Below the pieces are notes generated by a model, which searched no databases, was not told the origin of the DNA, and saw only the letters and a program-made list of their open reading frames with translations. Positions 1-64,000 of a stretch of DNA of 64,000 nt are shown one piece after another (the stretch's first letter is position 1; every line of letters begins with the position of its first letter). The stretch is from Musa acuminata AAA Group (Eukaryota > Streptophyta > Magnoliopsida > Zingiberales > Musaceae): the NCBI RefSeq assembly GCF_036884655.1, contig NC_088345.1:20393501-20457500 (forward strand), read 5' to 3'. A program made the position numbers and the translations under genes.

Positions 1-2580
1 AAAATATCGACAATATTTAAAATTTTCATCATAACTAACCCAGGATCCAAACACACATTTGAGGTCACTAAGAAAACATTCAGATCAAAATTTCACCTTT
101 ATAGTCTACAAATTCATAACCCTGTGCAATTCATAAATATACCATACATCACTCGATAATTCATACAATCTGAACTCAACTCATCAAAATAATAACCACA
201 ACATAAATTCACAAGTGGGGGAAGTCTATGCAGTCACCAAACCAACAATTACCATAAGATCATATAATTACATGAATTTAACTTAACATTTCAAAATCCT
301 ATACATGAGGGATCCTTTATCTTACACAAAATCCACAGGTTTAGATTCATCGTCACATTTCATAAGATGCAGAGTATCTTATACAACAAACACATATGCT
401 AACAAAGATCTGCCTAAAATCTTCTAAACTTTCCACCGCCTCAGCCCAATCTTAACATTTAAGCAAGCAATACGCTATCCTGAAAAATTTATCAACAAAC
501 GGGGTGAGCATAAAGAGCTCAACAAGTGACTAACATATCTATATCAAAATAGTACAATTTCCAAAGAGATATAGTTTCAAAATACAAGGCAGAATATACG
601 ATTTCGTAGACATAATATCATTAGGAGCAAAAACACAATTGTTCTTTCAATCTTACATATTTGGTTCCTGACAGATGGGGCATAGAGTAATTGGAGCATA
701 TCAGTAACAAAGGAAACATATCGGAGCTTATCAATGGCATATAAAATGTTCCGAAGCATATCAACGGCATATGGAACATTTCGAAGCAAAATCATCAGTG
801 AATGAAGCATTTAAGAGCATATCAAAAACAAATATCGTATAGAAGCTCAAACGTCGTCCTTGACGTTGCAATCATATCATTCTTATCCAGAGCATGAACA
901 GAAATAACTCACCAAAACTCTGTATGTCATATCAAACATATAGAAGGTGTAGTGGGATCTCGGTAAGAATGTGAGTCATCCATTTCTGAATGACCACCTG
1001 ACAAAAGTCTCCCACGTCTGGGAGCCCCATCTACCCACGTCTAGGTGAAGTCAGAGGGGGCCGGCAGAGCATCGCAGGCTCTAAGCACATACCCTTTACC
1101 ATTTCTAGCAAAGGTCCAGAATATCCCACAGAGCGGGCAATAAGCACATACCCTTTACCATTTCTGGCAAAGGTCCAGACAATCCCACACACCAGAGTAC
1201 AAGAGGGCAGTTTTAACAATAAGTAGCATATATCGGAAGCACACGCGGAACAACAAAATGTACTTGTGCCTTTTCAAGACAATATGATGCAAGGAACAAA
1301 TCTCTCACAAATGTATTCATATTAGGAATGAAATGGAAGCAAGAGTATACAGGGAATCCAAGCAATCATATTTAGCTCAATTCAAATAAGAAGGTTAGAA
1401 GAATTCAATATCCAAAGGAATGAAACAGAATACGCGAAATCGACCAAAGCTCGATTTATGATAGAATTTCAATGGCACATAGAACAAATACTTCAGATTA
1501 TCAATTATGCTCCAATAACCTTAATAAAGCTATCATTGAAAGATATATCAACCTATTTTCTGTTCAAATAAGTTTCGTACGAATCAGAGTTTTCGACAAG
1601 GAGTTACCTTTGATTTGGTAACCCAAGGTCAAAACACAATCACTGTTTTGCAGAATACATAGGGTCAGATTCAACAGATACTAGGGTAGGCATTTGGATT
1701 CTAAAATTTTCAAAATATATGACAAAAGAAAGATTTTCAAGTCTAGTTTCATATAAAATCAGTTTAGTACAAATCAGAATTTCCAACAGGGAGTTATAGG
1801 CATTTCAGTATAGAAAGGTCATAAATCTTAATCCCTGATTTGCAGCGTTCATAGACTCATTTGCAACAGACGTTTGGGTAAGTATTCGATTTTCAAAATC
1901 TTCAAAATTTATGTCAAAAGAAAGATATAAGAGTCTAATTTCAAACAAACTAGGTCCTGTTCAAATCTGCATTTCATACTAAAAATTATAGCAGGAATCG
2001 TATATAGGGGTCAGTTTACTGAAAAATTTCAGAATCGATGGTTCTTTGCCCAAGGAGAGAACATATCGGTTTCTAAATAGAAATCCTTCAGTTTATTTTG
2101 AATCAACATAAAACAGAGACTAAAAATTCTGTAGGATGGGGTTAGAACACTTGCCTTTGAGAATTTTGACCCCCAATTGAGAAGATTGAGTAAGAAACCT
2201 CAAAGCCCCAATTTTTCTTCTTCTTCTTCCCCCTTTCTTTTCTCTTCTTCTTTCTTTCTTTCTCTGTTCTTCTACACAGCAGCTGCCTTCTCTGGTTCCT
2301 TAAGAACGAAGGCAGAGAGGCTTAGGCAGTGGGATTTGTTATTTTGTGCATTTTGCAGTTTAGTCCTTGTTTTTATTATATTCACGATTAGGTCCTCAGG
2401 GTTGACATATAGGTCCTCAGGGTTTACATATAGGTCCTCAGATTCTTTTTTGAACAAATCTCCCAAATCTTAAAAATAAGTTACCTCAAATTCATACTCT
2501 ATTTCTTTTGTCAATTTAAAATAGATGCTTACATTATCACTAGAAATTTATACGAACATTCGAAAACGAGGGATGTTACA
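1..2580 (+). mobile_element. Gypsy-type LTR, 3' part (possibly Tekay/Del)
   Basis: The stretch has no credible coding region and ends at 2580 with the LTR-like terminus GGGATGTTACA. Directly after it, at 2581, sequence matching the second half of element A's LTR (counterpart from 9108) begins in mid-LTR. I read this as the 3' LTR of a gypsy element inserted into A's 5' LTR, with the rest of the element left of the window. The long LTR, the TGTTACA end and the text around 505-525 recall Tekay/Del chromoviruses. The lineage is inferred from style only, because no pol is visible. A CT-rich stretch lies at 2215-2270 and a short repeated AGGTCCTCAGGGTT motif at about 2390-2440. ORFs here are shadows. 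Confidence 0.55.
1082..1199 (+). repeat. Two 59-bp tandem repeats in the gypsy LTR
   Basis: Two adjacent copies begin with TAAGCACATACCC at 1082 and 1141, a period of 59 bp. They share the text CTTTACCATTTCT, then A/G, then GCAAAGGTCCAGA. The copies diverge at their 3' ends. They may be a small enhancer-like duplication inside the LTR; the role is unknown. Confidence 0.8.
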
Positions 2581-3351
2581 CTTTCTATGATTCTTAGAGC
2601 TCAAAACTGTTGTAAAGACCAAAAGTTCTCCTCCTTCTGTTCTTCAAAGTTTGAGTTGTAAAGAGAGGAGAGAAAACTTCTGTAAGGGTTGTCCCCTAAG
2701 CCCGTCAAAAGGAGTCAATCTGTAGAAGGGTGGTTGGCCTTCGCCTATTGAAGGAAGGCCTCTAGTTGACGTCGGTGACCTCGTCGGTGGAGGAAGCCAA
2801 AAGTGGAGTAGGTCAAGATTGACTGAACCACTCTAAATCACAGTTTGCATTTCCTTTGAGCATTTTACCTTCACTGCAAACTTCTCAATAGCTTACTGCC
2901 TTCTGCGATTTTACGAACGAGTTTCTAAGTTCAGAACTTTCCGAATCTGCGTTTAGACGTAAATCGGATTTTTTCGTATGATCATCATATTTCAGTTTAC
3001 ATTTACGTTTTGATTTCAATCATAATTGTTTACTACCTTCTGCGATCTTACGAATAAGTTTCTAAGTTCAGAACTTTCTAAATCTGCGTTTAGACGTAAA
3101 TCGGTTTTTATCGTACGAACGTCGCATTTCAGTTTGCGCTTGTATTCTGCTTTCCATCATAAACTACAAACTGCCTTCATAGATCTACTTTAACATTATC
3201 TCGCTTAATCTCAAGTTAAAGTAATCTTAGAATCGGCTTTCACATCGAAATCGTTTTTATCGAACGAACGCAGCTTTCGTTTTAATCGCTGAAAAATTTC
3301 CGCTGCACTAATTCACCCCGCCCCCCCCTCTTAGTGCTCTTGATCCTAACA
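2581..3351 (+). repeat. Element A 5' LTR, right part
   Basis: Nearly identical to 9108-9883 of A's 3' LTR. It starts mid-LTR at CTTTCTATG because of the gypsy LTR ending at 2580. It holds two diverged copies of a block with 'CTGCGTTTAGACGTAAATCGG' context (about 2950 and 3080). This motif is related to the 18-bp unit massively expanded in elements C and D. It ends with a poly-C tract (3316-3328) and TCCTAACA. Confidence 0.88.
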
Positions 3352-3353
3352 AT

Positions 3354-3365
3354 TGGTATCAGAGC
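3354..3365 (+). other. Primer-binding site of element A
   Basis: TGGTATCAGAGC follows the LTR end by two bases. It is complementary to the 3' end of plant initiator tRNA-Met, the usual primer of Sireviruses and many copia elements. Confidence 0.95.
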
Positions 3366-3401
3366 TCGGTTAACTCTCAAACGGATTAAAACCCAAGAGA
3401 G

Positions 3402-4985
3402 ATGGCTTACGCCGGAAACCAAGAGGGCCATTCTATTACACGTCCACCCATGTTTAATGGGACGGACTACACCTATTGGAAGACCTGAATGAGGATCTTT
3501 CTTATTTCTATGGACTTTAAACTTTGGAATCTTGTCGAGAATGGTTTTTCGAAGTCTTCTCTTCCAATGATCGATTGGAATGATTAGGAGAAGAAGGCTT
3601 TCGCTCTTAATGCAAAGGTTATGAATGCCTTATTTTGTGCACTTGATAAAAACGAGTTTAATCGTGTTTCGATTTGTGAAACCGTATTTGATATTTGGCA
3701 CACACTCGAAGTGACTCATGAAGGCAAAAGTAGAGTGAAAGAGTCAAAAATCAATCTTTTGTTACACTCTTTCGAACTTTTCCGGATGAAACCGAGTCAG
3801 ACTATTGGCGACATGTTTACCCGTTTCATGGATGTCGTCAACGGTCTAAAAGGACTCGGAAAAAGTTTTTCGGATTTTGAGCTCGTAAATAAGATTCTAA
3901 GATCCCTTCCTAAGAGTTGGGATCCTAAAGTCACTGCTATTCAAGAGGCAAAAGATCTAACCAACTTCCCTCTTGAAGAACTAATTGGGTCATTAATGAC
4001 CTACGAGATGACTTGCAAAGCTCATGAAGAGCAAGAAGACATCCTTCCAAAGAACAGGAAGGATATGGCACTTAGAACTTTGGAAGACCACTTGAAAGAA
4101 AACTCAAGTGATGAGGACTGTGACGATGACTTGGCACTTCTAACAAGAAAATTTAAAAAATTCATTAAAAGAAACAAGATTAAGAATGACACTAAAAATA
4201 AACTTGAACCCAAGAAGGACCAAGTTATTTGCTATGAGTGCAAAAAGCCGGGACACTACAAAAGTGATTGTCCCTAAGCCAAAAAGAGAACAACAAAGAA
4301 GAAGGCGCTCAAAGCAACATGGGATGATTCGAGCGCGTCCGAAGAAGAGGAGTCCAACACCGAGCAAGTTGCTCATTATGCCTTAATGGCCATCGGAGAG
4401 GAGGTAACAAATTTATTAGATGCAGATTTATCTTTCGATGAATTATTAAATGCCTTCCATGACTTATTTGATGAATGCAAGATTATTAATAGAAAATATA
4501 AATTGCTAAAAAAGGAGCATGATAGTCTTACTTGTGATTTTGATAAGTTAAAAACTGAATATCATGATAGTTTAGATCCATGCATCAAATGCTATGATCT
4601 AGAAACTCTCCAAAAAGAAAACTTGCTACTTAAAGACACCTTGAAGAAATTCGAGGTTGGTAGCAAGTCATTAAACATGATCCTTGCAAACAAGGTTCAC
4701 TTTCCAAAAAGGAGTGGAATTGGATTTGTGAGAAGTTCTCACCAAAATCCAACCACCTTCATAAAAGGCCTCATCCTACATGTTCAACGCCAAAACAAAT
4801 GTAACTTTTGTTTCAAATTTGGACACAAGACGCATTATTGTCCATTCAAGAAAATTAGTCCAAACAAATTGATTTGGGCTCCTAAAGGAACCATGATAAA
4901 TGCTATGCAACATGATAAACAATGTAGATCTCTTTGTGAGGCACCCAAAAGCAAATGGGTACCTAAAAATTATCCCTTCCTGTAA
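3402..4985 (+). pseudogene. gag: Broken Sirevirus Gag of element A (two zinc knuckles)
   Basis: A single frame of 528 codons begins at ATG 3402 (MAYAGNQEGH) and is cut by three in-frame stops: TGA 3486-3488, TAG 3585-3587 and TAA 4275-4277. Domains in order are the UBN2-type capsid region (motif YTYWK, later ALFCALDKNEFNR), a first CCHC knuckle (CYECKKPGHYKSDC, about codons 278-291), an acidic linker, a coiled-coil segment (LLKKEHDSL onward), and a second knuckle (CNFCFKFGHKTHYC, about codon 473). It ends with WVPKNYPFL and a stop, with no protease behind it. Compared with D, the capsid part is nearly the same, but the coiled coil and second knuckle are absent from D. Gag would package element RNA in cytoplasmic particles. 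As it stands the gene cannot make full-length Gag without readthrough. Confidence 0.92.
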
Positions 4986-5870
4986 AAACATTAAAAACAT
5001 AAAAATTTTAGGCTGGAGCAAGAAATAATATTCTGCTCCTTGATTCTCGATATTCATAACCCAAGATCCAAAAAGGAACTCGCAATGCTCTCTAGCCTTA
5101 ATTACAAACGGAGATTATAAATTTAAAATCACAAATGCGACTTAGATACAACCTTATTTGACTTTTCAGAATTAGAAACATATGATTCCCAAATTCACAT
5201 ATCCCTTGGATTTTCAAACCCATCAATTTCATCCGTTCATAACCTTCGAATCTAACTCTGTATCATGAAGTGACTAAGTCTGTCATGAACTTGCAAGACT
5301 TACCAACTTGAAGAAACTATCACAAACACGTGTACAACATTGAGAGTATGCACGTTAAAAATCTATCTTGATCGTGCAAAAGTCCTTATCTTAAAATAAA
5401 AAATTCTTACGTAATTACGTAAGTAAAGTTGATTGCTCTGAATGAAAATTCTCCTCAAGACAGAAAAACTCTCAGATCAGATCACATTGATCAGAACAAG
5501 TGCTCACCGCCTACAGGAGGTGGCACCGCCCCAGCTGGAGGTAGCACCTCCAGTTGTCACGTGTTGCGAGCGGTTGCACCGCTCCAGCCAGAGGTGCAAC
5601 CGCCCGCAACTCTGCCCCTTTTTAACCCAAGCTAGGGCCGGCGGTGAAACCGACCCCAACTCACTCCCTTCCCGCCTCTGCTCTTCCAAGCCTCCTCCAT
5701 CCCCATTTCTCCCATCTTAGCATCCAAAAAACCCCTCATTTCGAAGCAAAGCATCAACAATCCTTCCCTCTCTTGAAGATCTCACTAAGGTATTATCTAA
5801 GAAGCCCTTAAACTCTGTTTTTTGATTCATTTACTCTTGCTCATCACTATTGTTCTAAACAGCAGTAGTT
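4986..5870 (+). other. Noncoding stretch between gag and the env-like ORF
   Basis: The part 4986-5430 is AT-rich without a reading frame or recognisable pol sequence. From about 5500 it turns GC-rich with repeat boxes. The 250 bases before the ORF at 5871 look like the leader of an expressed ORF (pyrimidine-rich, no upstream frame). The whole of protease, integrase and RT would be expected after gag in a full element, so this is where pol has been lost or replaced. Confidence 0.6.
5507..5612 (+). repeat. Internal CGG/CCG repeat boxes upstream of the env-like ORF
   Basis: Several copies of GGAGGTGGCACCGCC, GGAGGTAGCACCTCC and GCGGTTGCACCGC type boxes lie here. These are the same symmetric motifs found in the LTRs just upstream of the TATA box. 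For Sireviruses it has been described that envelope-bearing members carry an extra cluster of such boxes on the 5' side of the envelope gene; the position here fits that. Confidence 0.75.
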
Positions 5871-6980
5871 ATGGGATCTAGAAGATCCTCAAGGGACAAA
5901 GGAAAGAGGAGATTAGTAGAAGATTTTGATCTCACCCTTTTCGATTCAAAATACCATGCTGAAAAATTTTCCTCTTTCGAACTTAGGAGTGTCAATAAGG
6001 GAAAATACGTAGACTTAAATGAACTAAGAGACTTAGAAACAATCCAATGGTTTGCAAACTTAGATCTACTTCCAATTTTGCAAATTAACGAACCCATCTA
6101 TCCAATACTTGTTAGATTGTTTTACAACAACATACAAGTAGATGAAGAAGAAAGAATGTCCACCTATCTTTTAGGACAACACATCTCAATTACAAATAGA
6201 TTCATTTGCGACATGATAGGCATTCCCATGAAAAGTAGAGGACTTTACGTTAGAGGATCATGGGATAATGAAACTATTGGAACAACATACGTTGAAGCCC
6301 TAGGAACAATTTTTGCCAATCCCAATTTAGCATTTGTTCCTAAAAGTTGTGAACATCTACTGCCTCTAAACACTAAGGTACTTCATCATATCCTAACTAG
6401 CATCATTCTCCCTAAACAATACCATCATGATAAAGTAAGCTAATTAGAATTAGGAACTATGTATTTGATCATGAAAGGACATGACATCTGTCTTGGTTAT
6501 CTTATCCAACAAAATATGTTAGAAATATCTAAGAAAGACATGATGCTCCCATATGGTGGTATAATAACTAGAATAATGAAAGCCTACGATATTCTAATAC
6601 CACCGGAAGAAGAAGTAATAAAAGTAGATAGATTTAGCATAATTAATAAAAATCTACTTCACCGATTAAGATGTTTTTATAGAAACGGTAACTGGGTTAG
6701 AATGCCAAGAAGAACTGATCCTCCTCAACCTGAACCAAAACCGAAAACACCAGTATTTAAGGGTACCCAATCTCCTCCGATCTGTCCCTTTGAGGAAACA
6801 CATCCATCTGAGCAAACTCATACATCATCTGTCGAAGATATTGGGATTCGGATGGACCGATTCGAACAAAGACAAGAACGGCTTGAACAACGACAAGATC
6901 AAATCCTATCTGAGCTGTCGCAAATTCATCGTCAATTTGACTCCTTGTTTAGGCACTTTAATTTTCCATCTCATGAATGA
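5871..6980 (+). pseudogene. Env-like / Transposase_32-like ORF of element A, one stop
   Basis: A reading frame of 370 codons (ATG 5871) is interrupted by one in-frame TAA at 6441-6443. The same frame continues from 6444 and ends at 6980. The protein starts with a basic segment (SRRSSRDKGKRR). It continues with the pattern ELRDLETIQWF, VRLFYNN, LLGQHISITNRFICDMIGIP and, after the stop, MYLIMKGHDICLGYLI and LPYGGIITRIM. This resembles the 'putative plant transposon protein' domain (Transposase_32) common in plant retroelements. A proline-rich linker follows, then a coiled coil (RFEQRQERLEQRQDQIL). I see no clear transmembrane segment or signal peptide, so an envelope function is only suggested by position and by the repeat boxes in front. 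The stop reads as a CAA to TAA change. Function unknown. Confidence 0.72.
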
Positions 6981-7243
6981 GCTTGTATGAACACAATCAT
7001 CTATTGTTATTGTAAACTCCTTATGTTACTCACCATGATGTGCTTTGACTTGATCCTTGATATGGTTACCTGATATATTTTGAGCATATGTAGAGTTGTA
7101 AACATCTATCGTGGTGAATATATGGCCTATGCCTTGTGGTAAATATAAACTAAATGGTTATCTCGGATTTTATATTGAAATTAAAAGTCTTGAAAACCTT
7201 GTGCTTTGATAAATATAGTTTGAAAAAATGATGCAGTTGATAA

Positions 7244-7360
7244 GTCATTATCATTAATACTAAACATCAACTAGCCGATATTTTTACAAAACCTCTAAGT
7301 GAAGAACAATTTGATTTTATAAGAAGAGAATTAGGAATGTTGATGTGTCCGAATACTTAA
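7244..7360 (+). pseudogene. pol: Last codons of copia RNase H in element A
   Basis: The frame ending at TAA 7358-7360 gives the C-terminus [18 protein letters not shown] followed by a segment ending MLMCPNT. This is nearly identical to the end of D's pol. About 39 codons are recognisable; the rest of pol is missing upstream, where the env-like ORF stands instead. It shows that A descends from a pol-bearing element by an internal replacement. Confidence 0.9.
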
Positions 7361-8113
7361 ACTAGTTAAAATTACTTTTCGGACTTTATTGAATGATTAA
7401 ATCACTTGATTGCCATGTGTTGAAATGTTTTTGTAGCATAATCTAGTCCGAATGCATGAAAGAATTCATCTTATTTTCGGACTCGCTTAACAGCTGGAAT
7501 GACAAAAATCAAACACACTCTTATGAAAAATATTTTTCGAAATGGATTTGATAAAATGACTTTCCTCCTTAAGAAATATTCAAAGCATTATACTTATCAT
7601 GTCTTCCTTTATATGCTTGATAACTTGCTTATATTGTTCTCGTGGTATCACATCTACCATGCCCTTTGTTGATGACAAAGGAGGAGAAATATATGAATTG
7701 ATTTGATGCTATAAACACTGATGCTATGATTATGCCATGCCTACATCATCAAGAGATATATGAAAAGATGCCATATCTAGAAATGCAACACTTGCTAAAA
7801 TATAAGAAATGTGTGCATCATGTAATGAAATCAAAATCTTACTTCACAGCTTTATATGTTGATATCTTACAATATGATGAATTGCTACTATTACCATCAT
7901 TCAAATTTGTAATGTAAAATTTGAAAATGAATGTCAAGCTTCGACATCATCTTCAAAGAGAAACATCATGATAGGAATCATTATGGGAATATGTCTCTTG
8001 AATTTATAAGGTTTTAAATTCAAGAATGACTTATCTCAAGTACGGTATATAGACAGGGGGAGTTCAGGTTAACTCCATTATCAATTGATTGTCATCATCA
8101 AAAAGGGGGAGAT
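7361..8113 (+). other. 3' noncoding region of element A with polypurine tracts
   Basis: AT-rich and without a gene; the short frame at 7726 is a shadow. Purine runs of PPT type occur at about 7674-7688 (CAAAGGAGGAGAAAT), 8053-8062 (ACAGGGGGAG) and, next to the LTR, 8101-8113 (AAAAGGGGGAGAT). The equivalent region in D (56152-56943) is clearly homologous. Multiple tracts upstream of the 3' LTR are a Sirevirus trait. Confidence 0.75.
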
Positions 8114-8147
8114 TGTTGAATCTCGAATTTTGATGATGAAGTCAATT
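8082..8147 (+). other. Inverted repeat around the polypurine tract / LTR junction
   Basis: The left arm CATCATCAAAA (in 8092-8104) and right arm TTTTGATGATG (8128-8138) flank the terminal polypurine tract and the first LTR bases. The pairing extends outward imperfectly, with CAATTG near both ends. The same arrangement is kept in B, C, D and F. A precisely placed inverted repeat around the terminal PPT is a described Sirevirus feature. Confidence 0.8.
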
Positions 8148-9883
8148 GTCATTTGTTGTCTAATCTATGTGTTGAGATAAGTGTGCAGGATTAACTATGA
8201 TGAAAGTAAGACATGCAGCAGGAGTTGCGCCGGAGTCACGACAATGATCACGTTGGGAGTTCGAGAGCTCGACGGAAGTTCGGACAGTCGTCGGAGGTTC
8301 TGCGGGAACAAATCCAAGAAGTCCAAAAGCTTGCCAAAGAAGCTCGTCGGAACTTGCCAAGTGGATCGTCGCAAGTCTAGGAGTTTGCCGGAAGTCCGCA
8401 GGAGCATCACCGAGGGTTCATCGGATGATCGACGGAAGTTCACCGGAAACTCGCCGGAAGAAGCGATTGACGCACCGGAGCAAGCTGCAGAAATTGTCTT
8501 AGGATTTATCGTAGTTAACACTAATGATTAAGTTGAAAATGGGAGGTGATCCCATTAGCTTAATCTTGGGGCAATTGGGCCCCTGAAAAACCCAAATTGG
8601 GCCAAATGGATCAACCCATTCGGACCCTGGTTGCTGTGGGAGGTGCAACCGCCCAAGCCAGGAGGTAGCACCGCCTGGGCTAAGTCTCCCAGGGAGACTG
8701 GGTGGTGCAACCGCCCCAACCAGGAGGTGCAACCGCCTGGGCTCAGTCTCCGAGCGAGACTGGGCAGTGCAACCTCTCCTAACAAGAGGTGGCACCGCTT
8801 GAGCTCAAGTTTCGAGCTCTGCCAGGCGGTGTAACCGCCCCAGTCAGGAGGTGCAATCGCCTGAGCTCGATCTTCGAGCTCTGGCAGAGAGGTGCAACCG
8901 CCCCTGACAGAGGTGGCACCGCCCAGAGGCTTAGTCTTCGAGCTCTGCCAGGCAGTGCAACCGCCCTAGTCAGGAGGTGCAACCGCCTGATCCCGGAATT
9001 CCAGGAATTGACAGTTTTGAGCTCCAAATTTGAACTGGGTTGGGGCCTATAAATACCCCACCCATTCAGCACTGAAAGGTAGCAACTTACACTCGAAATC
9101 TTGATATCTTTCTATGATTCTTAGAGCTCAAAACTGTTGTAAAGACCAAAAGTTCTCCTCCTTCTGTTCTTCAAAGTTTGAGTTGTAAAGAGAGGAGAGA
9201 AAACTTCTGTAAGGGTTGTCTCCTAAGCCCGTCAAAAGGAGTGAATCTGTAAAAGGGTGGTTGGCCTTCGCCTATTGAAGGAAGGCCTCTAGTTGACGTC
9301 GGTGACCTCGTCGGTGGAGGAAGCCAAAAGTGGAGTAGGTCAAGATTGACCGAACCACTCTAAATCTCGGTTTGCATTTCCTTTGAGCATTTTACCTTCA
9401 CTACAAACTTCTCAATAGCTTACTACCTTCTGCGATTTTACGAACGAGTTTCTAAGTTCAGAACTTTCCAAATCTGCGTTTAGACGTAAATCGGCTTTTT
9501 TCGTATGATCATCATATTTCAGTTTACGTTTACGTTTTGATTTCAATTATAATTGTTTACTTCCTTCTGCGATCTTACGAATAAGTTTCTATGTTCAGAA
9601 CTTTCTAAATCTGCGTTTAGACGTAAATCGGTTTTTATCGTACGAACGTCGCATTTCAGTTTGCGCTTGTATTCTGCTTTCCATCATAAACTGCAAACTG
9701 CCTTCATAGATCTACTTTAACGTTATCTCGCTTAATCTCAAGTTAAAGTAATCTTAGAATCGGCTTTCACATCGAAATCGTTTTTATCGAACGAACGCAG
9801 CTTTCGTTTTAATCGCTAAAAAATTTTCGCTGCACTAATTCACCCCCCCCCCCCCCCCCCTCTTAGTGCTCTTGATCCTAACA
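8114..9883 (+). repeat. Element A 3' LTR (1770 bp)
   Basis: It starts TGTTGAATCTCG and ends TCCTAACA. A cluster of symmetric boxes such as GGTGCAACCGCC lies at about 8635-8990. A TATA box (TATAAATA, 9048-9055) follows roughly 60 bases on. Then come two copies of a CTGCGTTTAGACGTAAATCGG-type block and a C tract of about 20 bases near the end (9842-9860). Reading frames at 8160-9072 on both strands are products of the repeat boxes, not genes. Confidence 0.93.
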
Positions 9884-10876
9884 CACTGGAACATTGCCGA
9901 GAGATCGTCGGAAGTTCGCCGGAAGCTCACTTGAAGAAACTAGACTTACGGACTTGTTTAGCTTAGTAAATGTCTTAGATTTCATAGTTAGCACATAATT
10001 GGGATTGAAATTTAGCCAACCCAATTATGGGCCAGTTGGGCCTATGTAAGGACAGTGTTGGGCCCAATGAAAGGCCCAAACAATGACCCAAGAAGTGGCA
10101 CCGCCATGGCACAGTCTTCTAGACTATGTCAGGCTGTGGTACCGCTAGTCTGGGTAGTGGTACCGACCCTGGCAGGGTGCCAGGCGATGGTACTATCTAA
10201 TGGCCTAGTGCCAGGTGGTGGTACTACCCAGCGTAGTGTCAGTGTTAGACTGACACTAGCGGTGGTACCACCCAGCACAAGCGGTGGTACCGCCCGAACC
10301 CAGGAAACCCGGGATGAGATGTTTTTAGACTCCAAGTTTGAATCAACTTGAGGCCTAATCCCTGGTTAACACTCACAAGCACAGAGCGTAAAAAGGAAAG
10401 AAACTCTGTTGTAATCTTGTGTGAAACTCCTCTCAAAGTTCTAAGTGTTAGAATAGTTTGAGAGAGGAGTGAGTGGGGGTGTAAGGGTTATTTCCTAAAC
10501 CTGATAAAAGGAGAAAGAGCTGTAAGAAGGAGGTTGATCTTTGCCTATAAAGGAAGATCAATAGTGGATGTCGGTGGCCTCGACAGAAGAGGAATCGGTG
10601 GAGTGGATGTAGGTTACGACGATCGAACCACTATAAAATTGACGTGTTCTTCTCTGGTTTGCATTTCTATATTTGAGCAATATACTTTACTGTAGACCTC
10701 TTAACTTGCTTTACATCCACTATGCATCTTCCATATGCTTTCAAGCTATCTTTACGAAAACGCTTTCAAGTTAACCTCTCTCCGAAACGGTTTTCGTCGA
10801 AATCGGTTTTTATCATAAGAAGGTTTTTTAAACCGATGTAATTTTACCACTACACTAATTCACCCCCCCCCCCCCC
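9884..10876 (+). repeat. Element B 5' LTR remainder, lacking TATA box and LTR end
   Basis: Aligned by eye to B's 3' LTR. Around 10353-10358 the 5' copy reads GAGGCCTAATCCC, where the 3' copy has GAGTCC, then TATAAATACCCC and more. About 15 bases including the TATA box are therefore gone. The LTR then breaks off in its C tract (10861-10876); the usual TAGTGC...CCTAACA end and the primer site are also missing before the gag leader. Boxes with GGTACC cores lie at 10130-10295. Confidence 0.8.
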
Positions 10877-10896
10877 TCTCTCTCACTTAAAGAGAA

Positions 10897-11823
10897 ATGG
10901 TTCTTTTCGGCTTTCAAAAGGGTCACTCTCTCATTCGTCCTCCCTTTTTCAATGGGACAGACTACATATATTGGAAAACTCGAATGAGAGTTTTCTTACT
11001 TTCCTTGGATTTAAATTTATGGAGTATTGTTGAAAACGGTTTTTGAAAGTCTTCTCTTCCAATGAACCATTGGAATGATTTGGAGAAGAAGACTTTTTTT
11101 CTAAATGCAAAGGCTATAAATGCCTTATTTTGTGCTTTAGATAAAACTGAGTTTAATTGGGTTTCTACTTATGAAATGACTTTCGATATATGGCACACTC
11201 TTGAAATCACATACAAAGGCATGAATAGAGTAAAATATTTGAAGATTAATTTTTTAATGCATGATTTCGAGCTGTTTCAAATGAAGCCGAGCGAAACTAT
11301 TATTGACATGTACACCGACTTTACAGATGTCATCAATAGTTTAAAAGCTCTTGGCAAATGTTTTTCGAATCTTGAACTTGTGAATAATGTTTTATGCTTA
11401 CTTTCTAAAACTTGGGAATCAAAAGTAACGGTTATTCAAGAATAAAAAAACATGAATCATTTACCAATTGAAGAACTTGTAGGGTCTTTGATGACCTATG
11501 AAATGATGTACAATGCACGTGAAGAACTTGAGAACCAACTTCCGAAGAACAGGAAGGATTTCGGACATCGAACGAAAGAAGACCACTCGAGCGGAAGCTC
11601 AAGTGATGATGAACTTGAACTTCTCACAATAAAACTTAAAAAGTACTTAAAGCAAGAATCAAAAAATAAAAACAAATTGAAGAAGAAGAAAGCATTTTGG
11701 GACGAAATGAGTATCTCCAAAGACGATGAGCAAACCAACAAAGGTGAGGTGGCAAACTACGCCTTAACGCCATTCGACGATGAGGTAATCAAAATGCCTT
11801 TAATTTATTTTAAAATTACATGA
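10897..11823 (+). pseudogene. gag: Broken Gag of element B
   Basis: A frame of about 309 codons starts at ATG 10897 (MVLFGFQKGHS) and ends with PLIYFKIT and a stop. Two in-frame stops interrupt it, at 11044-11046 (after ENGF) and near 11443 (after VIQE). It keeps the UBN2-type capsid region (YIYWKTRMR, ALFCALDK, PSETIIDMY) and an acidic/lysine-rich tail. It has no CCHC knuckle. The ending YFKIT is shared with C, E and F (YFEIT), marking a distinct gag-only lineage. The protein would be a particle-forming Gag, now not expressible in full. Confidence 0.9.
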
Positions 11824-13690
11824 TGCTTTTCATTAGTTATTTTTAATTTAGGTTAGAATAATTATTTTTCTTCAGAATTACATGTTTAATGAAAATACAA
11901 AAATAAAATTGGATCATGCTTACCTTTCTAGTTATTTTAAAAATAATCATGAAAATTACATGTTTTATAATAAACAAACAAAATGATTTTAATTAAAGAT
12001 GCTTTATGATTAATGAAATGAACTTGATTGAAAATTGCATGACTACAACAAACAAAATGAACTTGATTGAAAATTCTTTATGTTTGATGAAATCATTTTT
12101 GATGATACATAATGATGTAATTATGTAATGAAAATATTAAAATTTTTGGTACCATGCTTGGTGATTTTATACTATGCATGAGATTTAAAAATGATGTATG
12201 ATGATTTTTGTGATTTATGTCTTATTGATCTTTGTCGTAATAAATCTTGCACTTTCGGTTTTAAACATGATACATGTTTTTATTTGGCATAAATGAAATA
12301 AAATAATATAAATTGAAACAACTAAAAAGAGGAAAATATATTTCTTGAAAATTATTTGTCTCTATCTTATTAATTTTGAGGAATCCATTTGTATCATTTT
12401 TACAAATCTCTTGGACTTTGAAAATGATTTTGATGATTTAAATTTGAATAAATGTTTATCCAAATCATGATCTTGATTCCTTGATATTTACAAATTAAGA
12501 TTTATTATGAATCAAGATTTTTCATTAATCGTTCTCCTATGATTCTTCTTGGTATTTTATTTAAAGAAGATGTTAACTATATGAATCATGTCATTTGGTA
12601 TTTAAGTGGTCTTATCTTTGATGACATGATTTCTTTATATTTATGACACGAATGCCTTGAAATGATTGAAATATTTTACATTATTATGTTCTTCCCTTAT
12701 TCTTTCTTGTTTATAATGATAAAAGGGGAAAAAGTTATGATCATGCATGGTAAGATGTAATTTGACAAATTGATACCATCATGATATGAAATATTTATGA
12801 TTTGGAATGATGCATGCAATACTTATGCTTTTTATTATGATGATGTATGTGATGTATTGCATATGATGATTAAAATTATTTTGATTTAAATTCAAGATTT
12901 ATCTCAATTATGGTATTTTGAAATAAGAATAAATTCTTTACCTTTGTCATGATTTAAAAATTATTGTAAAGGGAAAAGAATTACAACATTGTATTCTTCC
13001 CTTCTTTTTGACAATGACAAAGGGGGAGAAAAATTACTAGCTCAAGATGCAAAATTTGGAAACTTAGCACGTTGCAAAAGAAGCAAACTTGCTAGCTTTG
13101 TCATCTCAAAAGAGAAGCAAGAAGTGCTATCTTGCAAATCTCAAGACGAACAAATGCAAACTTGTAAAGTTTGTAATTTTGCACATCTTTAAAATTTATG
13201 ATTATTTGGTGATTATGCATGTTCTAAAATATTATAAGATTCAATAGCTTGCATGATGTAGAATTTGCTATCTTGAACATCACCATGCTATCTTGCCTAT
13301 CTTAAGTAGCAAAATATGTTAACTTGCATATCTAGCAAAATTTACAAACTTGTATATTTCAAGAAGTAAGAGTTACTTTCTTGAACATCTCAAAATTGTT
13401 AGCTTGCATGTTTTAAAATGTTATAAAATTATTGCTAGCTTGCATGATGATAAAACTAAAGATTATGTTTATTATGCAATAATTTGAACTTATATATCCA
13501 AATATTTGAAAGTTGCACTTCTCCTTTTTGTTGATGACAAAGGAGAAGAAGTATGATGTTATGCATAAGTTTATGATAACATGTTGCTTGGACTTTTGAA
13601 TCCAAGAGTTCTATCAATATGGCATATTGATAGGGGGAGTTAATGTTAACTCTGTCATCAATTGATTATCATCATCAAAAAGGGGGAGAT
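11824..13690 (+). other. AT-rich noncoding internal region of element B
   Basis: No pol and no convincing ORF. The part 13020-13500 is rich in scattered copies of motifs like CTAGCTTGCAT and GCTATCTTGC, also seen in C and F. Polypurine runs occur at about 13019-13027 (AAGGGGGAGA), 13635-13640 and, terminal, 13676-13690 (CAAAAAGGGGGAGAT). Confidence 0.75.
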
Positions 13691-14455
13691 TGTTGAATCT
13701 TGTATTTTGATAATGAAACCAATTTATAGTGTTTATGATTTGATCTGTGTTTTGAGTGATGTAGGATACTTCGATCAGGATAAGACAATTAAAGTAGGAA
13801 GAATCATGGTGGGCCAAAGGAAAACATGTCAAACGATTAGACGTCGGGCCGGAGGATCTGTCGATGTATCGACAAAAGGCTTTGGGCCATGGATTCGGGT
13901 ATCTGGCCAAGAAGAGCGGATATTGTGCCAAGGATATTGGAGTTACGGAGTCAATTGGCCGATTGGGCAATAGGCCGCAAGAGAGGAAGATACGCCGAAG
14001 AATCGGACGAAGCGTCGATGGACCAATGACATGCCGAACAATATGATTCAAGCTTAGTAATAATTGTCTAGATCGAAATATATTTTTACATGTGCAGAAT
14101 TAACTACGATAACAAGGCATAAAGAAAAATAAAGTCCCGGAGTCAAGAATTCAATTTCATTGGGAGTTCGAGAGTTCGTCGAAAGTCCGGATGTTCGTTG
14201 AAATTTCTATAGGAACCAACCGAGAAGCCTCAGAGCATGCTAGAGAAGCTCATCAGAACTCGCCAAAAAGATCATCGTGAAGTCCAAGAGCTTGCTAGGA
14301 GTCTGTTGGAGCATTGTTGAGTGGTCGTTGGAAGTTCGCAGGAAGATCGCAGGAAGCTCGCCGGAAGAAACTAGACTTTCGGACTTGTTTAGCTTAGTAA
14401 ATGTTTTAGATTTCGTAGTTAGCACGTAATTGAGAGGCCCAAACAGTGACCCAAG
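13691..14455 (+). repeat. Element B 3' LTR, left part
   Basis: It starts TGTTGAATCTTG right after the polypurine tract. It is interrupted at CCAAG (14451-14455) by element C and resumes at 23117. The combined LTR, counting the duplication once, is about 1.63 kb. Confidence 0.9.
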
Positions 14456-14580
14456 TGTTAGGATCGAGAGCACTAAGAGGGGGGGGGTGAATTAGTGCAG
14501 CGGAAATCTTATAGTAATTTAAAAACGAAAGCTGCGTTCGTCCGATAAAAAACGATTTCGATATAAAAGCAGAATCACAG

Positions 14581-14915
14581 TGCAGTTTGCGTCTAAGCGT
14601 AGTTTTGCGTCTGAGCGCAGTTTGCGTCTAAACACAGTTTGCGTCTAAGCACAGTTTGCGTCTAAGCGCAGTTTGCGTCTAAACTCAGTTTTACGTCCAA
14701 ACGCAGTTTTACGTCTAAATGCAGTTTTACGTCTAAACGTAGTTTTGCGTCTAAACGCAGTTTTACGTCTAAACGCAGTTTTACGTCTAAACGCAGTTTT
14801 ACGTCTAAAAGCAGTTTTACGTCTAAACGCAGTTTTGCGTCTAAACGCAGTTTTACGTCTAAACGTAATTTTACGTCTAAATGTAGTTTTGCGTCTAAAA
14901 GCAGTTTTGAACCTT
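14581..14915. repeat. 18-bp minisatellite in C's left LTR
   Basis: Tandem units of the type TTTTACGTCTAAACGCAG, with some 17-bp variants (TTTGCGTCTAAGCGCAG) at the left end. As the unit is six codons, it opens a long frame reading LRLNAV repeatedly; this is a by-product, not a gene. Confidence 0.92.
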
Positions 14916-15509
14916 GAAAAGCGTTTTACGTAGAAAGCAATTTGCAGTTATAAATGGAATCCGAATGTAAGCGTAAACTGCAGTGTGAAGATCGTACGAA
15001 AACACGATTTACGTTTGAATGCAGATTCTGAAAGATCAGAGCTTAGAAACTCGTTCGTAAAGGCGCAGAGGGCAGTAGCAATGTAGGAGGTTTGCAGTAA
15101 TGATAAAGTGCTCAAGGTAAAAGCAAACCAGAGATTTAGAGTGGTTCGGTCAGTCTTGACCTACTCCACTTTTGGCTTCCTCCTCCGACGAGGTCACCGA
15201 CGTCAACTAGCTGCCTTCCTTCAATGGGCGAAGGCTAACTGCCCTTTTACAGTTTCTCTCCTTTTGACAGGCTCAGGAGACAACCTTTACAGATCCTTTC
15301 TCTCCTCTCTTTACAACTCAAGACTTGAAGAACAGAAGGAGGAGAACTTTAGGACTTTACACAAATTTGAGCTCTTAGAATCACTGAAAAGATCAAGAAT
15401 TCGGTGTGAATCTGTTGTCAATTCAGTGTTGAATGGGTGGGGTATTTATAGGCCCCAACCCAATTCAAATTTGGAGCTCAAAACGATCACATCCCGGAAT
15501 TCCGGGATC

Positions 15510-16080
15510 AGGCGGTTGCACCTCTTGACTGGAGAGGTGGCACCGCCTGGCAGAGCTCGAAGACTGAGCTCAGGCGATTGCACCTCTCTGCCAGAGCTCG
15601 AAGACTGAGCTCGGTGGTTGCATCGCCTGGCAGAGCTCGAAGTCTGAGCTTGGTGGTTGCATCACCTGGCAGAGCTCGAAACTGAGCTCAGGCTGATGCA
15701 CCTCTCTGCCAGAGGTGGTTGCACCTCTCTGCCAGAGCTCGAAGACCGAGCTCAGGCGATGCATCTCCTATCCAAAGAGGTTGCACCTCTCTGCCAGAGC
15801 TCGAAGACCGAGCTCGGTGGTTGCACCTCTTGGCAGAGCTCGAAACTTGAGCTCTGGCGGTGCTACCTCTTGACAGAGGAGGTTGCACCGCCCAGTCTCG
15901 CTTGGAGACTGAGCCCTGGGCGGTTGCACCTCTTGGCTGGGGCGGTTGCACCGCCCAGTCCCGCTGGAAGACATGGCCTGGGCGGTTGCACCGCCTGGCT
16001 GGGGCGGTTGCACCGCCCAGTCCCGCAGCCCAGGCGGTTGCACCTCCTGGCCTAGGCGGTTGCACCGCCTGGTGCAATCA
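15510..16080. repeat. CGG/CCG repeat-box array in C's left LTR
   Basis: Alternating units GGCGGTTGCACC(GCC/TCT) and CAGAGCTCGAAGACTGAGCTC form a 35-45 bp imperfect array upstream (in element sense) of the TATA box at 15443-15450. The boxes have a TGCA core between GGT/ACC arms. Overlapping ORFs on both strands come from this array. Confidence 0.88.
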
Positions 16081-16928
16081 GGGTCCGAATGGTTCGCTCC
16101 ATTCGGCCCAATTTGAATCTTTTCAGGGGCCCAATTGCCCCAAGATTAAGCTAATGGGATCACCTCCCATTTTCAAGCTTAATCATCGTGCTAACTACGA
16201 TTAACTCTAAGACAACTTCTGCAGCTATGCTCCGATGCGTCAATCGCTTCTTCCGGCGAGTTTCCGGCGAACTTCCGTCGATCATCCGATAAACCCTCGA
16301 TGATCCTTCTGCGGACATCCGGCATACTCCTGGACTTTACGACGATCCACTTGGCGAGTTCCGACGAGCTTCGCTTGGCAAGCTTCTGGACTTCTCGGAT
16401 CTGTTCTCGCTGAACCTCCGACGACCGTCCGAACTTCCGTCGAACTCTCGAACTCCCAACGTGATCATGATCTTGACTCCGGCGTAACACCTGCTGCTTG
16501 TCTTACTCTTATCGTAGTTAATCCTGCACAACAAATCAAAACTTCGATCGAGACAATTAATCCTAAGCAATTAACCAAGTTGTCCGACATGTCATTGGTC
16601 TCTCGACGCTTCGTCCGATTCTTCGGCGCATCGTCCTCTCCTGCAGCCTATTGCCCAATCGGCTAGTTGACTCCGCAACTCCGATATCCTTGGCACAATA
16701 CCCACTCTTCTTGGCCGAATGCCCGAGTTCACGGCCCGAAGCCTTCTGTCGATACGTCGACCGATCCACCAGCCCGACGTCCAATCTTCTGACATGTTCC
16801 TTCGGCACAACATGATTTTCCTGCTTTAATTGTCTCATCCTGATCGAAGCATCCTGCGTCACTCAAAACGCAGATTAAATCATAAACATATATCAAGTAG
16901 TTTCATCATCAAAATACGAGATTCAACA

Positions 16929-19681
16929 ATCTCCCCCTTTTTTATGATGACAACCACTTGATGACGGAGTTAAACTTAACTCCCGGAGTTTAAACAAACT
17001 CCCCCTATCAATATGCCATATTGATAGAACCTTGAATTCAAACTGAATTCAAGTTATTGCAATATTCATCATGAATACTTGCAACACGTCAACATGAACA
17101 TATGCATAAACTTATGCATCACATGTCATGTCATCAACATACTTTCATCAACATACTTCTCCCCCTTTGTCATCAACAAAAAGGAGAAGTATCACAATCA
17201 AGTGTTTGTGATATTGATTCAACTCATTGCATGAAAAACATAGTATCAAGTTTTATCATCATGCAATCTTGGAGCTAGAAGATTTAGCAAGTGTTATATC
17301 ATGCTTAGAACATTCATGCCCTCAAGTTTTAGATATTCAAGTTTTATAACATATAAGATAGCACTTTTGGTAATGTTCAAGATAGCAAGTTCCATATCAT
17401 GCAAGCTAGCAAATTAGAGATGTTCAAGAAGGCAACTCTTGCTTCTTGAAAATTTTGCTCACTTTGCTAGATGCGCAAGTTAGCATTTTTGCCTCTTGAG
17501 ATAGGCAAGATAGCATATTTGTTTCTTTTGAGATAGCAACTTTTTGCTTCTCTTTAGACCAACAAGCTAGCAATTTTTATGATATACAAGTTTCACAATA
17601 TATAAGCTAGCAAAAATTTCGAAAGCAAATGCAAGATAAATTTCTTGTGTAAGCTCATGATTCTTGCTTCCTATTACAATGTGCAAATTGCAAGTTTTGC
17701 TTCTTGAGATATTCAAGATAGTGATGTTCAAGAAGATAATTTTTCTTCTTGAAATAAGCAAGTTAGCAATCTTTGCTTCTTAAAATAGGCAAGCTCGCAA
17801 TCAAGTTTTTGCATCTTCTTGACTTGTACAAGCTAGCTATCTCCCCCTTTGTCATTGTAAAAATGAAAGAGAGAATACAGTTTTGTAGTTCTCTTTTCCT
17901 TTTAGAATGATTTCAAAATCATGACAAATGATGAATAATCAAGTTATGAATGTCAAGATAATTTTTCATCATGAATATTTTATCATTGCATGCATCATTA
18001 TCATAAATTGAAGTATTACATGCATGATATCATATCACCATTCATAATTACATTAATATTTCAATATAACAATTTCTTCTCAAAATGTGTAACTTGGCAC
18101 TCATAGCATTTTAAATCATGATTTACATCATATGCAATACATCACATCATAATTAGAAAGCACAAGTATTGCATGCATAATTGTACATCATAAATGTTTC
18201 ATATCATGATGGTATCAATTTTGTCAAATTATATCCTACCATGCATGATCAAAACTTCTCCCCATTTTATCATTGAAAACAAGAAGAAAGTAGGGGGTAG
18301 AGCATAAAAGTGTTAAATATTTCAATCATTTCAAGGCATTTATATCATAGATCAAGTCATGATTCGTAATTCATCATAAAGCATATTAGTTTTCAATCAT
18401 CACATAAGGCATTTAAGGAATTTTTGAAACATAGGAGAATGATTAAATTAAGCATACAATGTTTCAATCCAATTCAAGTCATGAATATCAATGCTTTCAT
18501 ATTGTGAGTATCAATTCATGAATACCATAAGATATTATTTGTGACTTCAATTTTGCAAGATCAAGATTATGATTTAGATAAAACTTATTCAAATTAAATC
18601 ATTAACTTGAAGTTCATAATCAAGTCATTAAAATTAATTTCGAGATTCATAAAATATCATGAAATCATTAATCTCGATCAAATGGGAAAGGCATTTTTTA
18701 AGAGATTCCTTTTCATCTAAGCATGCCTTAGTCTTTATATGCCAAATTAAGATAAGCATGAAAGTTCAAGACATAAGGCAAATAAATCTTGTATTATGAA
18801 ATATACGATATCAAGGCTCATGATTCATTCGAAAAGATATAGTACAAAGAGCAACTTGAAACATTCTTATCAAGATCACATTTTAAAATATTCCAAGTTT
18901 CAAGATATCAATATGACACTTCATTGAATTGCATTTCATTTGAAGAACTCCTTTTTGATAAATGTAGGGAGCATAATGAACGATCTTGATTTATAAAGAG
19001 CTCCATGTTATAATTACCAAGATCATGATTTTAATAATTATTCTCTTTAGCAAAGAATCACAAAAGCACTTTATTTTTGCATAAGAAATCTCATTGTATT
19101 ATGATTTATAAATTCTTTTTCTGCACATGAATCATAGGAGATATGAACGTGAAACAAATCTTTGCAAGCAAAAACACTATCATTCATATTTCAAGATGGA
19201 ATTTATAAGCAGGAATCATTTCATCAAATCCATTTTAGAAAAATATTTTTCATAAGTGTATGAGAGAATCTGATTGTTAGGATACCAATTGTTAAGTGAA
19301 TCCAAAAATGAAATTAACACTTTCATATATTCAGACATGATTTTTGCTATAGATCTTGAAATTAAGTCAAGAAGATCAAACAAGCTCATGATCATGGATA
19401 ACTTAAAATCACATGCATAAAATTGTTAATAACCATTTCATATTACATCTTTATGCATTACTTTAAATCAAACGTGATTTCATTCAACAATGTTAATCAA
19501 ACATGATACACATTATTACTTCTTAACCATGATCAAAATCATTTTGTTTATTTATCATAAAATATGCAATATTATTTTTGAAATTATCAGCATGATCATA
19601 ATTTTTGTATTTTTATTTTTAAACATGTAATTTTCAAGAAAATTAATTCTAAACTAAAAAAGAAAATATATCATGAAAGCA
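16929..19681 (-). other. AT-rich noncoding internal region of element C
   Basis: Contains no pol. Read on the minus strand, 17200-17830 holds many scattered copies of TTGCTAGCTTG / GCTATCTTGC-like words shared with B and F. Polypurine runs (seen as pyrimidines here) occur at 16930-16942 (terminal), about 17003, 17158-17169 and 17840-17850. The remainder, 17850-19680, is A/T-rich with dispersed ATCATG words and no frame of note. Confidence 0.75.
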
Positions 19682-20593
19682 TCAAGTAATTTCAAAATAA
19701 ACCAAAGGCATTTTAATTACCTCAATGTCGTAGGCTAGTAAGGCGTAGTTTGCCGCCTCGCTTTTGTTGACTTTCTCGTCTTCAGATGAGCTCGATTCAT
19801 CCCAATTTTTGTTCTTCTTCTTGCGTTTAAAGCAAGTAGTTCCATTCTTTTTGCTTTTTAATTTTCGTTTCATTTGTAGTTTAAGTTCACCATCACTTGA
19901 GCTTATGCTCGAGTGGTCTTCAAATGTTCTATGTCCCAAATCCTTCCTGTTCTTTGGAAGGTGGTTCTCAAGTTCTTCACGTGCATTGCACGTCATTTCA
20001 TATGTGATCAATGAACCAATTAGTTCTTCAAGTGGAAATTGGTTCAAGTTTTTCGATTCTTGAATAGCAGTTACTTTTGAATCCCAAGTTTTAGAAAGTG
20101 AGCGCAAAACTTTGTTAACGAGTTCAAAATCCGAAAAGCTTTTACCAAGTGATTTTAAACCATTGACGACATCCGTAAAACGGGTGTACATGTCAACAAC
20201 GGTTTCGCTTGGTTTCATATGAAAAAGCTCGAAATCAAGCAGTAAAATATTAACTTTCGAGTCTTTGACTCTACTAGTTCCCTCGTGCGTGATTTCAAGA
20301 GTGCGCCAAATATCGAAAGCCGTTTCACACGTAGAAATCCGATTGAACTCATTTTTGTCCAATGCGCAAAATAAGGCATTCATAGCCTTTGCGTTTAAAG
20401 AAAAATTCTTCTTCTCCAAATCCGACCATTCGTTCATCGGTTTGGAGGGAAGTTGAAAACCGTTTTCAATGATATTCCATAAATCCAAATTTAGAGAAAT
20501 TAAGAAAACTCTCATTCGAGTTTTCCAATAAGTGTAGTCCAATCCGTTAAAGAACGGTGGACGAAAGACCGAACAGCCCTCTTGAAAAGTCAT
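19682..20593 (-). CDS. gag: Intact Gag of element C (303 aa)
   Basis: Uninterrupted ORF from ATG 20593 (MTFQEGCSVF, in the same GAGAGAAATG context as sister copies). It has the UBN2-type retrotransposon capsid domain: RPPFFNGLDYTYWK near the N-terminus, ALFCALDKNEFNRIST around residue 100, KPSETVVDMYTRFTDVVNGL around 155, and LPKNRKDLGHRT around 225. The tail is lysine-rich and acidic, ending LVYFEIT. The CCHC knuckle present in D is lost: only TTCFKRKKK remains at its place. Gag would build the cytoplasmic particle that packages element RNA; here it is the only product. No protease or polymerase follows. Being intact while all other gags in the window are broken, it may still be made. Expression is unproven. 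Confidence 0.88.
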   Translation of the reverse strand: MTFQEGCSVFRPPFFNGLDYTYWKTRMRVFLISLNLDLWNIIENGFQLPSKPMNEWSDLEKKNFSLNAKAMNALFCALDKNEFNRISTCETAFDIWRTLEITHEGTSRVKDSKVNILLLDFELFHMKPSETVVDMYTRFTDVVNGLKSLGKSFSDFELVNKVLRSLSKTWDSKVTAIQESKNLNQFPLEELIGSLITYEMTCNAREELENHLPKNRKDLGHRTFEDHSSISSSDGELKLQMKRKLKSKKNGTTCFKRKKKNKNWDESSSSEDEKVNKSEAANYALLAYDIEVIKMPLVYFEIT

Positions 20594-20629
20594 TTCTCTC
20601 AGGTGTAAATCCGAAATGAGAAATACCCC

Positions 20630-20641
20630 GCTCTGATACCA
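20630..20641 (-). other. Primer-binding site of element C
   Basis: Reverse complement of TGGTATCAGAGC, two bases inside the right LTR. It is identical to the site of A and D. Confidence 0.95.
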
Positions 20642-20643
20642 AT

Positions 20644-23116
20644 TGTTAGGATCGAGAGCACTAAGAGGGGGGGGGTGAATTAGTGCAGCGGAAATCTTAT
20701 AGTAATTTAAAAACGAAAGCTGCGTTCGTCCGATAAAAAACGATTTCGATATAAAAGCAGAATCACAGTGCAGTTTGCGTCTAAGCGTAGTTTTGCGTCT
20801 GAGCGCAGTTTGCGTCTAAACACAGTTTGCGTCTAAGCACAGTTTGCGTCTAAGCGCAGTTTGCGTCTAAACTCAGTTTTACGTCCAAACGCAGTTTTAC
20901 GTCTAAACGCAGTTTTACGTCTAAACGCAGTTTTACGTCTAAACGCAGTTTTGCGTCTAAACGCAGTTTTACGTCTAAACGCAGTTTTACGTCTAAACGT
21001 AGTTTTACGTCTAAACGCAGTTTTGCGTCTAAACGCAGTTTTACGTCTAAACGTAATTTTACGTCTAAATGTAGTTTTGCGTCTAAAAGCAGTTTTGAAC
21101 CTTGAAAAGCGTTTTACGTAGAAAGCAATTTGCAGTTATAAATGGAATCCGAATGTAAGCGTAAACTGCAGTGTGAAGATCGTACGAAAACACGATTTAC
21201 GTTTGAATGCAGATTCTGAATGATCAGAGCTTAGAAACTCGTTCGTAAAGGCGCAGAGGGCAGTAGCAATATAGGAGGTTTGCAGTAATGATAAAGTGCT
21301 CAAGGTAAAAGCAAACCAGAGATTTAGAGTGGTTCGGTCAGTCTTGACCTACTCCACTTTTGGCTTCCTCCTCCGACGAGGTCACCGATGTCAACTAGCT
21401 GCCTTCCTTCAATGGGCGAAGGCTAACTGCCCTTTTACAGTTTCTCTCCTTTTGACAGGCTCAGGAGACAACCTTTACAGATCCTTTCTCTCCTCTCTTT
21501 ACAACTCAAGACTTGAAGAACAGAAGGAGGAGAACTTTAGGACTTTACACAAATTTGAGCTCTTAGAATCACTGAAAAGATCAAGAATTCGGTGTGAATC
21601 TGTTGTCAATTCAGTGTTGAATGGGTGGGGTATTTATAGGCTCCAACCCAATTCAAATTTGGAGCTCAAAACGATCACATCCCGGAATTCCGGGATCAGG
21701 CGGTTGCACCTCTTGACTGGAGAGGTGGCACCGCCTGGCAGAGCTCGAAGACTGAGCTCAGGCGAGTGCACCTCTCTGCCAGAGCTCGAAGACTGAGCTC
21801 GGTGGTTGCATCGCCTGGCAGAGCTCGAAGTCTGAGCTTGGTGGTTGCATCACCTGGCAGAGCTCGAAACTGAGCTCAGGCTGATGCACCTCTCTGCCAG
21901 AGGTGGTTGCACCTCTCTGCCAGAGCTCGAAGACCGAGCTCAGGCGATGCATCTCCTGTCCAAAGAGGTTGCACCTCTTTGCCAGAGCTCGAAGACCGAG
22001 CTCGGTGGTTGCACCTCTTGGCAGAGCTCGAAACTTGAGCTCTGGCGGTGCTACCTCTTGATAGAGGAGGTTGCACCGCCCAGTCTCGCTTGGAGACTGA
22101 GCCCTGGGCGGTTGCACCTCTTGGTTGGGGCGGTTGCACCGCCCAGTCCCGCTGGAAGACATGGCCTGGGCGGTTGCACCGCCTGGCTGGGGCAGTTGCA
22201 CCGCCCAGTCCCGCAGCCCAGGCGGTTGCACCTCCTGGCCTAGGCGGTTGCACCGCCTGGTGCAATCAGGGTCCGAATGGTTCGCTCCATTCGGCCCAAT
22301 TTGAATCTTTTCAGGGGCCCAATTGCCCCAAGATTAAGCTAATGGGATCACCTCCCATTTTCAAGCTTAATCATCATGCTAACTACGATTAACTCTAAGA
22401 CAACTTCTGCAGCTATGCTCCGATGCGTCAATCGCTTCTTCCGGCGAGTTTCCAGCGAACTTCCGTCGATCATCCGATAAACCCTCGGTGATCCTTCTGC
22501 GGACATCCGGCATACTCCTGGACTTTGCGACGATCCACTTGGCGAGTTCCGACGAGCTTCGCTAGGCAAGCTTCTGGACTTCTCGGATCTGTTCTCGCTG
22601 AACCTCCGACGACCGTCCGAACTTCCGTCGAACTCTCGAACTCCCAACGTGATCATGATCTTGACTCCGGCGCAACACCTGCTGCTTGTCTTACTCTTAT
22701 CGTAGTTAATCCTACACAACAAATCAAAACTTCGATCGAGACAATTAATCCTAAGCAATTAACCAAGTTGTCCGACATGTCATTGGTCTCTCGACGCTTC
22801 GTCCGATTCTTCGGCGCATCGTCCTCTCCTGCAGCCTATTGCCCAATCGGCCAGTTGACTCCGCAACTCCGATATCCTTGGCACAATACCCGCTCTTCTT
22901 GGCCGAATGCCCGAGTTCACGGCCCGAAGCCTTCTGTCGATACGTCGACCGATCCACCGGCCCGACGTCCAATCTTCTGACATGTTCCTTCGGCACAACA
23001 TGATTTTCCTGCTTTAATTGTCTCATCCTGATCGAAGCATCCTGCGTCACTCAAAACGCAGATTAAATCATAAACATATATCAAGTAGTTTCATCATCAA
23101 AATACGAGATTCAACA
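20644..23116 (-). repeat. Element C 5' LTR (right copy)
   Basis: Same length and order of parts as the left copy: poly-G tract (20668-20676), 18-bp minisatellite (about 20768-21103), minus-strand TATA box (21631-21638), repeat-box array (about 21700-22265), end GAGATTCAACA. The minisatellite has not changed length between the two LTRs, though single units differ by substitutions. Confidence 0.93.
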
Positions 23117-23989
23117 CCAAGAAGTGGCACCATCGTGGCATAGTCTTTAAGATTGTGTTAGGCGGTGGTACCGCTAGTCTAGGCAATGGTACCGCCCCTG
23201 GCAAGGTGCCAAGCGGTGGTACCGCCAGTCTGGGCGGTGGTACCGCCTAGTGGCCTAGTGCCAAGTGGTGGTACTACCAGACTAGGCAGTGGTACCACCC
23301 AGCGTAATGTCTGTGTCAGACTGACACTTGCGGTGGTATCGCCCAACATAGGCGGTGGTACCACCCGAACCCAGGAAACCCGGAATGAGATATTTTTAGA
23401 CTCCAAGTTTGAATCAACTTGAGTCCTATAAATACCCCTCTTATCCCCGATTAACACACACAAGCACAGAGAGTAAAAAGGAAAGAAACTCTATTGTAAT
23501 CTTGTGTGAAACTCCTCTCAAAGTTCTAAGTGTTAAAATAGTTTGAGAGAGGAGTAAGTGGGGATGTAAGAGTTATCTCCTAAACCCAGTAAAAAGAGAA
23601 AGAGCTGTAAGAAGGAGGTTGATCTTCACCTATAAAGGAAGATCGATAGTGGATGCCGGTGGCCTCAACGGAAGAGGAATCAGTAGAGTGGATGTAGGTC
23701 ACGACGACTAAACCACTATAAAATCAACATGTTCTTCTCTGGTTTGCATTTCTATATTTGAGTAATTTACTTTATTGCAAACCTCTTAACTTGCTTTACA
23801 TCCACTATGTATCTTTCGTACGCTTTCAAGCTATCTTTATGAAAATCCTTTCAAGTTAACCTCTCTCCGAAACAATTTTCATCGAAATTAATTTTTATCG
23901 TAAGAAGGTTTTTTGAACCGATGTAATTTTACCGCTACACTAACTCACCACCCCCCCTCCACCCCCTAGTGCTGACTTTTTTCCTAACA
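23117..23989 (+). repeat. Element B 3' LTR, right part
   Basis: Resumes B's LTR after the duplicated CCAAG. It has GGTACC-core boxes (GCGGTGGTACCGCC and variants, 23160-23370), TATA box TATAAATA (23427-23434), a C-rich tract with interruptions (23948-23966) and end TCCTAACA at 23989. Confidence 0.9.
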
Positions 23990-24190
23990 ATGTTTCCTTT
24001 AACACAAGGCATCTTCAATCAAAATCAAAAAATAATTCAAAAATCATCAATACACACATTCATAAGATTAATCTTATTAGGTTTACAGGTATTAGATTTG
24101 AATCTAACATTTTGTTCTTTTATCATAAAACATGTAATTTTCATAATCAATTATTTTATATATAATTTTTTTAAACTAATTAAAAACAAC

Positions 24191-25206
24191 TCATGAAATG
24201 CATCGAGTTATTTCAAAATAATGTAAAGGAGTTTTGTTTGAGTTGTTTACCTCATTGTCGAGAGTCACCAAAGCGAAGTTCACCACTTCATCTTCGTTGG
24301 TTTGCTCCTTGTCTTCAGATGCACTCGATTCATCCTTTGGCAATTTCTTCTTCAGTTTTATGTACTTATCTTTGGAGTGACCTGGCTTCTTGTATTCATA
24401 GTAAGTAGTTTTCTTCATTTTAAGTTTGTTTTTATTTTTTTGATTCTTGTTTCATTAACTTTTTAAATTTTATTATTAAGAGTTCAAAATCATCCTCACT
24501 TGAGCTTTTGCTCAAGTGGTCTTCATTAGATCTAAGTGTCAAATCCTTCCTGTTCTTTGGAAGATAGTTCTCATGTTCATCATATTCAATACAAGTCATT
24601 CCATAGGTCATCAAAGACTCGATAAGTTCTTCAAGTGAAAAGTGGTTCAAGTTCTTTGATTTCTGTATTATTGTTACTTTCAAATCTCAATTTTCAAAAA
24701 GAGATCATAAAACTTTATTAATAAGTTCAAGATTCGAAAAACTTTTACCAAGTATTTTTAAACCATTGACTACATTTGTAAAATGAGTGTATATATCTCT
24801 AATGGTTTCACTTAGTTTCATACAAAATAATTTAAAATCATACATTAAAAGATTTATCTTAGAATCTTTTATTCTACGAGTGCCTAAGTGTGTGGTTTCA
24901 AGAGTGTGCTAAATATCGAAAGCGGTTTCATAAATAGACACTCGATTGAACTCATTTTTATCTAAAGCACAAAACAAGGCATCCATAGCCTTGCCATTTA
25001 AAGAGAAAGTCTTCTTCTCCAACTCATTCCAATCGTTCATTGGAAGAGAAGACCTTTCAAATCCATTTTCAACAATATTCCATAAATCTAGGTTCAAGGA
25101 AAGCAAAAAACACTCTCATCTGAGTTTTCCAATAAGTGTAGTCTGTCCCACTGAACACGGGAGGATGAACAATAGAAAAGCTCTCTTAAAAGCCAAAAAG
25201 AGTTAT
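24191..25206 (-). pseudogene. gag: Broken Gag of element E
   Basis: Frames 25106-24909, 24683-24432 and 24418-24191 together cover the same Gag as C and B (LDLWNIVENGF, ALFCALDKNEFNRVS, LPKNRKDLTLR), ending PLHYFEIT. The expected start codon reads ATA at 25206-25204. Several stops or frameshifts lie between the pieces. The CCHC knuckle is present but degenerate: YYEYKKPGHSKDKY, with tyrosine at the cysteine positions. So the gag-only lineage once had a knuckle that has since decayed. Confidence 0.85.
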
Positions 25207-25255
25207 TTCTCTTGGGTGTTAAGCCAAATGAGAAAAACATGGCTTTGATACCAAC

Positions 25256-26532
25256 TGTTAGGATCGAGTCGGCACTAAGAGAGGGGGGGGGGGGGTTGAA
25301 TTAGTGCAGCAGATAAAAATCACGTCGAGTCAAAAATCTTTGTACGATGAAAAACGGTTTCAGAAAGATATTAATTTAAAAGCATATTCGTAAGGTAGTG
25401 AAAGTAATTATTTAGTTTACAATTAAAATAAAGAGCAAAATAGAAATGCAAACCAGATTTTTATAGTGGTTCGGTCATCGTGACCTACATCCACTCTCGT
25501 TCCTCTTCAATCGAGGCTACCAGCTTCTACTACCGATCTTCTTTCAATGAGCGAAGATTAACTACCCTTTTATACCCCTCTTCTCCTTTTCACAGGTTTA
25601 GGAGACAACATTTTATAAGCACTTACTCCTCCCTAAATAGAATTCTAAACTTTAGAACTTAGAGGAGGGGATCTCTCAATTACTACAATGTTTTCTCACA
25701 TTTAAGTTCTCTATACTTATGTATGTTAACCAAATATGAGAGGGGTATTTATAGGATCCAAATATATTCAAGCTTGGAGCCAAAACTTATCTCATTTCGG
25801 GTCTCCCAGGTACTGGCGGTACCACCGCCTATGCTGGGCGATACCACCGCAAGCACTAACATTGGGCGGTACCACCGCCCAGTCTGGCGATACCACCGCT
25901 TGGGAGACTATGTCTGAGTAGTACAACTACCCAATCTAGCAATAACACCTCCTAGTCTAGCGGTACCACCACCAAACACAATCATGTGTTTGGGTGGTAC
26001 CATCACTAGATCCTATTATAGGACACTGAATGAGCCAAACAATAAGCCCAATTTAGCCCTGATTCAGGCCCAATTGGCCCCTAATTGAGTTGGCATTATT
26101 TCACCCCAATACCAACTCAATTAGACCTAAACTAACTCGATCTAGACAAATTATTACAAGCATGAATCCTATGTTGTCCAATATGTCATTAATTCATTCG
26201 GTGCTTTGTTTGATCTTTCAGCGCATCATTCTCTCCTTCGGTATATTGCCCAATCAGCATGTTGTCTTCTCACAACATCTGTTCTTCTTGGTGCAATGTC
26301 CGATCTTCTTGGCCTGATGCCCGAACTCATGGCACGAAGCCTTCTGCCGATACCTTGACCGATCCTCCGGCCCGACGTCCAATCTTCTAACATGTTACTT
26401 CTGCCCAACGTCTGATTCCGCCTGCTTTAATTAATTTGCATCTCCTTGATCGAGGATAGTCCTGCATCACTCAAAATGTAGATTAGATCACAAACTCATC
26501 AACTGATTTCATCATCAAATTCTGAGATTCAA
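25256..26532 (-). repeat. Element E 5' LTR
   Basis: It starts TGTTAGGATCGAGTCGG (plus strand) with a G tract (25283-25295), minus-strand TATA box (25746-25753), boxes with GGTACC core (GGCGGTACCACCGCC, 25810-25905) and degraded boxes to about 26000. It ends near GAGATTCAA 26532. It has no 18-bp minisatellite. Confidence 0.85.
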
Positions 26533-27248
26533 TTGGTACTACTAGTGTTAATCAATGGCACCACCCAAACACAGTCTATTGAAGTAGTGGTACAGCCCAA
26601 ATTGGGTGGTGGTACCACCTAGTGTTAGTATTGTAGAAGGTAGTACCTACCGACATAAGCAGTGGTACTACCAGTACCCTAAAATCCCGAGGACTTAAAT
26701 TTTGGCCCTAATTTTTGAAGTCATTTAGGGTCTATAAATACCCCAATTATTCATGCCTAGGTAAGTAAGAAATAGAGTAGAAATAAAAAGGTATACTTGA
26801 GAAAAAAAAAAAGTTATAATCTCTGTTAAGATAGTGAGTCTCTTCCTCCTAAAGTCAGAAGTTCTCTAAGGGGGGAGTGAGGTCCAATTGTTAAAGAGAG
26901 GAGTGTAAAGGTTTTCTCATAAACTTGTGAAAAGGAGAAAAAGTTATAAGAGAATAATTGATCTTCACTTATTAAAAGAAGATTAGTAGTGAAAGCCGGT
27001 GGCCTCGACGGAAGAGGAATCGGGAGTAGATGTAGGTCATGACGACTGAACCACTATAAACTCAGTTTGCATTTACTTTCTGCTCTTCATTCATATTGTA
27101 AACTGATTTACTTGCTTACTACTCTTACTCGCACGTTACAAGTTAAATATCTTTTCGATATGGGTTTGATCGAACAATATTTTCGAATCGATATAATTTT
27201 TATAAAAGCACTAATTCACCCTCTCTTAGTGCCGAAACGATTATAACA
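26533..27248 (+). repeat. LTR fragment G (gag-only Sirevirus type)
   Basis: Plus-orientation LTR part with degenerate boxes (GTGGTACCACC, 26545-26680), TATA box TATAAATA (26733-26740), the usual transcribed leader and CACTAATTCACCC...TTAGTGC near the end, finishing TATAACA at 27248. Its first half is missing, lost to the insertion of E or outside the window. No primer site follows, so it is a 3' LTR or solo LTR. It is the most diverged LTR of the left nest, consistent with being oldest. Confidence 0.72.
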
Positions 27249-27482
27249 AGACTAACTAATGTATACTCATTTGAAGAGCCCTTGAATAAACTTGGAGAAT
27301 AACACTCTCTCCAAGATTAGAATAAACTTGAAGAAGAGTCCTTGAATTGAGTATTTTTTTTATGCTCATTTGAGGAAGTAATACAAATATTTTCTTGTTG
27401 AAAAAAATGGACAAATCTTGAATCTTTTTTTTCATGTCTTTATTAGAGTAATGAAAAAACAATTGTATGAAGTAAAAAACTA
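27249..27482. other. Unassigned spacer
   Basis: AT-rich, between LTR G and element H. It contains a small inverted repeat (CTTGGAGA / TCTCCAAG, about 27288-27314) and repeated TTGAATAAACTTG-like words. No gene seen. Confidence 0.5.
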
Positions 27483-27851
27483 TGTTTTTGATAAGACCCT
27501 AAGGTCTTATCGTAAAAGAAAGAAGAGAAAAGGGAACGATCACTTCGAGGGGATCGACCTCCTTGATCGCTTTAAGAGGATCGACCTCCTAGGGTTTTTT
27601 TCATATACTAGAATAATATTTCATTGATTGATTATTTGATTGATTAATTGATTGATTGATTGATTAATAGATAGATTGATTGTCGAAAAGAAAAGGTTAC
27701 ATCACTATTTATAGAGTTCCACCTAGGGTCCACCAGGACTTGGACTTTTAATAATAAATAAATATTAAATAAACATCTACCCGACTCTAAATGAACTAAA
27801 TAGACTCAATAAACATTATTCAAAAGCTCATAAAATAAAAGGGCCCTAACA
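27483..27851 (-). repeat. Element H 3' LTR (left copy)
   Basis: The right end GGGCCCTAACA at 27851 is followed by ATTCCTCCCTATTC, a polypurine tract on the minus strand. The left end is placed at TGTTTTTGATAAGACC by analogy with the LTR of I and is uncertain. Inside are a GATT tetranucleotide repeat (about 27623-27681) and a minus-strand TATA box (27706-27713). Confidence 0.6.
27623..27681. repeat. GATT microsatellite
   Basis: Imperfect run of TGAT/TGATTGATT units inside the LTR of H, a likely replication-slippage tract. Confidence 0.85.
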
Positions 27852-28155
27852 ATTCCTCCCTATTCAAATCAGTCATGTCCTCAAGGTTGAGCAGCATCAA
27901 ACTCGGGGAGCTTCTCTTTTAGCACTTCAGTCATAGGCTATCTACAACGCATCACAACCCATTGATCAAGTAAGCATGGTCTCCAATTTTTATAGTGTAA
28001 GCAATAGGTTTGTCTTTCAGTGTAGTAATTATTGTAAGAAACTCCTAGCCCTGTATAATCAATTTTATCTTTGAGCATTTGCTATCATAAGTTAAAATCT
28101 ATCCATCAGTGATCTTTACTTTGAATTTGTCACAGCCTTCAATGTGGTAAGCTAA

Positions 28156-29323
28156 TCAAGCTATAGCTTTCTTGTCCATAAAATTATTAGTGCTACCTAT
28201 ATCAATCAAAATAGTGATAGGTTGATGCTTCAAAGTTCCTCCAATTTTCATAGTTTGTGGATTAGCGTAGCCAGCCAATGCATGCACTATATGTGTGATG
28301 GCTTCAATATCTTCATTAGTTTCCACAGCTTCATGATCAAAGTCCAACTCTTCTGCTTCTGGTTCCTCTCTAATTGGGTTAATCATCAGAAGTTGCCCTT
28401 GTTTACATCGGTGCTACGTACTCCACTTTTCATCATAGTACAAACCTCTTGCTGATCTTTCCTTGAGTTCTTCTTGGGTTAGTCTTCGAGTGTCAGGGTT
28501 TTGGTTAGGAATAGATTGGGCGGGTGGCTTGCTAATCATCTGGTTGTTGTCACTGTTGTTTCTATGATTTTCCCTGCTAATTTTTTCTTATATAGATGTA
28601 TGAAAGATATCACAGCTATCATAGTACAGGGTTGACGAGCCTTAACTTCATACTGGATCTCTAGAATAAGCGCTTCAATAAATGTACCTAGAAGTTGTCA
28701 TTCCGACCAATCTCTAGCTTGATTTAGCAATCTTTCAAACCTACTCTGATATTCCAACACTATAAAATTCTGCTGAATTTTAGCGAGCTGTCCATCAACA
28801 TTCTTATATTCAGATGGGCCAAAGCGAACAAGAAGCCCTCTTTTGAACTAATCCCATGAAAGAACTCCATGGTAAGTTTTATACCAATCGTACCACTGGA
28901 TTGCATCTCCATCGAGTTAGATTAAGGTTACTTCTACCTTAGATTCTTTTGGGGTTCTGTGAAAACGAAAAAAAATTTCGCCATAGAGATCCAACTAGTC
29001 GGATCTCCATCTTCCCATCTTAGAAATTCCACCTTCATGTATGAGTAGTTTGTGTCACAATCTTGGGACCCTTTTCCTATATTTTCATATATATACAATG
29101 TAGAACTTGAGCCCCCATCTTGTTGAAATTTGCTAAGGCTCTCCAATAGGTTCTTTTTGAAATCATTAAGTGTTTCTTGCAACCGGTTCTCAATTCTGAT
29201 TTCTAATGCTTCCATTTGTGCTTTTACTGAGTTATCGATGGCCATTGTGTAAGACTGTAAATCTATAATCTCAACTCTTATTTCTGGTGTCGAGACTAGG
29301 GCATCAATCACTGCCCTATTCAA
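28156..29323 (-). pseudogene. Gag-protease remnant of gypsy element H
   Basis: The minus frame 29323-28934 shows the N-terminal Gag part with a helical segment (EIRIENRLQETLNDFKKNLL) and later VEFLRWEDGDPTSWI, as in chromovirus Gags. The middle is frame-broken. The frame 28386-28156 matches the region before the retroviral-type protease in I and J: INPIREEPEAEE, THIVHALAGYANPQTMKIGG and ITILIDIGSTNNFMD. There the catalytic DTG has become DIG. No RT follows. Confidence 0.8.
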
Positions 29324-30173
29324 TGCTGTTGTTGTGACTCAATCGGTGGCAGCACTATGGGAATGAAGGGTTGCTGTGAGGATGTGGAGATGTAGCTGTG
29401 GTCGCTGCGTAGGAGGCAGTGATGCTTGTTGCGGTCGCTATGTGGAGGGATCGTTGCTATTAAGGGCTAGGAGGCAACGATGTTGCTATGAGGATGCGGG
29501 GATGTAGTTGCAGTCACTACGTGGGAGGCAGTGATGCTTATTGCAGTTGCTGCGTGGAGAGATCGCTGCTGGTGAGGGCTGGGAGGCAACGATGATGGTG
29601 CGGCTGGGGGCAGCACCGCCAAGGGCTCGCCACTACAATGGCTGCGATGACGCGGATGGAAGGCAGCGTTGCTCTGTCTCTATCGCACTGTGCAAGGAGG
29701 CATTGGTGACACCGAGGGATTACATGCGGTTGAGGAAACGACGATGGTTGTGGCGGTCATGGTTGCCTTATTTTGATCGATGCGAGGAGCAATGATCCAG
29801 TGACTGCAACTGCGACCCAAGGAGAGGTAGCGATGGTGGCATAGAGGGATCACTACTACTGAGAACTGGGAGGCAGCAATGGTGGTGTGGCTGGGGGCAG
29901 TGCTGCCAAGGGCTCGCCACTACGATGGCTACGATGGTGCGGATGGTTAAGCGGTCGAAGATACAAAGGATGGTGGACTTAGTGGGCTGCGGCTGCGATT
30001 GGTGGATGCGGCTACGAGTGGTGGCTGGGAAGCAATGGCAATGGTGGTCGCTAGTCGGAGAGCAGCGATGATGGTGATGGCTAGCCGAAAGCAGAGGAAG
30101 CGGTGGTGGGATAGTTGGGAACAATGCTCTATTTCTATCGCTGTTAGAAGGGAAGGTTGTTGTCGGGGTTGAG
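29324..30173 (-). other. G-rich leader of element H, right of gag
   Basis: GC-rich, Gly/Arg/Pro-type low-complexity sequence with imperfect repeats of 100-350 bp sharing GGCAGTG(A/C)TGC and TCTATTTCTATCGC words. It continues at 48507 beyond element I. ORFs on both strands here (for example 29768-30124) are low-complexity and unsupported. Confidence 0.6.
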
Positions 30174-30567
30174 TGTTAGGACTCTAGCTAGGAGAGTCCT
30201 AATTGAGAGGGACATTTATGTAAAACCTACCTAAGCCAACCCCTATTAAAGAGATGAAGAGGCCGGCTAGGATTAGGATATTTTTTCTTAGAGAAGAATT
30301 AGGAGTTGTAAGGGAATAGGAGTCTTGAGTATGAGTCCTATTAGGAGTTGGTTAGAAATAAGAGTCTTAAGTAGGAGTCGTATTAGGAGTTAGGGTTTAG
30401 AAGCCCTATAAATAGCCATGTATTCCTACTCTTTTCTTAAATAATAGATAAATCTTTTATACAGCCTTTGAGCAACAACTTGGAGGGAGGAACCCCTATA
30501 GAGTTCCAAGGAGGCCGATCCCCTAAAGATATCAACCCCAAGTTTAGAATCTGCGAGGGTTCTAACA
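30174..30567 (+). repeat. Element I 5' LTR
   Basis: Starts TGTTAGGACTCTAGC and ends GGTTCTAACA. TATA box at 30407-30414. One copy of the GGAGTCCTATTAGGAGTT block that is duplicated in J's LTR. Confidence 0.95.
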
Positions 30568-30569
30568 CC

Positions 30570-30581
30570 TGGTATCAGAGC
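30570..30581 (+). other. Primer-binding site of element I
   Basis: TGGTATCAGAGC two bases after the LTR, complementary to initiator tRNA-Met. Confidence 0.93.
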
Positions 30582-31356
30582 AGCATTCTTGACATCTCGC
30601 TGCCCTTCCATAGCCATCCATCAGCCCTCCACAGCCGCCCAAAGCAATTCCCACAATTGCTTAAAAGATCATCACCAAATTCCGCCATCATCTCCACCAC
30701 CGCGGATCATCCTTTGATCTCCCCGTGAATTGCAACAGGTTCTGGTTTCCTACCTTACTGCTGCTGTAATTTAGTTATCCCTATCTAAAAATCCAAAAAA
30801 AAAAAAATTATTCCTATATTGCTGCATAAACTTTTCGTCATAAAACTTTCATCTCTACAACGAAAGATACATTGCAGAATTTCAGTCGCATAGCACTGTT
30901 TGTTTGATCTTGATACTATATTTTCTCTGTCCAATCCTCTACAAAATTTTCTTGAATAAATTAGACATCTTTGCTATCATATAAACTAAGATATTACTGT
31001 CAATTCCCTCCTCAAATCTCTCAAATTTTTGGTGGAGATTTCGTCGAGAAACCATTGTTTTTTCGACGACAATTCTGCTCTTACAAGACAACACAATTCT
31101 GCAGCAAACTTTCACTGATTTCTATCAAACCTTTGCTGCCATCCAACACAGATCGAAAACTTTCATCCACAGCCCTAAAACTACACCAAACCACACCCTC
31201 AAACTGCACTAAAAAAAGCCACAAAACAAACATAAACCGCGGCCTATATCTACCAATCCACCAACCCTTTCAACCATCACTTCTCTCAACCTATACATGT
31301 CTTTAACCCGTTAACAAAAGAGAGATCTTAACATCACAGATTTGGAGTCATATACT
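30582..31356 (+). other. Leader of element I
   Basis: Noncoding sequence between primer site and gag, pyrimidine-rich with an A tract (30789-30806). The frames at 30468 and 30971 have no recognisable product. The homologous leader in J lies at 36550-37867. Confidence 0.6.
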
Positions 31357-32913
31357 ATGGAATCTGAGGAGGGAATCAATGCTAAATTTGAAGCTTTCGA
31401 GGCACGGTGGAGGATAAGATTTGGACTCTCCTTACCGAATTCAATTTGGGCCAATCACCAAGCCCGAAGAAATCACATCAAGGAGAGAGCTCTGACCAAT
31501 CACATCATGCCCAAAGAGATGACTTCCAAGAGAGGGGAGGCTCTATGACCGACCCCAACTATTCGCGCATGAGAGTGGACTTCCCTAGATGGGAAGAATG
31601 AGACTCAATTGGTTGGATCTCGCATGCGGAGCGATATTTTCGGTACTATAAAACTGCGGATGCATCCATGGTGGAAATTGTAGCTATACATCTTGAAGGG
31701 GATGCCATATAGTGGTTTGACTAGTTTGAATACACTTATGGAGTCCTTTCATGGCGACAATTCAAAGAAGGACTGCTGATCCGCTTCGGACCAACTTATT
31801 ACGAGAATATTGACGGACAACTAGCAAAGATCCGACAAACCTCCACCATTCAGGAGTACCAAACCAGGTTTGAAAGGTTATCTAATCAAACTCATGATTG
31901 GTCTGAAAAACAGCTATTGGGGACCTTTATTGAGGGCTTAAAGCCGAAGATCCGAGGAGAAGTTAAGGTGCGACAACCACACACGCTTATGGCAGCCATC
32001 TCTTTCGCATGACTTCAAGAGGAGCGATTGAACCATGAAGCCCGGAGGACTAGGATCACTCCTCGACCTATAATACTAAAGCCCTTAGCCTCCCCTACTA
32101 TCAACCGAGTCCCTGCACCGAAAAGGTTAACAAGAGAAGAACTTCGGGAGCGATCTGAGAAGGGGTTATGTTGACATTGTGACGAGCCGTGGAGCCACGA
32201 GCATTGCTGTAGAAAAGGGAGACTTCTTATGATTGAACCAGTAGAAGAAGAGGTCATTGAACATCCAGAAGAGAGCCTTGAATATGAAATAGAAGATATG
32301 GAAGAAGAGCCACAACCGACCGACATTATGGTACACGCACTAGCCGGCTACTCAAACCCGCAAACGATGAAAGTTGGAGGCCTTCTCAAACAACAGCTGA
32401 TTACTGTTCTCATCGACACGGGCAGCACTAATAACTTCCTAAATAGTAAGGTTGCTGCTCGGATGGCACTGCATATTGAATGTTGCAGCAAGTTCGATGT
32501 AAAGGTGGCCAATGGCAGAATCCTAAAGTGCGACCAAAGATGCTCGCAGGTGAAACTATTACTACAAGACCAAGAAATTATCACCGATTTCTTCCTCCTA
32601 CCACTTGATGACTATGAGGTAGTGCTTGGTATAGAATGGCTGACTACACTAGGTGATGTCTCTTGGAACTTTTCTAAATTAATTATGAAATTCTATTGTA
32701 AGGGCAAACAGATCATCCTACGCGGGAAGCGCGGAAGCAACGTTACCACTGTTTCAACCCAACGAATGGAGAAACTTTTACACAAGGTAAATAGTGGCTT
32801 TTTGATGCACCTCTAGCATCAACCAAAGGGGAGGAAAATAGAAATTGAAGATCAAAATCTTGCCCAATTGCTTACTGAATTTGCCGACATTTTTGCTGAA
32901 CCATGTGGTCTTC
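31357..32913 (+). pseudogene. gag-pro: Gag-protease of element I, cut by J
   Basis: Starts MESEEGINAKFEAFEAR. A frameshift near 31405 and stops near 31601, 31711, 31720, 32010 and 32173 break the Gag. Recognisable are MRVDFPRWEE, ASMVEIVAIHLEGDAI, the helix-rich retrotransposon Gag core (QLAKIRQTSTIQEYQTRFERL) and a degraded knuckle at about 32170 (HCDEPWSHEHCC). The frame 32229-32816 is open and contains the retropepsin with active site VLIDTGSTNNFLNSK and flap/C-terminal part DYEVVLGIEWL. A stop follows at 32814-32816, then the start of the RT region up to FAEPCGLPP, where J is inserted. The protease would process the Gag-Pol precursor. Confidence 0.9.
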
Positions 32914-32918
32914 CTCCT

Positions 32919-33354
32919 TGATAGAACCCTTGCAGATTCTAAACTTGGGGTTGATCTCTTTAGGGGATCGGCCTCCTTGGAACTCTATAGGGGTTCCTCC
33001 CTCCAAGTTGCTGCTCAAAGGCTGGAGAAAAGATTCATCTATTGCTTATGAAAAGAGGTGGATTACATGACTATTTATAGGGCTTCTAAACCCCAAGTCC
33101 TATTAGGACTCTTACTTAAGACTCCTACTTCTAACCAACTCCTAATAGGACTCCTCCTCAAGACTCATACTTCTAACCAACTCCTAATAGGACTCCAATT
33201 CAAGACTCCTATTCCTTTACAACTCCTTATTCTTCTCTAAGAAACAACCTCCTAACCCTAGCCGACCTCTTCACCTCTTTAATAGGGGTCGGCTTAGGTA
33301 GGTTTTACATGAATGTCCCTCTCAATAAGGACTCTCCTAGTTAGAGTCCTAACA
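32919..33354 (-). repeat. Element J 3' LTR (left copy)
   Basis: Plus-strand start TGATAGAACCCTTGCAG, end GTCCTAACA. Contains two copies of a 42-bp unit (CTTCTAACCAACTCCTAATA...), one more than the LTR of I. Minus-strand TATA box at 33072-33079. Confidence 0.95.
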
Positions 33355-33389
33355 AACCCGGCCTCTTCAAATCAGCCTTGTCCTCGAGG

Positions 33390-36300
33390 CTAACGATTCA
33401 TGAATTTTGGGAATTTGATCTTCAAGTCATCATAGTTTCTCCCAAGTGGCATCTTCTGTTGGTAGGTTCACCCACTGTATTAGCACTTTAGTAGTGGGTC
33501 GTCGTCGTCGAGTCGCGATCCGTCGATCAACAATGGCACTTGGCTGGGTCTAGAGTTCTCCTTGGATAGTCATATTTGGTGGGTGACTTTGGGCTGTCTC
33601 CAAGCACCTATTTACCACTTTTGTCTGGCCGTTGATTTGTAGGTGATATGCCATACTCCTTTTCAATTTAGTACCCTGCATATGGAATAACTTTATCCAA
33701 AATCTGCTCGTGAAGATGCAAGTAGAATTTATCATTAGCACAATGCATCCCTTATAGTGTAATTCTTTTGAGTCCCAATTGTAATGAGCCACGAAGCTTG
33801 GTGCTTCCTCCAATTTTTTTATAATCTTACTAGTCTCTGAATCTTCCTGCCATTCCATCTTAATATCTTCAAGGAAGTCGCTGGTCGGAAGTGAAATGGC
33901 CGAAACTTCAGCTTGCTCGGGTAGCTGCGAAAGCGTATCTGCAAGAACATTCTCTTTCCCCTTTTTGTAAGTTATTTCATAATCAAATCTAAGAAGTTTT
34001 GTTACCCATTTTTGCTGCTCAGGGGATGATATCTTTTGCTCCAAAAAGTACTTGAGGCTTTTATGGTCAATTTTAATTCGAAATCGTCGACCAATCAAGT
34101 AGGTTCTCCACCTCGTTGCTGCGCGCACAATGGCGAGCATCTCCTTATCATATGTTGACTTATTTTGATGGGAGGGAGATAATGCATTGCTAGTGTATGC
34201 GAGTGGTTGACCATCTTGCATAAGAATGACTCCAATTCTGACTCCAAATGCGTCGACCTCAATAATGAAGGGTCAGTTGAAATCTAGTAGTGCTAGCCCC
34301 GGCATCGTCGTCATGGCTACCTTAAGTTTGTTGAAGGCAGCAGAGGCTCTGTCCGACCATTGAAAGACATATTTTTTCAGTAAGGAAGTAAGTGGTGCAC
34401 TGATCTTTCCATAGTTTTTCACGAACTTACGGTAGTAGCCTGTTAAACCCAAAAATCCATGTAGCAATTTTATGTTCCTCGGGGTCGGCCAGTTCTGCAT
34501 TGCTTCTATTTTGGAGGGGTCCACTACTACACCTTCCTCTGATATGATATGCCCAAGATATTCCACCTTCTGTTGAGGAAAGCAAAAATTCGTAGTGGTT
34601 GTTGTGTGTTCAAAAGGTGGTTTTCGGTATGTCTTCTTCGCACACTCGTATTTGATGATACCCGGATCAAAGGTCCAGCTTTGTGAAGATTTGTGCTCCC
34701 TTTCATCTAGCAATTCATCTACTATTAGAATAGAGTATTTGTCCTTGATGGTTATACCATTGAGAGCTCGGTAATCAATAAACAATCGCCATGTTCCGTC
34801 CTTCTTTCGTACGAGGAGCACCAGTAAAGAGTAGGGGTTGTAACTTGGCCAAATAACTCCTGTTTTCAGTATCTCTTTTATAATCCTTTCTATTTCATCC
34901 TTCTGGAGATGTGGATACTGATATGGCTGAGTATTTGCTGGACATTTGCCTGGAAGAATCATTATATAATGATCAAACCGAAGAGTAAGAGGTAGGCTAC
35001 GCGGTTCATCAAATATATCTGAAAATTCAGCAAGCAAAGGAAGTAGATTTGGATCTTCAAATTCTGTTGGCTCTCCCTTAGTTTGTTGCTCAAGTTGTAC
35101 CAAAAAGCCGCTGCATACTTTATGCAAAATCTTCTCCATTTGTTGTGTGCAAATCGTTGTTACGTTGCCCCCACATTTCCTGTGCAATATCACCTGTTTC
35201 CCCTTACTATAAAATTTCATAATTAGTTTCATAAAATTCTAGGAAACATTACCTAATATCATCAATAATTCAATTCTGTGCATGGCCTCATGATCATCAA
35301 GAGGGAGGAGGAAAAAATCTACAATTATCTCTTGGTCCTGCAGCAACAATTTCACCTGTGGGCACCTACGATCACACTTCAAAATCCGTCCGTTGGCGAC
35401 CTTAACGACAAACCTATTGCAATTCTCAATAGGTAAGTTCATCTGGATAGCAACCTTACTGTTTAAGAAGTTATTAGTACTGCCCGTGTCGATGAGAACA
35501 GTGATCGGTTGTTGTTTGAGAAGGCCTCCAACTTTCATTGTTTGCGGGTTTGAGTAACCGGCTAGTGCATGTACCGTAACTTCGGTCGGTTGTGGCTCTT
35601 CTTCTGTATCTTCTTCTTTATGTTCAAGGCTCTCTTCTGGATGTTCAATGACCTCTTCTTCTACTGGTTCAATCATAAGAAGTCTCCCTTTACTACAGCG
35701 ATGCTCACGGCTCCATGGCTCGTCGCAATGCCAACATAACCGCTTCACAGATTGCTCCCGAAGCTCTTCTCTTATCAACCTCTTTGGTGCAGGGACTCGA
35801 TCGATGGTAAGGGGGGCTGAGGGCTTTAGTATTTCTAGTTAAGGAGTAACTCTAGTCCTCCAAGCTTCATGATTCAATCGCTCCTCTTGATGTCGTGCGA
35901 AAGAGATGGCTGCCATAAGCGTGTACAGTTGTCACGCTTTAACTTCTCCCCAGATCTCCGGCTTCAAGCCCTCAATGAAGGTCCTCAATAGCTGTTTTTG
36001 AGACCAATCATCAGTTTGATTAGATAACCTTTCAAACCTGGTTTAGTACTCCTGAATGGTGGAGGTTTGTCGGATCTTTGCTAGTTGTTCGTCAATATTC
36101 TCGTAATCGATTAGTCTGAAGCGGATCAGCAATCCTTCTTTGAATTATCGCCATGAAAGGACTCCATAAGTGTGTTGAAACCAGTCAAACCATTGTATGG
36201 CATCCCCTTCAAGATGGATAGCTGCAATTTTCACCATAGATGCGTCCACGATTTTGTGGTACCAAAAATATCGCTCCGCACGCAAAATCCAACCAATCGG

Positions 36301-36549
36301 GTCTCCTTCTACCCATCTAGGGAAGTCCACCCTCATGTGTAGATGGTTAGGATCAATCATAGAACCTCCCCTCTTTTGGAAGTCATCTCTTCGGGCTTGG
36401 TGCGATTGGGTAGAGCTCTCTCCTTGATGTGATTTCTTCGGGCTTAGTGGTCGGCCCAATCTGAGTTCAGTAAAGAGTGTCCGAATCGTATCCTCCATTC
36501 GTGCCTCAAAGGCTTCAAATTTAGCATTGATTGCCTCCTCAGATGCCAT
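33390..36549 (-). pseudogene. gag-pol: Gag-Pol remnant of element J
   Basis: Starts with ATG 36549 (MASEEAINAKFEAFEAR). The Gag part is broken between about 36145 and 35778. Then come the knuckle CWHCDEPWSREHRC, EPVEEEVIEHPEES, and retropepsin with VLIDTGSTNNFLNSK (frame 35778-35239). In the frame 35232-34273 the RT runs from LRFDHYI through DYRALNGITIKDKY to VDELLDE. It then jumps to FPQQKVEYLGHIISEEG, so the palm with the YxDD/FxDD centre is deleted. RNase H follows (frame 34221-33550: YTSNALSPSHQNKSTYDKE). Integrase is reduced to a few residues around RFWIKLFHMQGTKLK. A chromodomain tail (VDRRIATRRRRPTTKVLIQW) ends at a stop at 33390-33392. Cannot mobilise itself. Confidence 0.9.
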
Positions 36550-37867
36550 AGTATATGCCTCCAAATCTGTGATGTTATGATCTCTCTTTTGTTGTCGGGT
36601 TAAAGGCGTGTATAGGTTGAGAGAGGTGATGGTCGAAAGGGTTGGCGGATTGGTAGATGTAGGCTATAGTTTAGGCTTGTTTTGTGACTGTTTTGGGTGT
36701 AGTTTGAGGGTGGGGTTTAGTAGAGTTTTAGGACTGTGGATGAAAGTTTTTGATCTGTGGTAGCTGGTAGCAAAGGTTTGATAGAAATCAGTGGAAGTTG
36801 CAGCCAGTATGTGCTGTCTTGTAAGAGCAGAATTGTCGTCGAAGAAACAGAGGTTTCTCGACGTAATTTCTACCAAAAACTTGAGAGAATTGAGGAGGGA
36901 ATTGATAGCAAAATCACAGTTTATATGACAGCAAGGAAGACTAATTTAACCAAGAAAATTTTGGCAGTATAACAGCAAGGAAATTGGTGCAAGTTGCGAT
37001 AGCAGAATTCTCGTCGAAAAATTTCAACGGCTTACGATGAAAATTTGTAGCAACACAAAATCATTTTTAGAGATGAATTCCTCAATAGATCAATCTTAGA
37101 TGGAAGCTGAGATGATCTATGAAGTGTATAAGAAATTTCATTCAAAAAAGATTACAAATAGATGGGTTAAGGCAACAATATGCGGCTGAAATTTTCTGCA
37201 GCATAGATTTTTAAGTATAGCAGATTGGACGTAAAAGATCAGTAGTTTATATTGAGAATTTTTTTATGAAACCAAAGAGAAATCTACTATTAGGAAGTGT
37301 CAAAGCTATCATAAAAATTTTATAGAGATTTGGATAGAAACAAAGTAGTATCAAGATCAAACAAATAGTGCTATGCGGCTGAAATTTTACGGTACAGATT
37401 TTCAAGTATAGTAGATTAGATGTAAAATATCAATGGTTTATATTGAGAATTTTTTGACAAAACCAAAGGGAAATCTGCTGTTACGAAGTGTCAAAGATGT
37501 CATAAAATTTTGAAGAGATTTGGATAGAACAAACACAGTAGCAAGATCAAACAGACGGTGCTATAAGGTTGGAATTCTGCAATATATCTTTCATCGTAGA
37601 GATGAAAACTTTATGACGAAAAGTTTATGCAGCAATATAGGAATAATTTTTTTGGGATTTTCAAATAAGGATAACTAAATTGCAGCAGCAGTAAGGTAGA
37701 AAACCAGAACCTGTTGCAATTCACGGGGAGATCAAAGAATGATCCGTGGTGGTGGAGATGATGGCGGAATTTGGCAACGATCTCTTAAGAAATTGTGGAA
37801 ATTGCTTTGGGTGGTTGTGGAGGGTTGATGGATGGCTGTGGAAGGGCAGCGAGATGCCAAGAACGCT
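36550..37867 (-). other. Leader of element J
   Basis: Noncoding stretch between primer site and gag, homologous to the leader of I (30582-31356) but longer. A block around 37195-37350 recurs at 37375-37530 (shared GAAATTTTNNGCTGAAATTCTGC-like and GTATAGCAGATT words), so a tandem duplication of roughly 180 bp is likely. Confidence 0.6.
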
Positions 37868-37879
37868 GCTCTGATACCA
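37868..37879 (-). other. Primer-binding site of element J
   Basis: GCTCTGATACCA, the reverse complement of TGGTATCAGAGC, two bases from the right LTR. Confidence 0.93.
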
Positions 37880-37881
37880 AG

Positions 37882-38317
37882 TGATAGAACCATTGCAGAT
37901 TCTAAACTTGGGGTTGATCTCTTTAGGGGATCGGCCTCCTTAGAACTCTATAGGAGTTCCTCCCACCAAGTTGCTGCTCAAAGGCTGTAGAAAAGATTCA
38001 TCTATTACTTATGAAAAGAGGTGGATTACATGACTATTTATAGGGCTTCTAAACCCTAACTCCTATTAGGACTCTTACTTAAGACTCCTACTTCTAACCA
38101 ACTCCTAATAGGACTCCTACTCAAGACTCCTACTTCTAACCAACTCCTAATAGGACTCCTACTCAAGACTCTTATTCCTTTACAACTCCTTATTCTTCTC
38201 TAAGAAATAACCTCCTAACCCTAGCCGGCCACTTCACCTCTTTAATAGGGGTCAACTTAGGTAGGTTTTACATCAATGTCCCTCTCAATTAGGACTCTTC
38301 TAGCTAGAGTCCTAACA
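37882..38317 (-). repeat. Element J 5' LTR (right copy)
   Basis: Same length as the left copy, with the same two 42-bp units. Minus-strand TATA box at 38035-38042. Confidence 0.95.
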
Positions 38318-38322
38318 CTCCT

Positions 38323-38996
38323 TCTCGACAACATGACCATCGAATTCCAATCCTTCCGGGCAAGCCACTAGCGAACACTCAACCGTACTAATATCCTCAC
38401 CTCCAAAAAGATGAAATTGAAAAGATCGTAAAGGAGATGCTTGAAACAGGGGTGATTCGGCTAAGTTGCAGCCCCTATTCCTCACCAATGCTACTTGTAC
38501 ACAAGAAGGACGAAACATGGTGGATGTGCATCGACTACCGAGCTTTAAATGACATCACCATCAAGGACAAGTACCCAATACCAGTGGTGGATGAACTTCT
38601 TGATGAATTAAATGGAGCTCGAATCTTCACAAAGTTGGACCTCCGATCCGATTACCACCAAATTTGTGTATGTGAAGATGACATTCCAAAAACTGCATTC
38701 CGCACACATGATGGTCATTATGAATTCTTAGTAATGCCTTTTGGACTCACTAATGCTCCTTCAACCTTTCAAAGTCTCATGAACGATATTTTTCGGAGCT
38801 TCTTTGCAAATTTGTACTGGTATCTTTCGATGATATTCTCATTTACAGCCCTTCTCTTGAGACTCATTTTCAGCATTTACGGATTGTTCTAACAATCCTT
38901 TGGGAGAATACTCTTTTTGTTAAGAAACCAAAGTGTTGCTTTCTCCAGCAAAAAGTAGAGTACCTTGGGCACATAATATCAGAAGAAGGAGTGGCG
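38323..38996 (+). pseudogene. pol: RT part of element I between J and F
   Basis: Open frame 38437-38892 with gypsy RT motifs: [53 protein letters not shown] and [19 protein letters not shown] frameshift close to 38810 moves the catalytic FDDIL motif (near 38828-38842) into another frame. The sequence then continues with QQKVEYLGHIISEEGVAVD and is cut by element F at 39001. It makes cDNA in an intact element; here it is inactive. Confidence 0.9.
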
Positions 38997-39001
38997 GTAG
39001 A

Positions 39002-40581
39002 TGTTAGGATCGGAGCGACACTAAGAGGGGGGGGGGTGAATTAGTGTAGCGGATTAAAACGTCGGTTTTGACAAAATCTTTCGTACGATAAAAAATCGAA
39101 CCTGAAAAGCTTAATAACTTAGAAGCGTATGGAAGCATAGTGACTAAGTAAAGTAGTTTGCAGTATGTAAATAGCAAGAATAAAATGCAAACCAGAGAAG
39201 ACGGTAGTTTATAGAGGTTCGGTCAATCGTGACCTACATCCACTCCTCCGATTCCTCTTCCGTCGAGGCCACCGGCATCCACTAATGATCTTCCTTTACT
39301 AGGCGAAGATCAACCTCCTTCTTACACCCCTCTTACAACCTCTTACAAGTGGTTCACCCTTTTACAAAGATTTCAATGAAAAGAAAGGAGGTGAACACTC
39401 AAGCTATTGAAAACAAGACTTTTCCTAAAGCTTTTCTTAACTTCTAGCTTCTCAAAAGGTTGTATTCTCTCCTGAGAAATGAGGGGTATTTATAGGCCTC
39501 AAGAGGATTCAAATTTGGGCTCCAAAATTTGAATTCTCTTTGGGTTCCCGATGCTGGCGGTGCCACCGCCTGTCAGTGGCGATGCCACCGCCCAGCGCTC
39601 GGGTGCTGGACGGTGCAACCGCCCAGCCCAGGAGGTGTCACCGCCCAGCTCTCGGGTGCTGGGCGGTGCCACCGCCTAGGCCAAATCAGCTCACTGGTTG
39701 GGCTCCAAACTTGGCCCAAACCAGTCCGAACTCGGGCCCAATTGGCCCCTACTTGGGTTATAGGATTAACACCTAATCCTAACCCTAATTAACATACTAA
39801 CTATGAATTTAAAGACATTTTCTAAGCTATTACAAAGTTCGTAAGTCAAGACTTCTTCCAGCGAGCTTCCGACGAACTTCCGACGGTCTTCCGATAAATT
39901 CTCGAAAAATATTCTGCGGACTCCTGGCAAGCTCCTAGACTTCACGATTTGATCTTGGCGAGTTCCAACGAGCTTCTTCGGCAAGCTCCGATCTTTCTTG
40001 GTGAGCTCCGCAAACTTCCAATGAACCTTCTGGTGAGCTTCCGAAAAACCCTTCGGCAAGCTCCCTACTCATTCTCGGCTAGTTCCGGTAACATTCCCGA
40101 TGAACCTTTGGACTTCCGTCGAACTCTCGAACTCCCAACGAATCCTTCGCGCTTGACTCTGTCACTTTGTTTTGCTTTATGTCTTTATTATTATCATAGT
40201 TAATCCTGCACACACAAGCAAAAACTCTACTCTGATCTAGACAATTATTATAAAGCGAATTGACATTCTGTTGCTCGGCACGTCATTGGTTGGCGCTTCG
40301 TCCGATTCTTCGGCGCATCATCCTCTCTTGCCGCTTATTGCCCAATTGGCGGTTGACCTCCGCAACGCCGATATCCTTGGCGCAATTCCGCTCTTGGCCC
40401 AATGCCCAATGTCCGAAGCCTTCTGTCATCCAATATCCTAACGTGATCTCCTCCGGCGCAACGTCAATTCCTCCTTCCTTAATTGTCTAATCCTGATCGA
40501 GTAGACCCGCATCACTCAAAATACAGTTAAACATAAATATAATTATCAATTGGTTTCATCATCAAAATACGAGATTCAACA
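39002..40581 (-). repeat. Element F 3' LTR (left copy)
   Basis: Plus-strand start TGTTAGGATCGGAGCG, G tract 39029-39036, minus-strand TATA box 39487-39494, repeat boxes 39553-39690, end GAGATTCAACA. One box copy more than the right LTR, accounting for the 20-base net length difference (22 bases at about 39570 plus small changes). No 18-bp minisatellite. Confidence 0.93.
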
Positions 40582-43448
40582 ATCTCTCCCTTTTTGATGA
40601 TGACAACCAATTGATGATGGAGTTAAACTTGACTCCCGGAGTTTAAACAAACTCCCCCTATCAATATGCCATATTGATAGAACCTTGAATTCAAACTGAA
40701 TTCAAGTCATTGCAATATTCATCATGAATACTTGCAACACGTCATTATGAACTCATGCATAGACTTATGCATATCATGTCATCAACATACTTCTCCCCCT
40801 TTGTCATCAACAAAAAGGAGAAGTACAACTATTCTTTGTGTTTGTAATATAAGTTCAACTTATTGCATGAAAAACATAATATTAAGTTTTATCATCATGC
40901 AGTTTTGAAGCTAGAAAATTTAGCAAGTAATGCATCATGCTTAGGACATTCAAGCTATCAAGTTTTAGATATGCAAGTTTTACAGCATACAATATAGCAC
41001 TTTTGGTAATGTTCAAGATAGCAAGTTCTACATCATGCAAACTAGCAATATTGAGATGTTCAAGAAAGCAACTCTTGCTTCTTGAAATATGCAAATTTGT
41101 CAAGTTTTGCTAGATGTGCAAGTTAGCATTTTTGCCTCTTAAGATAGGCAAGATAGCACATTTGCTTTTTTTGAGATAGCAACTTTTTGCTTCTCTTTAG
41201 ACTACAAGGTAGCAATTTTTACGATATGTAAGTTTCACAATATACAAGCTAGCAAAAATTTCGAAAGCAAATGCAAGATAGCTTTCTTGTGTAAGCTTAT
41301 AATTCTTGCTTCCTATTGCAATGTGCAAGTTGCAAGTTTGGCTTCTTGAGATAGGCAAGATAGCACTTTTGCAATTTTTGTTTCTTAAGATAGGCAAGCT
41401 TGTGATGTTCAAAATAATAAGCTCTTTCTTCTAGAAGTGCCATTTTTGCTTTCTTTGCAAAGTGTAAACTAGCAAAATGTTTGAAAAAGTGATCAAGTTT
41501 TGCAACATACAAGCTAGCAAAAATGTCAAACTAGCAAGAGATAATGTTTTACATGAGGCAAGCAAACAATTTGGCAAATGTTACATTTGCATCTTCTCTT
41601 TTGAGAAGTGCAATTTTTGCTTTCATCTTGAATTATGCAAACTAGTTAGTTTGCCTCTTTTCATGATGTCCACGCTAGAAATTCTTGCTCCCCCTTTGTC
41701 ATTGTAAAAAAAAAGGGAAGACCCTTATATCAATTTTCATATTATAACAAAGGTAAGTATCATTTTTATTTATGCATCATTATATATTCAAATTAAAACA
41801 TACACAATTTCAATAACCTTATTTTTCATGCACGATACCGAAAAATAAATCAATCATCATTAATAAGCATATCATACATGATACTCAAACATTAAAATTT
41901 TCAAGCATTTATCAACATGTTGATCATGATACCAAACATTCATCATTTAAAGCATTCATGATACACATCATATGCAATAAATACATCATGTACATCATTA
42001 TCATAAGTATTGCATACATCATTTTAACTTTATGAATATTTCATCATTGCATGCATCATACCAAAACATTTCAAGTCATGCAAGCCATAAATACAAAGAA
42101 ATCATGTCATGAAGGATAAAATCATTTGAATACCAAAAGACATGATTCATATAGTAAATATCTTCTTTAAATAAAATATCAAGAAAAATCATAGGAGTAC
42201 AAAGAAGAGATCTTGTTATAAAAGAAAAATCAAGTAATAACTCCAAGAACTCACAAGGAAAAATCATCATTCATTTAGAAAATCTCCTCTCAAGAAAATA
42301 TCAAGTAAAATCGTAGAAGATCGATTACTGAGAAATTTTGATTTATAATAAAATCTCATGTATCGAATGTCGAAAAATCAAAATGATGATTTATATAAAA
42401 AAAATATCACAAGTTATATTCAAGAGAAAAATCATCATTCATTTTCAACTTATTCAATTTGTCACATCAATATTTCTTAGATATGCATGATACCAAAACA
42501 TGGTTTTAAATCTTTAACATATAACATACATAAATTGAAAGGAGAAGGGAAGAATTCAAACGTACAAAAATTTCAACCATCTCATAGACAAATGTAAGAC
42601 CAAGTCATGAATCCAAAATTCCATGAATCAAAATGATCATCAAAGGTAATCTCATGTTATTCCAAGAAATCAATATCATGATTTTGATAAAACTCATTTC
42701 AAATTTAAATCATCAAAATCATCAAAATATCAACATTACTTTCAAGAGATTCAAAATGGTATACATAGATTTATCATAATAAACATCAAGATCAATAGGA
42801 TAGAGAAAAATAATTTTTCAAGGAAAAAATATTTTCCTCTTTTTAGTTGTTTCAATTCATATGATTTTATTTCACTTATACCAAATAAAAACATGTATAA
42901 TGTTTAAAACCGAAAGTGTAAGATTTATTACAACAAAGATTAATAAGGCACTTTCATTATGGTAAAAATCAATAATCCATAAATCACAAGATTCATATGC
43001 ATAATTTTGAAATTTATTAAGCATGATCATTATGCATGACACTAAAGCATGGTTTTAAAATGTTTAATATTTTCATTACATCATTATGCAATGGTTTCAT
43101 TGAACATAATTTTGAATGATTCTTATAGATAACTAAAACTTCTTTAGTTTTAATTTATGTGATTGACTTTATATTAGCATGCTCAAGTTTTGTTCTTATG
43201 TCAAAAACATACATCATGTTTGAAAACCAAAGACAAGGTTTAAAAAAAAATATCATCAAGCCTTCCATATAAAAACCATGCATCATCATTGAAAGTTAAT
43301 ATGGAAATCATCAAAATACACATTCTTGCTTCTCAAGCACATATATATGATTATTTAAATCTAACATTTTATTCTATTAACATAAAACATACAATTTTCA
43401 AGAAAAATAATTATTCAAAAGAAAAGAGAAAATGCATCATGGAAAACA
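40582..43448 (-). other. AT-rich noncoding internal region of element F
   Basis: Homologous in plan to C 16929-19681. Pyrimidine-rich complements of polypurine tracts occur at 40582-40594, about 40656-40660, 40792-40802 and 41690-41697. Between 40860 and 41690 CTAGCAAGTTTGC / GCAAGATAGCA-like words are frequent. From 41760 on it is A/T-rich with dispersed ATCATG words and no gene. Confidence 0.75.
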
Positions 43449-44393
43449 TCAAGTAATTTCAAAATAATTCAAGAGAGTTGAGTTACTTACCTTGTAGTCG
43501 AAGCCCGTCAAAGCCCAATTCTCCGTTTCACCTTTGGAAATTCTTGATTCATCCTTGGTTGCCTTCCTCTTCTTTGGCCTCTCCCTCCGTTCAAGTTCAT
43601 TGTTTATTTTAGATTTTTGTTTTGTAAACTTATTAAGATTTAGTGTTCGAAGTTCAAGTTCATCATTGTCCTCATCAGTTGAGTCATTGCTCAAGTGGTA
43701 TTCATTTGTCCGGGGTTCCAAATCCTTCCTATTTTTTGGAAGGTGGTTCAACTGTTCATTGTGTTCATCACGTGCATTGCGCACCATTTCATATGTCATC
43801 AACAAACCAATTAGTTCTTCAAGTGGAAAAATATTTAAATCTTTTGTTTCTTGTATTGCGGTTATTTTAGAGTCCCACCTTTTTGGAAGGGATCTTAAGA
43901 TCTTGCTTACGAGATCAAAATACTAAAAAGATTTACCAAGAACTCTTAGATTATTGACAACATCCGTGAAACGGGTGTACATGTCGCCTATAGTCTCGCT
44001 TGGTTGCATTTGAAAAAGCTCAAAATCATGCAATAAAATGTTAACTTTCGAGTCTTTGACTCTACTAGTTACCTCGTGCGTGATTTCAAGTGTTCGCCAA
44101 ATATCGAAAGTCGCTTCACACGTAGAAATCCGATTGAACTCATTTTTGTCTAAAGCGCAAAATAAGGCATTCATATCCTTTGCGTTTAAAGAAAAATATT
44201 TCTTCTCCAAATCCGACCATTCGTTCATCGGTTTAGAGGGAAGTTGAAAATCATTTTCAATGATATTTCATAAATCCAAATTCATAGAAATCAAGAAAAC
44301 TCTCATTCGAGTTTTCCAATAAGTGTAGTCCAATCCGTTAAACAATGGTGGATGAACAACCGATAAGCCCTCTTGAAAGCCATGAAGAGCCAT
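43449..44393 (-). pseudogene. gag: Broken Gag of element F
   Basis: Start ATG 44393 (MALHGFQEGL). In the first part the Trp of LDLWNII has become a stop (TGG to TGA, near 44270). The frame 44228-43923 carries ALFCALDKNEFNRIST and QPSETIGDMYTRFTDVV and stops after LGKSF. The same frame then resumes and the piece 43805-43449 carries LPKNRKDLEPRT and a lysine-rich tail ending LLNYFEIT. No CCHC knuckle. Two nonsense changes alone separate it from an open frame. Confidence 0.9.
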
Positions 44394-44429
44394 TTCTCTC
44401 GGGTGTAAATCCAAAATGAGAAATACCGG

Positions 44430-44441
44430 GCTCTGATACCA
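44430..44441 (-). other. Primer-binding site of element F
   Basis: GCTCTGATACCA, reverse complement of TGGTATCAGAGC, two bases from the right LTR. Confidence 0.94.
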
Positions 44442-44443
44442 AT

Positions 44444-46003
44444 TGTTAGGATCGAAGCGGCACTAAGAGGGGGGGGGTGAATTAGTGCAGCGGATTAAAA
44501 CGTCGGTTTTGACAAAATCTTTCATACGATAAAAAATCAAACTTGAAAAGCTTATTAACTTAGAAGCGTATGGAAGCATAGTGACTAAGTAAAGTAGTTT
44601 GCAGTATGTAAATGGCAAGAATAAAATGCAAACCAGAGAAGACGGTAGTTTATAGTGGTTCGGTCAATCGTGACCTACATCCACTCCTTCGATTCCTCTT
44701 CCGTCGAGGCCACCAGCATCCACTAATGATCTTCCTTTACTAGGCGAAGATCAACCTCCTTCTTACACCCCTCTTACAACCTCTTATAAGTGGTTCACCC
44801 TTTTATAAAGATTTCAATGAAAAGAAAGGAGGTGAACACTCAAGCTATTGAAAACAAGACTTTTCCTAAAGCTTTTCTCAACTTCTAGCTTCTCAAAAGG
44901 TTGTATTCTCTACTGAGAAATGAGGGGTATTTATAGGCCTCAAGAGGATTCAAATTTCGGCTCCAAAATTTGAATTCTCTTTGGGTTCCCGATGCTGGCG
45001 GTGCCACCGCCCAACGCTCGGGTGCTGGACGGTGCAACCGCCCAGCCCAGGAGGTGTCACCGCCCAGCTCTCGGGTGCTGGGCGGTGCCATCGCCTAGGC
45101 CAAATCAGCTCACTGGTTGGGCTCCAAACTTGGCCCAAACTAGTCTGAACTCGGGCCCAATTGGCCCCTACTTGGGTTATAGGATTAACACCTAATCCTA
45201 ACCCTAATTAACGTGCTAACTACGAATTTAAAGACATTTTCTAAGCTATTACAAAGTCCATAAGTCAAGACTTCTTCCGGCGAGCTTCCGGCGAACTTCC
45301 GACGGTCTTCCGATAAACTCTGGAAAAATATTCTGCGGACTCCCGGCAAGCTCCTAGACTTCGGGATTTGATCATGGCGAGTTCCAACGAGCTTCTTCGG
45401 CAAGCTCCAATCTTTCTCGATGAGCTCCGTGAACTTCCAACGAACCTTCCGGCGAGCTTCCGAAAAACCCTTCGGCAAGCTCCCTACTCATTCTCGGCTA
45501 GTTCCGGTAACATTCCCGACGAACCTTCGGACTTCCGTCGAACTCTCGAACTCCCAACGAATCCGACGAACCTTCGGACTCCGTCACTTTGTTTTACTTT
45601 ATGTCTTCATCGTTATCGTAGTTAATCATGCACACACAAGCAAAAACTCTACTCCGATCTAGACAATTATTATAAAGCGAATTGACATTCTGTTACTCGG
45701 CACGTCATTGGTTGGCGCTTCGTCCGATTCTTTGGCGCATCGTCCTCTCTTGCGGCTTGTTCCCCAATCGGCGGTTGACCTCTACAACGCCGATATCCTT
45801 GGCGCAATTCCGCTCTTGGCCCGATGCCCAATGTCCGAAGCCTTCTGCCATCCAATATCCTAACGTGATCTCCTCCGGCGCAACGTCAATTCCTCCTGCC
45901 TTAATTGTCTAATCCTGATCGAGTAGACCTGCATCACTCAAAATACAGTTAAACATAAACATAATTATCAATTGGTTTCATCATCAAAATACGAGATTCA
46001 ACA
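44444..46003 (-). repeat. Element F 5' LTR (right copy)
   Basis: Start TGTTAGGATCGAAGCGG, minus-strand TATA box 44928-44935, repeat boxes 44996-45105, end GAGATTCAACA. Several substitutions relative to the left copy. Confidence 0.93.
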
Positions 46004-46008
46004 GTAGA

Positions 46009-48083
46009 CCCAACAAAAATTGAAACAATGCAAGGCTGGCCGAAAACTACAAACGTGAAATTACTACGCGGGTTCCTTAGACTAACAGGCTACTACCAAA
46101 AATTTGTTAAGGACTATGGAAAGATTAGTGCACCACTCACTTCTCTACTGAAAAAAGATGCTTTCCAATGGTCAGACAAAGCCTCTACTGCCTTCGACAA
46201 ACTTAAGGTAGCCATGACAACGACACCGATGCTAGCGCTACCAGATTTCAACCGACCCTTCATCATTGAGACTGACGCATCTGGAGTCGGAATTAGAGCC
46301 GTTCTCATGCAAGATGGTCGACCACTCGCATACACTAGCAATGCATTATCTCCCTCCCATCAAAACATGTTAGTATTTGATAAGGAGATGCTTGCCATTG
46401 TACACGCAGTAATGAGGTGGAGACCCTACCTGATAGGCCGCGATTTCAAATTAAAACCGATCATAGAAGCCTCAAGTATTTTTTGGAGTAAAAGATATCA
46501 TCCCCTGAGCAACAAAAATGGGTAACCAAATTTCTTGGATTTGTTATAAAATTATTTACAAAAAGGGGAAAGAAAACGTTGTTGCAAATGCACACTCACG
46601 GCTACCTGAGCAAGCTAAGGTTTCAACCATCTCCCTTCCTACCACTAGTCTCCTCATGGACATTAGGGAAGAATGGAAGAAGGATCCAGAGATCAGCAAC
46701 ATTATAAAAAAATTAGAGGATGATCCAAGTACAATAGCCCACTACACTTGGGATTCGAGAGATCTACGCTACAAAGGTCGTATTTTGCTTATACCTGACT
46801 CCTCTTGTATCACAATCATCCTGCATGAAATGCACTCCATACCTTCAACAGGGCACTCTGGATTCCTAAAAACTTACAAAAAAGTGAAGCAAAATTTTTA
46901 TTGGAGAGGGATGAAAAAAATTATTGCTGAATATGTGGCACAATGTGATGTATGTCAACAGTACAAGGGTGAAACTGTGGCAAATCCAGGGAAACTACAA
47001 CCACTACCTATACCGGATTCGGTGTGGACTAACATCTCTTTGGACTTCATTGAAGGGATGCCACTTGCCAAAGGTAAAAGCACAATTCTTGTGGTGGTTG
47101 ATCGACTTATGAAATATGCTCATTTTTGTGCTGTAAGAAGTCCCTACATTGCTGCTAGTATTGCCCAAGTTTTCATAGAAAATATTGTTAAACTGCACGA
47201 GATACCAAGGTCCATTGTAAGTGATTATGATAGGATCTTCACTAGTAAATTTTGGACCGAGTTATTCCAGTTACAAGCCACCAAACTCAAGATGAGCACA
47301 GCGTATCATCCACAAACTGACGGCCAAACAGAGGTGGTAAACAGGTGTTTAGAGACGTACCTTCAGTGTTTCGCTAGTGACCGACCAAAAGAGTGGGAAA
47401 AATGGTTTCTCTAGGCCGAATGGTGGTATAATACTACATATCATTCATCTACAAAATGTGCCCCTTATGAAGCATTGTATGGTCGACCGGCCCTTGTGAT
47501 TCCAAAGTATGTAATTAGCTCGGCCAAGGTAGATCAGGTTGAACAAGAATTGATTGATAGGGACAAACTCCTACAACTATTAAAAGATAATCTCTCTACA
47601 GCTCAAGCTAGAATGAAGCAGCAAGCCGACACATGACGAAGCGAAAGAGAACTTTCAGTAGGAGATTGGGTTTATCTTCGCCTACAACCATACAAACAAC
47701 TCTCCATCAACACTCGAGCCTCCATGAAGCTATCTCCATGATTTTTTGGGTCCTATCAGATCACAGAGCGTATTGGAGCAGTGGCATATAAACTTAAATT
47801 ACCTAAGGATGCCAAAATTCACCCTGTCTTCCACGTGTCATGCCTGAAGCCCATGTTGGGAGAACACAAGTCACCCTAGATCCAATTGCCCAACACCACT
47901 GAGGATGGATTTATTCAAGCTCAACCACAAGCCATCCTCGATCGCAGGATCGTGATGTATCGTCGACATCCCTCTACTGAAGTACTAGTTCATTGGAATA
48001 ATTTACCACTTGAAGACACCACTTGGGAACCATATGAGGAGCTGAAGACCCAATTCCCTGAGTTCATAGAATCTCAGCCTTGA
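46009..48083 (+). pseudogene. pol: RNase H, integrase and chromodomain of element I
   Basis: Resumes after F with PTKIETMQGWPKT (RT connection) and RNase H (FIIETDASGVGIRAVLMQDG, YTSNALSPSHQ). It breaks near 46470-46525 by frameshift or stop. The frame 46518-47414 holds the integrase zinc region (HSGFLKTYKKVKQNFYW ... CDVCQQYK) and the core with D in SLDFIEG, D in VSDYDRIF and E in DGQTEVVNRCLE. Stops follow at 47412-47414, about 47635 and others. The C-terminal part has [25 protein letters not shown] and a chromodomain (ILDRRIVMYRRHPSTEVLVH, then LPLEDTTWEPYEEL). The chromodomain is typical of chromoviruses and is thought to guide integration to marked chromatin. Inactive here. Confidence 0.92.
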
Positions 48084-48098
48084 GGACAAGGCTAATTT

Positions 48099-48112
48099 GA
48101 AGAGGATGGGTC
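48099..48112 (+). other. Polypurine tract of element I
   Basis: GAAGAGGATGGGTC immediately before the 3' LTR; expected plus-strand primer site. Confidence 0.8.
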
Positions 48113-48506
48113 TGTTAGGACTCTAGCTAGGAGAGTCCTAATTGAGAGGGATATTCATGTAAAACCTACCTAAGCTGACCCTTATTAAAGAGATGAAGAG
48201 GCCGGCTAGGGTTAGGAGGTTTTTTCTTAGAGAAGAATTAGGAGTTGTAAGGGAATAGGAGTCTTGAGTAGGAGTCCTATTAGGAGTTAGTTAGAAGTAA
48301 GAGTCTTAAGTAGGAGTCCTATTAGGAGTTAGGGTTTAGAAGCCCTATAAATAGCCATGTATTCTTCCTCTTTTCATAAGCAATAGATGAATCTTTTCTG
48401 TAGCCTTTGAGCATCAACTTGGAGGGAGGAACCCCTATAGAGTTCCAAATAGGCCGATCCCCTAAAGATATCAACCCCAAGTTTAGAATATGCGAGGGTT
48501 CTAACA
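48113..48506 (+). repeat. Element I 3' LTR
   Basis: Same length as the 5' LTR. TATA box 48346-48353; ends GGTTCTAACA at 48506. Confidence 0.95.
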
Positions 48507-49325
48507 TTGAAAGGCAGTAGTGGCGGTGCGGCTAGGAGCAAGGTCGTCGAGGGTGAGGAGCAGCAAAGGGTCGTCGAGGCTAGGTGCTACCAAGGGGTGG
48601 TTCGCTGGCTGGGAATAACGACTACAACCCTTTCTCGGTTGCCCTATTTTGGTCGCCACGAGGAGGGGAGGTCGAGCGGCTATGGCTGTGACCCAAGGGG
48701 AGGCGGGCGGCGGTGGAGAAGGAGGCAGCGAGGGTCACAGTTGGGAGGTGGGCGGCAGTCATCGCTGGCCGGGAAGTTACGGTGGTGGAGAGGGGAAACA
48801 GCGTGCTCTGTTTCTATCGCACCATAATCGGAGCCGCTGGCGATGCGGCTGGGAGCAATGTCGGCGGTGATGGAGAGGCGGCGAAGTAGCGGTGGCGGTG
48901 GAGAAGGAGGCACGAGGGTCGCGGCAAGGATCGGCAGGTGGTTGTAGCAACAGAGGGAGCTCTATTTCTATCGCACTATAGAAGGAGCCGTTGGCGACGC
49001 CGAAGGATCGACGAGGAGAAGATTGCAACGGCTGGCAGCGGTGGTAGTGCGGTTGGGACCAGTGCCACCAACGATCATCGAGGGTTGGGATCGACGAGGG
49101 GGCTATGACAGTAGGGCTAGGATGGACTCTAGCGGCGGTGAGGAAGGAGGCAGAGGTGGTGATGCAGCTGGGAGTAGCAACAAGCGGCGATGGACTCTGG
49201 CCGAGAAGCAGGGCGGAGTCGGTCGTTGGTCGGAGAGCAGTGGCGTCGGGTGGGCTGGCCGGAAGTAGGGGACACAGGTGTGAGTGGCTACGACATCTTC
49301 TTCCTCTCTTCATTTCCCTTCTTTT
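48507..49325 (-). other. G-rich leader of element H, right part
   Basis: Continuation of 29324-30173 on the other side of I. Imperfect repeats with the word CTATTTCTATCGCAC (48809 and 48963) followed by GGAGCCG(C/T)TGGCGA. The opposite-strand ORF 48777-49313 is Ser/Pro/His-rich low complexity and is not supported as a gene. Confidence 0.6.
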
Positions 49326-49486
49326 TATAGAGTTACATCACTATTTATAGAGTTCCACCTGGGGTTCACTAGGACTTGGGCTCTTAATAATAAATAAATA
49401 TTAAATAAATCTTTATTCAATTTTAACTGAATTAAATAAACTCAATAAATATTATTCAAAAGCTCATAAAATAAAAAAAGTCCTAT
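49326..49486 (-). repeat. Element H 5' LTR remnant
   Basis: Homologous to 27690-27845, with shared TTACATCACTATTTATAGAG and CTCATAAAATAAAA. Both LTR ends are missing or changed and no primer site adjoins, so it was truncated. Confidence 0.65.
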
Positions 49487-50643
49487 TCAATTGCTGCGTG
49501 AAGAATGATCCAACTGAAAAATACACTGAAAAGCCATCATTGTATTATATTGACGACTAAACATCATATTAAGTCTCTCTCTCAAAATAATTAAAAATAT
49601 AAATTTTCTATTTAAAAATATAAGATTATCGTAACATTGTTTTAATCAATATTTGAAAATATTTTATCTCGACTAATAACATGATTTAGCATTACAACTA
49701 AGGAATAAAAAATTAAAGTACAATACAAATTGACTAATCATTTTTTGGAGTTTCAAATAGGTATCTTTATTATTTCTAAACAATAACATATAAACAACTT
49801 GACTTATATGTCAATTATTAGCTACAATATTTTAAAATAATGTTACAATATTTTTTATGTATAAAAAAACACACTAATTAATTAAGAATGACTCAAAATC
49901 TTTTACAAACTAACTTATTTAGATTATATTCTTATTTTTTTATGAATAAGAACATGTAAAAAATACTTCAATCCTATATTAATTGTAATATTACGAATAG
50001 TATTACAAGTTTTTGGTACCACCATGAAAAAATGATAGCCCTATACAAAATATTGATAGCCTATACAATAATATTATAACCAAGACTCAAAACTCAACAC
50101 AAATTAACTTATCAATATTATAACCAAGACGCATCTCAATACCCTCAACGAGCAGACCAAAGTCGTCTGTGATGATGATGGTGTCTTTGTCCCTACATCA
50201 AACCCATCACCTTAATGGTCATGCAGCACAGCAACGCCATCGTCAAGATCTTCATTCGACGGGACGTAGTTGGGGTCCTGCACCCACTACTTCTCATGTT
50301 GGAACTTGTGTTAGATCATCATAGCAGTATATTGCACTCATCTCCATCTCCGTCGAGTTACCGTCGCCATCCTCAGTGCCGACGATGACTGAGGAGGAGG
50401 ACAACAACAAATCGATGCTCGGGTTCAGGTCAAGGTGGCTCAGCTGATGTATGATCTCAAATTGTGGGGCAGTCCCGACATGCACAAAATAAGATACAAG
50501 AAGTTGTCCCTGATCAAGTAGAAGGACAGGACTCGAAGTCCTCCGCCTCAACGTTCGGAGTACGACCACCAAGGGTGAGGTTGAGGCAGAGGTCACTTGA
50601 GTAGTAGGAGGAGGATTTTGAGAAGGAGATGCTGCATCGGGGC
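49487..50643. other. Unassigned region with a GC-rich gene-like island
   Basis: The part 49487-50095 is AT-rich without features. From about 50100 to 50640 the composition changes to GC-rich, codon-like sequence. The longest frame is 50596-50294 on the minus strand (100 aa, Ser/Leu-rich, not recognised). Neighbouring minus frames give fragments such as WVQDPNYVPSNEDLDDGVAV (about 50270-50210). It may be a decayed host gene fragment; no family is assigned. Confidence 0.4.
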
Positions 50644-50895
50644 TGTTGGCTCTTATGAGAATTGAAAGAGAAGAGGAATAAAATATGAAAATAATTAGGA
50701 GTAGTTGTAATATGTAGTATTTTGGATTGATCTAAGATATTTATTTATATTAGCTAAAAGATAAAGTATATATTTTAAATAATAAAAAAATCTATCATAT
50801 CCTAATAAATCTTTTTACTTTCATCTATTTATTTTAATTTTAATTTTTATCTTTTCTTTTATCTATTCTTAACTATTTTAATTAATCTTATCACA
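50644..50895 (-). repeat. Element K 3' LTR (left copy)
   Basis: Plus-strand start TGTTGGCTCTTATG, end TTATCACA; AT-rich. Next to it CCCTCTTAATTC is the complement of a polypurine tract. Confidence 0.7.
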
Positions 50896-50959
50896 CCCTC
50901 TTAATTCAAAATAGTTATAATATGAAATTGTCTTCAAAAATATAAAAAAAAATTAACAA

Positions 50960-51410
50960 AACTTTTATAAAGATGTCAACAAGCTAATCTTCGATGTTGT
51001 AATAGTTCATTTAATTTTTTTTTATCAATTAGTTTATGAATAAAATGATATCAAACTTTAATGTGTTTGATGTACCAATGAAAGATAAGTTGTTACAACA
51101 TATTTTAATTAGTTCATCTTATTTTTCTTAGAGGTCTGCTAGAATTCTTTGAAGTCAAATTATTTGACATATTATATTTATGGCCACAATATACTCTACT
51201 TTTGAGAAGGCAATACATTCTTATTTTTTCATTATCCATAAAATCACACTTAAGCTAAGGTTGAGCACAAATCTTTAGTGTTTTTTCTATCAGCTGCATT
51301 AACAGCCCAATCACTATCAGTATAATATTATAACTTAAAATCTTTTATTTGCTACCATAATTGAGTGTTCTCTTGATATATCTAAAAAATATTTTAGTTG
51401 ACTTTAGGAA
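50960..51410 (-). pseudogene. pol: RNase H and Pol C-terminus remnant of element K
   Basis: Minus-strand translation with stops and shifts shows FFRYIKRTLNYGSK (about 51400-51360), DSDWAVNAADRKNT (about 51315), VILWIMKK then ECIAFSKVEYIVA, LQRILADL, then KHIKV and YHFIHK, and LVDIFIK at about 50985. These match the copia RNase H series of DSDWAG, SWSSKKQ, ALSTAEAEY and KHIDIRYHFI, and the end LADIFTK. It is heavily decayed. Confidence 0.85.
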
Positions 51411-51935
51411 CTCATTGATGCTCAATGATTTTTTGCGATCAGTATTTTCCTTTTTTTTTTTAATCCTTAACTGAACTTAAAAAAGATAGGGTCATTTTAT
51501 TTTTTAGCTGTATCATAGACGGTAACTCCTTGTCAATTTTGACCTTTCTCTCCTCGAGCTTACGTTGCAAGTAAAGTCTTTCTTTTTTATTTCTTAATTT
51601 TTTATATTCTTCTAGAGTCATCTCCTTAGCCTCTTCTTTTTCTTCTTAGTCATTAGTTGCGCATTCCTATGTAATCTTTAGTCTCTTCGAATAATGTTGA
51701 CTTTTTCTATTTTTGCAACTTCCTAGTTACAAGCTTATTTTCATTGGAGTTTAAGGCCTCATCCTTTTCTTATCTATCCATCTCATTAGTTACAGTTTTC
51801 TAATTATCATGACATGTGTCATGTCATTTCATCTCATAGCCACTATATGAGATAGTTTGCATAAACCCACAAAAATCCAAATGATCATAGCATTTATGTC
51901 ATAATATCAATTTGTCAATAATAGTAGCAATAAAT
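51402..51935 (-). pseudogene. Captured fragment of an RGG/HABP4-SERBP1-type mRNA-binding protein gene
   Basis: Not retroelement sequence. Read on the minus strand it gives SGYEMK (about 51865), TVTNEMD (about 51790), an acidic/lysine-rich stretch, then EAKEMTLEEYKKLRNKKERL, LEERKVKIDKELPSM and finally DRKKSLSINEFLK (51440-51402). This order matches the C-terminal half of plant RGG-repeat nuclear RNA-binding proteins (hyaluronan/mRNA-binding family): GxEMKR, NWGTVTDE, KEMTLEEYE, ERKVDxDKE, SMQ, and K(S/A)xSINEFLKP. Stops at several places (for example where Trp is expected before TVTNE, TAG) and a frame change after SSVKD show decay. No intron interrupts about 150 codons, so it looks like a captured spliced transcript. 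Its last codon runs in frame into K's RNase H (INEFLKSTKIFFRYIKRTL). Confidence 0.85.
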
Positions 51936-52079
51936 GCAGGAGAAATCTAAAAATAATAAGAGAAACACTTTATTTTTTATCATCCTTACAATTACTATCA
52001 ATTTATCATTTTTTATCATAAATTAAATATTTTTCATCATAAAAAATAACATAATATCATTTTCTCATCAATTGTCTAT

Positions 52080-53177
52080 ACTAATAAGATTTTGTTTTAA
52101 ATTAGGAATAAACATCACTATTGTCATTTTTCATATGTATTGTAGATTTGATTGAATTATCAAATCTTTGAAATAAACTTTTGTCTCCTATCATATAATT
52201 ATCGTATCCACTATTCAAAAACCAAATAATATTCTTCATTAGATGCTATAAAAAAATTATTTTTTTATTCTTTTTTCATAATTATTTTTCTCATGATAAT
52301 TTCTTGATTTTTGGTCTAACAATTTTGTTTAAGATGGCCATCTTTTTTATAATAAAAATAGAGAGGAATATTTAAATTTTTAGTTTTGTACCAATAATCT
52401 TTTTTAATATGTCTACTTTTTTATAACAAAATCATTAGTGGATTTCTTTGACTTTTACTAGAGTTCTCTAACTCTCATTTGATCTCTCTTTTAAGATTTG
52501 ATTTCTAAATTTTTCTTTTGGTTTTTTCTTTTGATATTTCTTTGTTTGAAGAGCTTGTTCTAAAGTTTTATTTGAAGCTCTATTCACTTTTTATTTATAA
52601 ACTAAAAGCGATATCATTAATTTATTAATAAATAATATACTTGTATCTTTAGCTTTTCTTATAGCAGTAGAAATCATATTAAATTTTGGAGATAAATTTC
52701 ATAATTTTTTTTCTATTATAGTTTGATCTTTTAGGTTTGCACTATAAGATCTCACTTAGTTTACAATAGAAGAGTTTTTTAACAAAAAATCAACGATAGA
52801 TTCAGAATCTTTCATCATAAGAGTTTTGAATTTATTTCAAAAAATTTGAAACTTTAAAACTTTTATATTGTTTGTGCCTCCAAATATATATTTTTGTATT
52901 TTTTAGGCTTCGATTGATGTTGATGCCATCATGATTGCTTGCAATAGCATGTAGATGGCTCTTGTATCTTTTTTGTATATTTTCATTCATCTGATCTTTT
53001 TTATATTTAGTAATATTAGGATCCTGTAGATTATACTCAACAAAATCCTTCTTTACTAAATTCCACAATTCTTGTGAAATAAATAAAAAAATTTATTTTA
53101 ATGATATAAAATTGATAATTTTCACCTTTGAAGATAGGAAGAAGTTGATTAGGAATATTTACTCAAATGCTTGTCAT
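52080..53177 (-). pseudogene. gag-pro: Gag and protease remnant of element K
   Basis: From ATG 53177, with frame breaks: IPNQLLPIFKGENYQFY (capsid N-terminus), LWNLVKKDFVEYN (frame 53068-52832), degenerate knuckle FYYKKDGHLKQNC (about 52360-52310), and protease WFLNSGYDNYMIGDKSLF (52224 downward). There the active-site D of WxLDSG is N and the following C is Y. These are typical copia landmarks, all decayed. Confidence 0.82.
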
Positions 53178-53275
53178 CTCTTTTATTTTTATTTTCTAGA
53201 TCTAGTAATCTTTTCTTCTTTTTTAATTTATATACTCTTGTTGATCTAATTCAAATTAGGCTATGATACTTTACT

Positions 53276-53549
53276 TGTTGGTTTTTCAACAAACTTCAAA
53301 GAAAAAAGAAAAAAGAATAGTAGAAGAAACTAGAAGTACCTTCAATTTGTAATGTCTTGGATTGATCCAAAAATACTTAATTATATTAGTCAAAAGAAAA
53401 AGTATAATTTTTTTTAGATAATAAAAAAATTATCATACCTCAATAAATTTTTTTACCATTATTTATTTATTTATTTTTACCATTAACATTATCATATCTC
53501 AATAAATTATTGTATCCTATTATAGTATTTTTTTAATTAAATTACTATA
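53276..53549 (-). repeat. Element K 5' LTR (right copy)
   Basis: Starts TGTTGGTTTTTCAAC next to the degraded primer site. The right end is placed near TTACTATA by alignment with the left copy and is uncertain. Confidence 0.6.
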
Positions 53550-53894
53550 TTTTTATTAATACAAGAAAAATATTTTAACTCAATTGGAAAACACCAACTA
53601 GTTTATTTTGTGTTAATCTTGAACACTTCTTCAACAACAAATCAAAGATAATGCTAATGAACCTAACATAAGCGTCAATAAATTATATCCTTAAAAATAA
53701 TTATGGGTAGAGATTTCAATTGAAAAATAAATATGCTATTTTGTACTGAGTTACAATGTTCATTACTATCACAAAAACACAATAACGCAACGAAGAATCC
53801 TATAATGGGTTAATGTTAAAAGTAAAGTGGTTTAATCGATTCATAGGAAAAGATAAAATTTATTGTACTTGTCACGTTAAGAGGTATATGGGGA
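53550..53894. other. AT-rich spacer
   Basis: Between K and D. I see no gene, repeat or regulatory structure in it. Confidence 0.5.
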
Positions 53895-53899
53895 TTAAT

Positions 53900-56151
53900 T
53901 GTTAGGATCGAGAGCACTAAGAGGGGGGGGGTGAATTAGTGCAGCGGAAATCTTACAATAATTTAAAAACCAAAAGCTGCGTTCGTTCAAAAACTATTAT
54001 GATGCAAAAGCAAATTCTCAGTTTGTATCTGAGTGCAGTTTGCGTCTAAGCGCAGATTGCGTTTAAGCGCAGTTTTGCGTCTAAGCGCAGTTTTGCGTCT
54101 AAACTCAGATTTACGTCTAAACGCAGATTTACGTCTAAACGCAGTTTTACGTTTAAACGCAGATTTACGTCTAAACGCAGTTTTACGTCTAAACGCAGAT
54201 TTACGTCTAAACGCAGTTTTACGTCTAGACGTAGATTTACGTCTAAACTTTGAAATTCGTTTGTATACTCGCAGAAGGCAGTATGCAGTTGAAATCAAGA
54301 CGTAAACGTGAACTGAAATCTGATGATTGAGCGAGGAAAGCCGATTTACGTCTGAATGCAGTTTTACGTCTAAATGTTGAAACTCGTTCGTAAAATCGTA
54401 GAGGACAGATTGCAGTTATTAATAGGATTAAAATGTAAGCATAAACTGCAAAGAAGCTCGTTCGTAAAAGCACGGAAAACAGTTCTGCAGAATCAAACGT
54501 AAACGTAAACTGTAATGTATGAAAATACGAATTTACGTCTGAATGCAGATTTGGAAGAACAGCACTTAGAACTTGTTCGTGAAAGCGCAGAGAGCAGTAG
54601 TGATGAGGGAGGTTTGCAGTAATGATAAAGTGCTCGAAAATAAACGCAAACCAGAGATTTAGAGTGGTTCGGTCAGCCTTGACCTACTCCACTTTTGGCT
54701 TCCTCCACCGATGAGGTTGCCGACGTCAACTAGGTGCCTTCCTTCAATGGGCGAAGGCCAAACTGCCCTTTTACAATTTCTCTCCTTTTGACAGGCTTAG
54801 GAGACAACCTTTACAGACCTTTCTCTCCTCACTTTACAATTGAAAACTTGAAGAACAGAAGGAGGAGACTTAAAGGCTTTACAACACTTTTGAGCTCTTA
54901 GAATCACAGAAAAGATCAAGATTTCGGTGTAGGTCTCTATCTTTTCAGTGCTGAATGGGTGGGGTATTTATAGGCCCCAACCCAATTCAAAATTCGAGCT
55001 CAAAACGATCAAATCGATCAAATCCCAGAATTCTGGGATCAAGCGGTTGCACCTCTTGACTGGAGAGGTGGCACCGCCTGGCAGAGCTCGAAGACTGAGC
55101 TCAGGCGATTGCTTCTCTCTGCTAGAGCTCGAAGACTGAGCTCGATGGTTGCATCACCTGGCAGAGCTCGAAGACTGAGCTTGGTGGTTGCATCACCTGG
55201 CAGAGCTCGAAACTGAGCTTGGTGGTTGCATCACCTGGCAGAGCTCGAAACTGAGCTCAGGCTGATGCACCTCTCTACCAGAGCTCGAAGACTGAGCTCG
55301 GTGATTGCATCACCTGGCAGAGCTCGACACTGAGCTCAGGCTGATGCACCTCTCTGCCAGAGCTCGAAGACTGAGCTCGGTGGTTGCATCGCCTGGCAGA
55401 GCTCGAAACTTGAGCTCTGGCGGTGCTACCTCTTGGCAGAGGAGGTTGCACCGCCCAGTCTAGCTCGAAGACTGAGCTCTGGGCGGTAGCACCTCTTGGC
55501 TGGGGCGGTTGCACCTCCCAGCCTCGCAGCCCTGGCGGTTGCACCTCCTGGCTGGGGCGGTTGCACCTCCCAACCTCACAGCCCAGGCGGTTGCACCTCC
55601 TGGCTGGGGCGGTTGCACCTCCTGGTGCAATCTGGGTCCGAATGGTTCACTCCATTCGGCCCAATTTGAATCTTTTCAGGGGCCCAATTGCCCCAAGATT
55701 AAGCTAATGGGATCACCTCCCATTTTCATGCTTAATCATCATGCTAACTACGATTAACTCTAAGACAACTTCTGCAGCTTTGCTCCGATGCGTCAATCGC
55801 TTCTTCCGGCGAGTTTCCGGCCAACTTCCGTCGATCATCCGATAAACCCTCGGTGATCCTTCTGCGGACATCCGGCATACTCCTGGACTTTGCGACGATC
55901 CACTTGGCGAGTTCCGACGAGCTTCGTTTGGCAAGCTTCTGGACTTCTCGGATCTGTTCTCGCTGAACCTCCGACGACCGTCCGAACTTCCGTCGAACTC
56001 TCGAACTCCCAACGTGATCATGATCTTGACTCCGGCGCAACACCTGCTGCTTGTCTTACTCTCATCGTAGTTAATCCTGCACACTTATCTCAACACATAG
56101 ATTAGATAACAAATGACAATTGACTTCATCATCAAAATCCGAGATTCAACA
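53900..56151 (-). repeat. Element D 3' LTR (left copy)
   Basis: Plus start TGTTAGGATCGAGAG, end GAGATTCAACA. G tract 53924-53932, 18-bp minisatellite (about 54017-54250), minus-strand TATA box 54965-54972, box array about 55040-55635 (TGCA core). Confidence 0.95.
54017..54250. repeat. 18-bp minisatellite in D's left LTR
   Basis: Units TTTACGTCTAAACGCAGA/T. Three units fewer than the right LTR. Opens frames reading LRLNAD/LRLNAV on one strand and RRKTAF/RRKSAF on the other; these are not genes. Confidence 0.93.
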
Positions 56152-56943
56152 ATCTCCCCCTTTTTGATGATGACAATCAATTGATAAAGGAGTTGTCCTT
56201 AACTCCCCCTATCTATATGCCATAGTTGAGATAAGTCAACCTTGAATTCAAGACCTAAGAATTCAAGTGACGTATTGATAAATTAGATCAGTTAAACTTA
56301 TCAATGCTCCCATCATGATGCCCATCATGATGTATCTCTTCAAGAATGATGTCAAGGCATGACATACATCATTAAGTTTGTATGATAGTGTTTGTAACCA
56401 TTCATCATGTAATCATATAAAGCTACGAAGGACTTTTTACATGATGCTCACATTTGAGATTTTCTAGTAAGTTTGCATTTTCTTCACAATATCAAATCAA
56501 GATATGATGCAAACTATAGTACATGTTCACATATCTCTTGGTGATGCAAGGATGGCATAACATTGTTTATAGCATCACTCAAGTATTTGCAACTATGACG
56601 TAGATATGATTATGGCAGTTCAGCTATGACATAGTGTTTATCAATTCATATGTTTCTCCCCCTTTGTCATCAACAAAAAGCATGATAGCATTATCAAGCA
56701 TATAAAGGAAGTCATGACACATATATCTCTTTATTGTTTTTGCTTGACAGAGGAAAGTCATTTTCCAAAGAGTTTTCATAAGAGTGTACGGGAACATTCC
56801 ATTTTTAGCATACAAACCGAAAAATGAACTTTTTACATGCATTTGGTTAAAAATATTTGTCACATAATTTGCAACATGTTATTTGATCAAGCGTTGTCAA
56901 GGCATGTAATAGTAATAACATCCGAAAGATAATTTTAACTAGT
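56152..56943 (-). other. 3' noncoding region of element D
   Basis: Homologous to A 7361-8113. Polypurine tracts (as pyrimidines) at 56152-56165 (terminal), about 56203 and 56655-56664. No envelope-like ORF between RNase H and LTR. Confidence 0.85.
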
Positions 56944-59415
56944 TTAAGTATTCGGACACATCAACATTCCTAATTCTCTTCTTATGTAATCAAATTGTTC
57001 TTCACATAGGGGTTTTGTGAAGATATCAGCTAGTTGATATTTGGTATCAATAAACTCTATGGTTACATCATGATTAGTGACATGATCTCGTATAAAGTGA
57101 TGTCTAATATCAATGTGTTTTGTTCTTGAGTGTTGTATAGGATTTTTAGTTAAGCATATTGCACTCGTGTTATCACATTTAATGGGAATATCTTTAAGAT
57201 TCACTTTGTAATCTTTTAAAGTGTTTTTCATCCATACAACTTGTGCACAGCATGCACTTGCTGTAATGTATTCAGCTTCGGTTGTTGATAGGGCAACCGA
57301 GTTTTGTTTCTTAGATGACCAGGATACAAGGGCATGTCCTAAAAATTGACATGATCCTGATGTGCTTTTTCTGTCTAGTTTACAGCCAGCGAAGTCCGCA
57401 TCAGCATAGGCTGTTAATTCAAAATTTTCTGATTTTGGGTACCATAATCCTAGATTGGTAGTTCCATTAAGATATCTGAGTATTCTTTTGACTGCTTTGA
57501 GATGAGATATCTTAGGGTCTGATTGAAATCTAGCACAAAGTCCTACACTGAACATGATGTCTGGTCTGGTGGCAGTGAGGTAAAGTAAACTTCCTATCAT
57601 ACCCCTATAGGTTTTTTGATCGAAGCTTTCTCCATTCTCATCAATTTCTAACTTAGTGGAGGTGCTCATAGGAGTGTCAATGGCTTTTGAATTATTCATT
57701 TTGAACTTCTTTAGCAAACTCACAGCATATTTGGTTTGACTAATAAAGATGCCATTGCTTAGTTGTTTGATTTGTAGGCCTAAGAAGAATGTTAACTCTC
57801 CCATTAGACTCATTTCGAATTCATGACTCATAGTTTTCGCAAAGGATTCACAAAGAGATTCATTTGTAGAACCAAAGATAATATCATCAACATAAATCTG
57901 AACAATGAGAAAATCATTTTCAAAATTCTTGATAAACAATTTAGTATCAACCTTGCCTTTTATGAAATTATTTTCAATGAGAAAAGAGCTAAGTCTCTCA
58001 TACCAAGCCCTTGGGGCTTGTTTTAAACCATAGAGAGCTTTAGTTAATCTAAACACATGATTAGGGTAGCCATTATTTTCAAATCCAGGAGGTTGTTCAA
58101 CATAAACTTCTTCGGAAATGAAACCATTTAGAAAAGCGCTTTTAACATCCATTTGAAATAACTTAAAATTATTGCAACTAGCGTAGGCAAGGAGCATCCT
58201 TATGGCTTCCAATCGAGCCACAGGTGCGAAGGTTTCTTCGTAATCGATACCTTCTTCTTGGTTGAAACCTTTGGCCACTAATCTAGCCTTGTTTCTAACC
58301 ACGATACCATTTTCATCTTGCTTGTTTCTAAAGACCCATTTAGTACCAATTACTAAATAGTCATTTGGCCTAGGAACAAGCGTCCACACCTCATTTCTCT
58401 CAAATTGATTTAATTCATCTTGCATTGCGATAATCCATGAATCATCTTTCATGGCTTCATCAACACATTTAGGTTCAATTTGGGAGAGAAAAGCGGCGTT
58501 GGCACAAAAGTTTTTAAAAGAAGATCGTGTTTGAACCCCCTTTGATGTGTCTCCTAGGATTAGCTCCTTAGGATGAGCATCTATATACTTCCAATCCTTG
58601 GGTAAGGATGTTTTGGAAGTGGATGCAACCAAGTTGCTAGTTGGAGACGGGGTTTCGTTTAAATTCAAGGAATCAAAATTAACATCATCATCAAGATCAT
58701 TTTTCTTAATTTCTGAAATCTCATTGAAAACAACATGGATGGATTCTTCAATAATTAAGGTTCTTTTATTGAAGATGCGAAAAGCTTTAGAAACCGAAGA
58801 ATAACCAAGAAAGATTCCTTCATCAGATTTAGCATCGAATTTTCCTAAGTTATCCTTTTCATTCAAGATAAAACACTTACACCCAAAGACTTTAAAATAT
58901 GAGACATTGGGTTTTTTGTTATTCCATAACTCATAAGGAGTTTTGGTGAGTAAGGGTCTTACTAGGACTCTATTTAAAATATAGCATGCAGTGTTTACAG
59001 CTTCGGCCCAAAAATATTTGGGTAGGCTATGTTCATTCAACATGGTTCTTGCCATTTCTTGTAAATTTCGATTTTTTCTTTCTACTACCCCATTTTGTTG
59101 AGGATTTCTTGGAGTAGAGAAGTTATGGTTGTATCCGTTGAGTTCACAGAATTCTTGGAAGTCATGGTTTTGAAATTCTCCACCGTGATCACTTCTAATT
59201 GACGAAATCATAGATTCCTTCTCATTTTGAACAAGTTTACAAAACTTGGTAAAATGTCTAAAGCATTCATTTTTTTGTTTTAAGAAGTAGGTCCATGTAT
59301 ATCTGCTGTAGTCATCAATAATGACAAAGGCGTATTTGCTACCTCCTAGACTCGATGTAGAGATTGGTCCGAACAAGTCCATATGGATCAATTGTAAGGG
59401 CCTAGAGGTGCTTAT
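56944..59415 (-). pseudogene. pol: Integrase-RT-RNase H of element D (open from 59415)
   Basis: One open frame after the stop at 59416-59418, without its own ATG at the border (the frame reads [17 protein letters not shown]). The integrase core has D in HMDLFGP, D in IRSDHGGEF and E in [10 protein letters not shown], followed by [72 protein letters not shown], catalytic YVDDIIFG. RNase [51 protein letters not shown], ending MLMCPNT. All catalytic motifs look intact, but the stop and upstream shifts uncouple it from Gag. These are the enzymes the gag-only elements lack. Confidence 0.93.
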
Positions 59416-59476
59416 TTAATTCTTAGCTTTGAAGCTACCCCTAATTTGCTTACCTAATTGGCAAGCATCACATACA

Positions 59477-60240
59477 TTATCTTTGATGAACTTGATATGA
59501 GGAATTCCTCTTTACAAGTTCTCTAGATGATACTTGATTGATTAGTTTCATGCTAGCATGACCTAATCTTCTATGCCATAGCCAAGCATCCTCATTCATA
59601 ACGGCAAAGCACATTTCATCACATAAGTCATTGATGTCAATAGTGTATACGTTGTTTTGTTTTAATGCAATCATAGATATATTTTTGTGTGGTTTTTCAA
59701 TGATGCAGGCATTAGATTCAAATCTTATAATATATCCTTTATCACATAATTGACTAATGCTCAAGAGGTTATGTTTTAAACCATCAACTAGTAAAACATC
59801 TTCAATAGAGAGGTTGGATTTGTTACCTATGGTTCCTTTGCCAATGATTTTACCCTTGTTGTTGTCTCCGAAGGTGACATATCCTTCGTCTATGCTAGAG
59901 AGCTTAGAGAATTGAGATGGATCTCCGGTCATATGCCTTGAGCATCCACTATCAAGGTACCATTTCTTGCTCCTAGCTTGCGATTGTTTAGTTTTCTCCT
60001 CTTCGATGGCCATAAAGGCGTAATGAGCAACTTGCTCGGTGTTGGACTCCTCTTCCTCAGATGCGCTCGAATCATCCCATGTTGCTTGGAGCGCCTTCTT
60101 CTTTGTTGTTCTTTTCTTGACTTGGGGACAATCACTCTTGTAGTGTCCCGGCTTTTTACATTCGTAGCAGATTACTTGGTCCTTCTTGGGTTCAAGTTTA
60201 TTTTTCACATCGTTTTTAAACTTATTTCTTTTGAAGAATT
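59477..60240 (-). pseudogene. gag-pol: Zinc knuckle, protease and pre-integrase part of element D
   Basis: The frame entered after the 10-bp duplication carries CYECKKPGHYKSDC, an acidic linker (DDSSASEEEESNTEQ), then directly the aspartic protease with WYLDSGCSRHMTGD and the pre-integrase zinc region (LWHRRLGHASMKLINQ). It terminates falsely after a one-base loss near 59505-59512. In the alternate frame the expected CDACQLGKQIRG follows, up to TAA 59416-59418. Unlike A, there is no coiled coil and second knuckle between the first knuckle and the protease region. Confidence 0.9.
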
Positions 60241-60260
60241 TCTTAAACTTTCTTAAACTT
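60241..60260. repeat. 10-bp tandem duplication breaking D's gag-pol frame
   Basis: TCTTAAACTT occurs twice in direct succession. The corresponding place in A has one copy-length, giving a continuous frame. Polymerase slippage or reverse-transcription error is likely. Confidence 0.95.
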
Positions 60261-61007
60261 TCTTGTCAAAAGTGCCAAGTCATCGTCACAATCCTCATCA
60301 CTTGAGTTTTCTCTCAAGTGGCATTCAGAAGTTTTAAGTGCCATATCCTTCCTGTTCTTTGGAAGGATGTCTTCTTGCTCTTCATGAGCTTTGCAGGTCA
60401 TTTCGTAGGTCATTAATGACCCGATTAGTTCTTCAAGAGGGAAATTTCGCAGATCTTTTGCCTCTTGAATAGCAGTGACTTTAGGATCCCAACTTTTAGG
60501 AAGGGATCTTAGTATCTTATTAACAAGCTCAAAATCCGAAAAGCTCTTTCCGAGTCCTTTTAGACCGTTGACGACATCCGTGAAACGGGTAAACATGTCG
60601 CCAATGGTTTCACTCGGTTTCATTCGGAAAAGTTCAAAAGAATGCAGCAACAGATTGATTTTTGACTCTTTCACTCTACTTGTGCCCTCGTGGGTCACTT
60701 CAAGTGTGTGCCAAATATCAAAGGCAGTTTCGCAAGTTGAAACACGATTAAACTCGTTTTTATCAAGTGCGCAAAATAAGGCATTCATAGCCTTTGCATT
60801 AAGAGCGAAAGCCTTCTTTTCCAACTCATTCCAATCGATCATTGGAAGAGAAGACTTTGAAAAACCGTTTTCAACAAGGTTCCACAGTTCAAAATCCATA
60901 GAAATCAGAAAGATCCTCATTCGGGTCTTCCAGTAAGTGTAGTCCGTTCCACTGAACATGGGTGGACGTGTAATCGAATGCCCCTCTTGGTTTCCGGCGT
61001 ATGCCAT
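60243..61007 (-). pseudogene. gag: Gag of element D, frameshifted at its end
   Basis: ATG 61007 (MAYAGNQEGHS) and 254 open codons: RPPMFSGTDYTYWK, ALFCALDKNEFNRVST, KPSETIGDMFTRFTDVVNGL, LPKNRKDMALKT, then the acidic region SSDEDCDDDLALLTRKFKKV and a stop. The stop is caused by an exact 10-bp tandem duplication (60241-60250 = 60251-60260). Otherwise the frame would continue into the knuckle and protease. The capsid is nearly identical to that of A and clearly related to the Gags of B, C, E and F. Confidence 0.93.
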
Positions 61008-61043
61008 CTCTCTTGGGTTTTAATCCTTTAGAGAGTTAACCTT

Positions 61044-61055
61044 GCTCTGATACCA
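61044..61055 (-). other. Primer-binding site of element D
   Basis: GCTCTGATACCA, reverse complement of TGGTATCAGAGC, two bases from the right LTR. Confidence 0.95.
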
Positions 61056-61057
61056 AT

Positions 61058-63363
61058 TGTTAGGATCGAGAGCACTAAGAGGGGCGGGGTGAATTAGTGC
61101 AGCGGAAATCTTACAATAATTTAAAAACCAAAAGCTGCGTTCGTTCAAAAACTATTACGATGCAAAAGCAAATTCTCAGTTTGTATCTGAGTGCAGTTTG
61201 CGTCTAAGCGCAGATTGCGTTTAAGCGCAGTTTTGCGTCTAAGCGCAGTTTTGCGTCTAAACTCAGATTTACGTCTAAACGCAGATTTACGTCTAAACGC
61301 AGATTTACGTCTAAACGCAGATTTACGTCTAAACGCAGTTTTACGTCTAAACGCAGATTTACGTCTAAACGCAGTTTTACGTCTAAACGCAGTTTTACGT
61401 CTAAACGCAGATTTACGTCTAAACGCAGTTTTACGTCTAGATGCAGATTTACGTCTAAACTTTGAAATTCGTTTGTATACTCGCAGAAGGCAGTATGCAG
61501 TTGAAATCAAGACGTAAACGTGAACTGAAATCTGATGATTGAGCGAGGAAAGCCGATTTACGTCTGAATGCAGTTTTACGTCTAAATGTTGAAACTCGTT
61601 CGTAAAATCGTAGAGGACAGATTGCAGTTATTAATAGGATTAAAATGTAAGCGTAAACTGCAAAGAAGCTCGTTCGTAAAAGCACGGAAAACAGTTCTGC
61701 AGAATCAAACGTAAACGTAAACTGTAATGTATGAAAATACGAATTTATGTCTGAATGCAGATTTGGAAGAACAGCACTTAGAACTTGTTCGTGAAAGCGC
61801 AGAGAGCAGTAGTGATGAGGGAGGTTTGCAGTAATGATAAAGTGCTCGAAAATAAACGCAAACCAGAGATTTAGAGTGGTTCGGTCAGCCTTGACCTACT
61901 CTACTTTTGGCTTCCTCCACCGATGAGGTTGCCGACGTCAACTAGGTGCCTTCCTTCAATGGGCGAAGGCCAAACTGCCCTTTTACAATTTCTCTCCTTT
62001 TGACAGGCTTAGGAGACAACCTTTACAGACCTTTCTCTCCTCACTTTACAATTGAAAACTTGAAGAACAGAAGGAGGAGACTTAAAGGCTTTACAACACT
62101 TTTGAGCTCTTAGAATCACAGAAAAGATCAAGATTTCGGTGTAGGTCTCTATCTTTTCAGTGCTGAATAGGTGGGGTATTTATAGGCCCCAACCCAATTC
62201 AAAATTCGAGCTCAAAACGATCAAATCGATCAAATCCCAGAATTCTGGGATCAGGCGGTTGCACCTCTTGACTGGAGAGGTGGCACCGCCTGGCAGAGCT
62301 CGAAGACTGAGCTCAGGCGATTGCTTCTCTCTGCCAGAGCTCGAAGACTGAGCTCGATGGTTGCATCACCTGGCAGAGCTCGAAGACTGAGCTTGGTGGT
62401 TGCATCACCTGGCAGAGCTCGAAACTGAGCTCGGTGGTTGCATCACCTGGCAGAGCTCGAAACTGAGCTCAGGCTGATGCACCTCTCTGCCAGAGCTCGA
62501 AGACTGAGCTCGGTGATTGCATCACCTGGCAGAGCTCGACACTGAGCTCAGGCTGATGCACCTCTCTGCCAGAGCTCGAAGACTGAGCTCGGTGGTTGCA
62601 TCGCCTGGCAGAGCTCGAAACTTGAGCTCTGGCGGTGCTACCTCTTGGCAGAGGAGGTTGCACCGCCCAGTCTAGCTCGAAGACTGAGCTCTGGGCGGTA
62701 GCACCTCTTGGCTGGGGCGGTTGCACCTCCCAGCCTCGCAGCCCTGGCGGTTGCACCTCTTGGCTGGGGCGGTTGCACCTCCCAACCTCACAGCCCAGGC
62801 GGTTGCACCTCCTGGCTGGGGCGGTTGCACCTCCTGGTGCAATCTGGGTCCGAATGGTTCACTCCATTCGGCCCAATTTGAATCTTTTCAGGGGCCCAAT
62901 TGCCCCAAGATTAAGCTAATGGGATCACCTCCCATTTTCATGCTTAATCATCATGCTAACTACGATTAACTCTAAGACAACTTCTGCAGCTTTGCTCCGA
63001 TGCGTCAATCGCTTCTTCCGGCGAGTTTCCGGCCAACTTCCGTCGATCATCCGATAAACCCTCGGTGATCCTTCTGCGGACATCCGGCATACTCCTGGAC
63101 TTTGCGACGATCCACTTGGCGAGTTCCGACGAGCTTCGTTTGGCAAGCTTCTGGACTTCTCGGATCTGTTCTCGCTGAACCTCCGACGACCGTCCGAACT
63201 TCCGTCGAACTCTCGAACTCCCAACGTGATCATGATCTTGACTCCGGCGCAACACCTGCTGCTTGTCTTACTCTCATCGTAGTTAATCCTGCACACTTAT
63301 CTCAACACATAGATTAGATAACAAATGACAATTGACTTCATCATCAAAATCCGATATTCAACA
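61058..63363 (-). repeat. Element D 5' LTR (right copy)
   Basis: Same parts as the left LTR: G tract (interrupted by C, 61080-61088), minisatellite about 61192-61460 with three more units, minus-strand TATA box 62177-62184, box array about 62250-62850, end GATATTCAACA. Confidence 0.95.
61192..61460. repeat. 18-bp minisatellite in D's right LTR
   Basis: Tandem TTTACGTCTAAACGCAG(A/T) units. It is 54 bases longer than its partner in the left LTR, the whole LTR length difference. Confidence 0.93.
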
Positions 63364-63368
63364 TTAAT

Positions 63369-64000
63369 GAAGGAGAAGTCATTGGAAACAAAAAAGATGA
63401 CACCTCTTAGAAAAAGAGCAAAGAGCTTTTAATGGAAATTCGTTATAGTATTTTATTTTTCAAGCATACTATTATTTTTAAAATAGTTTTTTAAAGATTG
63501 TTTCAACTCAACTAGTTTTTTACTAAAACAAACCGAATCAGAACGCACTTCTGACAATAATTATAAGTTATAACTAAAAAAAAGTTGACGATAATAGGGA
63601 AAAAAGAGTGTTACATGATTTGATTTGGATTATGCTTAATTCGTGGGCACAGACCTTTTGTTTTTTTTGTTTTATCTAAAGTGTCTCACGTGGTTCTCTA
63701 AAATTCCAACATCTTTCTATGTACTTTTTAAAGCCCCTATGTACTTTTTCTTAAGATAGAATTAAAAAAGGTCAAGCCACATCATAACATCTTTCTTAGA
63801 TTTAACGATATATTTCTTTTTCAAAATGTTAATTAAAAAAAAAATTTAAAACATAGTTGTCATGAAAATGAATCTGGAGCTAACAAGTGTTCAACATCTA
63901 ACATCCTACGTATATCATACAAAAAGTGATGCAGTGGTGCAATCAATGTTCTATAAGTATGTTAGTTGGATACCTTCCCTGTAAACTTGATAGATATAAT
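63369..64000. other. AT-rich flanking sequence
   Basis: Genomic sequence beyond D's duplication. No ORF, RNA gene or repeat signature was recognised. Confidence 0.5.

Follow-up and report, generated by a model that had tools for sequence, protein, structure and literature searches.

What we regard as an old and dead copia-type LTR retrotransposon, a defective derivative here called K, carries between its relics of gag/protease and RNase H a stretch that is, judged by similarity, a decayed copy of part of a Musaceae RGGA-type (HABP4/SERBP1-like) coding sequence (CDS). This piece was likely captured by template switching during the reverse transcription of K, in place of integrase and reverse transcriptase (RT). 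K lies in a window of 64,000 nucleotides, the whole stretch of DNA analysed. The features of K and of a neighbouring copia element are as follows:

53276..53524, minus strand: 5′ LTR relic of K (BLAST and alignment; ends set by eye, start approximate)
53259..53268, minus strand: possible primer-binding-site relic (TATCATAGCC), just inside the 5′ LTR
52471..53092, minus strand: gag relic with stops and frameshifts (alignment to the gag of the neighbouring copia)
52071..52245, minus strand: protease-region relic (sub-threshold Pol_BBD match and alignment to the neighbouring copia)
51842..51946, minus strand: probable copia pre-integrase relic with the motif HKCYDHLDF (by position and motif)
51402..51841, minus strand: captured RGGA-type (HABP4/SERBP1-like) coding piece, GYEMK to SINEFLK, decayed, with no inserts at inferred intron sites
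50979..51401, minus strand: RNase H relic, collinear with the RNase H of the neighbouring copia
50896..50907, minus strand: polypurine-tract-like GAATTAAGAGGG, directly before the 3′ LTR (by reading)
50644..50895, minus strand: 3′ LTR relic of K (BLAST and alignment; ends set by eye)
61019-60246, 60265-59480 and 59415-56947, minus strand: open reading frames of the neighbouring copia

Identity and extent of the captured piece

A frameshift-aware alignment to a profile of five Musaceae proteins gave 205.9 bits over 51841-51402, with 97 of 146 residues identical and six frameshifts, whereas shuffled controls reached at most 16.7 bits (8 shuffles). With a profile of 117 RGG proteins, mostly dicot by name, and frameshifts again allowed, the score was 86.8 bits over 51666-51402 (12 shuffles, ≤19.4 bits). 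The plant RGG proteins had been gathered with a bait sequence; 117 of the 120 fetched served as tblastn queries and matched the locus (best E = 3.3e-14), the best 40 rows showing 45-61% identity at 51666-51496 or slightly beyond. Alignment, tblastn and protein search thus all agreed with the HABP4/RGG family signature that had been proposed in a preliminary description of this DNA. That description had also named three peptides on the minus strand in a given order, and all of them were present there, in two frames and not one: KEMTLEEY and LEERKVKIDKELPSM share a frame (51645-51463), and RKKSLSINEFLKSTKIFFRYIKRTL is in another (51476-51348).

The contrary reading, that ordinary copia pol or chance lysine-rich peptides were mistaken for an RGG protein, has a negligible probability. 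An AT-rich region favours K/E-rich translations, but the reading is ruled out by the distance between the alignment score and its shuffled controls and by the Musaceae relatives ranking first.

Other searches gave less. On a 61-residue piece alone, Pfam PF04774 was sub-threshold (E = 0.0034, 18.6 bits, cut-off 21.8) and the match took in just the final 31 model positions, being partial because the model ends at LEERKV. The same piece as the sole scored query matched no protein at E ≤ 0.01 among 37 candidates. One PDB search returned a single weak SERBP1 match (E = 0.58), and a second returned three unrelated chains (E 0.19-0.7). No match to 50600-53600 was found in a plasmid collection, and no relative was found in viral contigs scanned with P0044.

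The aligned span comprised 155 profile positions (174-328 of 383) and did not include Stm1_N, which in P0122 occupies residues 1-72; the locus therefore holds a piece and not a whole gene. What was captured is the HABP4 domain except for its initial residues, together with the tail as far as SINEFLK. Compared with the Musa and Ensete RGGA proteins P0121-P0125, the piece follows their consensus from GYEMK to SINEFLK at the identity given above, but it is without Stm1_N, both RGG regions and the C-terminus, and it has stops, frameshifts and short deletions. Because the host reading holds stops and needs frameshifts, the piece is a pseudogene and not an open frame. Of the limits first proposed (51402..51935), the 3′ end agreed with ours, whereas the 5′ end was approximately 94 bases too far: RGG similarity starts at 51841, and 51842-51935 showed none.

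Parent clade

When the host reading was searched against protein databases, 25 proteins were matched at E ≤ 10 among 735 candidates. The best five of the 25 were all from Musa or Ensete (E 5.9e-30 to 3.2e-28), and the sixth was from Zingiber (E 5.4e-22). On this ranking, the window itself very likely belongs to a Musaceae genome. All 25 carry the HABP4 domain, and PF04774 and PF09598 were the only Pfam domains listed for them. In a tree of 13 rows (four of the 16 chosen homologues, P0126, P0128, P0129 and P0130, were omitted; cutting pattern unmatched), the captured piece joined P0121, P0122 and P0123 (two Musa, one Ensete) with a support of 97 of 100, as a row with a long branch and unusual composition. 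A second Musaceae type (P0124 and P0125) was separate from it. Pairwise identities to the five Musaceae proteins fell in a narrow range (86-89 of 138). A Musa paralogue used alone as a profile (P0131) gave 113.6 bits, a value that as a one-sequence profile score is incompletely comparable with the others. As far as sequence comparison reaches, the parent gene clade is shown to be that of Musaceae.

Structure and age of element K

The LTR relics were paired by BLAST (53276-53541 with 50644-50909, 70%) and by an alignment of 53268-53523 with 50644-50897, which had 71.8% identity over 241 ungapped columns and 28 gap columns. They differ by 42 transitions and 26 transversions (K2P 0.366). At literature substitution rates of approximately 0.5 to 1.3 × 10^-8 per site per year, the LTR divergence would very roughly give K an age of 14 to 37 million years. 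No target-site duplication was recognisable at the LTR ends, where one of the five outside bases agreed, a comparison of little weight at approximately 28% LTR divergence. TATCATAGCC may resemble an initiator-Met primer-binding site. Directly outside the 3′ LTR there is a GC-richer, gene-like block (50100-50640), and for the minus-strand open reading frame 50297-50731 near this LTR Pfam gave nothing convincing (lowest E = 0.16).

The neighbouring copia (53897-62712) adjoins the 5′ LTR of K closely and is better preserved; its LTR-like repeats were approximately 95.8% identical over 1658 alignment columns, an alignment cut by the query end. Tandem repeats of 18 bases (TTTACGTCTAAACGCAG type, in the register of the first place) were observed at 54033-54302, and open frames coded by similar repeats at 61191-61514, 14649-14930 and 20837-21118.

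The coding relics of K were aligned to those of this neighbour. For gag, 52836-52594 scored 98 (0 of 500 shuffles as good) and 53092-52835 scored 43 (3 of 500), and a zinc-knuckle-like stretch at 52420-52319 was weak (28 of 500). In the protease region, the two pieces 52245-52105 and 52130-52071 were equalled by 1 of 500 shuffles each, and Pfam Pol_BBD matched below its cut-off of 27 (22.9 bits, E = 1.1e-4). The RNase H pieces were 51401-51348 (21 of 500 shuffles as good), 51342-51253 (0 of 500) and 51220-51118 (3 of 500); a further candidate, 50998-50918, failed (262 of 500). The gag, protease and RNase H relics are in the same order as in the neighbouring copia. Together with the LTRs they bear out the decayed copia-type element of the preliminary description, with the class resting on comparison with the neighbouring copia.

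The region 51842-51946 is probably the copia pre-integrase region, by position and motif: HKCYDHLDF stands 58-59 codons past LKQNLISI, the spacing that in the neighbouring copia separates WHRRLGH from the preceding LKHNLLSI. Alignment of 51946-51842 to that element gave no support (463 of 500 shuffles scored equally well), and Pfam showed no match there and no convincing domain in the RNase H pieces.

Neither an integrase nor an RT domain was found in K. Between the equivalent join points of the neighbouring copia (59525-57492, approximately 2.0 kb) lie integrase and RT; in K, 440 host-derived bases stand where this approximately 2 kb is expected. The host piece thus occupies the place first claimed for it, between the gag/protease and RNase H relics and inside the LTR relics. 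The maize element Bs1 reportedly also lacks RT.

Intron evidence

Intron sites were inferred from anomalies in seven homologue protein annotations and not from Musa gene models. Large anomalies within the captured span were present in 5 of 117 aligned proteins (P0027, P0049, P0028, P0035 and P0090), and the monocot anomalies were taken from the 12 of 25 database matches that were printed. In P0027, an insert of 26 residues between KAKK and AVSINEFLK begins with V and ends with Q, as expected of a translated GT...CAG. P0049 lacks precisely the residues directly preceding EMTLEEY, and P0028, P0035 and P0090 have inserts inside the captured span. P0142 (Aegilops) has a long insert after TDE and another V...Q insert between EDK and EMTLEEY. 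In P0141 (Ensete), homology begins at EMTLEEY, and VCFFFF stands between KL and GSDKD. The sites inferred were thus near TDE| (P0049, P0035 and P0142), EDK|EMTLEEY (P0142, P0049 and P0141), KL|GSDKD (P0141 and P0090) and KAKK|AVSINEFLK (P0027).

The RGG entries P0142, P0141, P0027, P0049, P0028, P0035 and P0090 variously show what look like retained introns, the skipping of an exon, a stretch present twice or alternative splice acceptors. There are signs that the anomalies in these seven entries are annotation errors, usable as intron markers.

The captured copy is uninterrupted at all three or four inferred sites, and its source was therefore probably a spliced mRNA; the donor, on evidence from these sites that is indirect yet consistent, was probably a spliced RGGA mRNA. 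The copy does have short deletions, two of which, of three and of four codons, fall in the interval from KL|GSDKD to KK|SLSINEFLK. The original statement that the piece has no intron thus holds for the sites inferred from homologues.

The same sites bear on a duplication at the DNA level, in which a genomic piece of the RGGA gene was copied into K. Genomic pieces can be copied by DNA transposons and by repair, but the uninterrupted reading across the three or four inferred sites speaks against this origin, and we consider it scarcely credible.

Junctions and mechanism of capture

Both joins are internal to K: gag/protease relics precede the host piece and RNase H relics follow it, all of them in minus sense, with the sequence directly at the 5′ join assigned by position and motif. 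The host piece is in sense orientation relative to K. The 5′ join lies inside one open frame (51898-51827). At the 3′ join, RNase H codons follow directly after SINEFLK, and the open frame 51476-51348 spans the join, as the preliminary description had it in stating that the host reading runs in frame into RNase H. It is possible that a short stretch at the 3′ join was common to both parents because the join codons are compatible with either.

A LINE-type retroposition would have left a processed pseudogene of RGGA nested in the dead K. The lack of inserts at the inferred intron sites is as such an origin would have it, but the piece ends inside the CDS and RNase H codons come next; the C-terminal RGG part, a 3′ UTR and poly(A) are all lacking, and approximately 2 kb of pol is absent at the same place. 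We consider this origin very improbable. Template switching is favoured over it because of the sense orientation, the ends within the CDS and the absence of poly(A), and two switches during minus-strand synthesis fit because there is also no 3′ UTR and the loss of integrase/RT coincides with the piece.

The capture by template switching that we hold likely would have proceeded as follows. K RNA would have been reverse-transcribed, probably inside a virus-like particle into which a spliced RGGA mRNA had also been packaged. The growing minus strand would have jumped from K RNA to the host mRNA close to where RNase H begins, been extended over approximately 440 bases of this sense mRNA (GYEMK to SINEFLK) and jumped back to K RNA close to where integrase begins, so that the host CDS would have replaced integrase/RT (approximately 2 kb). 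The resulting Gag-protease-(host)-RNase H element would have been non-autonomous, would have relied for its integration on proteins provided in trans, and would have decayed later. We infer the packaging, the two template switches, their occurrence as a single event and the integration in trans.

A different order of events would have K integrate with a normal pol and a later double-strand break be repaired with RGGA cDNA as filler, with the loss of integrase/RT; this would concern one chromosomal copy only. Ends within the CDS and a large deletion at the point of insertion fit such a repair equally well. It requires, however, that cDNA made from a cellular mRNA was freely available, and the sense orientation would be a coincidence (chance 1/2); we consider it unlikely. 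One copy of K was seen, and within the 64-kb window BLAST (E ≤ 1e-8) found no second copy of its interior. The agreement of frame at the joins (chance 1/9) is predicted by neither template switching nor repair and would be a coincidence under both.

Because the frame continues across both joins, the data are compatible with a further proposal, that the K family spread with a fused Gag-protease-HABP4-RNase H protein, the HABP4 part, which binds ribosomes and RNA, being useful to the element by gathering RNA into particles or favouring translation. We regard this proposal as quite doubtful. No fused host-element protein was present among the 25 matches to the host reading, in a search in which the query kept element codons on both sides and length limits applied.

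Comparison with known captures

No literature report of the capture of an RGGA/HABP4 gene by an LTR element was found among the matches listed. Capture of host genes by plant LTR elements is a known process, of which K is a well-supported further case. Switching between LTR-element RNA and mRNA is a published model (PMC5408686), abnormal template switching and Bs1 are described in a review (PMC13317346), and most plant retrogenes, according to PMC4838847, have LTR elements on their flanks. Sister copies with the same junctions, if they exist, would place the capture before the move of the element.

As Bs1 is presented in PMC13317346, it resembles K in being an LTR element with coding sequence from cellular genes in its interior. 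Bs1 is a maize element with three donor genes, whereas K has one RGGA/HABP4-type piece, very likely belongs to Musaceae and is badly decayed. LTR-captured genes have been counted in rice (672) and sorghum (1,343), and these captures (PMC3726574) are like K in that host gene sequence lies between LTRs; the words 'hyaluronan' and 'RGG' are absent from the main text of that paper. K is probably too decayed for such a screen of full-length elements, and captures may be under-counted if screens for intact elements skip decayed ones. The method of PMC3726574 counts any gene within a full-length LTR element, whereas for K the junctions and a likely mRNA origin are read. In K, the donor clade, the likely splice status and both borders are legible in one element, and the donor would be the mRNA of an RNA-binding protein.
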